In this document: piece by piece, positions 1-64,000 of the stretch
Layout of the letters: the number at the start of each line of letters is the position of its first letter
Numbering within the stretch: position 1 is the first letter of the stretch
From: Amycolatopsis endophytica
Lineage (GTDB): Bacteria; Actinomycetota; Actinomycetes; Mycobacteriales; Pseudonocardiaceae
DNA length: 64,000 nt
Assembly (NCBI RefSeq): GCF_013410405.1
Contig: NZ_JACCFK010000001.1
Span: 3,658,001 to 3,722,000, forward strand
Direction: 5' to 3'
Notes under the pieces: generated by a model
The model's database searches: none
Told to the model about the DNA's origin: nothing
What the model saw: the letters and a program-made list of their open reading frames with translations, nothing else
Made by a program: the position numbers and the translations under genes

Positions 1-402
1 GCACACGACGGCCGGTTTCGGCCAGGGATAGCCGTGGTGCAGGCACGCCGCGCGCAGGAACGACGTGTCGAACGGCGCGTTGTGGGCGACCAGCACGGCG
101 CCTGCCGCGAACTCGAGGAAAGCGGGCAGCACCCGGTCGATGCGGGGCGCGTCGTGCAGCATCGTCGTGGTGATGCCGGTGAGGGCGACGATCTGCGGTG
201 GGATCGGCGCGCCGGGGTCGACGAGGGTGGCGAACTCACCCAGCACCTCACCGCCGCGCACCTTGACCGCCCCGATCTCGGTGATCCCGTCCTGGCCCGG
301 CTTGGTGCCGGTGGTCTCCAGGTCGAACACCACGAACGTGGCCTCCCGTAGCGGCGTGCCGAGCTCGTCGAAGGTCAGTTGCGCGCGGTCCGCCAGTTGC
401 AT
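1..402 (-). CDS. DEDDh-family 3'-5' exonuclease (partial, N-terminus only)
   Basis: The first 134 codons are present; the rest lies beyond the left edge. The ATG complement is at 400-402. The Exo I motif FDLETTG gives D27 and E29, and AHNAPFD gives D112, so three of the four metal-binding acids of the DnaQ/DEDDh fold are visible. Mycobacterial Rv2191 relatives carry a UvrC-like GIY-YIG domain after this exonuclease domain, but that part cannot be seen here. Downstream on the other strand are the NlpC/P60 and PimB' genes, the same neighbours as around Rv2188c-Rv2191. The likely role is DNA repair or end trimming. The family is confident; the full architecture is not. Confidence 0.85.
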
Positions 403-483
403 GATCGGCACCTTAGGGAGGGGGACCGACAATCCCGGGCGGCGCGACCGGTGATCGTTACCGAAGCGGACTACCCTGGATGG

Positions 484-1854
484 ATGTTCCCCTCAGTGCA
501 CGCCGAAGAGCCCGAAGACCCCGGTCTCCGGGCCGCCTCGGCGGGCACGGGCGCGGAAGCGGACGGGAAGTCCGTGACCTGGCGCGAACTGCCCGAGCCG
601 GTGCGCGCGCGGCTCGCCGAGCTGGCGGCGGAGGCACTGGGGAAGATCCCGCGCATCGACATCCCGCAGCAGTTGCGGCCCGTGGCGAAGTTCGCGCCGG
701 CGAAACGGGCCAAGCTCGGCGGTGCGGCGTTGCTCACGACACTGGAGGACTCCACCGCGTTCCGCACCGCCGTCCTGGAGTGGGTGCGCGAGTACCGGCC
801 CGACGCGCTCGACCCCAACGTCCCGGACCCGGTCGCCGCGGCGGTGGCGGCGGTCCTGCTGGGGGAGTCGAGTGCCGCCACCCGGGTGCGGCTGGTGGTC
901 AAGAACGCGGCGGAGACGGCGCTGCGGGCCGAGCGGGACGCGGCGGTGGCGCGCAGCCAGCGTCTGGAGGCCGAGCTGGCCCGCGTGCGCGACGAGCTGG
1001 CCGAGGCGCTGGCGGCGGTCGAGGGGGCGCGGCAGGAACGCGAGGACGAGCTGACCAAGCTCCGCAACCGGCTCCGCGAGCAGGGCACGCAGCTGCGGAC
1101 GGCCAAGGACATGGCTGAGCAGGCGCGTGAACGGCTCGCGGGCGCCGACGTGAAGCGTGCCGAGGAGGTCGCCGCCGTGACCGCTCAGCTGGAGCGTGAG
1201 CGCCAGCGAGCCGCGGCCGAGCGGACCAGGGCCGAGCGCGCGACGGCGGACGCGGAGATCGCGCGCCAGTCCGCGAAGGAGGCACGCGAGGCGGACGAGG
1301 TCCGGCTTTCGCTGCTCGTGGACACCCTGCAGGGTGCGGTCTCGGGCCTGCGACGGGAACTGTCGCTGGACACCAGCTCCCGGCGGCCCGCGGACTCCGT
1401 GCACGGCGCCACGCCGGGCACCGGCGCGGGACGGCAGGTGCGGGACCCGGCGGTGCTGGACAGGTTGCTCGCGCTGCCCAGCGTCCACCTGATCGTCGAC
1501 GGCTACAACGTCACCAAGACCGGCTACCCGGAGCTGACGCTGGCGGATCAGCGCAACCGGCTGGTCCAGCAGCTCGGCGCGCTCGCGGCGCGGACGGGCG
1601 CGGAGGTCACGGTCGTGTTCGACGGGGCGGAGGTGTTGTCGGTGCCGACGGTGAGCGCGCGTGGCGTGCGCGTGCTGTTCTCCGACCCCGGGGTGATCGC
1701 GGACGACGTCATCCGGTCGCTGGTCGGTGCCGAGCCCGAGGGACGGCCGCTGGTGGTCGCCTCGACCGACCGCGGGGTGGCGGATTCGGTGCGCCGGTCC
1801 GGGGCGCATCCGGTGGCCTCGGCGGTGTTGCTGGCCCGTCTGGGACGGGTCTGA
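484..1854 (+). CDS. NYN (YacP-like) domain protein with long coiled coil
   Basis: 456 residues. Residues about 160-290 are an Ala/Glu/Arg-rich coiled coil. The C-terminal part, from about 334, is a NYN/PIN-like nuclease domain: LIVDGYNV with D339 and N342, then VVFDGAE and DPGVIADD acidic residues. YacP-type NYN proteins are metal-dependent RNases; this one is likely cytoplasmic and acts on RNA. I chose ATG 484 because TACCCT at 472-477 lies 6 nt upstream, a -10 box placed for a leaderless message. An upstream in-frame start at 379 would overlap the divergent exonuclease gene. GTG 451 is a second alternative. Substrate unknown. Confidence 0.82.
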
Positions 1855-2000
1855 AGAACTTTTTTCTGGCACGTTTTCGCTGGTCAGCGGGTTTTTACTG
1901 CGTCATTGGTCCATTCGTTCGATACACGATCCCGAAATTGTCGGTGGTCACTCGTACCGTGCATCCCAGCAAGATCGGACGGACTGCGAGGAGCCGGAAA

Positions 2001-2231
2001 ATGCACGACAACACCGTGATCATCGACTGCAACCGCTGCGCGCTGCGTGGCCGGGCGTGCGGGGAGTGCGTGCTGAGCGCCGTGGTCGACCCGCCGCCGG
2101 TGGTCGAACTCGACGATCAGGAACTCGCCGCGGTCGAGTTGCTCGCCGACGCCGGGCTGGTGCCGCCGGTGCGGCTGGCGACCCGGGGGCGGCGGCCGCA
2201 CGTCCGCCTGCCCGAGCGGCGGGCGGGCTGA
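2001..2231 (+). CDS. small Cys-rich actinobacterial protein
   Basis: 76 residues starting MHDNTVIIDCNRC. Four cysteines lie near the N-terminus in the pattern CNRCALRGRACGEC, which could bind a metal; the rest is acidic then Arg-rich. GAGGAG at 1988-1993 stands 7 nt before the ATG and decides the start. The 145 nt upstream are unusually AT-rich for this genome and probably hold the promoter. I recognise the type (a short conserved protein with an N-terminal Cys cluster, common in actinomycetes) but know no function. Confidence 0.7.
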   Translation: MHDNTVIIDCNRCALRGRACGECVLSAVVDPPPVVELDDQELAAVELLADAGLVPPVRLATRGRRPHVRLPERRAG

Positions 2232-2738
2232 CGCGGGTCTTCACCCGGGAGGTACGGCGGGTGGTGGCCGGAGTGGCCGGGAGTCCCGCGCGGAAAGGGC
2301 GACACGCCGAACGCGACAAGCGGTCGCTTTCGTCGACAAACGGTCAGTAGTCATGACCCTGCTGGTTGTTGCGCTGGTCACACTCGTGAGGGAACTGCTG
2401 GTCCGAACGGGGTCGGAGGTGGTTACGGAAAGTTTTTACCCGGTGCCTGGTGGACGCGGAGGCGGTGGTTTCGTAACCTGGCCGAGATCTCGCGCCCGGC
2501 AGCCGTCGCACCCGTGGCGGCGACGCGAGATTGCCGCCGGAACCAGCTTGTCGGGGAGCTGTGCCGGACCCGCGTACGCACCCAGATGCATTACCCCCTG
2601 CCTCTGGACGTGCCGGGTCACCGCCGTAGGCCGGCTCGGGTGTTTGTGTCCACCCGTGCCCGGTTCCGCGTGGAGGGTCCCCCGACCTCCCGCGCTGCGG
2701 CAGGCAGGCGGCATGAGTGCAAAGGAGACACGCGCGGC
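2232..2738 (+). other. 507-nt gene-free stretch; probable long structured leader of the NlpC/P60 gene
   Basis: No credible gene is seen on either strand. The 3' half is rich in short GC-rich inverted repeats, for example CCGTCGC near 2505 pairing with GGCGACG near 2520. It contains GGTCACCGCCGTAGGC near 2620-2640, which loosely recalls the 3' core of ydaO-type c-di-AMP riboswitches, elements known upstream of actinobacterial cell-wall hydrolase genes. The match is too weak for me to call a riboswitch. A plausible -10 (TAACCT, near 2475) would give a leader of about 250 nt. Confidence 0.4.
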
Positions 2739-3794
2739 GTGCAGTCGCAACCCATCAAGCGCGTGGTCGCAGGAGCCCTGGCCGCCGCCGCGGTACTCGC
2801 GGTCGGAGGTCTCCCCACGGCTCCGGCCGGCGCGGTCCCCATCCCCGCCCCCCAGCAGCCCACCACCTCCGCGGACGCCCTGGCGCAGTACCGGCAGCTC
2901 GCCGCTCAGGCCGAGCAGCTGAACCAGGAGGCCATGCAGGCGCAGGCCGACCTCGACGCCAAGCAGGCCGATCTCGACCGGGCCAACAACGACCTGGCGG
3001 TCGCCACCACGGCCGGTCAGCAGGCGCTGACCGCCAAGGACCAGTACCAGGGTGTCGTCGACCAGTTCGCGGACGCCTCGTTCGTCGGCGGCATGCAGTT
3101 CAACAAGCTGTCCGCGTTGCTGAACGGCACCTCGGCGCAGGACTTCCTGGAGCGCTCCTCCGCTCTGGAGGTGCTCGCCGACGAGAAGAACAAGGCGCTG
3201 TCGGAGTACAACAACGCGATCCAGGCCGCCGCCTCCGCTCAGACGGCGGCCGCCGACGCGCAGGCGCGGTCGCAGGCCGCCACCGACGCGGCGGCGAAAC
3301 TGCTGAACGACCTGCACGCGCGGCAGGACGCTCTGAACACCCAGCTCGACCAGCTGAACGAGGTCCGTCAGCGGCTGTCCGCGTCCGAGCGGGCGTCGCA
3401 GAAGGACACCGGTGGCTCGGCGCCGAACGTGCCCGCCCCGACGGCGGCCGCCCAGAAGGCGATCGACGTCGCGCTGAGCAAGCTCGGCAGCGCGTACGGG
3501 TGGGGCGACACGGGCCCCAGCACGTTCGACTGCTCGGGCCTGACGCTGTACGCGTACAAGGCCGCGGGGATCACGTTGCCCCGCACCAGCCAGTCGCAGG
3601 CGTCGGCAGGCGTCGCGGTCTCGCGGTCCCAGCTGCAGCCCGGTGACCTGGTGTTCTTCGGTTCGCCGATCCACCACGTCGGGCTCTACCTCGGCGACGG
3701 CAAGATGGTCCACGCCCCCGAGACCGGGGACGTCGTGAAGATCTCGCCGCTGCAGAACAACTACGTGTCCGCACGGCGCGTGGCTGTCAGCTGA
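2739..3794 (+). CDS. secreted NlpC/P60 (C40) peptidoglycan endopeptidase
   Basis: 351 residues. GTG 2739 follows AAAGGAGA (2721-2728). Residues 1-33 form a signal peptide with a cleavage site near APAGA. A coiled coil, about 45-215, resembles the regulatory helical domain of RipA/RipC hydrolases. The C-terminal NlpC/P60 domain has catalytic C265 in TFDCSGL and H313 in HHVGLYLG. The family cleaves D-glutamyl-diaminopimelate bonds in peptide stems, outside the membrane, during division or wall remodelling. By gene order it corresponds to mycobacterial Rv2190c. It is preceded by a long, possibly structured leader and followed by a 21-bp repeat array. Confidence 0.9.
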   Translation: MQSQPIKRVVAGALAAAAVLAVGGLPTAPAGAVPIPAPQQPTTSADALAQYRQLAAQAEQLNQEAMQAQADLDAKQADLDRANNDLAVATTAGQQALTAKDQYQGVVDQFADASFVGGMQFNKLSALLNGTSAQDFLERSSALEVLADEKNKALSEYNNAIQAAASAQTAAADAQARSQAATDAAAKLLNDLHARQDALNTQLDQLNEVRQRLSASERASQKDTGGSAPNVPAPTAAAQKAIDVALSKLGSAYGWGDTGPSTFDCSGLTLYAYKAAGITLPRTSQSQASAGVAVSRSQLQPGDLVFFGSPIHHVGLYLGDGKMVHAPETGDVVKISPLQNNYVSARRVAVS

Positions 3795-3866
3795 TCTCAC
3801 ACAGCACCCTCGTCAGGGGCGGTACCGGTTCGCCGGTGCCGCCCCTGCCGCTTTCCCGGCCAGAAT

Positions 3867-3971
3867 CGCCGGGAGCGGCCAACTCGCCGCCGGGAGCGGC
3901 CAACACGGCGCCGGGAGTGGCCAACTCGCCGCCGGGAGCGGCCAACTCGCCGCCGAGAGCGGCCAACACGG
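3867..3971. repeat. five tandem 21-bp direct repeats
   Basis: The unit is CCGGGAGCGGCCAACTCGC plus two variable bases. GGGAG (GAGAG in the last copy) recurs at 3871, 3892, 3913, 3934 and 3955, an exact 21-bp period. Copies alternate between CCAACTCGCC and CCAACACGGC. Because 21 is a multiple of three, false open frames run through both strands. The array lies between the NlpC/P60 stop and the pimB' promoter. Confidence 0.95.
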
Positions 3972-3990
3972 CCGCTCGGCGTGTTGGCCG
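3960..3990. terminator. perfect 11-bp hairpin at the junction of the two repeat arms
   Basis: CGGCCAACACG (3960-3970) and CGTGTTGGCCG (3980-3990) pair perfectly around a 9-nt loop. There is no U-tract, so a role as terminator of the NlpC/P60 message is an inference from position only. Confidence 0.5.
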
Positions 3991-4032
3991 TTGGGGGCGG
4001 TGTGTTGGCTGTTGGGGGCGCCGTGTTGGCCC
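3976..4032. repeat. three inverted copies of the 21-bp repeat
   Basis: GTGTTGGC recurs at 3981, 4002 and 4023, again at 21-bp spacing. It is the reverse complement of the GCCAACAC form in the preceding array. Direct and inverted arms can fold back on each other over about 165 bp. Confidence 0.88.
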
Positions 4033-4103
4033 GTGGTGGTGCGGCGTTGGGTGGGCCGAGGCTGGGGCCTCAGCCGCGCCGGGGGTCCAGTAGTCTCCAG
4101 CGC

Positions 4104-5258
4104 GTGCTTCGGACGCTGCTGGTCACCAACGACTTCCCGCCGCGGCCCGGGGGAATCCAGAACTACCTGAACTCCTTCGCGCGCCTGCTGCCGTCGGACC
4201 AGCTCGTCGTCTACGCGCCGTCCTGGGAGAAGCCGTCCGGATCGCATCCGGAGTTCGACGCCGCCGCGCCGTTCGAGGTGGTGCGCCACCCGACGTCGCT
4301 CATGCTGCCCACCCCGGACGTGCTGGGCCGCGCGAAGGACATCATGCGCGCCCACGACTGCCAGGCCGTATGGTTCGGCGCCGCCGCGCCGCTGGCGCTG
4401 CTCGCGCAGCCGCTGCGGGCCGCCGGGGCGGAATGGGTCGTCGCGAGCACCCACGGTCACGAGGTGGGCTGGTCGATGCTGCCGGTGGCGCGTCAGGCGC
4501 TGCGTCGCATCGGGGACACCACCGACGTGATCACCTACGTCAGCAAGTACACCCGCGGCCGGTTCGCCTCCGCGTTCGGCCCGTCCGCCGGGCTGGAGCT
4601 GCTGCCGCCCGGCGTCGACCCGGACGTGTTCAAGCCCGATGACGCGGCGCGCGACGAGATCCGCGCCCGGCACGGGCTCGGGGACCGCCCGACCGTCGTG
4701 TGCGTGTCCCGTCTGGTGCCGCGCAAGGGCCAGGACATGCTCATCCACGCCCTGCCCGAGCTGCGCCGCCGCGTCCCCGACGTCGCGCTGCTGCTGGTCG
4801 GCGGTGGCCCGTACCGGAAGTCGCTCGAAAAGCTCGCCGACGAACTGGGCGTGGCGGCCGACGTCGTCTTCACCGGCTCGGTGCCGTGGCCGGAACTGCC
4901 GGCGCACTACGCGGCGGGCGACGTCTTCGCGATGCCCGCGCGCACCCGCGGCAAGGGCCTCGACGTGGAGGGGCTCGGGATCGTCTACCTGGAGGCGTCG
5001 GCCACCGGGCTGCCGGTCGTCGCGGGCAACTCGGGCGGGGCGCCGGAGACGGTGCTGGACGAGGTGACCGGCCACGTCGTCGACGGCCGCGACGTGCACC
5101 AGCTCGCGGAAACGCTCGTTCCGCTGCTCACCGACCCGGCGCGGGCGCGCAAGATGGGCGCCGCCGGCCGGGAGTGGGCGACCGGGCACTGGCGCTGGGA
5201 CCTGCTGGGCGCCCGTCTGCGCACGTTCCTCGGCGGCGAACCCGTCACGGCTTCCTGA
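4104..5258 (+). CDS. pimB: GT4 mannosyltransferase, PimB'-like
   Basis: 384 residues, GT-B fold. The N-terminus TNDFPPRPGGIQNYL carries the GT4 glycine loop. The C-terminal half has VSRLVPRKGQD and the EX7E donor-binding motif E289-E297 (VEGLGIVYLEA). PimB' adds the second mannose, from GDP-mannose, to phosphatidylinositol monomannoside at the inner face of the membrane. The assignment rests on sequence features plus its place beside NlpC/P60 and DEDDh exonuclease genes, as with Rv2188c. TAGTCT at 4091-4096 stands 7 nt before GTG 4104, predicting a leaderless message. Its 3' end overlaps the convergent gene by 14 bp. Confidence 0.85.
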   Translation: MLRTLLVTNDFPPRPGGIQNYLNSFARLLPSDQLVVYAPSWEKPSGSHPEFDAAAPFEVVRHPTSLMLPTPDVLGRAKDIMRAHDCQAVWFGAAAPLALLAQPLRAAGAEWVVASTHGHEVGWSMLPVARQALRRIGDTTDVITYVSKYTRGRFASAFGPSAGLELLPPGVDPDVFKPDDAARDEIRARHGLGDRPTVVCVSRLVPRKGQDMLIHALPELRRRVPDVALLLVGGGPYRKSLEKLADELGVAADVVFTGSVPWPELPAHYAAGDVFAMPARTRGKGLDVEGLGIVYLEASATGLPVVAGNSGGAPETVLDEVTGHVVDGRDVHQLAETLVPLLTDPARARKMGAAGREWATGHWRWDLLGARLRTFLGGEPVTAS

Positions 5259-5883
5259 CCCGTTCGAGCACGGCGGGGTGGCGCGGATCGTCGGCGCGCA
5301 CCACGACGTCGGCGAAGTCCGCGGGCCGCACCTCCTCCTCGTACCGCTCGAACGCCTCCAGCGCCCAGTGCTCGTCCTCCGGCAGGCGCCGCCGCAGCGC
5401 GCCCGGTGACAGCTGCAGGTGCACGGTCAGCTCGAACGGCAGACCACGCCCGAGCAACATCTCGCCGTCGGCGATCAGCACTCCCGGCGCGGGCAGCTCG
5501 ACCCGCTCGCTGCGCGTGGCCCGGTCCCGCTCCGCGTCCCACAGCGCGGGCAGAACCTTGCCGCTCCCGTTGTGTCCCAGCGGGTCCAGCACCTCACGGC
5601 GCAGCGCGCCTTCGTCGAGCCAGGACCAGTAGCGGGAGTCCGGGTTCTCACGGCCGTACTCGAACCGCAGCGACGCCGGGCGCAGGAAATCCACAGTGGA
5701 CACCCGTTGGACCGCGCGGCCACCCACGCGCAACGGGCCGACCAGGGCGTCGGCAGGCCCGGCGGTGTCCACCGGCCCGTCGACGGCGACGCGCACCCAC
5801 GGCTGGGGCATCGCGAGCACCCGTTCGGTCAGCTCGGCCGCGAGGCGTTCGAAGGTGATGGGCCGGTAACGCACGATTCCCAT
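5245..5883 (-). CDS. uridine-kinase-like protein lacking a recognisable P-loop
   Basis: 212 residues from ATG 5883. The overall pattern resembles actinobacterial proteins annotated as uridine kinase: a start RYRPITFERLAAEL, then VRVAVDGPVDTAGPAD where the Walker A loop should be, VSTVDFLRPASLRFEYG, and a C-terminal DEHWALEAFERYEEE segment. The GxxGxGK[ST] signature is replaced by GPVDTAGPAD, with no lysine. Classical NTP binding is therefore doubtful. It may be inactive, regulatory or use a different nucleotide mode. Convergent with pimB; the P450 gene starts 78 bp upstream on the other strand. Confidence 0.7.
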   Translation of the reverse strand: MGIVRYRPITFERLAAELTERVLAMPQPWVRVAVDGPVDTAGPADALVGPLRVGGRAVQRVSTVDFLRPASLRFEYGRENPDSRYWSWLDEGALRREVLDPLGHNGSGKVLPALWDAERDRATRSERVELPAPGVLIADGEMLLGRGLPFELTVHLQLSPGALRRRLPEDEHWALEAFERYEEEVRPADFADVVVRADDPRHPAVLERVRKP

Positions 5884-5961
5884 CCTGCCCGACCGGGCAC
5901 CAATCGCGTTCGTGATCCGTTGACGAGGTGTCAGAGGACGCCGTCACTGGGAGGACCACGA

Positions 5962-7182
5962 ATGCGCGTGGTGGACGAACCCATCAGCCTCGACGAGGAC
6001 ATCATGCAGGACCCGCACGCCCTCTACCGCAAGCTGCGGGAGGACGGGCCGGTGCGTCCGGCGATCATGCCGCACGGCCAGCGCGTGTGGCTGGTCTCGG
6101 GCTACACCGAGGCCAAGGCGCTGCTCGCCGACCCACGGCTGAGCAAGGACGCCAACCGGATCCAGGAGCTGTTCCAGGCCCGCATCACGGCGATCGGCGG
6201 CGACGCCGGACCGGACCCGTCGGGAGCTTTGTTGCGCTACCACATGCTCAACAGCGACCCGCCGGACCACACGCGGTTGCGGAAGCTGGTCAACAAGGCG
6301 TTCACCGCGCGCACCGTGGCCCGGATGCGCTCGCGCATCGAGGAGATCACCGACGAGCTGCTGGACGCCCTGTCCGGGCAGGGCAGGGCCGACCTGCTGG
6401 ACGCGTTCGCCTATCCGCTGCCGATCACGGTGATCTGCGAGCTGCTCGGCATCCCCGAGTCCGAGCGCGGCGAGTTCCGCGAGTGGTCGAACACGCTGCT
6501 CAACTCGGGGCCGCAGGAGGACTTCCACGGCGCGGCCCGCTCGATGGCGAAGTACCTCACGGACCTGGTCGAGGCCAAGCGAGCCGCGCCGACGCAGGAC
6601 CTGCTGTCCGATCTGGTGCACGTCTCGGATGAGGGCGACCAGCTCTCGCACGAGGAGCTCGTCGCGATGGCGTTCCTGCTGCTGGTGGCCGGTCACGAGA
6701 CGACGGTGAACCTGATCGGCAACAGCGTGCTGGCGCTGCTGCGGCATCCGGACCAGCTCGCCGCGCTGCGCGCGGACCCGTCGCTGCTTCCCGGCGCGGT
6801 CGAGGAGTTCCTGCGGTTCGAGGGGCCGATCAACATCGCGACCCTGCGGTTCACCGCCGAACCGGTGGCGATCGGGGAGGTGGAGATCCCGGCGAACGAG
6901 TTCGTGATGGTGTCGCTGGTCGGCGCCAACCGGGACGGCGACCGTTTCGACGACCCGGACCGCCTCGACGTGACCCGTCCGGCGGGCGGGCATCTGGCCT
7001 TCGGGCACGGCATCCACTACTGCGTGGGCGCGCCGCTGGCCCGGCTGGAAGCCGAGGTGGCCCTGGGCCGCCTGCTGGACCGCTTCCCGGTGATCGAGCT
7101 GGACGGCGATCCGGATGAGTTGCGCTGGCGCGAGAGCACGCTGGTGCACGGTCTGAACACGCTGCCGGTGGTCCTCGGCTGA
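5962..7182 (+). CDS. cytochrome P450 (CYP107-like)
   Basis: 406 residues, typical of soluble bacterial P450s. The I-helix oxygen-binding motif AGHETT is at 243-248, the K-helix ExxR is E282-R285, and the heme loop FGHGIHYCVG carries the cysteine ligand C354. GGGAGG (5949-5954) sits 7 nt before ATG 5962. The sequence style (NSDPPDHTRLRKLVNKAF, LLVAGHETT) is that of the CYP107 group, which includes macrolide hydroxylases and the B. subtilis pimelate-forming BioI. The substrate cannot be read from sequence. The next genes are a MerR regulator and bioA. No redox-partner gene is adjacent. Confidence 0.93.
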   Translation: MRVVDEPISLDEDIMQDPHALYRKLREDGPVRPAIMPHGQRVWLVSGYTEAKALLADPRLSKDANRIQELFQARITAIGGDAGPDPSGALLRYHMLNSDPPDHTRLRKLVNKAFTARTVARMRSRIEEITDELLDALSGQGRADLLDAFAYPLPITVICELLGIPESERGEFREWSNTLLNSGPQEDFHGAARSMAKYLTDLVEAKRAAPTQDLLSDLVHVSDEGDQLSHEELVAMAFLLLVAGHETTVNLIGNSVLALLRHPDQLAALRADPSLLPGAVEEFLRFEGPINIATLRFTAEPVAIGEVEIPANEFVMVSLVGANRDGDRFDDPDRLDVTRPAGGHLAFGHGIHYCVGAPLARLEAEVALGRLLDRFPVIELDGDPDELRWRESTLVHGLNTLPVVLG

Positions 7183-7190
7183 GGCGAAGT

Positions 7191-7207
7191 GGGTAGTTGC
7201 ACTATCC
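7191..7207. promoter_or_regulatory. possible MerR operator before the merR gene
   Basis: TAGTTGCACTA (7194-7204) is a perfect 4+3+4 inverted repeat within GGGTAGTTGCACTATCC, which is imperfectly symmetric overall. It lies 34 nt before the MerR start. MerR proteins typically bind dyads between -35 and -10 of their own promoter. Confidence 0.4.
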
Positions 7208-7240
7208 GCCAGGAGGTGTGCCCACCGAAAGGAACGCCGG

Positions 7241-7822
7241 ATGCGGATGGCGGAGCTGAGCCGGGAGTCGGGTGTTCCGGTCGCGACGATCAAGTACTAC
7301 CAGCGCGAAGGACTGCTTCCGCCCGGCGAGCTGACCAGCCCGAACCAGGCGCGTTACAGCGCGGTGCATGTGCGGCGGCCGAAGCTGGTGCGGGCGCTGC
7401 TGGAGATCGGCGACCCAGGCACCTCGACGCACGACATCCTCGGCCTGGCCCAGCACGGTCTGCCGATGGTCACGCAGGAGGTGACCGAGGAGGACCGCGC
7501 GTGGGCGCTGGGCCGGATCGAGGAGGTCGCCCGTAAGCGGGGCTGGGAGGTGCACCCGGGTTCGCGGGTGGTGGAGTCGCTGGTCGGCGTGCTGTGCGCG
7601 CTGCGCCGGGTCGGGCACGAGTGGGTGCTCGACGCGCTGGACTCCTATGCCGAGTCCGCGGACGCCGTCGCCGAGGCGGATGTGACGGCGGTGGCGAAGC
7701 TGGGCGCCACGGAGGTGGTGGCCGAGGGCGCCGTGGTGGGCACGGTGCTGGGTGACGCGTTGCAGGCGGCGCTCCGGCGGCTGGCGCACGCGCAGGCGTC
7801 GCAGCGGGTGTTCACGGTGTAG
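7241..7822 (+). CDS. MerR-family transcriptional regulator
   Basis: 193 residues. The N-terminal winged HTH begins MRMAELSRESGVPVATIKY with the family's YYQREGLLP turn. Residues 75-193 form a helical C-terminal domain without the metal-binding cysteines of MerR/CueR or the SoxR cluster. The ligand is therefore probably organic or none. AAAGGAA (7228-7234) precedes ATG 7241. It lies 58 nt after the P450 and 45 nt before bioA, so regulation of either neighbour or of itself is plausible but unproven. Confidence 0.88.
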   Translation: MRMAELSRESGVPVATIKYYQREGLLPPGELTSPNQARYSAVHVRRPKLVRALLEIGDPGTSTHDILGLAQHGLPMVTQEVTEEDRAWALGRIEEVARKRGWEVHPGSRVVESLVGVLCALRRVGHEWVLDALDSYAESADAVAEADVTAVAKLGATEVVAEGAVVGTVLGDALQAALRRLAHAQASQRVFTV

Positions 7823-7867
7823 CGCAGGCCACCTCCACCGCCGCCGGGGTCGGCCTACCGTGAGCCC

Positions 7868-9148
7868 GTGGACCCGGCAGAGTTGCTCGCCCTCGACGGG
7901 CGGCACGTGTGGCACCCGTACGGCCCGATGCCGGGTCGAGTGCCGCCCCTGCTGGTCGAAGAGGCCGCCGGGGTTCGCCTGAAGCTGCACGACGGCCGCG
8001 AGCTGATCGACGGCATGTCGTCCTGGTGGGCAGCCATTCACGGCTACCGCCACCCGGCGCTCGACGCCGCGCTCGCGGCTCAGGCGAGCCGGATGAGTCA
8101 CGTCATGTTCGGCGGCCTCACCCACGAGCCCGCGGTCCGGCTCGCCACGAAGCTGGTCGAGCTGACCCCGCCCGGGCTGGAACACGTCTTCCTGTGCGAC
8201 TCCGGCTCGGTCTCGGTCGAGATCGCGATCAAGACGGCCGTCCAGTACTGGCGCTCGGCGGGCCGTCCGGCGAAACGCCGCCTGCTGACCTGGCGCGGCG
8301 GCTACCACGGCGACACCTTCCACCCGATGAGCGTGTGCGACCCCGACGGCGGCATGCACTCGCTGTGGCGAGGGATCCTCCCGGAGCAGGTGTTCGTGCC
8401 CGCGCCACCGTCCGGATTCGGCACCCCGCCGCGGCGGTCCTATCTGGACACGCTGGCCGCGGCGATCGAACGGCACGCCGGTGAGCTGGCCGCGGTGATC
8501 GTCGAACCCGTCGTGCAGGGCGCCGGCGGTATGCGCTTCCACCATCCCGGCTACCTGCGGGCGCTGCGCGAGCTGACCGAGGTCCACGACGTCCTGCTGA
8601 TCTTCGACGAGATCGCGACCGGCTTCGGCCGCACCGGTGCGTTGTTCGCCGCGGACCACGCACAGGTGACCCCGGACGTGCTGTGCCTCGGCAAGGCGCT
8701 CACCGGCGGTTACCTCACGATGGCGGCGACCCTGTGCACGCCACGGGTCGCCGAAGGCATCTCGCGGGGCGCGGTTCCGGTGCTCGCGCACGGCCCGACG
8801 TTCATGGGCAACCCGCTCGCGGCGGCGGTCGCGGGAGCGTCGGTCGACCTGCTGCTCAGCCGGGACTGGCGGGCCGAGGTGCGTGGTATCGAGGCGGGCC
8901 TGCGGGCCGGGCTCGCTCCCGCGTCGCGGATCGAGGCCGTCACCGATGTCCGGGTGCTGGGCGCGATCGGCGTGATCCAGCTGGACCACGCGGTGGATAT
9001 GGCGAAGGCGACCGCGGCGGCGGTCGAAGCCGGGGTGTGGCTGCGGCCGTTTCGCGATCTGGTCTACGCGATGCCGCCGTACCCCTGCTCGGCGGCGGAG
9101 ATCGGGGCGGTCGCCGAGGCGATGATCGCCGTCGCGCGGGTGGCCTGA
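7868..9148 (+). CDS. bioA: adenosylmethionine-8-amino-7-oxononanoate aminotransferase
   Basis: 426 residues, fold-type I PLP enzyme. It transfers the amino group of S-adenosylmethionine to KAPA to give DAPA, the antepenultimate step of biotin synthesis. Seen: HVWHPYGPM near the start, [13 protein letters not shown], the Asp-containing [13 protein letters not shown], and the PLP lysine K276 in [15 protein letters not shown] (7856-7861) is 6 nt before GTG 7868, so a leaderless start is likely. The usual next gene, bioF, is absent; a SulP-carbonic anhydrase gene follows and then bioD. Confidence 0.95.
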
Positions 9149-9463
9149 GAGTCAGATAGCCGCCACCGTGAATATTTCACCCGATCCGGTGTGAGCGAAG
9201 CCACTGCGCGCACGCCTGACTACCGTTGGTCGTCTTTCCGGTCGCTCTTCCGACGTTGTGGTGACCTGGGTCACGCACACTGATGGAACGTTTTTGTCAC
9301 ATGATCACGCATCTGTGATGACCCTTTGTGAACAAGACGTGAGAATTTCTTTGCATACCGGACATTTGCGGCACTCTTCGGTATCTCTGGAGCTACGGGC
9401 CGTCACTGGGGCCGGTCCTGCCCGCTGCATCCCTCACTTGCTGGCACCTCACCGGAGGCGTGA
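9149..9463. other. 315-nt intergenic region with three palindromes upstream of the SulP gene
   Basis: No gene is seen. It holds GTGAATATTTCAC (9168-9180), GTGACCTGGGTCAC (9261-9274) and ATCAC-N6-GTGAT (9304-9319), and is AT-richer than its surroundings from about 9275 to 9390. The density of symmetric sites suggests a controlled promoter for the SulP-carbonic anhydrase gene. Confidence 0.6.
9261..9274. promoter_or_regulatory. CRP/GlxR-type site GTGA-N6-TCAC
   Basis: GTGACCTGGGTCAC is a perfect palindrome matching the GTGA-N6-TCAC core bound by CRP/GlxR proteins. It is about 190 nt upstream of the SulP start. A second site with inverted orientation, ATCAC-N6-GTGAT, is at 9304-9319. Confidence 0.5.
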
Positions 9464-11767
9464 ATGATTGACAACTCTGCCCAGGAGCGTGAGCACGCTC
9501 CGCCCCGCTCGTGGCGGTCCGCGCTGGACAACCTCCGCCACGACGTCCCGGCCTCGCTGGTCGTCTTCCTGGTCGCGATCCCGCTGTCGCTGGGCATCGC
9601 GCTCGCCTCGGGCGCGCCCATCGTCGCCGGCCTGATCGCCGCGATCGTCGGTGGCATCGTCGCGGGTGCGCTCGGCGGGTCCGCGCTGCAGGTCAGTGGC
9701 CCCGCGGCCGGGCTGACCGTGATCATGGCGGAGACGATCAACGAGTTCGGCTGGGCCGCCACCTGTGCCATCACCGTGCTGGCAGGCGGGCTGCAGATCC
9801 TGCTCGGGCTGAGCCGGATCGCGCGCGCCGCGCTGGCCCTGTCGCCCGCCATCGTGCACGGCATGCTGGCGGGTATCGGTGTCACGATCGTGCTGGCGCA
9901 GCTCCACATCGTCCTCGGCGGCAGCGCGCAGAGCTCGCCGGTCGACAACCTGCTGCAGCTGCCCGCGCAGATCCTCGACCCGCACGGTCCCGCCACGCTG
10001 ATCGGCCTGATCACCATCGGCATCCTGCTGGCGTGGGGCAAGCTGCCCGCCGCGGTGCGCAAGGTGCCCGGTCCGCTGGCCGCGATCGTGGCCGTCACCG
10101 TGCTGTCGCTGGTGCTGGACATGAACGTGTCCAGGGTGGACGTTCCGGGCAACGTGCTGGACCTGGGCTTCGTGCCGGACTTCCCGGATACCGGCTGGTT
10201 CGACTTCGGCGTCGCGGTCGTCACCATCGCGCTGGTCGCGAGCGTCGAGAGCCTGCTCTCCGCCGTGGCCGTGGACAAGATGCACACCGGCCGCCGTGCC
10301 AACCTCAACCGCGAACTGATCGGCCAGGGCTCGGCGAACATGGTCTCGGGTTCGCTGGGCGGTCTGCCGGTCACCGGCGTGATCGTGCGCAGCTCCACCA
10401 ACGTCCAAAGTGGAGCCCGCACGCGTGCCTCCGCGGTGCTGCACGGACTGTGGGTGCTGCTGTTCGTCGCCGTGCTGGCCGGGCTGCTGCGCAACATCCC
10501 GCTCGCCGCGCTCGCCGGCCTGCTCGTGCACGTCGGCGCGAAACTGGTCAACCTCAACCACATCAAGCAGGTGCTCAAGCACGGTGACCTGCCCGTCTAC
10601 CTGGTCACCCTGACCGGTGTCGTGGCGATCGACCTGCTCTCCGGTGTCCTGATCGGTGTCGCGGTGGCGGCGCTGATGATGCTGCGCAGGCTGCTGTGGT
10701 CCGGCATCCACGCCGAACGGGATGGCGACAAGTGGCGCGTCGTCGTGGAGGGTGCGTTGTCCGCGCTCTCGATCCCGCGCCTGACCACGGTTCTCGGCGG
10801 CATCCCGCGGGGGACGACGGTGACGCTCGAACTCGTCGTGGACTACCTCGACCACGCCGCGTTCGACACGCTGTCGGCCTGGCAGCACTCCCACGAGGAA
10901 GCCGGTGGTCAGGTGATCGTGGACGAGATCGGGCACCCGTGGTTCGAGCGCGGCAAGGCCGGTGAGCCGACCGTGCACAAGGGCAGGGCCCAGCGGATCG
11001 TGCCGCGCTGGTTCGCGCCGTGGTCGGACTGGCAGCGGGCATCGGAGGAGACCCCGGCCGAGGTGCCCGAGCAGCGCGCGCCACGGGACAGCTCCATGCG
11101 CAGGGGCATGGTGGAGTTCGAGCGCCGCACCTCGGAGCTGGTCCGGCCGATCCTGGGCAAGCTGGCCGACACGCAGAACCCGGAGACGCTGTTCATCACC
11201 TGCGGTGACGCGCGGATCGTGCCGAACCTGATCACCAGCAGCGGGCCGGGCGACCTGTTCACGGTGCGCAACATCGGCAATCTGGTGCCCGACCACGCGA
11301 CCTGCGCGGACGGTTCGGACACCTCGATCGGCGCCGCGGTCGAGTTCGCGGTCGACGTGCTCAAGGTGCGCGAGATCGTGGTGTGCGGGCATTCCTCGTG
11401 TGGCGCGATGAAGGCGCTCCTGGGCGGTGCGCCGGAGGGTGCGCCCGCCTTGCGGTCCTGGCTCAGGCATGCGGAGCCGAGCCTGGCGCGGGCCGAGTCG
11501 CACGCGCCGATCCGGATCGGGGAGTCGCTGCCCGCCTCGGAGGCCGACCAGCTGGCGCTGCACAACGTGCTGGAGCAGCTGGACCGGTTGCGGGAGTACC
11601 CGTCGGTCGCGGCCGCCGAGGCACGCGGCGAGCTCGACCTGGTGGGCATGTACTTCCAGGTGGGCGACGCGCGGGTGCACCTCTACGACCCGGAGGCGGA
11701 CGCGTTCGTGTCGGCCGGCGGGACCGTGGCCGTGCGGCAGGAGGGCAACCGGATCGTGACTCCCTAG
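9464..11767 (+). CDS. SulP-family anion transporter fused to beta-carbonic anhydrase
   Basis: 767 residues. Residues about 25-430 are a SulP (SLC26) membrane domain with 10 or more hydrophobic helices, including the GPAAGLTVIMA and GSLGGLPVTGVIVRSS signatures. A STAS-like linker follows, about 440-510. From about 545 there is a beta-carbonic anhydrase domain with zinc ligands C580, H643 and C646 (CGDAR, CGHSSCG) and the D582-R584 dyad. Fusions of this type are thought to import bicarbonate and interconvert it with CO2 at the inner membrane face. GGAGG (9454-9458) precedes ATG 9464. It lies where bioF often sits, between bioA and bioD. Confidence 0.93.
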   Translation: MIDNSAQEREHAPPRSWRSALDNLRHDVPASLVVFLVAIPLSLGIALASGAPIVAGLIAAIVGGIVAGALGGSALQVSGPAAGLTVIMAETINEFGWAATCAITVLAGGLQILLGLSRIARAALALSPAIVHGMLAGIGVTIVLAQLHIVLGGSAQSSPVDNLLQLPAQILDPHGPATLIGLITIGILLAWGKLPAAVRKVPGPLAAIVAVTVLSLVLDMNVSRVDVPGNVLDLGFVPDFPDTGWFDFGVAVVTIALVASVESLLSAVAVDKMHTGRRANLNRELIGQGSANMVSGSLGGLPVTGVIVRSSTNVQSGARTRASAVLHGLWVLLFVAVLAGLLRNIPLAALAGLLVHVGAKLVNLNHIKQVLKHGDLPVYLVTLTGVVAIDLLSGVLIGVAVAALMMLRRLLWSGIHAERDGDKWRVVVEGALSALSIPRLTTVLGGIPRGTTVTLELVVDYLDHAAFDTLSAWQHSHEEAGGQVIVDEIGHPWFERGKAGEPTVHKGRAQRIVPRWFAPWSDWQRASEETPAEVPEQRAPRDSSMRRGMVEFERRTSELVRPILGKLADTQNPETLFITCGDARIVPNLITSSGPGDLFTVRNIGNLVPDHATCADGSDTSIGAAVEFAVDVLKVREIVVCGHSSCGAMKALLGGAPEGAPALRSWLRHAEPSLARAESHAPIRIGESLPASEADQLALHNVLEQLDRLREYPSVAAAEARGELDLVGMYFQVGDARVHLYDPEADAFVSAGGTVAVRQEGNRIVTP

Positions 11768-11817
11768 TCAGACGCCGGAAAGCCGGTCAGCCGGCGCCGG
11801 TATTACTGTCGGATCCC

Positions 11818-12534
11818 GTGAGCGTGCTGGTGGTGACCGGGACCGGAACCGGCGTCGGCAAGACCGCGGTGACAGCGGCCGTCGTCGCGCTCGCGCGCGA
11901 CGACGGTCAGCGGGTCGCGGTGCTGAAACCCGCGCAGACCGGCGTGGGGCCGGACGAGCCGGGTGACGTGGCCGAGGTGGTTCGCCTGGCAGGCGATGTC
12001 ACGACGCGCGAGCTGCGCCGGTACCCCGACCCGCTCGCGCCCGACGTCGCCGCGCGGCGCAGCGGGATCGCGCCGGTGGGGCCGGTGGAGGCCGCGCGGG
12101 CGGCGAGCGAGCTGGACCAGACCCACGATCTGGTGGTCGTCGAGGGCGCGGGCGGCCTGCTGGTCCGGTTCGACGCCGACGGCGCCACCCTGGCCGACGT
12201 CGCGTGGGCGTTGTCCGCTCCGCTGCTCGTGGTCGCGGAGGCCGGGCTCGGCACCTTGAACGCGACGGCACTGACCGCCGAGGTGGCGACCGCGCGCGGG
12301 CTGAACGTGCTCGGCGTGGTGATCGGCTCGTGGCCGGAGAAACCCGGCCTCGCCGCGCTGTGCAACGTCTCCGACCTGCCCGTCGCCGCCGGGGCACCGC
12401 TGCTCGGCGCGCTGCCGGCCGGCGCGGGAAGCCTGGACCGGGCCGCGTTCCTGGAGACGGCCAGGGCCGCCGTGTCGCCCTGGTTCGGCGGCGACTTCGA
12501 CGCGGACCGGTTCGAGAAGGGCCTGTCCACGTAG
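11818..12534 (+). CDS. bioD: dethiobiotin synthetase
   Basis: 238 residues. It closes the ureido ring of dethiobiotin from DAPA, CO2 and ATP. The P-loop TGTGTGVGKT is at residues 7-16, followed by KPAQTGV and the VVEGAGGLLVR motif. GTG 11818 is 8 nt after TACTGT (11804-11809) with no Shine-Dalgarno, so a leaderless start is likely. It has its own promoter even though it is only 50 nt from the transporter gene. bioB follows after 75 nt. Confidence 0.94.
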   Translation: MSVLVVTGTGTGVGKTAVTAAVVALARDDGQRVAVLKPAQTGVGPDEPGDVAEVVRLAGDVTTRELRRYPDPLAPDVAARRSGIAPVGPVEAARAASELDQTHDLVVVEGAGGLLVRFDADGATLADVAWALSAPLLVVAEAGLGTLNATALTAEVATARGLNVLGVVIGSWPEKPGLAALCNVSDLPVAAGAPLLGALPAGAGSLDRAAFLETARAAVSPWFGGDFDADRFEKGLST

Positions 12535-12609
12535 ACGTGACGTGCGTCGCATCGCGGACGGTCGCACTCCGGCACCATGAGCGCCGACCACCACGAGGAG
12601 GAGACCGCG

Positions 12610-13626
12610 ATGACCGCAGCCCCCGGACGGACCGGCGTCCTCGCGCAGGCGCGCGAGCAGGTGCTCGACCGCGGCGAGGGACTGTCGCAGGAGCAGGTGC
12701 TGGCCGTGCTGCGGCTGCCGGACGAGCACCTGCCGGATCTGCTCGCCCTCGCCCACGAGGTGCGGATGCGCTGGTGCGGGCCGGAGGTGGAGGTCGAGGG
12801 CATCGTCAGCCTGAAGACCGGCGGCTGCCCCGAGGACTGTCACTTCTGTTCGCAGTCCGGCCGGTTCCCCTCGCCGGTGCGTTCCGCGTGGCTGGACATC
12901 CCGGGCCTGGTCAAGGCGGCGCGGCAGACCGTGGAGACCGGGGCGACCGAGTTCTGCATCGTCGCCGCGGTGCGCGGCCCGGACTCCCGCCTGCTGTCCC
13001 AGGTGCGCGAGGGCATCGACGCCATCCGCGCCGACGGCAACGACATCCGGATCGCCTGCTCGCTGGGCATGCTGACGCGGGAGCAGGTCGACGAGCTGGT
13101 CGCGATGGGTGTGCACCGGTACAACCACAACCTGGAGACCGCGCGTTCGCACTTCCCGGCGGTCGTCACCACGCACTCGTGGGAGGAGCGGTGGGAGACG
13201 TTGCGGATGGTGGCCGCGGCGGGCATGGAGGTGTGCTGTGGCGGCATCATCGGGATGGGCGAGACCGTCGAGCAGCGCGCCGAGTTCGCCGTGCAGCTCG
13301 CCGAGCTCCGCCCGCACGAAGTGCCGGTGAACTTCCTCATCCCGCAGCCGGGCACCCCCTACGAGGACTTCGACATCGTCGAGGGTCGCGACGCATTGCG
13401 GACCGTGGCGGCGTTCCGCCTCGCGATGCCGCGGACGATGCTGCGCTTCGCGGGCGGGCGCGAGCTGACGCTCGGCGACCTCGGCGCCGAGCAGGGCATG
13501 CTCGGCGGTATCAACGCGATCATCGTCGGCAATTACCTGACCAACCTCGGCCGCCCGGCGCGGCAGGACCTGGACATGCTGCGTGACCTGCGGATGCCGG
13601 TGAAGGCGCTGAGCGAGACGTTGTGA
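12610..13626 (+). CDS. bioB: biotin synthase (radical SAM)
   Basis: 338 residues. It inserts sulfur into dethiobiotin. The radical-SAM cluster motif is C73-x3-C77-x2-C80 ([10 protein letters not shown]). Further expected motifs are YNHNLET and GIIGMGE. I chose ATG 12610 because GAGGAGGAG (12595-12603) is correctly placed for it; an in-frame ATG at 12577 has no ribosome site. The stop overlaps the start of bsaP, so the two are translationally coupled. In mycobacteria the same pair is Rv1589-Rv1590. Confidence 0.96.
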
Positions 13627-13823
13627 CCGCGCCGTTCTGCGTCCACTGTGGCCGTGCCGCGGACGACGGCGAGCACGCGCCCTGCCGCACCTCGCGCACG
13701 GCGCTGGAACCGCCTCGGTTCTGCGCCGCCTGCGCCCGCCGGATGGTCGTCCAGGTGACCCCGATGGGCTGGGACGCGCGATGCAGCCGACACGGTGCGT
13801 ACACGAGTGAGGAGACCGGCTAA
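13623..13823 (+). CDS. bsaP: biotin synthase auxiliary protein BsaP
   Basis: 66 residues with six cysteines (C6, C9, C21, C34, C37, C54), two of them in FCVHCG and FCAAC pairs, giving a zinc- or iron-sulfur-binding look. GTG 13623 overlaps the bioB stop as GTGA. In mycobacteria the small protein encoded right after bioB is needed for BioB turnover, apparently by supporting its iron-sulfur cluster. Placement, size and cysteine pattern fit that family. The mechanism here is inferred from the family. Confidence 0.85.
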
Positions 13824-13863
13824 CCTCGGTCCGTTGCGATCACGCGGAACGGAAGGGGGCGCG

Positions 13864-14460
13864 GTGGCCGACTCGTCGCCCGTGCGGACCACACCGGGAG
13901 CACGCGGCCCGGAGCTGCCTGCCGTCCTGTTCACGCGCAGGCCCCCGCGCCCGCGCGTCATCGTGAAGGCCGACCTGCTGCCCGCGGTCAGCGTGCTGTC
14001 GCTGATCGGTGTGGTCGGCATCCCACTGGGGTGGCTCTGGTCGCGCCTCGCGCCCGCCGAGCACGTGCGCGTGTTCGACGCCGGGCAGCTCATCCCACTG
14101 CAGCTGGAGAGCTGGCACCGCTTCGACGGTCTGGCGGTCTACGCGCTGCTGGGTTTCGCCGCGGGCCTGGTCACGGGCGTCGGGGTCTGGATGCTGCGGG
14201 AGCGGCGAGGACCGGTGGTGCTGGTCGCCGCCGTGCTGGGCGGGCTGCTCGCCGCGTGGCTCGGCACCCAGATCGGCGTCGCGTTCGCCAATAGCCACTA
14301 CGCCGTCACCACCACACCCGCCGTCGGTGACGTGATCGCGCGTGCTCCGCGCATCGAGTCGATGTGGGTCCTGGTGACGCAGCCGCTGGCCACGGCGCTG
14401 GTGTACGGCCTGCTCGCGGGCTGGAACGGCCGTGACGACCTGGGCCGCCGACTGGGCTGA
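13864..14460 (+). CDS. DUF2567 integral membrane protein
   Basis: 198 residues from GTG 13864, preceded by GGAAGGGGG (13852-13860). After a 40-residue Pro/Arg-rich cytoplasmic tail there are four hydrophobic segments: about 42-62, 90-112, 118-140 and 165-190. The membrane order bioB, bsaP, DUF2567 is the same as Rv1589-Rv1591, so a biotin-linked role is possible. No function is known to me. A strong bidirectional terminator follows. Confidence 0.8.
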   Translation: MADSSPVRTTPGARGPELPAVLFTRRPPRPRVIVKADLLPAVSVLSLIGVVGIPLGWLWSRLAPAEHVRVFDAGQLIPLQLESWHRFDGLAVYALLGFAAGLVTGVGVWMLRERRGPVVLVAAVLGGLLAAWLGTQIGVAFANSHYAVTTTPAVGDVIARAPRIESMWVLVTQPLATALVYGLLAGWNGRDDLGRRLG

Positions 14461-14481
14461 GCACACTTCGGGCAAACACGC

Positions 14482-14518
14482 GAAACGGCCGGGACCCTCG
14501 CGGGGTCCCGGCCGTTTC
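14482..14518. terminator. perfect 16-bp bidirectional terminator hairpin
   Basis: GAAACGGCCGGGACCC (14482-14497) pairs exactly with GGGTCCCGGCCGTTTC (14503-14518) around a 5-nt loop. The ends of the stem give A- and T-rich flanks. It separates the convergent DUF2567 and whiB genes. Confidence 0.9.
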
Positions 14519-14533
14519 CGTGGTTCAGGTGTC

Positions 14534-14797
14534 TCAGGCCACCTCGGCGCGCCGGCGGGACTGGCGGATCAGGCTCCGCCGCTCCTGCTCGGTGGTGCCG
14601 CCGAAGATGCCGTTGTCGAGACCGGCGTCCAGTGCGTAGGCCAGGCATTCGGCGCGCACCGGACAGCTTGCGCACACCGCCTTGGCCCGTGCGACCTGCC
14701 GGGCGCCCGGGCCCATCTCGGACACGGGGAAGAACAGTTCAGGGTCCTCGTCCCGGCAGGCGGCACGAGCGTGCCAGTTGATCGCGTCACGGCTCAT
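14534..14797 (-). CDS. WhiB-family iron-sulfur regulator
   Basis: 87 residues. The four cluster cysteines are C14, C42, C45 and C51 (C...CASCPVRAEC), followed by the G[IV]FGG turn at 63-67 and a basic tail RQSRRRAEV. There is no AT-hook, which argues against WhiB7. The short ELFFPVSEMGP start is typical of WhiB1/WhiB2-type members. Family members bind a [4Fe-4S] cluster and usually act with the primary sigma factor. AAGGAGG lies just before ATG 14797. The message may start about 175 nt upstream, at a candidate ECF-type promoter. Confidence 0.9.
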   Translation of the reverse strand: MSRDAINWHARAACRDEDPELFFPVSEMGPGARQVARAKAVCASCPVRAECLAYALDAGLDNGIFGGTTEQERRSLIRQSRRRAEVA

Positions 14798-14981
14798 GGC
14801 GTGCCGCCTCCTTCCTTCGTTTGCGTGTTGTCGCCGGCGCTCCAGGCACCGGCAAGGGGATGAGCGCGCAGAAGTGCCCATCTGGTTCTTGCCGCTTGTC
14901 TGGGGTTGCCACGCCGGGCTCGGATCACACGCGTTGATCCGGCGGGCTGGTGGCAGGGGCTGTTGCCAGCGCCGAAGGTCC

Positions 14982-15008
14982 AACGATACCAGGAAGATCG
15001 ATGTTCCC
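14982..15008 (-). promoter_or_regulatory. candidate ECF-sigma promoter for whiB
   Basis: Read on the minus strand: GGGAAC (15008-15003), 17 nt, CGTT (14985-14982). This fits the GGAA-N18-20-GTT pattern of SigH/SigR- and SigE-type factors. TATCGT overlaps the -10. The 240-nt interval 14798-15039 shows no gene. Confidence 0.45.
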
Positions 15009-15039
15009 GGCGACCTGCGGAAACGTTGTGGCCAGCGTC

Positions 15040-15753
15040 TCAGTTCAGACTGGCGGGCAGTCCCAGCTGGATCAGCTCGGGTGGGGGAGCGGGCACGGCA
15101 CGCAGCTTGCTGAGGAAGCCCGCCTCCCGCCGCAGCACCCGGCTCACCATCCGCAGGCGGCGCAGCGGCTGCGTCTCCTCCAGCAGCCGCTGCCGGTCGC
15201 CCAGCGGCAGCAGGCAGTCGGCGGCCAGGAGGTAGGACAGCGGTCCGGGGCCGGTCTCCGGACCGGGGACCGGCCAGCTGTCGCGGTGCCACGCGGCGTC
15301 GCAGTACGCGGCGTGCGCGGAGAGCGCCGCGTCGCGCAGGCCCTCCACGGCGCGTCCGGCGCCGTCCGGCAACGGGGCGTCGTCGACCCATTGGACGGTG
15401 CCGACGAGGTACGGGGCGCGGCCGTTGTCGATTTCGAGCAGGCGGAAGCGCCGCTCGCCGCGGGTGACGATGTCGAAGCGGCCGTCGGGCAGCCGTTCGC
15501 TGTCGCCGAGCAGGGCCGTGCAGCCGATCGCGTGCACGTGGTCGGGGGACTCGACCTCACGCACGCCGGAGGACCTCATCGCGATGATCCCGAACCGCCG
15601 GTCCGGCACCGTGCCGGTCATCAGGTCGACCGCGAGCTGGCGGTAGCGCGGCTCGAACAGGTGCAGTGGCAACGTCGCGCCGGGCAGCAGAACGGTCTGC
15701 AGCGGGAAGAGGGGAATGGTCTCTGTCACGCTTTCCTGCCGCTCCGCATCCAC
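15040..15753 (-). CDS. LON substrate-binding domain protein
   Basis: 237 residues. IPLFPLQTVLLPGATLPLHL and FEPRYRQL are the hallmark of the N-terminal LON (PUA-like) domain. There is no AAA+ or serine protease part, so it is a stand-alone LON domain of unknown client, as in Rv1593c at the same map position. GTG 15753 is 6 nt after a minus-strand TACCGT (15765-15760), implying a leaderless start. GTG 15729, preceded by AGGAAAG, is an alternative. Cytoplasmic. Confidence 0.85.
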   Translation of the reverse strand: MDAERQESVTETIPLFPLQTVLLPGATLPLHLFEPRYRQLAVDLMTGTVPDRRFGIIAMRSSGVREVESPDHVHAIGCTALLGDSERLPDGRFDIVTRGERRFRLLEIDNGRAPYLVGTVQWVDDAPLPDGAGRAVEGLRDAALSAHAAYCDAAWHRDSWPVPGPETGPGPLSYLLAADCLLPLGDRQRLLEETQPLRRLRMVSRVLRREAGFLSKLRAVPAPPPELIQLGLPASLN

Positions 15754-15797
15754 GGATACACGGTACGTCGATCCGGTGGTTCTCGCTCTCCGTCGGT

Positions 15798-16499
15798 TCA
15801 GCGTCGCCGGGGCGGCGGGCGGAACACCGCGAACGGGTCCGTCACTTCGATGCCGTTCCCGGTGAAGGAGAACAGCGCGGCGGGGCGCCCTCCGGTGCGG
15901 CCGGACGGCGCGGTGTCGCCGGTGGGGGACAGCAGTCCGCGCCGGGACAGCACGCGCTGCAGGTTCGTGGCGTCGACCTTGTAGCCCAGCGCCGCGGAGT
16001 ACAGCTCGCGCAGGGCCGAGATCGTGAATTCGCGGGGCGCGAGCGCGAAGCCGACGTTGGTGTAGGACAGCTTGGAGCGCAGGCGATCGCGGGCGCGCAC
16101 CACGATGTCGTGGTGGTCGAACGCGGTACGCGGCAGGTCGGCGACCGGGTGCCAGCGGGTGTCCTCGGGCACTTCCGGGTCGACACCGGAGGGGACCAGC
16201 CCGAGGAAGGCGGTGGCGACCACGCGTGGTCCGGGCACGCGGTCGGGTGCGCTGAACACGGCCAGCTGTTCGACGTGGGTCAGCTGGCGGATGTCGACCT
16301 TTTCCGCGAGCTGGCGGCGGATCGAGGTTTCCACGTCCTCGTCCGGCCGGAGCCGCCCGCCGGGCAGCGACCAGCGTCCGACGTGCGGATCCAGCGCGCG
16401 GCGCCACAGCAGGACCTGCAGTGTGGCGGAACGCACTTGAAGTACCGCCGCCAAAACCTCGTGTGCCAGTGGGGCGCTGCTGTTAATATGGCTTCGCAC
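15798..16499 (-). CDS. nrtR: NrtR-type Nudix-related repressor of NAD synthesis
   Basis: 233 residues. The N-terminal Nudix-like domain has [13 protein letters not shown], but the catalytic box is degraded: RE is RQ, EE is EK and the final G is D. That is expected of a sensor rather than a hydrolase. The C-terminal part, from about 150, is a winged-HTH-like DNA-binding domain as in NrtR. NrtR proteins sense ADP-ribose-type ligands and repress NAD genes. It is divergent from nadABC with an operator between them. GTG 16499 is 8 nt from a perfect minus-strand TATAAT, so it is probably leaderless. Confidence 0.88.
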
Positions 16500-16524
16500 G
16501 GTTTTCGATTATAAGGCGAAAACC
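16500..16524. promoter_or_regulatory. NrtR operator overlapping both divergent -10 boxes
   Basis: GGTTTTCG (16500-16507) and CGAAAACC (16517-16524) are perfect 8-bp inverted arms with a 9-nt centre, ATTATAAGG. The centre holds TATAAT for nrtR (minus, 16513-16508) and TATAAG for nadA (plus, 16510-16515). One bound dimer would block both promoters. Confidence 0.75.
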
Positions 16525-16546
16525 AGCGACGGGTCCAGGAGGGCCG

Positions 16547-17557
16547 ATGACTGCAGCAACTGTGCAGGACCTGACCCCGTTCGGCGGTGTCGAGCCGGAC
16601 GAGGCGTGGGCGGAAGAGGTGCGCACGCTGGCGCGGGAGCGGGATGCCGTGCTGCTGGCGCACAACTACCAGGCGCCGGCGATCCAGGACATCGCCGACC
16701 ACACCGGGGACTCCCTCGCGCTGTCCCGGATCGCCGCCGCCAGTGACGCGTCGACCATCGTGTTCTGCGGCGTGCACTTCATGGCCGAGACGGCGAAGAT
16801 CCTGGCGCCGGAGAAGACGGTGCTGATCCCCGACGCACGGGCGGGCTGCTCGCTGGCCGACTCCATCACGGGCGCTCAGTTGCGCGAGTGGAAGGCGCAG
16901 CACCCCGGCGCGGTGGTGGTGTCCTATGTGAACACCACGGCCGAGGTCAAGGCGGAGACCGACATCTGCTGTACGTCGTCCAACGCGGTCGACGTGGTGG
17001 CCTCGATCCCGGCCGACCGTGAGGTTCTGTTCTGCCCGGACCAGTTCCTCGGCGCGCACGTCAAGCGCAAGACGGGGCGGGAAAACCTGCGCATCTGGGC
17101 GGGCGAATGCCACGTGCACGCCGGGATCAACGGCCCGGAGCTGGCCGATCGCGCCGCCGCGAACCCGGACGCGGACCTGTTCATCCACCCCGAGTGCGGC
17201 TGTGCCACTTCGGCGCTCTACCTCGCGGGCGAGGGCACGCTGCCCGCGGACCGGGTGAAGATCCTGTCCACCGGCGACATGGTGCACGAAGCCCGCGCCA
17301 CCAAGGCGAAGTCGGTACTGGTGGCCACCGAGGTGGGCATGCTGCACCAGCTGCGCAAGGCCGCGCCGGGCATCGACTTCCGCGCGGTCAACGACCGGGC
17401 GTCGTGCACCTACATGAAAATGATCACGCCCGCCGCGCTGCTGCGCGGGTTGCGGGAAGGCGCCGACGAGGTGCACGTGGATCCGGAAACCGCCGCCAGG
17501 GCCCGTGCCTCGGTGCGGCGGATGATCGAGATCGGGCAGCCGGGCGGCGGCGAATGA
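16547..17557 (+). CDS. nadA: quinolinate synthase
   Basis: 336 residues. It condenses iminoaspartate with dihydroxyacetone phosphate to quinolinate using a [4Fe-4S] cluster. Candidate ligands are C101 (AGCSLAD), C217 (HPECGC) and C287 (RASCTYMKM). [20 protein letters not shown] is the family N-terminal signature. GGAGG precedes ATG 16547. First gene of nadABC; its stop overlaps the nadB start. Its promoter lies inside the NrtR operator. Confidence 0.96.
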
Positions 17558-19191
17558 CGGTTACCGACGATCAGACGAAAACCTGGTACTGGGAAGCGGC
17601 AGCGGATCTGGTCGTGGTCGGCACCGGAGTGGCCGGGCTGACCGCGGCGATCCGGGCGCGGGAACTCGGCCTGCGCGTCCTGGTCGTCACGAAGGCGGCG
17701 GTCGGGGACGGCAACACGCGCTGGGCCCAGGGCGGTGTGGCGGTGGTGCTCGACGGCGAGCACGACGAGGGTGATTCCGTCGCACGGCACGTCGACGACA
17801 CGCTGCTCGCGGGCGCCGGACTGTGCGACGCCGGCGCGGTGGCGGCCATCCTGGCCGGCGGCCCCGGCGCGGTGTCCTGGCTGCGGTCGGCCGGTGCGGC
17901 GTTCGATCCCGGCGCGGACGGGCTGGCCCGCGCCCGCGAGGGCGGGCACAGCGCGTTCCGGGTCATCCACGCCGGCGGGGACGCGACCGGCGCCGAGGTC
18001 GAGCGGGCGCTCGTCGCGGAGGCCACCGGCCGTCGCCTGCCCGTACTGGAGCGGCACATCGCGGTCGACGCCCTGCGCACGCCCCGGGGTGACGTGGCCG
18101 GGGTGACCGTCCTCGATCCGGAGGGGCGCCGCGGTGTGCTGCGGGCGCCCGCGGTGCTGCTCGCCACCGGCGGAATGGGCCAGCTGTACCAGGCCACGTC
18201 GAATCCGGAGATCGCGACGGGCGACGGTGTCGCGCTCGCATTGCGGGCCGGTGCGGTTGCCGCGGACCTGGAGTTCGTGCAGTTCCACCCGACCGTGCTC
18301 TACACGCCGGGCGCCCGCGGCCGGTGCCCGCTGGTCACCGAAGCGGTTCGTGGTGAGGGAGCGGTGCTCGTCGACGGGGCGGGGGCGTCGGTGATGCAGG
18401 GCGTGCACCCGCTGGGCGACCTCGCGCCGCGCGACGTCGTGTCCGGTGCGATCACGCGCCGCCTCGCGTCGGCGCCGGGCGGGATCGACGACCACGTGTT
18501 CCTCGACGCGACCTCGGTTCCCGGGTTCGCCCGCCGGTTCCCGACGGTCTTCGCGGCCTGCCGCGCGATCGGGGTGGACCCGGCCCGCGATCCCATCCCG
18601 GTCAGCCCGGCCGCGCACTTCGCGTGCGGCGGGATCGTGGCGGGCGCGGACGGCCGCACCGGGGTCGCCGGGCTGTACGCGGCGGGCGAGGTCGCGCGGA
18701 CCGGTTTGCACGGCGCGAACCGGCTGGCGTCCAACAGCCTGCTGGAGGGGCTGGTCACCGGACGCGCGGCGGCCGGGGCCGTGGCCGCGGATCTCGCCGC
18801 GGACCGGCTCGGCGACCCGAAGCAGGCGGTCGCACCCGCGTGGGGGCGGGTGCGGATCGCCGAGCGGGACGCGGTGCAGCGCGCGATGAGCCGGTACGCC
18901 GCGATCGGCCGGGACGCCGAAGGTCTTGCCGTGGCCGGTTCCGTGCTCGATCTGTCGACATCGGACCGTCCACTGCGGATGCACGCCGACGTCGAGGACG
19001 CGGCGCTCACCCTGGTGGCGCAGGCACTCCTGGCCGCGGCGGCCCACCGCGCCGAGTCCCGCGGCTGCCACGTGCGCGCCGACCACCCCGCACGCGACGA
19101 CGTGCGGTGGCAGCGCAGCCAGCTCATCCGGCTGAACCCCTCGGGGCAGCCGGTGCTCGCCGACCCTGTGGTGACGGAGGAAGTGGCATGA
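17554..19191 (+). CDS. nadB: L-aspartate oxidase
   Basis: 545 residues. A flavoprotein oxidising aspartate to iminoaspartate. The FAD-binding VVGTGVAGL is at about 22-30, [10 protein letters not shown] follows, and there is a conserved active-site Arg region, [11 protein letters not shown] 17554 overlaps the nadA stop (ATGA). The C-terminal helical domain of the succinate dehydrogenase/fumarate reductase family is present, and length is normal. Coupled to nadC by another ATGA overlap. Confidence 0.96.
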
Positions 19192-20036
19192 CCCTGGACC
19201 TGGAGGACGTCCGCCGCGTCGTGGAGACCGCGCTGGGCGAGGACCTGCGGTACGGGCCGGACGCGACGACGGCCGCCACGGTCCCGGCCGGGGCGAGCGC
19301 GGTCGCCGAGCTGACCCCGCGCGCCGACGGCACGCTCGCCGGCGGTCCGGTGGCGCTCGCGGTGTTCGACGCCGTGCTGGGCACCGGATACGAGGTGATC
19401 AGCCTGCTGGAGGACGGCGCCCGGCTCGTCGCGGGGCAGCCCGCGCTCGTCGTGCGCGGGCCGGTGCGAGGTCTGCTCACCGCCGAGCGGACCGCGCTGA
19501 ACCTGCTCTGCCACCTGTCGGGGGTGGCGACGGCGACGAACGCATGGGTGTCCGCTGTGGACGGTACCGGGTGCGGGATCCGCGATTCCCGCAAGACGTT
19601 GCCGGGTCTGCGGCTGCTGGAGAAGTACGCGGTGCGGTGTGGCGGCGGGGTGAACCACCGGATGGGCCTCGGCGACGCCGTGCTCATCAAGGACAACCAC
19701 GTGGTCGCCGCGGGATCGGTCACCGCCGCGCTGGCGGCCGCCCGTGAGCACGCGCCGGAGCTCGCGTGCGAGGTCGAGGTGGACACGCTGGACCAGCTCG
19801 CCGAGGCCCTCGACGCGGGTGCCGACGAGGTCCTGCTGGACAACTTCACGCCGGAGCAGTGCGCGGAAGCCGTGCGGCGCAAGGACGAGCTGTCACCCAA
19901 GACCCGGCTGGAGGCATCCGGAGGGTTGCGGTTGGCGAACGCCCGTCCCTACGCCGAGACCGGCGTGGACTTCCTGGCGGTCGGCGCGCTGACCCACTCC
20001 GCACCCGCGCTCGACCTCGGAATGGATCTTCGCTGA
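19188..20036 (+). CDS. nadC: nicotinate-nucleotide pyrophosphorylase (quinolinate phosphoribosyltransferase)
   Basis: 282 residues. It converts quinolinate and PRPP to nicotinate mononucleotide. Motifs seen: AERTALNLLCHLSG, DSRKTLPGLR, the KYAVRCGGGVNHR substrate loop and VDTLDQLAEAL. GGAGGAAG precedes ATG 19188, which overlaps the nadB stop. Last gene of the nad operon. Confidence 0.96.
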   Translation: MTLDLEDVRRVVETALGEDLRYGPDATTAATVPAGASAVAELTPRADGTLAGGPVALAVFDAVLGTGYEVISLLEDGARLVAGQPALVVRGPVRGLLTAERTALNLLCHLSGVATATNAWVSAVDGTGCGIRDSRKTLPGLRLLEKYAVRCGGGVNHRMGLGDAVLIKDNHVVAAGSVTAALAAAREHAPELACEVEVDTLDQLAEALDAGADEVLLDNFTPEQCAEAVRRKDELSPKTRLEASGGLRLANARPYAETGVDFLAVGALTHSAPALDLGMDLR

Positions 20037-20062
20037 GCCCTGTCCCGGCCTAGGATCGGGGC

Positions 20063-21343
20063 ATGGCGGCCGATTTCCTGATCACCCTGCTGCGCAAGGG
20101 GGCGGGGGTGCTCGCGTCGACGCCTCGTGAGCTGCCGGGCGAAATCGACGACCCGGAGCCGGTGTCCGCGATCAAGCGGATGAGCGCGGTCGCGGCGAGC
20201 AGCACCGACGGACCGCGCGAATCGCTGATGGTACGCGCCACGCGGTATGCCGTGCTGCTGCCGCTGGTGTACCGGATCGGGACACTGCCGATCGCGTGGG
20301 CGTGGCTGGTGACCGCGCACGGCACGGTTCCGGTGGTGACGGCGGTGACCTGGTTCGCCGTCCTGGCGAACCTGGCCGGGCTGGCGTGGGTGCTGCGGGT
20401 GCCCGACCGCAGCGGGCGGATGACGGCGGTGCTGCTGGCCGCCGACCTGGTGTTCGCGGTCGTGGCCGGGGTGGCGGTGAGCGCGGCCGCCCCGGCCCCG
20501 TTGTACTGGCCGGCGTCGTGGGTGCCGTTCCTGAACTGGACGGGCACGGTCGGGCTGTGGACGATGTGCCGCGGTGTGCCCGCCGGGCTGGCCCTGGTGG
20601 TGCTCGGGGTGCCGGTGCAGGTGGGGTTGCTTGCGCTCGGCGGGCAGCTGTCGATGTGGGTTCCGGCGCTGGTCAGCGGCTCCGGCACGATGCTGGTCGC
20701 GGTGGTGGTGGCCGCCGGGACGCTGGTGCTGCTGGGGGTCGCGACGCGGCTGGCGCTGGCGATCGGGATGCGGCTCGGGGTGGCGGGCGAACGGTCGCGG
20801 ACCGAGCGGGCACTGCACGACACGGTGCTGCAGACGCTCGAAGCGATGGCGATGCGCCGTCCGGGTGACTCGGCTGCTCAATTGGAGCAGGTGCGCGCGC
20901 AGGCCCGGGCGCAGGCCAGTGAGCTGCGCCGGGGACTGGGCACGCCGGGCAGCACACCGGACAGCCTGGCCACCGAACTGACCGGGTTGGCGACGGAGAT
21001 GGCGCGGGAAGGCTTGCGCGCGCAACTGGCGCTGTCCGACCTGGCCGACGACACGTTGAGCGAGGCCCGCCGGGCGGCGGTCCGCGATGCGACGCGTGAG
21101 GCGTTGCGCAACACACTCAAGCACGCCGGGACGCGCGAGGTGGTGATGCGCCTGGCCGAGCACGACGGGGGAATCGCGGTGGTGGTGCGTGACCACGGCG
21201 TCGGATACGACGCAGGGGCGCGGCCGGCCGGGTTCGGCGTGAGCGAGTCGATGAGGGCGCGCTTGACCGAGGCGGGCGGCTGGTGCCGGATCGATTCGGA
21301 GCCGGGGCGGGGGACTCGGGTCACCTTGTGGGTGCCGCGCTAG
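20063..21343 (+). CDS. sensor histidine kinase, NarL/DesK-like (HisKA_3-type)
   Basis: 426 residues. An N-terminal region with about four to six membrane segments (residues 60-230) leads to an H-box RALHDTVLQ with H252. The N-box-like REALRNTLKHA, the G1 box VRDHGVGYD and the GTRV end of a compact HATPase_c domain follow. It lacks an obvious periplasmic sensor, so it may read a membrane or intramembrane signal. TAGGAT (20051-20056) is 6 nt before ATG 20063, giving a probable leaderless start. No regulator gene is adjacent; the nearest NarL-type one is at 25654. Confidence 0.87.
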   Translation: MAADFLITLLRKGAGVLASTPRELPGEIDDPEPVSAIKRMSAVAASSTDGPRESLMVRATRYAVLLPLVYRIGTLPIAWAWLVTAHGTVPVVTAVTWFAVLANLAGLAWVLRVPDRSGRMTAVLLAADLVFAVVAGVAVSAAAPAPLYWPASWVPFLNWTGTVGLWTMCRGVPAGLALVVLGVPVQVGLLALGGQLSMWVPALVSGSGTMLVAVVVAAGTLVLLGVATRLALAIGMRLGVAGERSRTERALHDTVLQTLEAMAMRRPGDSAAQLEQVRAQARAQASELRRGLGTPGSTPDSLATELTGLATEMAREGLRAQLALSDLADDTLSEARRAAVRDATREALRNTLKHAGTREVVMRLAEHDGGIAVVVRDHGVGYDAGARPAGFGVSESMRARLTEAGGWCRIDSEPGRGTRVTLWVPR

Positions 21344-21426
21344 GCAGTGACAACGGTGGATGCTGCTCCGCCTTCGGGGGGGGAGACCGGTGTCGCGCAG
21401 TGCGTCGTTCCCCCAGCTCAACCGCG

Positions 21427-22494
21427 CTAGAACGGCAGGTGCGCGTTCGTCTCCTTGACCAGCTCCGCCAGTTCCGGCAGCTCCCGCACCTCGCGCCCGG
21501 CCGCACGCAGGGTTTCGGCTCCCACGCAGTCCACGAAGACGCTCGGCTCGCGCCAGGCGAACACCACCCGTGGGATGCCGGCGTCGAGGATGTGCTGGGT
21601 GCACGTGACCGGCCGCGAAGACCGTGCGCTGCACGGCTCCAGCGACGAGTAGATCGTCGCGGCCCGGGGTTTGGCCGGGCCCAGCTTGGCGATCGCGACC
21701 TCTTCCGCGTGGTCGTGCGGGTCCGTTTCGCCCGAGTAGCCGGTCGCCAGCACCTGGTCGTGCGCGTCCACGACGATCGCGCCGACCCGGAACGTCGTCG
21801 AGGGCGGGCAGTTGTCCGCGAGCGCGATAGCCTCCCGCAGCCGCCGCTGATCCCGCGCCGCCTGGCCCAGGTGGTAGCGCATGAACACGACGTCGCCGAT
21901 CCGGCGGGTCTCGGTCAGCTGCAGCCGTCCCGGCGGAAACCGGCCGGGGCCGACGAACCTCGGCGCCGCGGCCTCGCCCACGAACACCGGCGCGACCGCC
22001 AGGTGCAGCTCATCCACCACGCCCGCGGTGAGGAACAGCGTGTGCACCGCTCCGCCGCCCTCGACCATCAGCCGCTCCACACCGCGCCCGGCCAGGTCGG
22101 CCAGCACGCGATGCAGGTCGAGCGGGTCACCGCCGTCGACGACCGTCGCCACCGGCCCGAGCCGCGCCCGCGCTGACGGGACCGCCGCGGCGGAGGTGTA
22201 GACCAGCTTGTCCACGTCGCCGGTGGTGAAGAACCTCGCCGACGGGTCGAGATCGCCGCTCTCGGTGATCGTGACCTTCGCCGGGTTCCCGCCCCCCGAC
22301 CGCACCAGCAGTCGCGGATCGTCGGTGCGGATCGTGCCCGCGCCGACCAGGATCGCGTCCACCCCCGCGCGCACGTCGTCCACGCGCGCGAAGTCCTCCT
22401 CATTGGACAGCAGGAGACGCTGGTCGCTGGTGTCGTCGAGGTAGCCGTCGAGGGAGACCGCCGCGGAGGCGACGACGTAGGGGCGCTTGCTCAC
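21427..22494 (-). CDS. RibD-like protein with reversed domain order (reductase then deaminase)
   Basis: 355 residues. The N-terminal half is a RibD C-terminal/dihydrofolate-reductase-like domain: ASAAVSLDGYLDD, VDAILVGAGTIRTDDPRL, LMVEGGG. The C-terminal half is a cytidine-deaminase-like domain with the zinc motif HAEE and PC-x9-C (EPCSARSSRPVTC). In classical RibD the deaminase comes first. It may work in riboflavin or a deazaflavin/pterin-like pathway; no other rib gene is nearby. GTG 22494 is the likely start, 6 nt after CAGACT, a weak -10. Its function beyond the domains is uncertain. Confidence 0.78.
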   Translation of the reverse strand: MSKRPYVVASAAVSLDGYLDDTSDQRLLLSNEEDFARVDDVRAGVDAILVGAGTIRTDDPRLLVRSGGGNPAKVTITESGDLDPSARFFTTGDVDKLVYTSAAAVPSARARLGPVATVVDGGDPLDLHRVLADLAGRGVERLMVEGGGAVHTLFLTAGVVDELHLAVAPVFVGEAAAPRFVGPGRFPPGRLQLTETRRIGDVVFMRYHLGQAARDQRRLREAIALADNCPPSTTFRVGAIVVDAHDQVLATGYSGETDPHDHAEEVAIAKLGPAKPRAATIYSSLEPCSARSSRPVTCTQHILDAGIPRVVFAWREPSVFVDCVGAETLRAAGREVRELPELAELVKETNAHLPF

Positions 22495-22590
22495 TTCCCG
22501 AGTCTGCCATCCCGGATTCCGGACCGCGTTGACACGGAAGCCGCTGGGCACTTTCGTGCGGAGTGGAACTCATCGCACCGGGGGTCTGTT

Positions 22591-23631
22591 GTGTCGAACG
22601 CCGCCGCGGTACTCGCCGCCATCCGCCGCGAGGGGCCCCTGTCCCGCGCCGCGATCGCGGAGCTGACGTCGCTGAGCATGCCGACGGTCAGCCGCCAGGT
22701 GACCGCGCTCGCCGAAGCACGGCTGGTGCGGGACGTGCCGGACCTGTCCCGGTCGGGCGCGGTCGGCCGTCCGCGCGTCCCGGTCGACCTCGACGACAGC
22801 GTGCTCGCCGCGTGCGGCGTGCACATCGGGGTCCGCACGACCACGTTCGGCATGGTCGACCTGCGGGGCGGTTTGGTCGGCAGTGAAAAAATCCCCACGC
22901 CACGGGGTGGTGCGGAGGATGGGCTCGCGTTCCTCGTCGCGAAGGTCCGCGCGTTCCTGCGCCGCTGGCGGGACCGCCGGATCGTCGGGCTCGGGCTCGC
23001 CACCGGCGGACAGGTCGATATCGCCCGCGGACTGGTCACGCACGAGCGGCTGGGCTGGCACCGGGTCCCGGCCGGCGCCGCACTGGCGCGGGGGACCGGG
23101 CTGCCGGTGCACGTCGACGGGCACGTGCCCGCGATGGCGCACGCCGAACTGCTGTTCGGCGAGGGCAAGCAGTACCCGAGCCTGCTCTACTTCTACGCGC
23201 GGCAGGTCGTCGGCACGGCGATCGTCGTCGACGGCGTCCTGCACCGCGGCCCCGGTCAGGCAGGCACGGTCGCGCACCTGCCGGTCGGCGGCGACGTGCG
23301 CTGCCCGTGCGGGCGCACCGGCTGCCTCGAAGCGACCGTCAACGCCCAGACCGACCGGGGCGCCTTCGCCGAGCGGGCGGCGACGATGGGCCGCGCGGTG
23401 GCGTTGCTGCGCGACGTCGTCAACCCGGACCAGGTCGTCCTCGGCGGCCAGAACATCACCGACGCGCCCGAGCACCTGGCCACCCTGCTGCACACCTTCG
23501 CGGCGACGACCGCGCTGCCCGGAACCGACCTGGTGACGGTCACCAGGTTCGGCCCGGACGTGCAGGCCGTCGCCGCCTGCACCGGCGCGCTGGCCGCCGT
23601 GTTCGCCGACCCGACACCGCTGATGGGTTAG
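22591..23631 (+). CDS. ROK-family transcriptional regulator
   Basis: 346 residues. An N-terminal winged HTH (LSRAAIAELTSLSMPTVSRQ) is followed by a ROK sugar-kinase-like domain. The ROK zinc motif CPCGRTGCLEA is intact. The phosphate-binding loop differs from active kinases, so a sugar-responsive repressor is likely. Start is GTG 22591. No sugar transport or catabolic gene is adjacent, so its regulon is elsewhere. Its stop overlaps that of the convergent protease. Confidence 0.87.
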   Translation: MSNAAAVLAAIRREGPLSRAAIAELTSLSMPTVSRQVTALAEARLVRDVPDLSRSGAVGRPRVPVDLDDSVLAACGVHIGVRTTTFGMVDLRGGLVGSEKIPTPRGGAEDGLAFLVAKVRAFLRRWRDRRIVGLGLATGGQVDIARGLVTHERLGWHRVPAGAALARGTGLPVHVDGHVPAMAHAELLFGEGKQYPSLLYFYARQVVGTAIVVDGVLHRGPGQAGTVAHLPVGGDVRCPCGRTGCLEATVNAQTDRGAFAERAATMGRAVALLRDVVNPDQVVLGGQNITDAPEHLATLLHTFAATTALPGTDLVTVTRFGPDVQAVAACTGALAAVFADPTPLMG

Positions 23632-24326
23632 ACGCCCGCGGTGCCGCGGATCCAGTCGCGGTTGGCGGCCACGCTGGCGTAGTTCTGCGTGCCGTTGATG
23701 TCCGAACCGGAGTTCTCGCCGGTCGAGCACACGCCCACCTGCTTGCCGTCGGCGAGCTGCGGGCCCCCCGAGTCGCCGTGCCAGGACGAGCCGTCGACGC
23801 CGCGGCTGGCGATCGCCTCACCGTTGTAGGCGTCCGAGCTCGTGCCGGTCACCTCGACCGTCGCGGTCTTGAGCGTGTCCGACGGCGGGCTGTCGTTCTC
23901 GGTGCGGCCCCAGCCGTAGATCTCGTTGGTGTCGCCCGGCGACGGCGCCGCGTCGGCCAGCTCCATGTACGTGGTGTCGACCGAGCTGGTCAGGTGCAGC
24001 AGCGCCATGTCCCCGTCCGGCGAGGCGACCTGCCGGTCGACATCGGCCCCGGTGCCCTCGCCGAGTGCCACATCCCCGACCTTCACGTGCATTCCGGGCT
24101 CGTTCAGACAATGCTGCGCGGTCAACACCCACTGCGGTGCGATAATCGTGCCGGAGCATTCGAAACCGTCGAAAGCGGTCGCGTCGTCCCAGTAGATCTG
24201 CGCGCCCCACGGTGCGGAGGAAACCGTGCTGCCCCCGATGATCAGGGGTGTCGCGGCCTCCGCTGTGGCCAGTCCGGACGTGGCGAGTGCGGCCGCCGCC
24301 GCGATCGTCGCGATCGATTTGCGCAT
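23628..24326 (-). CDS. secreted trypsin-like serine protease (S1)
   Basis: 232 residues. Signal peptide about 1-25, a very short propeptide, then IIGG, the usual mature N-terminus. The triad is H72 (LTAQHC), D106 (GDMALL) and S186 (GDSGGP). C57-C73 can form the standard disulfide. LTAQHC in place of LTAAHC is a small oddity. GGGAGGG precedes ATG 24326. A minus-strand TAGGTT (24381-24376) may be the -10. Small actinomycete S1 proteases of this kind are exported digestive or processing enzymes. It lies just upstream of eccE, although EccE-linked mycosins are subtilisin-like, not S1. Confidence 0.92.
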   Translation of the reverse strand: MRKSIATIAAAAALATSGLATAEAATPLIIGGSTVSSAPWGAQIYWDDATAFDGFECSGTIIAPQWVLTAQHCLNEPGMHVKVGDVALGEGTGADVDRQVASPDGDMALLHLTSSVDTTYMELADAAPSPGDTNEIYGWGRTENDSPPSDTLKTATVEVTGTSSDAYNGEAIASRGVDGSSWHGDSGGPQLADGKQVGVCSTGENSGSDINGTQNYASVAANRDWIRGTAGV

Positions 24327-24492
24327 GACGAATTTCCCTCCCGCGCATTGTGGTGATTCCCCGGTGACAACGAAGAACCTATTTCTCGGACAGCGGCGCG
24401 GGGAACCTACGGAAGTTGGTGATTTCCCGACATCAGCTCCATGCGGGTCGCCGGTGGCGTCAAGCGCCACGACTGCCGCATGGGGCCAGGTT

Positions 24493-25569
24493 CTAGCCGG
24501 GCAGGGCGAGCGGCAGGGTGCGGCGCACCGCGGAGGCGTGCCGTCCGTAGAGCGGCACGACCGGCACTCCGAGGTCCCGCGTGCGGGGCGGGCGCCGGGA
24601 GCCGGCGTAGCGCGCCAGTCGCAGCGTCACCTCGTCCGTGAGTCGCCCGAAACGGTTGCGCCGCAAGGTGTACGAGGTGACCGTCAGTGCCGCGCCGTCG
24701 GAGGTCGTGGTCAGCAGCACGGGCACGTCTTCGCGGGTCAGCGGCGCGAACCCGGCCTGCGTGACGCCCCCGGCCGACCACGACCGCCACCCGTCGGTGA
24801 TCGGGGTGCGGGAGGGGAAGTCGGTGCCGAGGCTGGCGCGCAGTTCGGTCGCGAGTTCGCCGGCCTCCAGCAGCGTGCTGCCGTACCCGGCCTTGGCGAG
24901 GGCGCCCATCAGTGCCAGCGCGGCCCTCGTGGTCGCGCGCAGCTCGCCGGGCTCACCGCCGCCGCGGGCCAGCGCGGCCAGCGGCGCGTCGTGCTCGCGG
25001 AAGCGCACGGCCACCAGGTACGTCCGCTCACCGAAACTGGTGCGCACCAGCAGTTGCGCGCCCGACAACGGGATCTCCGGGTTCTCGCAGGCGGCCCGCA
25101 GGAGGTCGAGGACCCGCGCCACGTCCGGCTCGACGCCCGCACGCAGCCGGATGACCGCGGTCCAGCCGTCGCCGACCCCGGCCACGCCGAACCGGTTCCC
25201 GGCGCGGTCGACGTGCTGCCGCAACCGGAAGTCGTGCGCGAGCACCCGCAGCGGATCGGCGGCCTGGCGGCGTTCGTCGTGCTGGAGCAGCCGGTAGGAC
25301 ACCCACGTCAGCGCCCAGCCGGCCAGGTGCCGTCCCGCGAACCGCACCGACGTGCCGGCGACGACCACGAGCGCCAGCGCGGTGACGACGAGCTTCGCGG
25401 GCAGCACGCCCTGGACGGCGAGGAGGACCGCGATCAGCGCGCACTCCCAGACCGCGATCTGCGCGAAGGAGATCGGCAGCACGAACGGCGCCACGGTGAT
25501 CCGGCGGGTCCGGGGTGCTCGGGGGCCGGTCCCGCCACCGGCGGAGACCCCCGCGTCGGCAGCGGTCAA
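24493..25569 (-). CDS. EccE-like type VII secretion protein (orphan)
   Basis: 358 residues. After a 30-residue basic tail there are two close membrane helices (about 35-80), then GWALTWVSYRLLQHDERR and a soluble domain resembling EccE: GWTAVIRLRAGVEPDV, GFAPLTREDVPVLL and a C-terminal RRTLPLALPG. EccE sits at the rim of the ESX secretion machine in the inner membrane. The start is TTG 25569, with AAGGAG correctly spaced upstream. No eccB, eccC, eccD, mycP or esx gene is in this window. Divergent from the response regulator. Family moderately confident. Confidence 0.7.
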   Translation of the reverse strand: MTAADAGVSAGGGTGPRAPRTRRITVAPFVLPISFAQIAVWECALIAVLLAVQGVLPAKLVVTALALVVVAGTSVRFAGRHLAGWALTWVSYRLLQHDERRQAADPLRVLAHDFRLRQHVDRAGNRFGVAGVGDGWTAVIRLRAGVEPDVARVLDLLRAACENPEIPLSGAQLLVRTSFGERTYLVAVRFREHDAPLAALARGGGEPGELRATTRAALALMGALAKAGYGSTLLEAGELATELRASLGTDFPSRTPITDGWRSWSAGGVTQAGFAPLTREDVPVLLTTTSDGAALTVTSYTLRRNRFGRLTDEVTLRLARYAGSRRPPRTRDLGVPVVPLYGRHASAVRRTLPLALPG

Positions 25570-25653
25570 CTCGCTTCTCCTTGCTCCTGGTACAGAATAA
25601 ACGCGGAACCGGTATCCGCTGCCGGGAAAAATGCCCACAGGGAGTGAGGTCCC

Positions 25654-26289
25654 ATGGCCGCGAACGAGGGCGGGCCCATCCGGGTCGGCGTCATCGAGGA
25701 CCACCCGCTGTACCGCTACGCGGTGGCGAACGTGCTGTCCGCCGCGCCCGACGTCGAGCTGGGCCCCGTCGCGGAATCGGTCGCCGACTTCGCCACCGCC
25801 CAGGAGCCCGGCGGCTGCGTGGTGGTGCTCGACCTCAAATTGCGCGGCGTGACGGACTCGCAGGCGGTGCAGGAGGTGGTGCGGATGGGGCACAAGGTGC
25901 TGGTGGTCTCCGCGCATGCCGGCCAGGACGAGGTGCTCGGCGCGATCTCCGCGGGCGCCCGCGGATACCTGTCGAAGGACGCCGACGGTGACGACATCCT
26001 CCACGCGATCCGCGAAATCGCCGCGGGCAACTCCTACGTGTCGCCGACGCTCGCGTCCTACCTGCTGGACTCCACCCGGCCGCGCGCCGGTGTGAAAAGC
26101 GTCCTGTCCGACCGCGAACGCCAGGTGCTGTCCCTGGTCGCCGCGGGCGAACGGGACGCCGACATCGCCGAGACGATGTCGATCAGCGTCCGCACCGTGC
26201 GCTCCTACCTCGACCGCATCCGCGACAAGACGGGCCGTCGCCGCCGCCCCGAACTCACCCGGCTGGCCATCGAAGAGGGGATGGCCTAA
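25654..26289 (+). CDS. NarL/LuxR-family response regulator
   Basis: 211 residues. Receiver domain with acidic E15-D16, phosphoacceptor D60 (VVVLDLKLRG) and the conserved lysine in GYLSKDADG. The LuxR HTH is LSDRERQVLSLVAAGERDADIA then SVRTVRSYLDRI. GGGAGTGAGG precedes ATG 25654. There is no adjacent kinase gene; the HisKA_3 kinase at 20063 is a possible partner. It is divergent from eccE across an 84-bp promoter region with TATTCT on the minus strand. Its 3' end overlaps the convergent nitrilase gene by 4 bp. Confidence 0.92.
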   Translation: MAANEGGPIRVGVIEDHPLYRYAVANVLSAAPDVELGPVAESVADFATAQEPGGCVVVLDLKLRGVTDSQAVQEVVRMGHKVLVVSAHAGQDEVLGAISAGARGYLSKDADGDDILHAIREIAAGNSYVSPTLASYLLDSTRPRAGVKSVLSDRERQVLSLVAAGERDADIAETMSISVRTVRSYLDRIRDKTGRRRRPELTRLAIEEGMA

Positions 26290-27080
26290 AGCCGCCGGTT
26301 GGCCAGTGCGCCCGTCGCGTTGCGGGCCTTGTCCGTGACCTCCGGGTCCACGTCCACGACCACCGATTCCGGCCCCGCGCCCAGCTGGGCGCGCACGCGC
26401 CCGAACCCGTCGGCCACGGTCGAGTACCCGATGCCCGTCGGCGCCTTCGGGTTCACCTCGACGCCCGCGGCCACCGGATCCGCCTGCCCGCAGCCCAGCA
26501 CCCAGCAGCCGGAGTCGAGCGCCCGCGCCCGCACCAGCACCTCCCACTGGTCGCGCTTGCCCTCGCCCGCACCCCACGACGTGGGCAGCACGACCGCGGA
26601 CGCGCCCCGGTCGGCCAGCGCGCGGAACAGCTCCGGGAACCGCACGTCGTAGCAGGTGGCGAAGCCCAGCGTGACGCCGTCGACCTGGACCGTCACCGGC
26701 TCTCCGCCCGGCGCGACCGTGTCGGACTCGCGGAAGCCGAACGCGTCGTAGAGGTGGATCTTGTGGTAGCCGGTGTGGTGCCCCAGCCCGGTGATGAGCA
26801 GTGTGTTGCGCACCCGGCCGTCCTCGTGCGGGGTGAACATGCCCGCCACCACCAGCACACCGTGCTCGTCCGCGATCGAGGCCACCGACTTGGCCCACGG
26901 CCCGTCCAGCGGCTCAGCGACCGGCCCGAGCGGCACCCCGAACCGCGCCATCGCGGCCTCCGGGAACACGACGACCCTGGCGCCCTCGCCCGCCGCGCGC
27001 GCCACGCCCTCGCGTATCGGGGCCAGGTTCTCCGCGGGCTCGGCACTCGATGTGAGCTGGCACAAGCCGATCCGGAGCAC
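26286..27080 (-). CDS. carbon-nitrogen hydrolase (nitrilase superfamily)
   Basis: 264 residues. The E-K-C catalytic triad is E41 (VFPEAAM), K107 (YHKIHLYD) and C143 ([11 protein letters not shown]). The pattern matches the Nit1/Nit2-like branch, which deaminates deaminated glutathione or omega-amides. The substrate here is not determined. GGGAGG precedes GTG 27080. It is divergent from hisD with only 49 bp between the starts. Confidence 0.9.
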
Positions 27081-27129
27081 GGGCTACCTCCCTGGTCGTC
27101 GTCAAGGTTCCAACTCGTACCCTAGACCC

Positions 27130-30141
<3,012 letters not shown>

Positions 30142-30145
<4 letters not shown>

Positions 30146-30300
30146 GCAAGGAGCTCGTGGCCGTTCTCCTGCTGGCGCTGGGCGGGTTCCTCGTCGGCGG
30201 CGTCTACAGCACGTGGAAGACGGCCAAGGTGCTGGCGGGCTTGTTGCTCGTCGCAGCACTCCTGGCCGTCGGTGGCGCCATCGCCTGGCTGGTGTCCTAG
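30142..30300 (+). CDS. small two-helix membrane protein at the end of hisDCB
   Basis: 52 residues starting at GTG 30142, which overlaps the hisB stop (GTGA). Two hydrophobic helices, [18 protein letters not shown] and [16 protein letters not shown], are joined by the basic turn STWKTAK. The overlap implies coupled translation with hisB. I do not know a function; it resembles small membrane proteins that end his operons in related genera. Confidence 0.65.
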
Positions 30301-30464
30301 AACTGTTTCGGAAGTGGCTTGCGTGGCGGTGCGGGTGGCGGCCCCTCCCGCCTGCCCGCCACCGCCCTCAACGGACGCGCTCCGCGCGACCCCGCAGAAT
30401 CAAACCCGCGGCGGTGCAAGTTGACGGCCCACCTCAAGCGGCTCCGCCGCTGAGGAAACACTCC
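30301..30464. repeat. GC-rich, hairpin-dense intergenic element
   Basis: No gene is seen. Two stem-loops are visible: GGCGGTGCGGG (about 30325) with a later CCCGCCACCGCC, and CCTCAAGCGGC-TCC-GCCGCTGAGG at 30432-30455 with one bulged base. It separates the his genes from the convergent exporter and may terminate both. The mosaic look suggests a dispersed intergenic repeat, which needs the rest of the genome to confirm. Confidence 0.45.
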
Positions 30465-32660
30465 TTAGCTCCGCGCTTCTTCCAGCTCGCGCCGGTCGTC
30501 GAGGTGCTTTTTCAGGCCCTCGCCCTCGACATCGACGTTCGGCAGCACCCGCTGCAGCCACTTCGGCAGCCACCACGCGTGCTTGCCGAGCAGTGACATC
30601 ACCGCGGGCACGATCGACATCCGCACCACGAACGCGTCCACCAGGACGCCGAACGCGAGCGCGAACCCGATCGACTGGATCAGCGACAGCTCGGCCGCGA
30701 CGAACCCGGCGAACACGCTGATCATGATCAGCGCGGCGGCGACCACGACGCGGGCGCCGTGCCGGAAGCCGCTGACCACGGCGTCGCGGGCGTCGGCGCC
30801 GTGCACGTAGTCCTCGCGCATCCGCGTCACCAGGAAAACCTGGTAGTCCATCGCGAGGCCGAAGAGCACACCGATCAGCAGGATCGGCAGCATGCTCATG
30901 ATCGGGCCGGTCGACTCCACACCGAGCAGATCGTTGAGCCAGCCCCACTGGAACACCGCGACCACCGCGCCGAAGGTCGCCACGACCGAGCCGAGGAAGC
31001 CCAGCGTCGCCTTCAACGGCACGATGATCGAGCGGAAGACCAGCATCAGCAGCAGGAACGCGAGCCCGACGATGAGGCTGAGGTAGGGCACCATCGCGCC
31101 CGCCATCTTCTCGGACACGTCGATCTGCAGCGCCGTCTGCCCGGTCACCGACAGCTTCGCGCCGGTGGCGCCGGACAACCGGTCGGACTGGTCGCGGATG
31201 CTCGCGACGAGGTTCTCGGTGTCCTCGCTGCTCGGGCCGCTCTTCGGGATGACGGTGAGCAGCGCCGTGTCGCCCTCGGCGTTGAACTGCGCCTGGGTCA
31301 CCGCGGCGACGTCGGGCAACCGGGAGATCGAGTCGGTGGCTTCCGTCGCGGCCAGGCGCGGATCGGGCGCCTCCGCGGAATCGATGACGACGATGAGCGG
31401 TCCGTTGGTGCCCTCGCCGAAGCCCTCGCTGATCAGGTCGTAGGCCTTGCGCTGCGTCGAGTCCGGGGCGGCGGTGGCGTCGGTGGGCAGGCCGAGCTGC
31501 ATGCTCAGCGCCGGGATCGCGACGACGACCAGCCCCAGCACGGCGGTGACCAGCACCGGAACGCGGTGACGGCCGACGTGGCGCGCCCAGCGCTCGCCGA
31601 GCGCGGGCTTGCCGTTGTGCTTCGGGCGTGCCCGCTTGCCGACCACCTTGCGCCCGGCGAACCCGAGCAGCGCGGGCAGCAGGGTGAGCGCGATGAGGAC
31701 CGCGATGGCCACGGTCACGGCGGCCGCGATGCCCATCTGGCCGAGGATCGGGATGCCGACGACGGTCAGCCCGACCAGCGCGATGATCACGGTGAGACCG
31801 GCGAACACCACGGCGGACCCGGCGGTGCCGACCGAGCGGCCGGCGGCCTGCTCGAAATCGTGCCCTTCGGCGAGTTCGTGCCGGTACCGGGAGACGATGA
31901 ACAGGGCGTAGTCGATGCCGACGGCCAGGCCCAGCATCAGCGCCAGGATCGGGGTGTTGGAGTTCAGGTCGACGAACCCGGACACCGTCATGACGCCCGC
32001 CATGCCCACGCCGACGCCGATGAGGGCGGTCAGCAGCGGCAGGCCCGCCGCGACGACCGAGCCGAACGTGATCGCCAGGACGATCGCCGCGACGATGACC
32101 CCGACGCCTTCGGTGGCCTCGGTGGCGGGCACTCCCTGGATCGCGTCGCCACCGAACTCGACGGTGAAACCGGCGCCCTTGGCGGCGTTGGCCGCGGATT
32201 TGAGCGCTTCGCGGTCACTGTCCGTGACGTCTGTCGCGGGGACGTTGTAGCTCACCTGGGCCATCGCGATGTTCCCGTCCGCGGAGACGGTCTTCGCCTG
32301 GTACGGGTCGGCGACCATCGTGACGCCCGGCGCCGTCTTGACCTTGGCGAGCATCTCCTCGACGGTCGCCTGCGCGGCCGGGTCGGTCAGCTTCTGCCCG
32401 TCCGGCGCCTCGATGGCCACGCGCGCCGTGGCGTTCCCAGCTGCGGCCTGCGGAAACTTGTCTTTCAGGTGATCGATGGCCTGCTGGGCCTCCGTGCCCG
32501 GAATGGTCACGGTATTGGACATCTGGCCGGACAGCGTCAGCGCGCCGCCGCCCAGGGCGAGCAGGATCGCCGTCCAGACACTCGCGACGAGCCAGCGCCG
32601 TCGGAAGGAAAACCGGGCGAGGCGGTAGAGCAGGGTGGCCACGGGTCGGCTCCAATTCAT
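30465..32660 (-). CDS. MMPL/RND-family exporter
   Basis: 731 residues from ATG 32660. Two repeats each have one helix, a large extracytoplasmic loop and five helices. The MMPL signatures GLAVGIDYALFIVSRYRHE and GLAMDYQVFLVTRMRED carry the membrane Asp-Tyr pairs used for proton coupling. Family members export lipids, drugs or siderophores across the inner membrane. It is divergent from a TetR gene with three palindromic operators between, so it is very probably repressed by that TetR and induced by its ligand. Confidence 0.93.
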   Translation of the reverse strand: MNWSRPVATLLYRLARFSFRRRWLVASVWTAILLALGGGALTLSGQMSNTVTIPGTEAQQAIDHLKDKFPQAAAGNATARVAIEAPDGQKLTDPAAQATVEEMLAKVKTAPGVTMVADPYQAKTVSADGNIAMAQVSYNVPATDVTDSDREALKSAANAAKGAGFTVEFGGDAIQGVPATEATEGVGVIVAAIVLAITFGSVVAAGLPLLTALIGVGVGMAGVMTVSGFVDLNSNTPILALMLGLAVGIDYALFIVSRYRHELAEGHDFEQAAGRSVGTAGSAVVFAGLTVIIALVGLTVVGIPILGQMGIAAAVTVAIAVLIALTLLPALLGFAGRKVVGKRARPKHNGKPALGERWARHVGRHRVPVLVTAVLGLVVVAIPALSMQLGLPTDATAAPDSTQRKAYDLISEGFGEGTNGPLIVVIDSAEAPDPRLAATEATDSISRLPDVAAVTQAQFNAEGDTALLTVIPKSGPSSEDTENLVASIRDQSDRLSGATGAKLSVTGQTALQIDVSEKMAGAMVPYLSLIVGLAFLLLMLVFRSIIVPLKATLGFLGSVVATFGAVVAVFQWGWLNDLLGVESTGPIMSMLPILLIGVLFGLAMDYQVFLVTRMREDYVHGADARDAVVSGFRHGARVVVAAALIMISVFAGFVAAELSLIQSIGFALAFGVLVDAFVVRMSIVPAVMSLLGKHAWWLPKWLQRVLPNVDVEGEGLKKHLDDRRELEEARS

Positions 32661-32693
32661 ATTCGGGTGACATCCGATCCGGTGATATCGAAG

Positions 32694-32755
32694 CTAGCCG
32701 ATCGGCAAGTGCGCTACAAGCCGATCGGCTAGTGTGTGACTAGCCGCACGGCTAG
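32694..32755. promoter_or_regulatory. three 16-bp TetR operators at exact 23-bp spacing
   Basis: The consensus is CTAGCCG-NN-CGGCTAG. Site A 32694-32709 (last half-site CGGCAAG, one mismatch), site B 32717-32732 (first half-site CAAGCCG, one mismatch), site C 32740-32755 (perfect). Starts are 23 bp apart in both intervals. The array fills the divergent promoter region between the exporter and the TetR gene. Confidence 0.85.
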
Positions 32756-32826
32756 GCTCCCAAACGTTTGCCGGGAAGATCCGGGTCGCGTACTCTTCGG
32801 CTGCCGACGAGGAGGTTCGACAGTCG

Positions 32827-33411
32827 ATGGCAGCCGTGGCCGGTCACGAGGACACCCGTACGCGCCTGCTCGCCACGGCTCTGCGGTTGTTCACCGAGCA
32901 CGGTGTCGAGGGCACGTCGCTGCAGATGATCGCGGACGCACTGGGCGTCACCAAGGCGGCGGTGTACTACCACTTCAAGGCGAAGGACGAGATCACCGAG
33001 GCCGTGGTCGAGCCCGCACTGCGCGAGCTGGAATCGATCGTCGGGGAGGCGGCCCGCGAGCGCAGGCCAGGCGCGCGGATCGACCACCTGCTCGACGGTT
33101 TCGTCGACATCGTGGTGCGGCACCGGGCGCTGGTGGCGCTGTTTTCGAGCGACCCGGGCGTGTCGCGGGCGCTGGAGAAGCACTTCTTCGGCAAGGAAAG
33201 CGCGATGGTCGGGATGATGTCCATCCTGACGGGTCCCGACCCCGACCCGGCACGCGACGTGGCCGCCCACGCGGCCCTCGCGGGCATCGCACTGGCGGGC
33301 GGATCACCCGAACTGGCGCACTACGGAGACGACACCCTGCGCGAGGCCCTTCTCGACGTCGGCCGCAAACTGCTCGGCCGCCCCCGCCCCCGCCGCACCC
33401 CCGAGCGCTGA
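32827..33411 (+). CDS. TetR-family repressor of the divergent exporter
   Basis: 194 residues. The HTH (GTSLQMIADALGVTKAAVYYHF) at about 28-50 is classic TetR; the rest is an all-helical ligand and dimer domain. GAGGAGG (32809-32815) precedes ATG 32827 by 11 nt. It probably binds the palindromes at 32694-32755 and controls itself and the exporter. Ligand unknown. An Arg/Pro-rich tail ends the protein. Confidence 0.93.
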   Translation: MAAVAGHEDTRTRLLATALRLFTEHGVEGTSLQMIADALGVTKAAVYYHFKAKDEITEAVVEPALRELESIVGEAARERRPGARIDHLLDGFVDIVVRHRALVALFSSDPGVSRALEKHFFGKESAMVGMMSILTGPDPDPARDVAAHAALAGIALAGGSPELAHYGDDTLREALLDVGRKLLGRPRPRRTPER

Positions 33412-33427
33412 CCCCGCCCCGGCCCGC

Positions 33428-33466
33428 GCGAGTCCCACGTTCCCGTCGGCGAGTCCCACGTTCCCG
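33428..33466. repeat. two copies of a 21-bp-period repeat
   Basis: GCGAGTCCCACGTTCCCG occurs at 33428-33445 and 33449-33466, exactly 21 bp apart. In reverse complement it reads CGGGAACGTGGGACTCGC, which shares a CGGGA-[GA]-CG....[AG]ACTCGC frame with the array at 3867. It lies between tetR and the GNAT gene. Confidence 0.85.
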
Positions 33467-33523
33467 CGGGCGCGCCTTCGTGCTCGCGGCGCCGTACCGT
33501 CTCCCGGCGGCCCGGGAGCGGGT

Positions 33524-33943
33524 TCAGGTCAGTGGCAACGTCAGGCAGGCGGCGGTCTCGGTGAACCCCCGTCGCACGTAGTACCCCCGCGCGGTCCGCG
33601 TCGCGACCGTCACCTCCACGGCGCCACCGCGCCGCGCCCGGCGGATGATCGCGTCCACCAGTAGTCCGCCTGCGCCTCGTCCGCGGTGCGCGGGCGCGAC
33701 CACCAGCTCCAGCAGCTGGCTGACCGGCCCGTTCGCGGAGAGCGACAGCATCCGTGCGGCCAGCGCGTACCCGGCGACCTCGCCGTCGGCGTCCGCGACC
33801 AGGAGATCGGCGCCGTCGTAGGTCATCGCGGCGATGAGTTCTTCGTAGTTGTGGTCGAAGGCGGACCGGCTGGCACCGTGGGACGCGTCGAGGATGGCGA
33901 ACACCGCTTCGGCGTCGGTGACATCGGCTGGCCTGATTCGCAC
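33524..33943 (-). CDS. GNAT-family N-acetyltransferase
   Basis: 139 residues. The acetyl-CoA pyrophosphate loop is HRGRGAGG (motif A, about 88-95), followed by TARGYYVRRGFTET, the usual GNAT end with a conserved Tyr. The substrate cannot be predicted. GTG 33943 lies directly after GAGGAG, which is too close to be ideal, so the true start may differ slightly. Confidence 0.85.
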   Translation of the reverse strand: MRIRPADVTDAEAVFAILDASHGASRSAFDHNYEELIAAMTYDGADLLVADADGEVAGYALAARMLSLSANGPVSQLLELVVAPAHRGRGAGGLLVDAIIRRARRGGAVEVTVATRTARGYYVRRGFTETAACLTLPLT

Positions 33944-34114
33944 CTCCTCATTGTGCTCATTCAGTGACGACCGAGGTACTTCGGAGGCGCCCGCTCGGGT
34001 GAGTCGGACGTCGTTCGGGCAACGACGAACGCCGCGTCACGCTCGACGGAAGCGAGCCTGGATTGTCGGTGGCCCCTGGTAAGCAAGAAGCACGAACCGA
34101 AGGGGATGATCTCC

Positions 34115-34525
34115 ATGCTCCACACCGCCACCGGCCTCCTCGACCTGTGGACCGAGCCGCAGGAACGGGAATGCCTGTCCTGCTACGTGACCCGTATGCT
34201 GGCCGACTTCGGCTGCGACGGGACATTGCGCTGGACCGGGCTCTGGCGCGGCATCCGCGCGCCCGGGTTCAAGGCGCTCGACCACGCACTGCGGACCACA
34301 CCGTGCGACTGCGGTGTGCCGTCCGCTCTCGGAGCGGCGCCGATGACGGAACGGCACGCCGCCGCGCCACGGGCTTCGAGCGGCACCGAGCCGGATCCGC
34401 CGCCACCCTGCCCCGGTGTCCGCCGCGGCTCGATTCGGCCCTGTTCCGCCTGGGAGCGACCGCCGCCCGACCCCGGCCGGGGTGACTGCCGCTCGCCCAG
34501 CCCCGCTTCGCCCATGAGCCGGTGA
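34115..34525 (+). CDS. DUF2695-like protein with atypical tail
   Basis: 136 residues. The first 65 residues (RECLSCYVTRMLADFGCDGTL, RGIRAPGFKALDHAL, PCDC) match the DUF2695 pattern. The following 65 residues are a Pro/Arg/Ser-rich stretch unlike the usual short ending, suggesting an old frameshift or run-on. I prefer ATG 34115, 9 nt after AGGGG (34101-34105); ATG 34106 abuts the ribosome site. Function unknown. Confidence 0.6.
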   Translation: MLHTATGLLDLWTEPQERECLSCYVTRMLADFGCDGTLRWTGLWRGIRAPGFKALDHALRTTPCDCGVPSALGAAPMTERHAAAPRASSGTEPDPPPPCPGVRRGSIRPCSAWERPPPDPGRGDCRSPSPASPMSR

Positions 34526-34603
34526 CTGGCGGTCGACCGGCCGCGAGATCGTACCGCGGAGGAGCGGGTGACCCGCGGAACCGCCGCCGCAGCGCGGCTG
34601 CGC

Positions 34604-35065
34604 CTACGCGCCGCCCTCGGCTGCCGGCTTGAGACCGCGCGCGCCCGGCCCGTACTGCGCCATCCGGTCGTCGGTGTTGTAGAGCCCGCACACGCGCAGC
34701 GAAAGGCACCCGCAGCCGACGCACCCGGTGAGCCGGTCACGCAGCCGCTGGAGCGCGTCGATCCGGGCGTCTAGTTCGTCCTGCCAACCGCGGGACAGCC
34801 GGGCCCAGTCGGCCTTCGTCGGAGCGTGATCGTGTGGCAGGGTGGACAGGGCGTCGTGGATCTCTTCGAGGCTCAGTCCCACCCGCTGCGCGGCACGGAT
34901 GAACGCGATCCGGCGCAGCACCGACCGCGGATAGCGGCGCTGGTTCCCGGCCGAGCGCTCCGACGAGATCAGGCCACGGTCCTCGTAGAAGCGCAATGCG
35001 GTGTGCGGCACGCCGCTGCGGTCCGCGACCTGGCCGATGGTCAGGTGGTCGGCAAGCTTGGTCAC
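34604..35065 (-). CDS. soxR: redox-sensing activator SoxR
   Basis: 153 residues. N-terminal MerR-type HTH (LTIGQVADRSGVPHTALRFYEDRGL), dimer helix, and the [2Fe-2S] cysteines C115, C118, C120 and C126 in the SoxR pattern CxxCxCxxxxxC. SoxR is activated by oxidation of the cluster by redox-cycling compounds. GTG 35065 is 6 nt after a minus-strand TAGGCT, so the message is probably leaderless. A SoxR box lies 20 bp upstream of the start. In actinomycetes SoxR often responds to the cell's own redox-active metabolites. Confidence 0.94.
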   Translation of the reverse strand: MTKLADHLTIGQVADRSGVPHTALRFYEDRGLISSERSAGNQRRYPRSVLRRIAFIRAAQRVGLSLEEIHDALSTLPHDHAPTKADWARLSRGWQDELDARIDALQRLRDRLTGCVGCGCLSLRVCGLYNTDDRMAQYGPGARGLKPAAEGGA

Positions 35066-35084
35066 GGCGCCAGCCTAGCCTTGA

Positions 35085-35102
35085 CTTCAACTTAAGTCGA
35101 GG
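35085..35102. promoter_or_regulatory. SoxR box
   Basis: CTTCAACTTAAGTCGAGG matches the enterobacterial SoxR operator CCTCAAGTTAACTTGAGG at 14 of 18 positions. It lies immediately upstream of the soxR -10 (TAGGCT). No other soxR-facing gene starts here, so autoregulation is the simplest reading. Confidence 0.7.
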
Positions 35103-35338
35103 TTGCGTCGTTCGGGTGCGGGGGACGGGAAGCATTCCGGGCCCGGGGTCCACAGTAGAGGTGCCGTGGCTCCCCGTATGTCTACAGTGGAATGGAGAGC
35201 CGGGAGGTGGCCGGCCACGACCTCGCCTCGCCCACCGCCTCGACGCGGTGCACCCGCCGTCCGCCACCACACTCCGCGCACGAGGATGCGCCCTCCGGCA
35301 GCGGAGGCGATTTTCGCCTCAGGTCCCGTCGCGGCCCC
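35103..35338. other. 236-nt stretch without an assigned gene; one long inverted repeat
   Basis: TCCACAGTAGA (35149-35159) and TCTACAGTGGA (35181-35191) are inverted arms with one mismatch and a 21-nt spacer. Short open frames exist on both strands. One on the minus strand ends CAECGGGRRVHRV and looks slightly protein-like, but none has a convincing start. Confidence 0.4.
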
Positions 35339-35653
35339 TCACGGCGTGTGGGGCAGGAGGCGGCACAGGGCCTCGGCGCCGACCGCCAGGTCCTCGGCCG
35401 CCGCGGCGGACTGCTCCAGCTTGCTGTGGATCGTCTGGTAGGCGAGCAGGCCCAGCTCGTGCTCCCGCGTCCGCAGCGCCGGGCAGGCGCGCAGGTCATC
35501 GAGGAGGCGGGTCACCGCGCTCGCCATCGTGGCCAGCCCTTCGAGCAGGTCGCGCACCTCGTCCCGGTCCAGGCGGGCGCCCTCCAGACCGTCCAGCGAC
35601 TTGGCCAGCTCCCCGGCCAGATCGGCGATCCGCACTTCGCTCTGCGACGACAT
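35339..35653 (-). CDS. small all-helical protein of unknown function
   Basis: 104 residues from ATG 35653, with GAGGGAG just upstream. Almost wholly helical with heptad-like Leu spacing ([18 protein letters not shown] ... [21 protein letters not shown]). No domain recognised. A longer in-frame reading upstream is Gly/Arg/Pro-rich and unlikely to be coded. Probably cytoplasmic. It points away from hisH across 227 bp. Confidence 0.55.
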
Positions 35654-35880
35654 CGTCACTCCCTCGCGCGGCATCCCGGCGCCGCATGCCCCCTCCACCC
35701 GACATCCAACGCCTCGGAGTCGCTCGACGGAACCGCCAGTCCGGCCACCACCCGGACGCCCCGCGTGCCCGAAGCCGCCCGGGGCCGTCCGTCCCGGCGG
35801 AGCCGCTTCCGCCCGGCACGACAAAGCCCGCGCGCGGCCGCCCGGCGGAACAACCGTCGCGGAGCCTCTAGACTGGTCAG

Positions 35881-36510
35881 GTGGCTCGCGTCGTGATTCT
35901 GGACTACGGATCGGGGAACCTGCGCTCCGCCGAGCGCGCTGTCCGGCGCGCCGGCGCCGAGGTCGAGGTGACCGCCGATCCGCACGCCGCCCTCGAAGCC
36001 GACGGGCTCGTGGTCCCGGGGGTGGGGGCCTACGCCGCCTGCATGGCTGGCCTGCTCTCCGTCGGCGGCGAGAAGATCATCGGCAGCCGTCTCGCCGGGG
36101 GGCGTCCGGTGCTGGGCATCTGCGTCGGCATGCAGATCCTGTTCGAGCGGGGCGTCGAGCACGGCGTCGAGACCCAGGGCACCGGCGAGTGGCCCGGCAC
36201 GGTCGAGCGCCTGCACGCCGACGTCGTCCCCCACATGGGCTGGAACACCGTTCGCGCGCCGGGGGACTCGCAGCTGTTCGCCGGCCTCGACGCGAGCACC
36301 CGGTTCTACTTCGTGCACTCCTACGCCGCCCGCCGCTGGGAGCTGGACTCCGGCCTGCCCGGCCAGCAGCCCAAGGTGACCTGGTCACACCACGGCGAGG
36401 ACTTCGTCGCGGCCGCCGAGAACGGACCGCTGTGGGCGACCCAGTTCCACCCGGAGAAGTCCGGCGACGCGGGCGCGCACCTGCTGGAGAACTGGCTCCG
36501 CACCCTCTGA
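35881..36510 (+). CDS. hisH: imidazole glycerol phosphate synthase, glutaminase subunit
   Basis: 209 residues, class I glutamine amidotransferase. The triad is C81 (GICVGMQ), H190 and E192 (FHPEKSG). It supplies ammonia to HisF. TAGACT (35869-35874) is 6 nt before GTG 35881, so it starts a second his transcription unit, 5.6 kb from hisB, probably leaderless. hisA follows after 35 nt. Confidence 0.96.
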
Positions 36511-36545
36511 CCAGGACGGCGCCACGGCCTCCTTATAGTGGCCGC

Positions 36546-37286
36546 GTGACGTTCACCCTGCTTCCCGCCGTCGATGTGGCCGATGGCCAGGCCGTGCGTC
36601 TCGTCCAGGGCGAGGCGGGCACGGAAACCTCCTACGGCAGCCCGCTGGAGGCGGCGCTGGCTTGGCAGCGGGACGGCGCGGAGTGGATCCACCTCGTCGA
36701 CCTCGACGCCGCGTTCGGCAAGGGCTCCAACAAGGAGCTGATCTCCCGCGTCGTCGGTGAGCTGGACGTGCAGGTCGAGCTGTCCGGCGGCATCCGGGAC
36801 GACGCGTCGCTGGAGGCCGCGCTGGCCACCGGCGCCCGCCGCGTCAACCTGGGCACCGCGGTGCTCGAAGATCCGGAGTGGACGGCCAAGGTCGTCGCCA
36901 CGCACGGTGACCGTGTCGCCATCGGTCTCGACGTGCGCATCACCGAGCAGGGCCACCGCCTCAAGGGCCGCGGCTGGACCAGCGACGGCGGTGACCTGTG
37001 GGAGGTACTGGAACGCCTGGACCGCGACGGCGCCTGCCGCTATGTCGTCACCGACGTCAGCAAGGACGGCACCCTCCAGGGTCCCAACCTCGACCTGCTC
37101 ACCGAGGTCGCCGCCCGCACCGACGCGCCGGTGATCGCCTCCGGCGGAGTGTCCAGTTTGGACGACGTGCGGGCGCTCGCCGGCCTCGCGTGCGACGGTG
37201 TCGAGGGCGCGATCATCGGCAAGGCGCTCTACGCCGGCGCGTTCACGCTGCCGCAGGCTCTCGACGCGGTCACTCCGCGAGCTTGA
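36546..37286 (+). CDS. priA: bifunctional HisA/TrpF isomerase PriA
   Basis: 246 residues, (beta/alpha)8 barrel. The catalytic aspartates are D10 (PAVDVADG) and D170 (VTDVSKDG), with R18. [10 protein letters not shown] places W144 where mycobacterial PriA has the Trp needed for the TrpF reaction. PriA isomerises both ProFAR and phosphoribosylanthranilate, which accounts for the absence of trpF from the trp cluster here. TATAGT (36534-36539) is 6 nt before GTG 36546, giving it a leaderless promoter of its own. Overlaps the convergent gene by 17 bp. Confidence 0.93.
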
Positions 37287-37650
37287 TCGCCAGCCCGATC
37301 GTCTTCTGACGGCCCCGCAGCCTGCTGAAAAACATCGTCACCTGCCCGACGATCCCGTACTTGCGCGCGATCGCCGTCCGCGCCCGCTCGGTGGCTTCGT
37401 CGTCCAGCAGCCGCGCCCGGCCGGTCACCACGGGCCCGTGGGTCTGGTTGCCGCGGAGGTCGCAGCCCTGCACCGTGACCTCGGGGTTGTTGCGGACCCG
37501 CTTGACCTTGCCAGCCTGCCGGTCGCTCCAGACCACCACCTCGCCGTCGTGGCCCGCCGCCCAGACCGGGGTCGGCACCGGGGTGCCGTTCTTGCGGAAC
37601 GTGGTCAGCAGGAGGTACTTCTCGGCGGCGATCGGCTCGAAGGACGACAT
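37270..37650 (-). CDS. PPOX-class F420-dependent oxidoreductase-like protein
   Basis: 126 residues, split-barrel flavin/F420-binding fold. [19 protein letters not shown] at about 14-32 is the family's strand pair; [16 protein letters not shown] and TGRARLLDD follow. Members reduce diverse substrates with F420H2 or bind FMN. Substrate unknown. A minus-strand TACAGT lies 6 nt before ATG 37650, consistent with leaderless expression. Confidence 0.85.
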
Positions 37651-37669
37651 GCCGCCACTGTAGCGCGGA

Positions 37670-38527
37670 TCACGCCACGCCGTGCCGCTCGTCGCTCCCT
37701 TGTGGACTGTCGATCTCGCCGAACCGGGCCAGCGCCAGCGCCGCCGCGACCGCGAGGACGAACCCGGCCACCGCCACCGGAGCGAACCCGGGCCGCGTCG
37801 AATCGCCCAGCACGAGCACACCGATCAGCGACGGCACCACGGTCTCGCCGACCACCATGAGCGCGGTGGCCGTCGTGACGCTGCCCCGCTGCAGGGCGGA
37901 GGTGTAGAACAGCATCGCGAGCACACCCGCCGCCGCGACCGCGTAGGCCGCGGGATCGGTCAGCAGGGCCACGACGCCGGAGACCTCCAGGACCCGTCCG
38001 GCCAGCGCCACGACACCGAAGCACAGACCGGAGACCAGTCCGAGCGCGGGCGTGCGGACGCGTTCCGTGGCGCGCCCGGTGATCCAGCCCGCCGCGGCCA
38101 GCGCCGCGGTGACCAGCAGGAGCCCGACGCGGAACCCGGTGCCCACCGGGTCCGATCCCTCACTCGCGGCGGCGAAGCCGAGCACGGCCAGTCCCGCGCA
38201 CACCAGCGCGACCGCGGTCCACTCCCGGCCGGACAGCCGGGCGCCCAGCCGCAGCGCGGCCACCGCCGTCACCGCGAGGCTCGCCGCGAGCGTCGCCTGC
38301 ACCAGGAACAACGGCAGCACCCGCAATGCGGCCAGTTGCGCCGCGAACCCGGCCACGTCCAGCCCGACGCCGAGCACGAACCGCCACTGCCGCAGCACGC
38401 GCACCAGCAGCCGCGGATCCACACCGGACGTGCCCTCGTCCACCGCGCGAGCCGCGACGGCCTGGAAGACGGACGCCGTCCCGTACGCCACCGCGGCGGC
38501 CACCGCGCACAGCAACCCCCACCACAC
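37670..38527 (-). CDS. ten-helix EamA/DMT-type membrane protein
   Basis: 285 residues with about ten hydrophobic helices in two halves and short loops, as in DMT-superfamily permeases (for example [10 protein letters not shown]-like [18 protein letters not shown] and [15 protein letters not shown]). Substrate unknown. I prefer GTG 38527, 7 nt after a minus-strand TAGAGT (38540-38535). An in-frame ATG at 38557 would run into the hisF promoter. It sits, opposed, between hisA and hisF. Confidence 0.75.
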
Positions 38528-38570
38528 TCCGACCACTCTAGGCTCGGAACCGGTCATCTACCCTGGTGGC

Positions 38571-39344
38571 ATGGGTGTAGCGGTGAGGGTGATCCCGTGT
38601 CTGGACGTCGACGCGGGCCGGGTGGTGAAGGGCGTCAACTTCGCCGACCTCAGGGACGCCGGCGATCCGGTCGAGCTGGCCCGCGCCTACGACGCGGAGG
38701 GTGCGGACGAGCTGACCTTCCTCGACGTCACCGCGTCCTCGGGCAACCGCGAGACGACCTTCGACGTGGTGCGCCGCACCGCCGAGCAGGTGTTCATCCC
38801 GCTGACCGTCGGTGGTGGCGTACGGGCGTGCGACGACGTCGACCGGCTGCTGCGCGCGGGCGCGGACAAGGTGAGCATCAACACCGCCGCGATCGCCCGC
38901 CCGGAGCTGCTGCGCGAGGCGTCGCGCCGGTTCGGGGCGCAGTGCGTCGTGCTGTCGGTGGACGCGCGCCGCGTGCCGGAGGGCGAGGAGCCCACGCCGT
39001 CCGGGTTCGAGGTGACCACCCATGGCGGCCGCCGCGGCACCGGCATCGACGCGGTGGAGTGGGCCGCCCGCGGTGAGGAGCTGGGCGTCGGTGAGATCCT
39101 GCTCAACTCGATGGACGCCGACGGCACCAAGGCCGGATTCGACCTGGAGCTGATCGGCATGACGCGCAAGGTGGTGACGGTGCCGGTGATCGCCAGCGGC
39201 GGCGCGGGCTCGGTGGAGCACTTCCTGCCCGCGGTCGAGGCCGGTGCCGATGCGGTGCTCGCGGCCAGTGTGTTCCACTTCGGACAGTTGAAGATCGGTG
39301 CGGTCAAGGACGCCCTGCGCTCCGGTGGGGTCGAGGTCCGGTGA
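38571..39344 (+). CDS. hisF: imidazole glycerol phosphate synthase, cyclase subunit
   Basis: 257 residues, (beta/alpha)8 barrel. Catalytic aspartates are in [15 protein letters not shown] (D12) and [14 protein letters not shown]; the phosphate loops are GGGV and SGGAGS. It pairs with HisH to make IGP and AICAR. TACCCT (38559-38564) is 6 nt before ATG 38571, a leaderless start. Coupled to hisI. Confidence 0.96.
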
Positions 39345-39694
39345 GCCTGGCACCCGAACTGGCCCAGCGGCTCAAGCGCAACGCCGACGGTCTGGTCTGC
39401 GCCGTCGTGGTCGACCACGCGACCTCGGACGTGCTGATGGTGGCGTGGATGAACGACGAGGCGCTGGAGCGCACGCTGACCACGCGGCGCGGCACGTACT
39501 TCTCGCGCAGCCGCCGGGAGCTGTGGGTCAAGGGGGAGACGTCGGGGCACGTGCAGCACGTCCGGGAGGTCCGCCTCGACTGCGACGCCGACACGCTGCT
39601 GGTGCGTGTCGACCAGACCGGCCCGGCCTGCCACACCGGCACCCGCACCTGCTTCGACGGCGGCGAGCGGCTGCTGCTGGCCGACGATCGCTAG
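39341..39694 (+). CDS. hisI: phosphoribosyl-AMP cyclohydrolase
   Basis: 117 residues, the single-domain HisI without HisE. The metal site is DCDADTLL with the Cys motif [20 protein letters not shown] and [20 protein letters not shown] are family signatures. GTG 39341 overlaps the hisF stop. hisE and hisG are not in this window. Confidence 0.95.
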
Positions 39695-40305
39695 CCGATG
39701 TCGCCGGTGAGGTAGCGCTGCAGCGTGGGGCCGATCGCCGCCGCGAGGGTCTCCACGTCCGTCGTGGAGAACGGTTCGAACTTCGCCACGTAACGGCCCA
39801 TGCCGACACCCACCATCTGCGACGCGCACAGCGACGCGCGCAGTTCCGGCCGGTCCGGCGACACCCGCTTGACGACGTTTTCCAGTACGTGCCGGATCAG
39901 GAAGTCCCTGAGGCTCAGAGCCGCCAGCTCGTGGCTGGCGATGCTGCGCACGAGCGCCGGGAACGCGCCGCCGTCGGTCGCGTCCCACACGGTCAGAAAC
40001 CGCCGCACGATGCGTTCCCCGAGGTCGCCCACCGGCCCGTCCATCAGCTGGCCGAGCAGCTCGGCCGGGTCGAACGGCAACTGCAGCACGGCCTGGCCGA
40101 ACAACGCTTCCTTGCCGCCGAACCAGTGGTTCACCATGGCGGCGTCGACACCGGCCCGCGCGGCGATCGCGCGCACCGTGGCGCCTTCGTAGCCGCTTTC
40201 GCTGAAAATCTGGCGCGCGGCGTCCAGGAGCGCGGCACGGGTGTCCTGGCCGCCTGGCCGTCGGCCGCGTCGTTTGCCGGGCGTAGGCTGTTCCGCGGTG
40301 CTCAC
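39691..40305 (-). CDS. TetR-family transcriptional regulator
   Basis: 204 residues. HTH at about 38-62 ([22 protein letters not shown]) with a basic N-terminal arm [13 protein letters not shown] 40305 is the start. A 20-bp palindrome lies 29 bp upstream. It is convergent with hisI (4-bp overlap) and divergent from trpE. No efflux or enzyme gene is adjacent, so its target may be itself or distant. Confidence 0.9.
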
Positions 40306-40333
40306 TCCTCCATCATGGCTCCGGCGCGGCCAA

Positions 40334-40353
40334 AATTCAACGTAGCTTGAATT
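40334..40353. promoter_or_regulatory. 20-bp palindrome, probable TetR operator
   Basis: AATTCAA-CGTAGC-TTGAATT has perfect 7-bp arms and lies 29 bp upstream of the tetR start, 48 bp upstream of trpE. It is strikingly AT-rich for this genome. Confidence 0.75.
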
Positions 40354-40400
40354 AATGGCCCGGTGCGAAGACTGTCGGTGCCGAGCGGCACAATGGCCCC

Positions 40401-41963
40401 ATGGTCAGTGCGAATCCCACCGACGGCGGTCTCGGATCGGTGAGCCCCGCGCGCGACGAGTTCCGCGCCCTCGCCGAGGGTCGTCGCGTGATCCCGGTGG
40501 TCCGGCGGCTGCTCGCCGACGGCGAGACGCCCGTCGGGCTCTACCGCAAGCTCGCGGCCGACCGCCCGGGCACGTTCCTGTTCGAATCGGCCGAGAACGG
40601 GCAGTCCTGGTCGCGCTGGTCGTTCATCGGGGTGCGCAGCCCGGCCGCGCTGACCGTGCGTGACGGCAAGGCGGTCTGGGAGGGCACGCCGCCCGCCGGC
40701 CTGCCGCGCGAGGGTGACCCGCTGACCGTGCTGCGCGAGACCGTCGCCGCGCTGCACACCGAACCGCTGCCCGGCATGCCCCCGCTGACCGGCGGCATGG
40801 TCGGTTACCTCGGCTACGACGCCGTCCGCTGGCTGGAGAAGCTGCCGGAGCTGGCCGAGAAGGACATCGACATCCCCGAGCTGACCATGCTCCTGGCGAC
40901 CGATCTGGCCGCGTTCGACCACCACGAGGGCACGGTCACGCTCATCGCCAACGCGGTCAACTGGGACGACAGCCCGGAGCGGGTCGACGCGGCCTACGAC
41001 GACGCGGTCCGCCGACTGGAGGACATGACCGGGCGGCTCGGTGCCGCCGCACCCGCGACGGCGGCCGTCTTCGACCGCCCGGCGCCCGAGTTCGAGCGCC
41101 GCCGCACCCAGGCCGACTACTTCGCCGCGGTGGACAAGGCGGTCGAGGCGATCAAGGCCGGTGAAGCGTTCCAGGTCGTGCCCTCGCAACGGTTCGAGAT
41201 CCCGACACAGGCCGACGCGCTGGACATCTACCGCGTCCTGCGCACCTCCAACCCGAGCCCGTACATGTACCTGCTGCGGCTGGAGGGTTTCGACATCGTC
41301 GGGTCCAGCCCGGAGTCGCTGGTCACGGTGCGGGACGGCCGCGCGACCACGCACCCGATCGCGGGCACCCGCTGGCGCGGCGCGGACCCGGAGGAGGACG
41401 CCCAGCTGGCGAAGGACCTCCTGGCCGACGAGAAGGAGCGCGCCGAGCACCTGATGCTGGTCGACCTTGGCCGCAACGACCTGGGCAAGGTCTGCCGCCC
41501 GGGCACGGTACGGGTGGTCGACTTCTTCACCATCGAGCGCTACAGCCACGTGATGCACATCGTGTCGACGGTGACCGGTGAGCTGGCCGAGGACAAGACC
41601 GCGTTCGACGCCGTCGCCGCGTGCTTCCCGGCGGGCACGCTCTCCGGGGCCCCGAAGGTGCGCGCGATGGAGCTGATCGAGGAGCTGGAGCCGACCCGCC
41701 GCGGCCTCTACGGCGGCGTCGTCGGCTACCTCGACTTCGCCGGTGACGCGGACACGGCCATCGCCATCCGCACCGCCCTGATCCGGGACGGGATCGCGTA
41801 CGTGCAGGCGGGCGGCGGCGTCGTCGCCGACTCGGTGCCGGAGTACGAGGACAACGAATGCCTGAACAAGGCCCGCACGGTGCTCTCCGCGGTCGCCGCC
41901 GCGCAGACCATGGCACCGCCGCGGAAGCTGGACCCCGCCGATGACGTCGCCAGCGTCCAGTAA
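40401..41963 (+). CDS. trpE: anthranilate synthase component I
   Basis: 520 residues. The chorismate-binding domain occupies the C-terminal half, with SRWSFIG, SPSPYMY-like [29 protein letters not shown] and [14 protein letters not shown]. It makes anthranilate from chorismate with a TrpG partner not present here. ATG 40401 has CACAAT 6 nt upstream and no ribosome site. The last 23 bp overlap the next gene, implying coupling. Confidence 0.95.
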
Positions 41964-42492
41964 GCGTCCACTGTGGATCGTCGCGGTCGCGTTGCTGCTG
42001 GCCGCGGCGGCGCTGTGGGGCTCGTCGAAGCTGGTCTGGTTCGCCGAACTCCGTGACGCGGGCGTGCGCGGCATGGTGCTGGACAAGCACACCGGCGCGC
42101 AGGAGTCGGGCGCGCTCGTGCCGCTGGCGGTGCTCGCCGTGGCGGGGGTCGCGGGGCTCGTCGCCGCGGGCGGGGTGCTGCGGCGCGTGCTCGGTGTGGT
42201 CGTCGCGCTGGCCGGGGTCGCCGCGGGCTGGATCGCGATCGACGGCTGGCGCTTCGGTGGATTCCCCGACGGCGCGCCCACCGGGCAGATCTTCGCCGGG
42301 CGCGGACTCGCGTTGCTGGCGGGAATTCTGATGCTGGTGGCCGGGTTGTTCGCCATCAGGGGCGCCGGCCGCATGGCGAAGATGGGTGCCCGGTACGAGG
42401 CCCCGGCCGGCCGGAAGAAGGCCGTGAAGGATCCCGACACCGAGCTGTGGGAGGCGCTTTCGGAGGGCGAAGATCCGACTACCGACCGGTAG
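41941..42492 (+). CDS. tryptophan-biosynthesis-associated membrane protein
   Basis: 183 residues with four predicted membrane helices (about 12-30, 58-78, 82-100, 118-140) and a basic tail, then an acidic end. Position between trpE and trpC and the sequence pattern fit the actinobacterial Trp-associated membrane protein family, as at Rv1610. It overlaps trpE by 23 bp. Biochemical role unknown. Confidence 0.85.
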
Positions 42493-42593
42493 GCGCGCGG
42501 CGAAATCGCTGCCGGACAAGGCAAGTCCGACCCGGAACCGGTCCGCACAGGTGGGCGGGTTAGCATCTTTTCTGCGGGAAGGGGAAGGTGTTT

Positions 42594-42644
42594 GTGAGCC
42601 AGCTTTCGAGTGAATGTGCGACAACCGGTGAGGTTGTGCCGTGA
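42594..42644 (+). CDS. 16-codon leader ORF overlapping the trpC start
   Basis: GTG 42594 follows a strong purine-rich ribosome site, GGGAAGGGGAAGG (42576-42588). The frame encodes [16 protein letters not shown] and its TGA (42642-42644) overlaps the trpC GTG as GTGA. TAGCAT at 42561-42566 could be the -10. There are no tryptophan codons, so it is not a classical attenuator peptide. It could couple translation into trpC, which has no good ribosome site of its own. Confidence 0.5.
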
Positions 42645-43450
42645 CCGTTCTCGAAGACATCGTCGCCGGCGTCCGGGAGGATCTCGCCGAGCGTGAGAAG
42701 GCGCTCCCGTTCGACGAGTTGAAGCGTCTCGCCGCGCAGGCGCCGCCGCCCCGCGACGGCGTGTCGGCACTGCGGGATTCGTCGATCGGCGTCATCGCCG
42801 AGGTCAAGCGGCGCAGCCCGTCCAAGGGCGAGCTGGCCGACATCCCCGATCCGGCCTCGCTCGCGAAGGACTACGCGGCCGCGGGCGCGCGCGTCATCAG
42901 CGTGCTGACGGAGCAGCGCCGGTTCGGCGGTTCGCTGGCCGATCTGGACGCCGTCCGCGCGGTGGTCGACGTCCCGATCCTGCGCAAGGACTTCGTCGTC
43001 AGCCCGTACCAGGTGCACGAGGCCCGCGCGCACGGCGCCGACCTGGTGCTGCTGATCGTCGCCGCGCTGGAGCAGAACGCGCTGATCGCCCTTCTCGACC
43101 GAGTCGAGTCGCTGGGCATGACCGCGCTGGTCGAGGTGCACAACGCCGAGGAGGCCGACCGCGCGCTCGAGGCCGGGGCCAAGGTCATCGGCATCAACGC
43201 CCGCAATCTGCACACCCTCGAAGTCGACCGGGACGTCTTCGGCCGCCTCGCGCCGGGTCTGCCGTTCGACACCGTGAAGGTCGCCGAGTCCGGTGTCCGC
43301 GGTCCGGGTGACCTGATGGCCTACGCCGGGCACGGTGCCGACGCGGTGCTGGTCGGCGAGGGGCTGGTGGCGTCCGGTGACCCGAAGGGCGCGCTGATGA
43401 AGCTGGTCACCGCCGGTTCGCATCCCGCGTGCCCGAGGCCGAGCCGATGA
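42641..43450 (+). CDS. trpC: indole-3-glycerol-phosphate synthase
   Basis: 269 residues, (beta/alpha)8 barrel, not fused to Trp[15 protein letters not shown] holds the catalytic lysine and loop, VLRKDFVV-like [13 protein letters not shown] follows, and [12 protein letters not shown] and ESGVRGPGD complete the fold. GTG 42641 overlaps the leader ORF stop. Its stop overlaps the trpB ATG. Confidence 0.95.
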
Positions 43451-44667
43451 GCGAGCACGAGCAGCACGGCGCGCACGACCCCGACGAGCGTGGGTACTGG
43501 GGCCCCTACGGCGGCCGGTTCATGCCGGAGGCCCTGGTCGGCGTCGTCGACGAGGTGTCCGCCGAGTACGACAAGGCGCGCCTGGACCCGGACTTCGAGG
43601 CCGAGTTCAAGCGCCTGCTGCGCGACTACGCCGGCCGTCCGTCGCTGCTCACCGAGGCGGAGCGCTTCGCCGAGCACGCGGGCGGCGCGCGGATCTTCCT
43701 CAAGCGCGAGGACCTCAACCACACCGGGTCCCACAAGATCAACAACGTGCTGGGCCAGGCGCTGCTCACCAAGCGGATGGGCAAGAAGCGGGTCATCGCC
43801 GAAACCGGCGCGGGCCAGCACGGCGTCGCCACCGCCACCGCATGCGCCCTGATGGGCCTCGAATGCGTGGTGTACATGGGCGAGGTCGACACCGAGCGGC
43901 AGGCGCTGAACGTGGCCCGGATGCGGCTGCTCGGCGCTCAGGTCGTTCCCGTCAAGTCCGGTTCGCGCACGCTCAAGGACGCGATCAACGAGACGCTGCG
44001 CGACTGGGTCACCAACTCCGGCACCACGCACTACATTTTCGGCACCGCCGCGGGCCCGTACCCGTTCCCGGTGATGGTGCGCAACTTCCACAAGATCATC
44101 GGCGAGGAGGCGCGCGCGCAGATCCTCGAACAGACCGGGCGGCTGCCGGACGCGGTCGCGGCCTGTGTCGGCGGCGGGTCCAACGCGATCGGCATCTTCC
44201 ACGGCTTCATCGACGATCCGGACGTGCGCCTGGTCGGCCTGGAGCCCGGCGGCGAGGGCCTCGACGGCACCCGTCACGGCGCGACCCTGACCAAGGGCAC
44301 CCCGGGCAACCTGCACGGCGCGGTGTCCTACCTGCTGCAGGACGAGGACGGCCAGACCGTCGAGTCGCACTCGATCTCCGCCGGCCTGGACTACCCGGGC
44401 GTCGGCCCCGAGCACTCCTGGCTCAAGGACAGCGGCCGCGCCGAGTACCGACCGGTCACCGACGCCGAGGCGATGGACGCGTTCGCGCTGCTGTCCCGCA
44501 CGGAGGGCATCATCCCGGCGATCGAGTCGGCGCACGCGCTGGCCGGGGCGATCCAGCTCGGCCAGGAGCTGGGCCGCGACGGGCTCATCGTGGTCAACCT
44601 GTCGGGCCGCGGCGACAAGGACATGGACACCGCCGCGAAGTACTTCGGATTGGTGGACGAGTCGTGA
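43447..44667 (+). CDS. trpB: tryptophan synthase beta subunit
   Basis: 406 residues from ATG 43447, which overlaps the trpC stop (ATGA); GTG 43429 is an alternative. PLP lysine K97 in HTGSHKINN, the GGGSNAIG phosphate loop and LEPGGEG. It condenses indole with serine. Coupled to trpA by a GTGA overlap. Confidence 0.96.
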
Positions 44668-45452
44668 GCCTGTCGGAGCTGTTCGCCGGGACGAAGAGCG
44701 AGGGCCGGGCGGCGCTGGTCGGCTACCTGCCCGCGGGCTACCCGACCGTGCCGGGCTCGAAGGACCTGTTCGCCGCCATGCTGGACGCCGGCGCGGACCT
44801 CGTCGAGGTGGGCGTTCCCTACTCCGATCCGGTGATGGACGGCCCGACTATCCAGCTCGCCGCGGACGCCGCGCTGAAGAACGGTTTCCGGCTGCGCGAC
44901 ACCTTCGAGGTCGTGGAGTCGGTGGCGGCCCGCGGTGGCCGCGCGGTCGTGATGACGTACTGGAACCCGGTGCGCAGGTACGGGGTCGAGGCGTTCGCGC
45001 GCGATCTGGCCGCTGCCGGTGGCCTGGGCATGATCACGCCGGATCTGGTGCCGGACGAGGCGGCCGAATGGACGACCGCATCCGAGAAGCACGGTCTGGA
45101 CCGGATCTTCCTGGTGGCGCCGTCGTCGTCGGAGGAGCGGATCGATCTGACGGCGCGGGCGTGTTCTGGGTTCGTCTACGCCGCCGCGGTCATGGGTGTC
45201 ACGGGTGCCCGTGACCAGGTGAGCAGCGATGCTTCCGAGCTGGTGCGCCGCACTCGGGCCCACACCGATCTGCCGGTGGGCGTCGGGCTGGGGGTGCGCT
45301 CGCGCGAGCAGGCGGCCGAGATCGGCGGGTTCGCGGACGCCGTGATCGTGGGGTCGGCGCTGGTGTCGGCCGCGGCGGGCGGAACCGGACCGGTGCACGC
45401 GCTGACCGGCGAGCTGGCCGAGGGCGTCCGCCAGACGGTCGCCACGGCCTGA
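44664..45452 (+). CDS. trpA: tryptophan synthase alpha subunit
   Basis: 262 residues, barrel. The catalytic acids are in [14 protein letters not shown] (family E49/D60 equivalents), [12 protein letters not shown] follows, and [14 protein letters not shown] binds phosphate. Start GTG 44664 overlaps the trpB stop. A hairpin terminator follows. Confidence 0.95.
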
Positions 45453-45465
45453 TCCTTCTTCGCGC

Positions 45466-45497
45466 AGGGCCGCGTTTCCTCCGGGAGACGCGGCCCT
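45466..45497 (+). terminator. trpCBA terminator hairpin
   Basis: AGGGCCGCGT (45466-45475) pairs with ACGCGGCCCT (45488-45497), 14 nt after the trpA stop, with partial inner pairing of TCC and GGA. A short TT follows. Confidence 0.8.
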
Positions 45498-45523
45498 TGA
45501 CGTGTCTCCGCCTGCTTCGACAG

Positions 45524-45542
45524 CTTTGCTTGCACAGCAAAG
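45524..45542. promoter_or_regulatory. inverted repeat upstream of the decayed NmrA-like gene
   Basis: CTTTGCT-TGCAC-AGCAAAG has perfect 7-bp arms, extendable to 9 with one mismatch. It lies 10 bp before the ATG of the pseudogene and resembles operators of HxlR- or TetR-type repressors. Confidence 0.55.
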
Positions 45543-45551
45543 TTGTGGGAA

Positions 45552-45972
45552 ATGACGATCCTTGTCACTGGTGCGCGCGCCCGCACGGCCTGGACGAGTT
45601 CGCGAAGGCGGCGCTCGCGGCGGGCGTCGACCGCGTCGTGCTGCTGTCCTCGTCCGCGGTCGTCGAGTCCAGCGCCGAGTCGGCCGTGTACACGCCGTTC
45701 CCGGACGCGCGGGTCGGCGCGATCCACGAGGCGGACATCCTCGGGGACGTGCTCGGGCAGCGGATCGCCGTCCGGGAACTGACCCCGGACGAGGCCAGGG
45801 AGCGCACCCGATCCCGGCGCCGGTGTACGACGCGATCCTGCGCGCGTGGGAATCGCGGCTCAGCGAACCGGCACCGCTGACGGGCACCGTCGAGGCCGTG
45901 ACCGGGCATGCGCCGCGCACCTTCCGGCAGTGGGCGCGGGACCACCGGGGCGACTTCGTCCACAACACGTAG
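45552..45972 (+). pseudogene. decayed NmrA-like NAD(P)-binding protein
   Basis: Three blocks in three frames give parts of one protein. First MTILVTGA, the Rossmann start, from 45552. Then, after a deletion, HGLDEFAKAALAAGVDRVVLLSSSAVV to about 45805 in another frame. Then IPAPVYDAILRAWE through ARTFRQWARDH-like PRTFRQWARDHRGDF to the stop at 45972 in the third frame. The middle of the Rossmann domain and part of the lid are missing. Intact relatives are about 270-290 residues of oxidoreductase or regulator type. The upstream operator-like repeat survives. Confidence 0.85.
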
Positions 45973-46004
45973 CTTCCGGCCCGGCTGATCGGCAGACTGG
46001 CCGT

Positions 46005-46733
46005 ATGGACCATGAACTCGCGCAGGTGAACATCGACCGACCGGTTCCGCCGGAGATGAGCGCGGGGAAGGTGCTCTCGGTCAACATCGGCGCGGAACGG
46101 GCGCTGGCGGAGGCCGACCTCGGGGTCACCGGTATCGACAAACGTCCCGTCGACGGGCCGGTGGCGGTGGCCGCGCCGGGAGCGCGGGGAACCGGCGGAA
46201 GCGGCGTGGCCGGCGACCGGATCTGCGACCTGCGCAACCACGGCGGCGACGACCAGGCGGTGTACGCGTACGCGCGGGAAGACCTCGACGCGTGGGCCGC
46301 GGAACTGGGCCGCGATCTGCCGCCGGGCGTGTTCGGCGAAAACCTGACCACGACCGGCCTCGACCTGACCGGTGCGGTGATCGGCGAGCGGTGGCGGGTC
46401 GGCGAGTCGCTGGTGCTGGAGGTGTCCTGCCCGCGCATCCCGTGCCGGACGTTCGCCGGCTGGCTCGGTGAACGTGGCTGGGTCAAGACCTTCACCCGCC
46501 GCGCGGTGCCCGGCGCGTATTTCCGGGTGCTGGAACCCGGCCCGGTGCAGGCCGGGAATTCCGTCGAGGTGCTGTCACGACCCGGCCACGGCGTCACGAT
46601 CGGGACGGTGTTCCGGGCGTTCACCACGGAGCCGGACCTCCTGCCGGAGCTGACGGTGGCGGAAGCCCTGCCGGAGCACGACATGCGCAAGGTGCACCGC
46701 ACCCTGGAACGCCGCGCCGCGTCCGCGGGATAG
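46005..46733 (+). CDS. MOSC-domain protein (YiiM-like) with an added 17-residue N-terminus
   Basis: 242 residues from ATG 46005. The MOSC part starts at about residue 18 (SAGKVLSVNIGAE, GIDKRPVDGPV, NHGGDDQAVYAY) and includes SCPRIPCRTFAGW with the cysteine expected for sulfur or molybdenum-cofactor handling. The first 17 residues, beginning MDHELAQVNIDRP, look like the start of a different family, DUF3291. CAGACT (45993-45998) is 6 nt before ATG 46005, so this start may be used leaderlessly. ATG 46056 would give the plain MOSC protein but its GGAG abuts the codon. Confidence 0.82.
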   Translation: MDHELAQVNIDRPVPPEMSAGKVLSVNIGAERALAEADLGVTGIDKRPVDGPVAVAAPGARGTGGSGVAGDRICDLRNHGGDDQAVYAYAREDLDAWAAELGRDLPPGVFGENLTTTGLDLTGAVIGERWRVGESLVLEVSCPRIPCRTFAGWLGERGWVKTFTRRAVPGAYFRVLEPGPVQAGNSVEVLSRPGHGVTIGTVFRAFTTEPDLLPELTVAEALPEHDMRKVHRTLERRAASAG

Positions 46734-46837
46734 GACTGTCGCACCCGGTCGGGAGACTGCTCTCGCAGTGCGAGTGAACCGGGGGACGATCTGCCGCACT
46801 GGCCGGAGAGGGCCTGCGGCGGGAACGGAGGTGAGCC

Positions 46838-47398
46838 GTGGCAGCACCAGCTGAACCGGTCAAACCGGACTGTCTCGTGCCGTGGCACGACGATCCATGG
46901 ACCGTCGAGGAAGCGCTCGAACTGCCCGAGGAACGCGGCAGTCGCATCGAGCTGGTCGACGGAGCGCTGCTCGTGAGCCCGGCGCCGAAGTCGGGTCACC
47001 AACGGATCCTGCAGCGGCTCCAGATCGCGCTGCTGCCGGTGCTGCCGTCCGGAACCGAGCTGTTGCCCGGGATCAACGTCCGGCTGCCCGGGCAGCGGTT
47101 GCTGATTCCGGATCTGGCCGTGGTCACGACGCCGGACCTGGACACGGTCTATTACCGGGCGCGGGATGTCCTGCTGGCGGCGGAGATCGTGTCGCCGTCG
47201 AGCCGGATGCTGGATCGGGTGCTGAAACGCCAGCTCTACGCGGAGGCCGGCGTGCCCTTCTACCTGGTCGTCGATCCGGCGGGGCAGGCGGTCCTGTTCG
47301 AGCTGGCCGAGGGCGAGTACCGCGAAAGCGCGCGCGGGGAGGACGGCAGGCTCAGCTTCACCGAACCCTTCGAGGCCACCCTCGACTTCACGCGCTGA
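46838..47398 (+). CDS. Uma2-family (DUF820) PD-(D/E)XK nuclease-like protein
   Basis: 186 residues. RIELVDGALLVSPAPKSGHQRI carries the first acidic residue; LIPDLAVV and LAAEIVSPSSRMLDRVLKRQLYAEAGVPFYLVVDP carry the PD-(D/E)XK core (D, E, and K/R). The family is expanded in actinobacteria and cyanobacteria with no clear role. GGAGGTGA (46826-46833) precedes GTG 46838. Cytoplasmic. Confidence 0.88.
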   Translation: MAAPAEPVKPDCLVPWHDDPWTVEEALELPEERGSRIELVDGALLVSPAPKSGHQRILQRLQIALLPVLPSGTELLPGINVRLPGQRLLIPDLAVVTTPDLDTVYYRARDVLLAAEIVSPSSRMLDRVLKRQLYAEAGVPFYLVVDPAGQAVLFELAEGEYRESARGEDGRLSFTEPFEATLDFTR

Positions 47399-47420
47399 AC
47401 CCGCGTGGCAGGCTGGGGTC

Positions 47421-47588
47421 GTGGCCAGGCCGTCTCCCCTTCAAGTGCGCAATCTCGTCGTCGCCGTGCTGGCTGCTCTGATCGCCGTCTGGAACGTGAC
47501 CCGGGGCGGCCCGTGGTACCTCACCGCGATCTTCGGGCTGGGCTGCGTCCTCGCGCTCGGCTCGGCCGCGCTCAACCGCCCGGGCTGA
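47421..47588 (+). CDS. small two-helix membrane protein
   Basis: 55 residues from GTG 47421. After a short basic start (VARPSPLQVRN) come two helices, LVVAVLAALIAVWNV and PWYLTAIFGLGCVLALGSAAL. It ends 37 nt before lgt. No function recognised. It resembles other tiny membrane proteins in this window. Confidence 0.6.
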   Translation: MARPSPLQVRNLVVAVLAALIAVWNVTRGGPWYLTAIFGLGCVLALGSAALNRPG

Positions 47589-47625
47589 GACACGCACCGC
47601 ACACCGCGCACGTTACGGTGACCAC

Positions 47626-48567
47626 GTGAATTCCGCCTCGGCTGTGTTCCTCGCGACGATTCCGAGCCCGGACCGTGGCGTCTGGCACCTCGGACCGATC
47701 CCGATCCGCGCCTACGCGCTGTGCATCATCGCGGGCATCGTCCTCGCGATCTGGTGGGGTGACCGGCGCTGGGTGCAGCGCGGCGGCACGAAGGGCACGG
47801 TCGTCGACATCGCCGTGTGGGCGGTGCCGTTCGGCCTCGTCGGCGGGCGCCTCTACCACGTCATCACCGACTGGTGGCGCTACTTCGGCGAGGGCAAGGA
47901 CCCGGTCAAGGCCCTCTACATCTGGGACGGCGGCCTCGGCATCTGGGGCGCGATCGCTCTCGGCGCGGTCGGTGCGTGGGTCGGCTGCCGCCGCAAGGGT
48001 GTGCCGCTGCCGGCGATGGCCGACGCGATCGCACCCGGAATCGTGGCCGCGCAGGCGATCGGCCGTCTGGGCAACTACTTCAACCAGGAACTCTACGGCG
48101 CGCACACCACACTGCCCTGGGGTCTGGAGATCTACCAGCGTTTCGACCCGAACAACCCGACGATCCCCGACCAGGGACCCAACGGCATCGCGTTCGGGAA
48201 CATCCCGCTGGCCGACAGCCCGGTGCACCCGACGTTCCTGTACGAGCTGATCTGGAACCTGCTCATCGCGGCACTGGTCGTCTACGCCGACCGCAGGCTC
48301 AAGCTGGGTCACGGCCGCGCGTTCGCGCTCTACGTCGCCGGGTACACCCTCGGCCGTTTCTGGGTCGAGCTGCTGCGCACCGACGACGCGACGCATGTCC
48401 TCGGGCTGCGGGTCAACACCTGGGTGTCGGGCCTGGTCTTCCTCGGCGCGATGGTCTACTTCTTCCTCGCCCGGCGCCGCGGGCCGCGCGAGGAGCCGGA
48501 ACGCCTGCGCGGCAGGGACGACGAACCCGCCGCCGACGACGGCAAAGTCGGCGACCGGCAGGAGTGA
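47626..48567 (+). CDS. lgt: prolipoprotein diacylglyceryl transferase
   Basis: 313 residues, seven membrane helices. It transfers diacylglycerol from phosphatidylglycerol to the lipobox cysteine of prolipoproteins. Seen: the IWDGGLGIWGA loop (E. coli HGG region), the Lgt signature GRLGNYFNQELYG with its essential Arg and Asn, and HPTFLYELIWN. A charged C-terminal tail of about 35 residues is typical of actinobacteria. TACGGT (47614-47619) is 6 nt before GTG 47626, leaderless. Same place as Rv1614, after trpA. BtuF in this window is a likely substrate. Confidence 0.95.
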   Translation: MNSASAVFLATIPSPDRGVWHLGPIPIRAYALCIIAGIVLAIWWGDRRWVQRGGTKGTVVDIAVWAVPFGLVGGRLYHVITDWWRYFGEGKDPVKALYIWDGGLGIWGAIALGAVGAWVGCRRKGVPLPAMADAIAPGIVAAQAIGRLGNYFNQELYGAHTTLPWGLEIYQRFDPNNPTIPDQGPNGIAFGNIPLADSPVHPTFLYELIWNLLIAALVVYADRRLKLGHGRAFALYVAGYTLGRFWVELLRTDDATHVLGLRVNTWVSGLVFLGAMVYFFLARRRGPREEPERLRGRDDEPAADDGKVGDRQE

Positions 48568-48863
48568 CCGGCCTGGGCCGGCCGAAGCCCAGGATGGCGC
48601 TCCTGGGTTTCGCGCTGGCGACCGGGCTGCTGGCCGTCGTCGCGCTCGTCACCTACGAGGACTACCTCGGGTGGCGCCCGCCGGAGTACGCGAACGTCTT
48701 CATCGGCGTCACCTTCGCCGCACTCGTCACCGGCTGGCTCCTGAAACACACCACCTGGCGTTCCTTCGGCACCGGCCTGCTCGCGGCGAGCGTATTCGGG
48801 CTGGTCACGATCGCCGTGATCGGCACGATGATCGGCATCGGGATCGCCGAATCGTTCAACTGA
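48564..48863 (+). CDS. small membrane protein coupled to lgt
   Basis: 99 residues, GTG 48564 overlapping the lgt stop (GTGA). Three hydrophobic segments: MALLGFALATGLLAVVALV, YANVFIGVTFAALVTGWLL and GLLAASVFGLVTIAVIGTMI. Function unknown. Translational coupling suggests a link to lgt. Converges with the next gene by 8 bp. Confidence 0.65.
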   Translation: MTGLGRPKPRMALLGFALATGLLAVVALVTYEDYLGWRPPEYANVFIGVTFAALVTGWLLKHTTWRSFGTGLLAASVFGLVTIAVIGTMIGIGIAESFN

Positions 48864-49923
48864 CCAGCCCGCGGCCGGTGACCAGCGGCAGGTCCAGCGC
48901 CGTCAGCAGCCCGGGCGGTGCCGCCACCACCGCGGGGATCGCGTTCACCAGGCGCATCGCCGTGGCCTTGAGGCCAGCCGTGTTGTGGTCGCCGTCCGTG
49001 CCGACCAGCCGCAGGTCCATCGTGTAGTTCGGTTCGCCCGTCACCTGCACCCGGTAGCAGCCCCGGCCGGACGGCTGTGGCCAGTCCGGTCCCAGATCCG
49101 GGTGCAGCCGTGTCACGTGTTCCAGCACGCACACCGGGCGGCCGCCCCGCATGCCGCGCACCTCGAACCGCAGCGCGGCGGCCGTGCCCTCGCGGATCGT
49201 GCCGCTCGGGATCTCGAACGTCGAACGCGCGGGGAGCCGCTCGAAGCTTTCCTCCACCGAGTCCAGTTCGACGCCCAGCCCGGCCGCCAGCTGACGCACG
49301 ACGCTGCCCCACGCCAGCGACAGCACACCCGGCTGCAGCAGCATCGGCGTCTCGTCGAGTGAGCCGCCGAAACCCATGATGTCGAAGACGACCTTGCGGT
49401 TGTCGTAGGTCGAGTAGTCGAGGATCTCGAAGCAGCGCACCTCGTCGATCCGTTCACACACACCGGTCAGCACCAGCGGGAGCCAGTCGTTGGCGAAACC
49501 CGGGTCCACGCCGTTGACCCACAGCGACGCGCCACCCTCGGCGGCCGCGGCGCGCACCGGTCCGGACACCTCCCCGGGCACCACGCCGTCCGGGAACTGC
49601 AGGAAGACCGGGCTGCTGGACACGACGTCCACCCCCGCCCGCAGGATCCGCTGCAAGTCGGCCAGCGCTTCCCCCAACCGGTCGTCCGCCATCGCCGTGT
49701 ACACGACGCAGTCCGGTTTCAGGGCCAGCAACGCGTCGGCGTCGGTGGTCGCCTCGACGCCGAGCGACCGGCCCAGCCCGGCCAGCTCACCCGCGTCCTT
49801 CCCGGCCTTGTCCGGGTTCGACACCCAGACCCCGGCCAGTTCCAGCTCCGGATGCGCGTCGATGCCCGCGATGGCGTGCCGCCCCACGTTGCCGGTGCTC
49901 CACTGCACCACCCGGTACGTCAT
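48856..49923 (-). CDS. DapB-like NAD(P)-dependent amine dehydrogenase family protein
   Basis: 355 residues. Rossmann start [17 protein letters not shown], then VSNPDKAG and [13 protein letters not shown]. This belongs to the group related to dihydrodipicolinate reductase and 2,4-diaminopentanoate dehydrogenase, common in actinobacteria with unknown substrates. Its ATG overlaps the stop of the upstream SDR gene (ATGA), so the two form an operon and may act in one catabolic step series. Confidence 0.82.
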
Positions 49924-50702
49924 AGGTCCGGCAGCCCGAGTTCGAGGTTGGGCGCCTGCAGTCCACCGTCCACTTCCAGCACCTTTCCCGTGACGAACGA
50001 ACCGGCGGGCGAGGCCAGGTAGACGATCGCCGCGGCGACGTCGGTGACCTCGCCGAGCCGGCGCAGCGGCGTGTCGCCCTCCATCTTGGCCTTGATCTCC
50101 GGGTTGTCCACCACGACTGCCAGCGCCGAGGTCGCCACCGACCCGACGGCGATCGCGTTGACCCGGATCCGCGGCGCGAGGTCGTAGGCGGCCAGGCGCG
50201 TGTAGTGCGCGAGCGCGGCCTTGGCGGTGCCGTAGGCGGCGAACCCGCGCCCCGCGACACGGCCCATGTTCGAGGAGATGTTCACGACCGCACCGCCGTC
50301 GGTCATCAGGGAGGCGGCCGCGCTGGTGAGGGCGTGGGCGGTCGAGACGTTGAACCGGAACGCCTCCTCCAGGAAGTCCGGGGTGGTCTCCAGCAGCGGG
50401 CGGGGATAGGTTCCGCCGACGTTGTTCACCACGATGTCGATGCGGCCGAACTCGCCGACCGCGGCCTGCGCGAGCGCGGCCGCGGCCGCCGGATCGCTGA
50501 GATCGGCGGGCACGACGTGCGCCCGCCTGCCGGTCGCGGCGACCCGTCCGGCGACGGTGTCGAGGTCGGATTTCGTGCGGGAGGAGATCACCACGTCCGC
50601 GCCGGCTTCGGCGAGCGCGACGGCTGCGCCCGCGCCGATCCCGCGCCCGGCGCCGGTGACGACGGCGACCCTGCCGTTCACCCGGAAACGCTCGAGGATC
50701 AT
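49920..50702 (-). CDS. SDR-family oxidoreductase
   Basis: 260 residues. Cofactor motif TGAGRGIG at about 16-23, NNVGG, catalytic Ser in NISSNMG, and YGTAK (Y-x3-K). The end [20 protein letters not shown] is FabG-like. R/K after the first strand (SSRTKSD) favours NADPH. Substrate unknown. TACAGT (50715-50710, minus) is 7 nt before ATG 50702, so the operon is probably leaderless. Confidence 0.92.
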
Positions 50703-50722
50703 GCGCCCGACTGTAACAGGTT

Positions 50723-51499
50723 CTACTTCTTTCCGGGGCGGGTCGGAAGCACGGCCAGTTCCCCGCGCTCCGTCGTGCTCACCTCCGCCGTCGCGCCGTA
50801 GTAGCGGGCCAGCGCTGCGGCGGTGAGCACTTCGGCGGGCGGGCCGGTGGCGACCGCGTGGCCGCCGTCGAGCAGCAGGACCTGGTCGGCGTACTGCGCG
50901 GCGAACGTCAGGTCGTGCAGGGTCGACACCACCGTGATGCCGTCCTCGCGCCGCAACCGGTCGATCAGTTCCAGCAGTGCCTGCGCGTGCCCGAGGTCGA
51001 GGCCGGTGGTCGGCTCGTCGAGCAGCAGCAGGCTCGCCCGTTGCGCCAGCACGCGGGCCAGCACCGCGCGCTGCCGTTCGCCACCGGAGAGCATGTCCAT
51101 CCGGCGTCCGGCCAGCTCCGACAGGTCCAGGCGCGTCAGCACCTCTTCCACAATGGACAGATCGCGCCGGCTCTCCCGTGCCAGCAGGCCCAGATGGGGG
51201 GTCCGGCCGAGCAGCACGTAGTCCGTCACGGTCAGGCCCACCGGCAGCGAAGGGTCCTGCGGCGCGTACCCGACGATGCGCGAAAGGTCCTTTCGCGACA
51301 GACGTGACCGGCCGTCGACGAGCACTTCGCCCCCGGCGGGCAGGAGACCGGCCACCGTTTTGAGCACAGTGGACTTCCCGGCACCGTTCGGCCCGACGAT
51401 CGCCAGCCAGCCGCCGGCAGGCACCTCGGCCGAAACCCCGTGCACGACAGGACAATCGCCGTAGCCGGAGCGCAGCGCACGCAACGACAGCGCCGTCAT
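50723..51499 (-). CDS. btuD: vitamin B12 ABC importer, ATPase
   Basis: 258 residues. Walker [11 protein letters not shown]-loop YAPQDPSLP, signature LSGGERQR, Walker B LLLLDEP and the H-loop STLHDL. It belongs to the FecE/BtuD group. Its ATG overlaps the permease stop (ATGA). The cobalamin riboswitch upstream of the operon supports a B12 substrate over iron-siderophore. Confidence 0.88.
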
Positions 51500-52527
51500 G
51501 ACACCCTCCGTCGCGACGAACGCAGGATCCACGCGAAGAACGGCGCCCCGGTGAACGCCGTGACCACCCCGAGCGGCAGTTCGCCGGGCATGATCGTGCG
51601 CGCCACCTGATCGGCCAGCACCAGGAACGCCGCGCCGCCGATCAGCGACAACGGGATGACCACGCGATGACTCGCGCCGGCGAGCATGCGCACGACGTGC
51701 GGCACCACGATCCCGACGAACCCGATCAGCCCGCTCACCGACACCGCCGCCGCGGTCGCCAGCGACGCCGCCGCCAGCACCACCAGCCGGATCCGGCCCG
51801 GCCGCAAGCCGAGCGACGCCGCCTCCGCGTCGCCGAGCGTGAGCACGTCCAGCAGTCGCGCGGACAGGCACAGCACCACCGCCGCGACCGCGACGTACGG
51901 CACCGCGATCGCGACCTCGCGCCAGCCACTGACGCTCAGCCCGCCCAGCATCCACGTGTAGACCTGCCGCAGCGTCTGGGTGTTGAGCTGCTGCGTGAAC
52001 GTCTGGATCGCGGTGAGGAAGGACGCGACCGCGACCCCGGCCAGCAGCAGCGTGCTCGTGCCCCCGCCGCCCGCCGAGCGCCCCACCAGCCAGCTCAGCC
52101 CGACCCCGCCGATCGCCCCGGCGAACGCGGCCAGCGGCAGCGGGCCCACCACCCAGCCGGTGACCGACGGGGCGAGCACGACGACGAGCGTGGCCGCCAT
52201 GCCCGCGCCCGCCGCGGCGCCCAGCAGGTACGGGTCGGCGAGCGGGTTGCGGAACACGCCCTGGAAGGTCGCCCCGGACACCGCGAGCGCCGCGCCGACC
52301 ACGGCCGCCAGCAGTACGCGCGGCACCCGCAGTTGCCACACGATCGCCGCCTCCCGGGCGGACAGCGGTGACTGCCCGCCGGTGACCTGGGCCCAGAACT
52401 CGGCGAGCACCCGCTGCCAGCCCAGATCGCTCGCGCCGGCGAGCACCGCGGAGACGAGGACGGCCACGAGCACCAGGATCCCGGTGACCAGGACCGGTGC
52501 CCGCAGCCGCGTCCGGGTGTCAGGCAC
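51496..52527 (-). CDS. btuC: vitamin B12 ABC importer, permease (FecCD family)
   Basis: 343 residues with about ten helices. [31 protein letters not shown] and [16 protein letters not shown] are the FecCD signatures. GTG 52527 overlaps the end of the binding-protein gene by 8 bp. I rejected longer in-frame starts because they would lie inside btuF. Confidence 0.88.
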
Positions 52528-53443
52528 CGGCCTTGTCGATCGCGTCGGCGACCGTCCGGGCGAGATCGACGATGCGCGGGCTCCAGCGCGAGGCGATGTC
52601 ATCGTCCAGCGCGACCACCTGGTCGCGTTGAACCGCGGTCAAGGTGTTCCAGCCAGGGCGCGCGGCCACGGTCCGCGCGCTCTGGCCGCAGCACTTGCTG
52701 TCGGCCAGGAAGATCAGATCGGGGTCGGACTGCAGGACGCGTTCGGCCGACAGCTGCGGGTAGCCGCCGGAGGCGTCCGGATCGGTGCCGTCGGCGATGT
52801 TGGTCAGCCCGAACCGCGACAGCACCTGTCCGACGAACGTCGCCGACGTCACGCTGTAGTACGTCTGGTCCAGCTCCCAGTAGTAGGACAGTGACCGCTT
52901 CGGGGTGTCCGCGACGATCTTGTCGATGTCGTCCTTCGCCTGGCGCGCCAGGCTTTCGCCCTCGGCCTGGTGCCCGGTCGCCTTGCCCAGCGCGACGAAC
53001 TGCGCGTAGGCGTCGTCGAGCGTCTTGGCGTCGGGCATCTGCAGCGTCTTCGTGCCGGTCTTCGCCAGCGCGTCCGCCAGTCCGGTGGTGTCGGCGTAGA
53101 CGATGACGAGATCGGGCTGGTACGCGGCGATCGCCTCGGGGTCCGGGCTCAGGCCGGACAACGCGGTTCTCGGTGCCTGCTCGGGATAGGTGGACGCCGA
53201 GTCGACGGCGACGACCTGCGGGCCCGCGCCGAGGGCGAACAGTGTCTCGGTGGCCGACGGGGACAGCGAGACGATCCGCCGCGGCTGGGCGTCGACTGTG
53301 ACCGCGGGTGCGCCGGGAGCGGAGACGGTGACGGGGAACGTGCCCGGAGTTTCGGGCGGTGACGCGGAGTCCTCGGACGGGCGCGTGGCACAGCCGGTCA
53401 GGACGAGAAGCACCGCCAGGAACGGTGCGAAACGACGGAACAC
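52520..53443 (-). CDS. btuF: vitamin B12 binding lipoprotein
   Basis: 307 residues. Signal peptide with lipobox LTGC, lipidated at C18, so it is a substrate for Lgt. Helical-backbone binding protein: PRRIVSLSPSATETLFALGAG, YQPDLVIVY and a C-terminal LARTVADAI. GTG 53443 follows a 100-nt hairpin-rich expression platform below the cobalamin riboswitch. Anchored outside, feeding BtuCD. Confidence 0.88.
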   Translation of the reverse strand: MFRRFAPFLAVLLVLTGCATRPSEDSASPPETPGTFPVTVSAPGAPAVTVDAQPRRIVSLSPSATETLFALGAGPQVVAVDSASTYPEQAPRTALSGLSPDPEAIAAYQPDLVIVYADTTGLADALAKTGTKTLQMPDAKTLDDAYAQFVALGKATGHQAEGESLARQAKDDIDKIVADTPKRSLSYYWELDQTYYSVTSATFVGQVLSRFGLTNIADGTDPDASGGYPQLSAERVLQSDPDLIFLADSKCCGQSARTVAARPGWNTLTAVQRDQVVALDDDIASRWSPRIVDLARTVADAIDKAGA

Positions 53444-53975
53444 AGGAAAACCTCGGGTTTCCGTCCGGCGTCACGGGGCCCCGTCCCGCACCCAGGCGTA
53501 ACGGACGCCGCACCCCTGAGCCGGGGGCAAAGGCGTCGGCGCGGCGACGGTCGACCTGGCTCGACCGGGTGTGCACGGAGCGCACCCGGGTCATCACAGT
53601 TGCGGCACAGCACCGGGTTCCCACCGGTTTCGCCACCGTCACGCCACTGGCCGGCAAGCCGCTGACCAGCGTGAGGAACGCTACCACCGGCGAATCTGGT
53701 CTTCTCCCGCCGTGTTCACGTAACCTTGATGGGATCGCGCGCCGACTCGGCCCGCGTAGACTCGGCACAGCGCGCCGAACGCAGCCCATCAAGAACGATG
53801 TCGTTCCTCGCAGCCAGATCGTTACCGATCGGATGAGAAAATCCACACTCCGAGAGGGTGCTGTCATGTTTCCTGGGTGTTAAGGTCGCGCTAATCCAAG
53901 GGCCATCGTCGTCCCTGCCGCAGTACCGGGGGAACTTTCCGAACTGAGCAAAGAGACGACGAAGGAGGTCCCCGC
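53444..53975. other. 532-nt region between btuF and gltB
   Basis: The left part holds the cobalamin riboswitch and expression platform of btuFCD on the minus strand. The right part is the gltB leader on the plus strand, with TAAGGT near 53881 as a possible -10, the palindrome GATCG-TTAC-CGATC (53817-53830), and a strong GGAGG. No gene is seen. Confidence 0.7.
53545..53695 (-). ncRNA. cobalamin (B12) riboswitch
   Basis: On the minus strand: GAAACCGGTGGGAACCCGG, then CTGTGCCGCAACTGTGA, whose CCGCAACTGTG (53605-53595) is the core B12-box sequence. Downstream GAGCCAGGTCGACC (about 53564-53551) is the 3' conserved arm. It ends about 100 nt before btuF GTG. Expected to shut off btuFCD when adenosylcobalamin is plentiful. 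Exact edges are approximate. Confidence 0.85.
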
Positions 53976-56900
53976 ATGATCTTCTCCGCCAACCCGGGCA
54001 AGCAGGGCCTGTACGACCCTGCTCAGGAGCAGGACTCCTGCGGTGTGGCGATGGTGGCCGACATCCAGGGCCGCCGCACCCACGCCATCGTGACGGACGG
54101 GCTGACGGCGCTGATCAACCTGGACCACCGGGGCGCCGCGGGCGCCGAACCGACCTCCGGCGACGGCGCCGGGATCCTCGTGCAGCTGCCCGACCGGCTG
54201 CTCCGCGAGGAGGCCGGTTTCGAGCTGCCCGAACCCGACGCGCGGGGCCACCACCGCTATGCCGCCGGCATCGCGTTCCTGCCCGCCGAAGAAGAGGCGC
54301 GCGGCAAGGCCGTCGCCCTGATCGAGCGCCTCGCCGACGAGGAAAGCCTCGAAGTGCTGGGCTGGCGCGAGGTCCCGGTCGACGCGGACGCGGCGGACAT
54401 CGGCCCCACCGCACGTTCGGTCATGCCGCACTTCGCGATGCTCTTCGTGGCGGGCAAACCCGACGCCGAGGGCGTCCGCCCGTCCGGTGTGGAACTGGAC
54501 CGGCTCACCTTCTGCCTGCGCAAGCGCAGCGAGCACGACACGGTGGTCGCCGAATGCGGCACGTACTTCCCGTCGCTGTCCTCGCGCACCATGGTCTACA
54601 AGGGAATGCTCACGCCCGAGCAGCTCCCGGCGTTCTTCGGCGACCTCCGCGACACGCGGATGACCAGTGCGATCGCGTTGGTGCACAGCCGGTTTTCCAC
54701 CAACACGTTCCCGTCGTGGCCGCTGGCGCACCCGTTCCGGTTCGTCGCGCACAACGGTGAGATCAACACGATCCGCGGCAACCGCAACCGCATGCGGGCC
54801 CGCGAGGCGCTGCTCGACTCGGGTGTCATCCCCGGGGACCTGACCCGCCTGTACCCGGTGTGCTCGCCGGACGCGTCGGACTCGGCGTCCTTCGACGAGG
54901 TGCTGGAGCTGCTGCACCTGGGCGGCCGTAGCCTGCCGCACGCCGTGCTGATGATGATCCCGGAGGCGTGGGAGAACCACGCCACCATGGACGACCGGCG
55001 GCGCGCGTTCTACCAGTTCCACGCGAGCCTCATGGAGCCGTGGGACGGCCCGGCGTGCGTCACCTTCACCGACGGCACGCTCGTCGGCGCGGTGCTGGAC
55101 CGCAACGGCCTGCGCCCGTGCCGGTGGTGGCGTACCGCCGACGACCGCGTCGTGCTGGCCAGCGAGGCCGGTGTGCTGGACGTGCCGCCGGACCAGGTCG
55201 TGGCCAAGGGCCGCCTCAAGCCGGGCCGCATGTTCCTCGTGGACACCGAAGGCGGCCGCATCGTCGCCGACAACGAGGTCAAGGCGCACCTGGCCGCGCA
55301 GCACCCGTACGAGGAGTGGCTGCACGCCGGACTGCTGCAGCTGGCCGACCTGACCGACCGCGACCACGTGACGCAGAGTCATGACTCGGTGCTGCGCCGT
55401 CAGCTGGCCTTCGGCTACAGCGAGGAGGAGCTCAAGATCCTGCTGGCGCCGATGGCGGAGAAGGGCGCCGAGCCGCTCGGCTCGATGGGCACCGACACGC
55501 CGCCGGCGCCGCTGTCCAAGCGCTCGCGCCAGCTCTACGACTACTTCAAGCAGAACTTCGCGCAGGTGACCAACCCGCCGCTGGACGCGATCCGCGAAGA
55601 GCTGGTCACGTCGATGAGCCGGATCATGGGCCCGGAGCGCAACCTGCTCGACCCCGGTCCGGCGTCCTGCCGCCACATCCAGCTGCCGTACCCGGTCATC
55701 GACAACGACGAGCTGGCCAAGCTCATCCACATCAACGACGACGGCGATCTGCCCGGCTTCGCCTGCACCGTCCTGTCCGGACTGTTCGAAGTGGACGGCG
55801 GCGGCAAGGCGCTGGCGGAGGCGGTCGAGCGGGTGCGCCGCGAGGCGTCCGAGGCGATCGCGGCCGGCGCCCGCACGCTCGTGCTGTCCGACCGGGACTC
55901 CGACCACAAGATGGCGCCGATCCCGTCGCTGCTGCTGGTCTCCGCGGTGCACCACCACCTGGTGCGCACCAAGGAGCGGCTGCGCGTCGCGCTCGTCGTG
56001 GAGACCGGCGACGCCCGCGAGGTGCACCACATCGCGCTGCTGCTCGGCTACGGCGCGGCGGCGGTGAACCCGTACCTGGCCTTCGAAACGATCGAGGACA
56101 TGATCGGCCAGGGCGCGATCTCCGGGATCGAGCCGCGCGAGGCCGTGCGCAACTACGTCGGCGCGCTCGTCAAGGGCGTCCTCAAGATCATGTCGAAGAT
56201 GGGCATCTCGACCGTCGGCGCCTACACCGCGGCGCAGGTGTTCGAATCCTTCGGGCTGTCGCAGGAACTGCTCGACGAGTACTTCACCGGCACGGTGTCC
56301 AAGCTCGGCGGCGTCGGCCTCGACGTGCTCGCCGAGGAGGTCGCCGTCCGGCACCGCCGCGCGTACCCGGACAACCCGACCGACCGGGTGCACCGCCGCC
56401 TGGACTCCGGTGGCGAGTACGCCTACCGCCGCGAGGGCGAGCTGCACCTGTTCACGCCGGAGACGGTGTTCCTGTTGCAGCACGCGGGCAAGACGCGCCG
56501 CGACGAGGTCTACCGCCGCTACTCCGACGAGGTGCAGCGCCTGTCCCGCGAGGGTGGCGCGCTGCGCGGACTGTTCAAGTTCCGTGCAAAGGCGTCCCGA
56601 GCTGTGCCCATTGAAGAGGTCGAGTCGATCGAGTCGATCTGCAAGCGGTTCAACACCGGTGCCATGTCCTACGGCTCGATCTCCGCCGAGGCGCACCAGA
56701 CGCTGGCGATCGCGATGAACCGCATCGGCGGCCGCTCCAACACCGGTGAGGGCGGCGAGGACCCGGAGCGGCTCTACGACCCCGAGCGCCGCAGCGCGAT
56801 CAAGCAGGTCGCGAGTGGACGGTTCGGCGTGACGAGCGAGTACCTGGTCAACGCCGACGACATCCAGATCAAGATGGCGCAGGGCGCGAAGCCCGGCGAG

Positions 56901-58550
56901 GGCGGTCAGCTGCCGCCGAACAAGGTGTACCCGTGGATCGCGCGCACCCGGCACTCCACGCCGGGCGTCGGCCTGATTTCCCCGCCGCCGCACCACGACA
57001 TCTACTCGATCGAGGATCTGGCGCAGCTCATCCACGACCTGAAAAACGCCAACGAGCAGGCTCGTGTCCACGTCAAGCTGGTCAGCTCCCTCGGCGTCGG
57101 CACGGTCGCGGCGGGGGTGTCCAAGGCGCATGCGGACGTCGTGCTGATCTCCGGTCACGACGGCGGCACCGGGGCCTCGCCGCTGAACTCGCTCAAGCAC
57201 GCGGGAACGCCGTGGGAGATCGGCCTGGCCGAGACCCAGCAGACACTGATGCTCAACGGGTTGCGCGACCGCATCACCGTGCAGGTCGACGGCGCGATGA
57301 AGACCGGGCGGGACGTCGTGGTCGCGGCGCTGCTCGGCGCCGAGGAGTACGGCTTCGCCACCGCGCCGCTGATCGTGGCGGGTTGCATCATGATGCGCGT
57401 GTGCCACCTGGACACGTGTCCGGTCGGCGTCGCCACCCAGAGCCCGGAGCTGCGCAAACGCTACACCGGGCAGGCCGAGCACGTGGTGAACTACTTCCGG
57501 TTCGTCGCGCAGGAGGTCCGGGAACTGCTGGCGGAACTGGGTTTCCGCACCCTGGACGAGGCGATCGGCCGCGCCGACATGCTCGACACCGACGACGCGG
57601 TCGAACACTGGAAGGCCAGCGGCCTGGACCTGTCGCCGATCTTCCAAATGGCGACGGATACTCCCTACGGCGGCGCGCGGCGCAAGATCCGCGAGCAGGA
57701 CCACGGCCTCGAGCACGCCCTGGACCGCACGCTCATCCAGCTGTCCGAGGCGGCGCTGGAGGACGCCCACCCGGTTCGGCTGGAGCTGCCGGTGCGCAAC
57801 GTGAACCGCACCGTCGGCACGCTGCTGGGCTCGGAGATCACCCGCCGCTACGGCGGCGAGGGCCTGCCCGACGGGACCATCCACATCCGGCTCGTGGGCT
57901 CGGCGGGACAGTCGCTGGGCGCGTTCCTGCCGCGCGGCGTCACGCTGGAGATGGTCGGCGACGCCAACGACTACGTCGGCAAGGGCCTGTCCGGCGGACG
58001 GATCGTCGTGCGCCCGCATCCGGACGCGACGTTCGCCGCCGAACGTCAGGTCATCGCGGGCAACACGCTGGCCTACGGCGCCACCGCGGGGGAGATGTTC
58101 CTGCGCGGGCACGTCGGCGAGCGTTTCTGCGTACGCAACTCGGGCGCCACCGTCGTCGCCGAGGGCGTGGGCGACCACGCCTTCGAATACATGACCGGTG
58201 GCCGCGCGGTGGTGCTCGGACCGACCGGCCGCAACCTCGCCGCCGGCATGTCCGGCGGTATCGGCTACGTCCTCGACCTCGACCGGGGCAGTGTCAACCG
58301 CGACATGGTCGACCTGCTCGCGCTCGAACCCGAGGATCTGAACTGGTTGAAGGACATCGTGACCCGACACCACGAGCTCACCCGCTCCGCGGTCGCCGCG
58401 TCGCTGCTCGGCGACTGGCCGCGCCGCTCGGCGAGCTTCACCAAGGTCATGCCGCGCGACTACAAGCGTGTGCTGGAGGCGACCAGGGCCGCCAAGGCGG
58501 CGGGCCGGGACGTCGACGAGGCGATCATGGAGGTGGCGTCTCGTGGCTGA
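53976..58550 (+). CDS. gltB: glutamate synthase (NADPH/ferredoxin-type), large subunit
   Basis: 1524 residues, normal length. The N-terminal glutaminase domain (class II) is expected to be unmasked by removing 21 residues so that C22 (QDSCGVAM) becomes the catalytic N-terminus. The central and FMN-binding barrel domains follow, with the [3Fe-4S] cysteines in [16 protein letters not shown] and the C-terminal beta-helix of GG-x-VV repeats. It makes two glutamates from glutamine and 2-oxoglutarate. GAAGGAGG precedes ATG 53976. Overlaps gltD by 8 bp. Confidence 0.97.
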
Positions 58551-60051
58551 CCCCAAGGGCTTCCTCAAGTACGAGCGGGTCGAGCCGTCCAAGCGCCCGC
58601 TGGCCGACCGCGCCGAGGACTGGCGCGAGGTCTATGCCGACATCGAGGCGGCCGAGCGCGACCAGCAGGTCCGCACCCAGGCCACCCGGTGCATGGACTG
58701 CGGCATCCCGTTCTGCCACTCGGCGGGTTCCGGCTGCCCGCTGGGCAACCTGATCCCGGAGTGGAACGACCTGGTGCGCCGCGGCGACTGGGCCGCGGCG
58801 AGCGACCGGCTGCACGCGACCAACAACTTCCCCGAGTTCACCGGGAAGCTCTGCCCGGCGCCGTGCGAGGCGGGCTGCACGCTGTCCATCTCGCCGCTGT
58901 CCGGCGGGCCGGTCGCGATCAAGCGCGTCGAGGCCACGATCGCGGAGAAGTCCTGGGAGCTGGGCCTGGCCCAGCCGCAGGTCGCCGAGGTCGCCTCGGG
59001 GCAGCGGGTCGCCGTGGTCGGGTCCGGTCCGGCCGGGCTCGCCGCCGCGCAGCAGCTCACCCGCGCCGGCCACGACGTCACCATCTTCGAGCGGGACGAC
59101 CGGCTCGGCGGGCTGCTCCGCTACGGCATCCCCGAGTTCAAGATGGAGAAGAAGCACCTCGACCAGCGCCTGGCGCAATTGAAGAAGGAAGGCACTCAGT
59201 TCGTCACGGGCTGCGAGGTCGGCGTCGACATCACGGTCGAGGAGCTGCGGGCGCGCTACGACGCGGTCGTGCTCGCCGTCGGCGCGCTGCGTGGTCGCGA
59301 CGACACCACCACGCCGGGCCGCGAGCTCGACGGCATCCACCTGGCGATGGAGCACCTGGTGCCGGCCAACAAGCAGTGCGAGGGCGACGGGCCGTCGCCG
59401 GTGCACGCGCGGGGCAAGCACGTCGTGATCATCGGCGGCGGCGACACCGGCGCCGACTCCTACGGCACCGCGGTCCGCCAGGGCGCGGCGTCGGTCACCC
59501 AGCTGGACCAGTACCCGATGCCGCCGACCACGCGTGACGACGAGCGTTCGCCGTGGCCGACGTGGCCGTACGTGCTGCGCACCTACCCGGCGCACGAGGA
59601 GGGCGGCGAGCGGAAGTTCGGCGTCGCCGTGCGGCGGTTCGTGGGCGACGAGAACGGGCGCGTGCGGGCGATCGAGCTGCAGCAGGTCAAGGTCACCAAG
59701 GACCCGGAGACCGGGCGCCGCGAGGTTGTCCCGCTGACCGGCGAGGTCGAGGAGATCCCGGCCGATCTGGTGCTGTTCGCGATCGGGTTCGAGGGCGTGG
59801 AGCACATGCGGCTGCTCGACGACCTGGGCATCTCGCTGACCCGCCGCGGCACCATCTCGTGTGGCGCCGACTGGCAGACCGAGGCGCCGGGCGTCTTCGT
59901 CTGCGGCGACGCGCACCGGGGCGCCTCGCTCGTGGTGTGGGCGATCGCGGAGGGCCGCTCGGTGGCCAACGCGGTCGACGCCTACCTGACCGGCGCCTCC
60001 GACCTTCCCGCGCCCGTTCACCCCACCGCGTTGCCGCTCGCCGTCGTCTGA
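58543..60051 (+). CDS. gltD: glutamate synthase, small subunit
   Basis: 502 residues. The N-terminal cluster domain has [22 protein letters not shown] and CPAPCEAGC, ligands of two [4Fe-4S] clusters. FAD site [15 protein letters not shown], then the NADPH site [13 protein letters not shown]. It passes electrons from NADPH to GltB. GTG 58543 lies in the gltB end, with GGAGG upstream inside gltB. Confidence 0.97.
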
Positions 60052-60063
60052 TCACCCGTCCGT

Positions 60064-60102
60064 ATCGGCCGTTCGGGCTCACCCCGGGTCCGAACGGCCG
60101 AT
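60064..60102. terminator. gltBD terminator
   Basis: ATCGGCCGTTCGG (60064-60076) pairs perfectly with CCGAACGGCCGAT (60090-60102), followed by TGTT. It lies 13 nt after the gltD stop. Confidence 0.88.
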
Positions 60103-60165
60103 TGTTCACCCAGTCGTGGCCGCCTTACTTTCAGTGGGGCAACGACTACGGACGGGGTGGGCGTC

Positions 60166-61095
60166 ATGACACGTACGGGCCTCCGGGCAGGCATCCTCGC
60201 GGCGGTCGCCGCACTCGCGACAGCGGTTCTGTCCACTCCGGCCACCGCGGCCCCCGGACCGGCGGTGCATCCGCTCGGGGGAGGCGCGGCCGAGTACTGG
60301 ACGCCCGACAAGATGCGCTCGGCCACGCCACTCGACGGCCTGGTCGCCGACGCGCAGCAGCTGACCGGCGACGTCAAGGCGGCCCTGCCGCGGCTGCTCC
60401 CGTCGCGCGCGTCGAAGGTGAGCACCGGTGACCCGTGGACCGGCGGCGGCGACGTCACCCACACGGCGGGCCGGGTCTTCTTCACCTTCAACGGATCCCC
60501 GGCCTCGTGCAGCGGGGACGCCGTCACCAGCGCCAACTCGAGCGTCGTGATCACCGCCGGGCACTGCGTCAAGTACCAGGGCAGCTGGCACACCGACTGG
60601 ATCTTCGTGCCGGGCTACGACAACGGCAACGCGCCCTACGGCGAATGGCCCGCGACGGCGACACTGACGACGCCGCAGTGGGAAGCGAACGAGGACCTCA
60701 ACTACGACGTCGGTGCCGCCGTCGTGGCGCCGCAGGGCGGGCAGTACCTCACGGATGTGGTCGGTTCGCAGGGCATCGCGTTCAACCAGGCCCGCGGCCA
60801 GGCGATGTACAGCTTCGGCTATCCCGCGGAGCCGCCCTACGACGGCAGTGAGCTGACCTACTGCGCCGGCAACACCTTCAACGACGCGTTCGGCAGCAAC
60901 GACCTGGGCATGCGGTGCGACATGACCGGCGGATCCAGTGGCGGGCCGTGGTTCCAGAACTTCGACGAGGCGACCGGCACCGGCGTGCAGAACTCGGTGA
61001 ACAGCTTCGGCTACACGTTCCTGCCCGGCGTGATGTTCGGCCCGTACTTCGGCGCCGACGCGGAAGCCCTCTACGACGCGGCTTCGGCACGGTAA
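60166..61095 (+). CDS. secreted trypsin/V8-like serine protease
   Basis: 309 residues. Signal peptide about 1-29 (MTRTGLRAGILAAVAALATA), a propeptide of about 60 residues, then a chymotrypsin-fold domain. The triad is H133 (ITAGHCV), D181 (LNYDVGAAVV) and S258 (GGSSGGPW), the weaker G-x-S-G-G of the V8/glutamyl group. Cysteine pairs suggest disulfides. ATG 60166 is chosen; GTG 60157 in frame is possible. Extracellular. No neighbour explains its target. Confidence 0.9.
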   Translation: MTRTGLRAGILAAVAALATAVLSTPATAAPGPAVHPLGGGAAEYWTPDKMRSATPLDGLVADAQQLTGDVKAALPRLLPSRASKVSTGDPWTGGGDVTHTAGRVFFTFNGSPASCSGDAVTSANSSVVITAGHCVKYQGSWHTDWIFVPGYDNGNAPYGEWPATATLTTPQWEANEDLNYDVGAAVVAPQGGQYLTDVVGSQGIAFNQARGQAMYSFGYPAEPPYDGSELTYCAGNTFNDAFGSNDLGMRCDMTGGSSGGPWFQNFDEATGTGVQNSVNSFGYTFLPGVMFGPYFGADAEALYDAASAR

Positions 61096-61220
61096 GCAAT
61101 CGACGAGGGCCAGGGGCCCGGAACCGGCGCTCGGCACTGAAACCCGGCGAGACGCTGGCGGACGCGCCGCGACAGGGGGACCGGAGGAGGGTTCTCAGCT
61201 TCGCGGTTGCAGGATGAGCC

Positions 61221-63383
61221 ATGACCTCCGCGAGGCAAGAACCCGTCATCGAACGTGGCGCCTTCGCCCGGCTGGGGCGGCTGGTCGTCCATCGCCCCTG
61301 GTGGGTGATCGGCGCCTGGATCGTCCTGGCCGTGGTGGTGATCGCCAGTGCGCCGGCGTTGCCGCGCAGCACCGACGAAAGCGACGCGCTGCCGCGGGAC
61401 TACGAGTCCATCCAGGCCATGACCCTGGGCCAGGAGGCATTCCCGACCGCGTTCACCCCGTCGATGCTGGTCGTCTTCTACCGCGGCGACGACGCGCCGC
61501 TGACCGCGGCCGACACGCAGAAGACCGGCGAAGTGGTGGCCGGGCTGACGGCCAAGGGCCTGCGCGATGTCGAGCTGATCTCGCCGCCGACCCCGGCGCC
61601 GAACAACGTCGTGCAGATCTCCGCCGTGAAGATGCCGCAACTGTCGTCGGGCAACGCCCAGCAGCTCACCGAGTCGGCGAAACAGTTCCGCACCGAACTC
61701 CGGGCGCTGCTGGGAAGCAGTGACCTCAAGGCGGCGACCACCGGCAGCGTCGCGCAACAGCTCGATGTGCAGGAGGCTTCCGGCAGCGCGGACGCGGTGG
61801 TCGGCATCGCGACGGTGTTGCTGATCCTGTTGCTGCTGCTGGTGATCTTCCGCAGTCCGGTGATCGCGCTGCTGCCGATCATCCTGATCGGGATCGTGTC
61901 GCAGATCGCGAACGGCTTGATCGCCTGGGTGGTGAAGCTGTTCGGCATGCAGACCGACGCCTCGATCTCCTCGATCCTCATCGTGGTGCTGTTCGGCGTC
62001 GGCACGGACTACATCCTGTTCCTGATGTTCCGGTTCCGGGAACGGCTGCGAGCCGGGGACGAACCGAAACAGGCCATGGTGACGGCCGTCAGCCGGGTGG
62101 GGGAGGCGATCACGTCCGCGGCGGCGGTGGTGATCATCGCGTTCCTGTCGATGGCGTTGTCGTTGTTCGGGTTCTTCCGGTCGATGGGCCCGTCGCTGGC
62201 GATCGCGGTCGCGGTGACGCTGCTGGCCGGGCTGACCCTGGTGCCCGCCGTGGTGTCCCTGCTGGGCGCCAGGGTGTTCTGGCCGTCGAAGTCGTGGCGG
62301 TCCGAGCCCACGGGCGCCCGGTTCGCGGCGATCGGCCGCGGTCTGGGGCGCAAACCGGCGGTGTTCGCGGCGGTGTCCGGGATCGTGATGGCCGCGCTGG
62401 CGTCCGGTCTGGCCGGTTTCAACCCGACGTTCGATCTGGCGTCGGGCTCGATGCCGGACAGCGCCGAATCGCAGGTCGGCCTGCGGCAGCTGGAGCGCGG
62501 GCTGCCGCCGGGCACGACGTCGCCGACGAACGTCTACCTGCACAGCGACAGCGGTGCGCTGGACGCGTCGGCTCTGCCGTCGTTCGGCGAGCGGCTGCGG
62601 ACGGTGCCGGGCGTCGGGCAGGTCGGGCAGCCGCAGGTCAGCGCGGACGGCGCGACGGCCAACTTCGCGGTCACGCTGACCGACGACCCCAGCTCCGACG
62701 CGGCGATCGACACCGTGGCGGGCCCGCTGCGGACGGCCGCGCACGATGCCGCCCCGCCGGGTGCGAAGGCGCTGGTCGGCGGTGAGACGGCGGTGTACGT
62801 CGACATCCAGGACACGATGAACCGCGACTACCGGGTGGTGTTCCCGGTGGCGGCGGTGCTGATCATGCTGGTGCTGGCGGTGCTGCTGCGGAGCGTGGTG
62901 TCGCCGTGGTACGTGATGGCGTCGGTGGGCCTCGGCTTCGCCGCGACGCTGGGCGCGACGACGCTGTTGTTCCAGGTCGTGATCGGCGAGAACGGCCTGA
63001 TCTTCATGATCCCGCTGATCATCTACATGTTCGTGGTGGCGCTCGGGACGGACTACAACATCCTGATGATGGCGCGGCTGCGCGAGGAGGCGAAGAACGG
63101 GCACACCCCGCGTGAGGCGGCGGCACTGGCGGTGCGTCACACGGGCCCGACAATCGCCGCGGCGGGCGTCATCCTCGCGGGTTCGCTGGGCGCGCTGATG
63201 CTGGCGGGCAACTCGCTGCTGGCCGAGATGGGGTTCGCCCTGTCATTCGGGATCCTGGTGGCGGCGTTCGTCATGGCGATGTTCTTCGTGCCGAGCCTGA
63301 CGGCGCTCATCGGCCGCGCCGCGTGGTGGCCCGGCCACGGTGACCGCGCGGAGCCGGAGCCCGAGCGCGTGCGGCAGGGCTGA
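61221..63383 (+). CDS. MMPL/RND-family exporter
   Basis: 720 residues. Twelve helices in two 1+5 sets with extracytoplasmic loops. The proton-relay motifs are GVGTDYILFLMFRFRERL and ALGTDYNILMMARLREE, both with the Asp-Tyr pair. The sequence is closer to the MMPL drug or lipid exporters of actinomycetes than to the exporter at 30465. GGAGGAGG about 30 nt upstream is too far, so the ribosome site for ATG 61221 is weak. No divergent regulator. Substrate unknown. Confidence 0.92.
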   Translation: MTSARQEPVIERGAFARLGRLVVHRPWWVIGAWIVLAVVVIASAPALPRSTDESDALPRDYESIQAMTLGQEAFPTAFTPSMLVVFYRGDDAPLTAADTQKTGEVVAGLTAKGLRDVELISPPTPAPNNVVQISAVKMPQLSSGNAQQLTESAKQFRTELRALLGSSDLKAATTGSVAQQLDVQEASGSADAVVGIATVLLILLLLLVIFRSPVIALLPIILIGIVSQIANGLIAWVVKLFGMQTDASISSILIVVLFGVGTDYILFLMFRFRERLRAGDEPKQAMVTAVSRVGEAITSAAAVVIIAFLSMALSLFGFFRSMGPSLAIAVAVTLLAGLTLVPAVVSLLGARVFWPSKSWRSEPTGARFAAIGRGLGRKPAVFAAVSGIVMAALASGLAGFNPTFDLASGSMPDSAESQVGLRQLERGLPPGTTSPTNVYLHSDSGALDASALPSFGERLRTVPGVGQVGQPQVSADGATANFAVTLTDDPSSDAAIDTVAGPLRTAAHDAAPPGAKALVGGETAVYVDIQDTMNRDYRVVFPVAAVLIMLVLAVLLRSVVSPWYVMASVGLGFAATLGATTLLFQVVIGENGLIFMIPLIIYMFVVALGTDYNILMMARLREEAKNGHTPREAAALAVRHTGPTIAAAGVILAGSLGALMLAGNSLLAEMGFALSFGILVAAFVMAMFFVPSLTALIGRAAWWPGHGDRAEPEPERVRQG

Positions 63384-64000
<617 letters not shown>

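Follow-up and report, generated by a model that had tools for sequence, protein, structure and literature searches.

Three palindromic operators stand between a TetR-family regulator gene and a divergent MMPL-family exporter gene in Amycolatopsis endophytica. The whole arrangement is probably best explained as a steric repressor array superimposed on the promoter predicted for MMPL. The operators repeat at the distance that separates the -35 from the -10 hexamer, and the third overlaps a CRP-like box.

The operator array and its flanking genes

The window is the whole stretch of DNA analysed, 64,000 nucleotides long. As the preliminary description stated, it contains three 16-bp palindromes starting at 32694, 32717 and 32740, one perfect and two with a single mismatch. 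A TetR-family gene flanks them on one side and, on the other, an MMPL gene that is transcribed divergently. Both start-to-start distances, O1-O2 and O2-O3, are 23 bp.

32694-32709, no strand: operator O1, CTAGCCGATCGGCAAG, one mismatch; part of the predicted MMPL -10 falls within its left half
32717-32732, no strand: operator O2, CAAGCCGATCGGCTAG, one mismatch; part of the predicted MMPL -35 falls within its left half, CAAG
32740-32755, no strand: operator O3, CTAGCCGCACGGCTAG, no mismatches; overlaps the CRP-like box
30465..32660, minus strand: MMPL-family exporter gene, listed open reading frame (PF03176, E 4.7e-104)
32827..33411, plus strand: TetR-family regulator gene, open reading frame of 194 aa (PF00440, E 9.3e-16)
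32768..32773, plus strand: predicted tetR -35, TTGCCG (read by eye)
32791..32796, plus strand: predicted tetR -10, TACTCT (read by eye), 17 bp after its -35

When the window is searched with CTAGCCG-NN-CGGCTAG, 12 matches with up to three mismatches are found, whereas 100 shuffles gave 5.18 on average and never as many as 12. With at most one mismatch, O1, O2 and O3 are the only matches in the window and in the whole genome (7,197,368 bases). A candidate fourth operator at 32763 (AACGTTTGCCGGGAAG, picked out by eye) resembles the motif in its right half only and is not counted. A looser two-site array pattern has a match in 39 of 249 family genomes (9 of 46 genera), all 39 of which carry a tetR ortholog, compared with one match each in 3 of the 249 for a reversed control. 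The strict O1-O2 pattern is found in 1 of 394 genomes sampled across the class, the window's own; since it misses array variants, this speaks for the rarity of the exact form and not for an absence of arrays elsewhere.

The regulator has a TetR_N helix-turn-helix (PF00440, 57.8 bits against a cut-off of 24). All 21 named NCBIfam TetR subfamilies listed (ScbR, AcrR and others) score below their whole-protein cut-offs, the best being ScbR with 60.2 bits of the 150 required. The exporter carries an MMPL domain (PF03176, 348.4 bits against 20.5), and it scores 216.8 bits against the NCBIfam cut-off of 1400 for the MmpL3 trehalose monomycolate exporter, too low for that identity. Its start is probably the GTG at 32642, with GGAG upstream, rather than the ATG at 32660; the ATG is gone while the GTG stays in relatives L012, L016 and L017 (by eye). 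The pair is set, with other genes, among histidine-synthesis genes (window 26914-36510), with histidinol dehydrogenase and an aminotransferase on one side and glutamine amidotransferase on the other. Between the end of the array and the predicted tetR -35 there are about 12 bp, and strong tetR autoregulation is accordingly not predicted; the window's three sites, ending before the predicted tetR promoter, would leave any such autoregulation unexplained.

A predicted promoter grid within the operators

Relatives of the array were collected from 137 loci, made up of 19 from the genus, 38 further ones from the family and 80 named records out of a larger number. These collapse to 114 distinct upstream regions of tetR homologs, 95 of which have a divergent MMPL gene and form the MMPL-type set. 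The loci are mostly from Pseudonocardiaceae and related to each other, which means that locus counts do not represent independent events.

Across many loci, the half-site consensus is CTWGCCG. The relatives do not bear out a reading of both single mismatches as weak half-sites. The one in O1 (CGGCAAG) is tolerated variation: most half-sites have either A or T at position 3, and the right CAAG of O1 was accordingly rejected as a weak half-site. Only CAAGCCG in O2 is a real deviation, and its A, conserved in 90 of 95 MMPL-type loci, supplies the TTG of the predicted -35.

32691..32696, minus strand: predicted MMPL -10, TAGCTT (TAGNNT); the final T is invariant (95/95) and lies 3 bp away from O1
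32714..32719, minus strand: predicted MMPL -35, TTGTAG, 17 bp from the -10; its first three positions are T in 95, T in 90 and G in 88 of 95 loci
32684, minus strand: inferred MMPL transcription start, placed from the hexamers about 7 bp past the -10

In sequence, TTGTAG-17-TAGCTT agrees with the sigma-70-type pattern TTG...(17-18 bp)...TANNNT. The left half of O1 is CTAG in all 95 MMPL-type loci, so that O1 ends in TAG on the MMPL strand (95/95), and the base at O1-3 is always A, that is, T on the MMPL strand. The corresponding O2 flank has that T in just 3 of 95, which places the invariant T outside the operator. The left half of O2 reads CAAG in 83 loci, with 12 exceptions (TAAG 7, CTAG 4, CCAG 1). 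Position 2 of the half-site is thereby A at O2-left in 90 of 95, against T at O1-left in 95 of 95, at O3-left in 73 of 82 and at O4-left in 41 of 47. The left CAAG of O2 is thus a conserved sub-optimal half-site that creates the predicted MMPL -35, and the array would sit on the predicted promoter with the left half of O1 on the -10 and that of O2 on the -35.

Since the two hexamers fall at the same place in successive repeats, the operator spacing of 23 or 24 bp corresponds to a promoter spacer of 17 or 18 bp (17+6=23; 18+6=24). The first pair of sites is 23 bp apart in 65 and 24 bp apart in 30 of the 95 MMPL-type loci. The register claimed from the window is therefore conserved, though as 23 or 24 bp and not as an exact 23. 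The O1-O2 spacing can be explained also by the promoter's own 17-18 bp spacer. However, the register is maintained at sites past O3, and the promoter grid by itself is therefore not enough to account for the 23 bp.

Conservation of the array and its register

Within the genus, the tetR ortholog and an O1-O2 pair at 23 or 24 bp are found in all 19 genomes searched, and an in-register O3 in 18; the exception, G009 (L027), has lost O3. The same arrays thus turned up where the preliminary description had suggested looking, upstream of orthologous MMPL/TetR pairs. On the side of the array that faces tetR, L019 and L027 carry additional DNA in which inverted repeats can be seen by eye; L019 has a further site beginning 110 bp after O3, and L027 is the locus without O3. 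A tetR ortholog occurs in 54 of the 249 family genomes, spread over 11 of 46 genera.

Counting as a site anything with at most one mismatch to CWWGCCGNNCGGCWWG, the 114 regions hold no site in 6 cases, one in 5, two in 18, three in 50, four in 30, five in 4 and six in 1. The 229 distances between neighbours in these regions are 23 bp (165), 24 (40), 46 (15), 33 (3), 45 (2), 69 (2), 25 (1) and 110 (1), of which 222 are in the set 23, 24, 46, 47, 69 and 70. With counts and distances as variable as these, an array of three sites is one of several states, and the period is properly 23-24 bp rather than 23. The register itself is conserved across these sequences, as 23/24 bp or about two to three times that. 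The first interval is often 24 bp in close relatives. The third and fourth sites are 23 bp apart in 25 and 24 bp in 7 of 35 cases, the fourth and fifth 23 bp in 3 and 24 bp in 1 of 5, and the fifth and sixth 23 bp in the single case. The 25-bp distance belongs to Dactylosporangium L174, and the three of 33 bp, which equal 23 plus about one helical turn, to Sorangium L148, Protofrankia L163 and Frankia L168. Some distant homologs, such as L175, have no recognised sites upstream. Residues 29-37 of the helix-turn-helix are identical in all 30 aligned sequences, the window's and four myxobacterial ones included. The regulator and the palindromes next to its gene are conserved together.

A different origin of the period is a serious contender, to which we give slightly less than an even chance: contacts between neighbouring dimers would set the 23 bp, in a phased cooperative assembly along the lines of the preliminary description, and the promoter would have adapted to the array. 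With a helical turn of 10.5 bp, a 23-bp step rotates successive sites by about 69 degrees. The continuation of the register from the third to the sixth site points this way, as do the six sites at exactly 23 bp in Catellatospora L153, the five at exactly 23 bp in Kribbella L169 and the places where the distance skips to 46 or 69 bp. Under a laxer site rule, 23 bp is also kept in 6 of 7 Mycobacterium-clade homologs of 41-45% identity (22 bp in the other), five of these six having the changed half-site CTTTACG. However, such contacts would have to tolerate 24 bp, and 33 bp in three cases, and the more distant homologs of genus g71, probably Streptomyces, have their sites 41-47 bp apart in most genomes.

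Probable spread to other phyla and other output genes

Six myxobacterial loci (Nannocystis, Polyangium and Sorangium) have a tetR gene with sites, and a divergent MMPL gene is absent from them by tblastn. A divergent P450 frame is clear in three, L142, L145 and L146, that of L145 having been checked against Pfam (E 3.3e-28). In L148 and L151 the P450-similar sequence is frame-broken or out of frame, and L141 has a long antisense frame only; a P450 gene is likely present beside tetR in these three as well, judging from the sequence. The six loci have O1-O2 at 23 bp in 5, A at O1-3 in 5, CTAG at O1-left in 5 and CAAG at O2-left in 6. The predicted promoter code thus persists beside a new gene.

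In the tree, the myxobacterial tetR sequences nest within those of Prauserella and Saccharomonospora (99/83 at the fork joining them to P. cavernicola), from which we infer that tetR and its array were probably transferred horizontally to myxobacteria as a cassette. Judged by eye, the same kind of tetR with operators lies beside a P450 in Nonomuraea L179 and perhaps in G174 (L099). In Dactylosporangium L174, also by eye, its neighbour is a KstD-like FAD enzyme.

A wider proposal, tentative and to our minds somewhat doubtful, would join these threads. In this TetR subfamily, two to six dimers may line up on DNA as phased, cooperative chains whose 23-bp step is intrinsic. The promoters would share that step, and a single array would thereby mask -10, -35 and activator site; repressor and array-promoter would then make up a portable cassette that has crossed phyla and changed its output, from exporter to P450 and perhaps to a steroid-dehydrogenase-like enzyme.

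A CRP-like box over the third operator

The CRP consensus is TGTGA-N6-TCACA. The window has a related box across the start of O3, which matches it at 5 of 5 positions in the left arm and 3 of 5 in the right.

32735..32750, no strand: CRP-like box TGTGA-CTAGCC-GCACG, centred on 32742.5, at about -58.5 relative to the inferred MMPL start

TGTGA-N6-NMACR follows O2 in 75 of 95 MMPL-type loci, with a background of about 0.0002 per tested stretch, and is missing from the other 20. A looser form is found in 77; the remaining 18 are loci of Micromonosporaceae, Frankiaceae and Kribbella together with L027 and L116. In ten of the 75 loci the box is retained while O3 is lost (more than 3 mismatches; L097 is borderline at 4). 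The O3 core in the other 65 is GCACGG (44), GAACAG (18), ACACGG (2) or GCACGA (1), against GATCGG at O1 in 55 and at O2 in 65 of the 75. The O2-O3 spacer and the O3 core are thus conserved beyond what an operator would need.

From the box centre to the end of the MMPL -10 is 51.5 bp in 46, 52.5 bp in 30 and 53.5 bp in 1 of the 77 looser-form loci, a near-fixed distance that is partly due to the operator register. This puts the centre at roughly -58.5 to -60.5 relative to the inferred start of MMPL. The box was also considered as an element serving tetR and rejected, the distance to candidate tetR -10s varying from 49.5 to 75.5 bp (159.5 bp in one locus), with 17 of 77 loci having no candidate.

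The window's genome encodes a Crp-type regulator, and Crp is the best candidate for a regulator that may act at the box. In Mycobacterium tuberculosis, CRP sites are centred at -57.5 (whiB1) and -59.5 (Rv1057), and in a crp deletion mutant in exponential growth the log2 fold changes are -1.13 and -4.21, respectively (PMC4117774).

O3 might instead be a TetR operator only, the TGTGA spacer being a further TetR contact with no second regulator involved. TGTGA does abut O3 and could extend the operator, and the right arm of the box matches the CRP consensus poorly. We nevertheless consider this unlikely, given that ten loci keep TGTGA-N6-NMACR with O3 gone, and that such a flank is absent at O1 and O2 and unconserved at O4.

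Proposed mechanism and significance

TetR binding, repression, activation by Crp and induction by a ligand are what we infer from the array, the register, the promoter code and the CRP-like box, which, like their conservation, are read directly in the DNA. In the steric repressor array, TetR dimers would bind 16-bp palindromes with the half-site CTWGCCG, 23-24 bp apart. As operators and hexamers have the same period, the dimer on O1 would cover the -10 of the divergent MMPL promoter and the dimer on O2 its -35, while the dimer on O3 would lie over the CRP-like activator box near -58.5. Without ligand, TetR would mask -10, -35 and activator box, excluding RNA polymerase and activator together; ligand binding would free the promoter, and the exporter would be made. 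Cooperativity between neighbouring dimers, from which the preliminary description predicted switch-like control, is plausible as well. Across the tree, the register runs on to O4-O6 although none of the known elements of the MMPL promoter calls for it there, so neighbours probably aid each other's binding.

That the array is nothing but a functionless tandem duplication of a 23-bp unit is highly improbable: the geometry is indeed tandem, and the spacers in Catellatospora are alike, but in the Pseudonocardiaceae loci listed the O1-O2 spacer for the most part differs from the O2-O3 one and changes from species to species, although the sites are retained, and the sites recur from Actinomycetota to Myxococcota.

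The steric repressor array offers a sequence rule for a repressor-site spacing of 23-24 bp, namely the start-to-start distance of -35 and -10. Comparing relatives separates three overlapping codes, those of repressor, polymerase and activator. The natural variants, with two to six sites, 23 or 24 bp and with or without O3, could be used to measure how operator number and phase affect induction. The repressor-promoter unit also seems to retain its grammar after a change of phylum and target gene.

Comparison with known systems

There are precedents for several TetR-family dimers on DNA. EthR reportedly octamerises cooperatively, and two dimers of QacR are said to bind cooperatively. DarR, a further precedent, binds DNA as a dimer of dimers, although on one 20-bp site (PMC10636190). 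SACE_5754 was considered because of a similar gene order. It is an actinomycete TetR-family repressor, but its motif is TYMAGG-n-KKTKRA and it does not bind its own divergent region (PMC6346578); with its differing motif it was rejected as an ortholog of the window's TetR.

Other systems share the gene arrangement. MAB_4384 is a TetR-family repressor of the divergent MmpL-type pump mmpS5/mmpL5, but its operator is a single one of 27 bp, made of two 13-nt inverted sequences (PMC5895659). In TetR/tetA, regulator and exporter are divergent and palindromic operators control both promoters, but there are two operators, of 15 bp (PMC3511530). Three sites are not exceptional for the TetR family, although the preliminary description noted that most of its repressors use one or two: SCO7222 and ActR are published cases in which a single divergent intergenic region has three operators or gives three shifted complexes. 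Their operator sequences are, however, unlike the window's, and the passages on them mention no fixed period or promoter grid (PMC3511530).

By its operators, the nearest of the known systems compared is SCO3367/SCO3366 of Streptomyces coelicolor. It pairs a TetR-family regulator with a divergent exporter gene and has half-sites nearly identical to the window's, the footprinted operators of SCO3367 being listed as ACTTGCCGGGCGGCAAGT and ACTTGACGCCCGGCTAGT; it differs in having two operators and an MFS exporter, where the window has three and an MMPL exporter (PMC3511530). In genus g71, SCO3367-like sites 41-47 bp apart are found in 21 of 30 genomes with a strict pattern (L183-L212), and any match in 25. 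Among the distinct rows listed for these pairs, no midway site above threshold was found. Three g71 genomes have a further site 24, 33 or 34 bp on. The g71 TetR beside the sites has about 30-38% identity to the window's over the matched stretch; in one g71 genome, a TetR has 48% over residues 9-72. Among the matches listed in a literature search, there is no earlier account of a 23-bp phased TetR array on a promoter grid.
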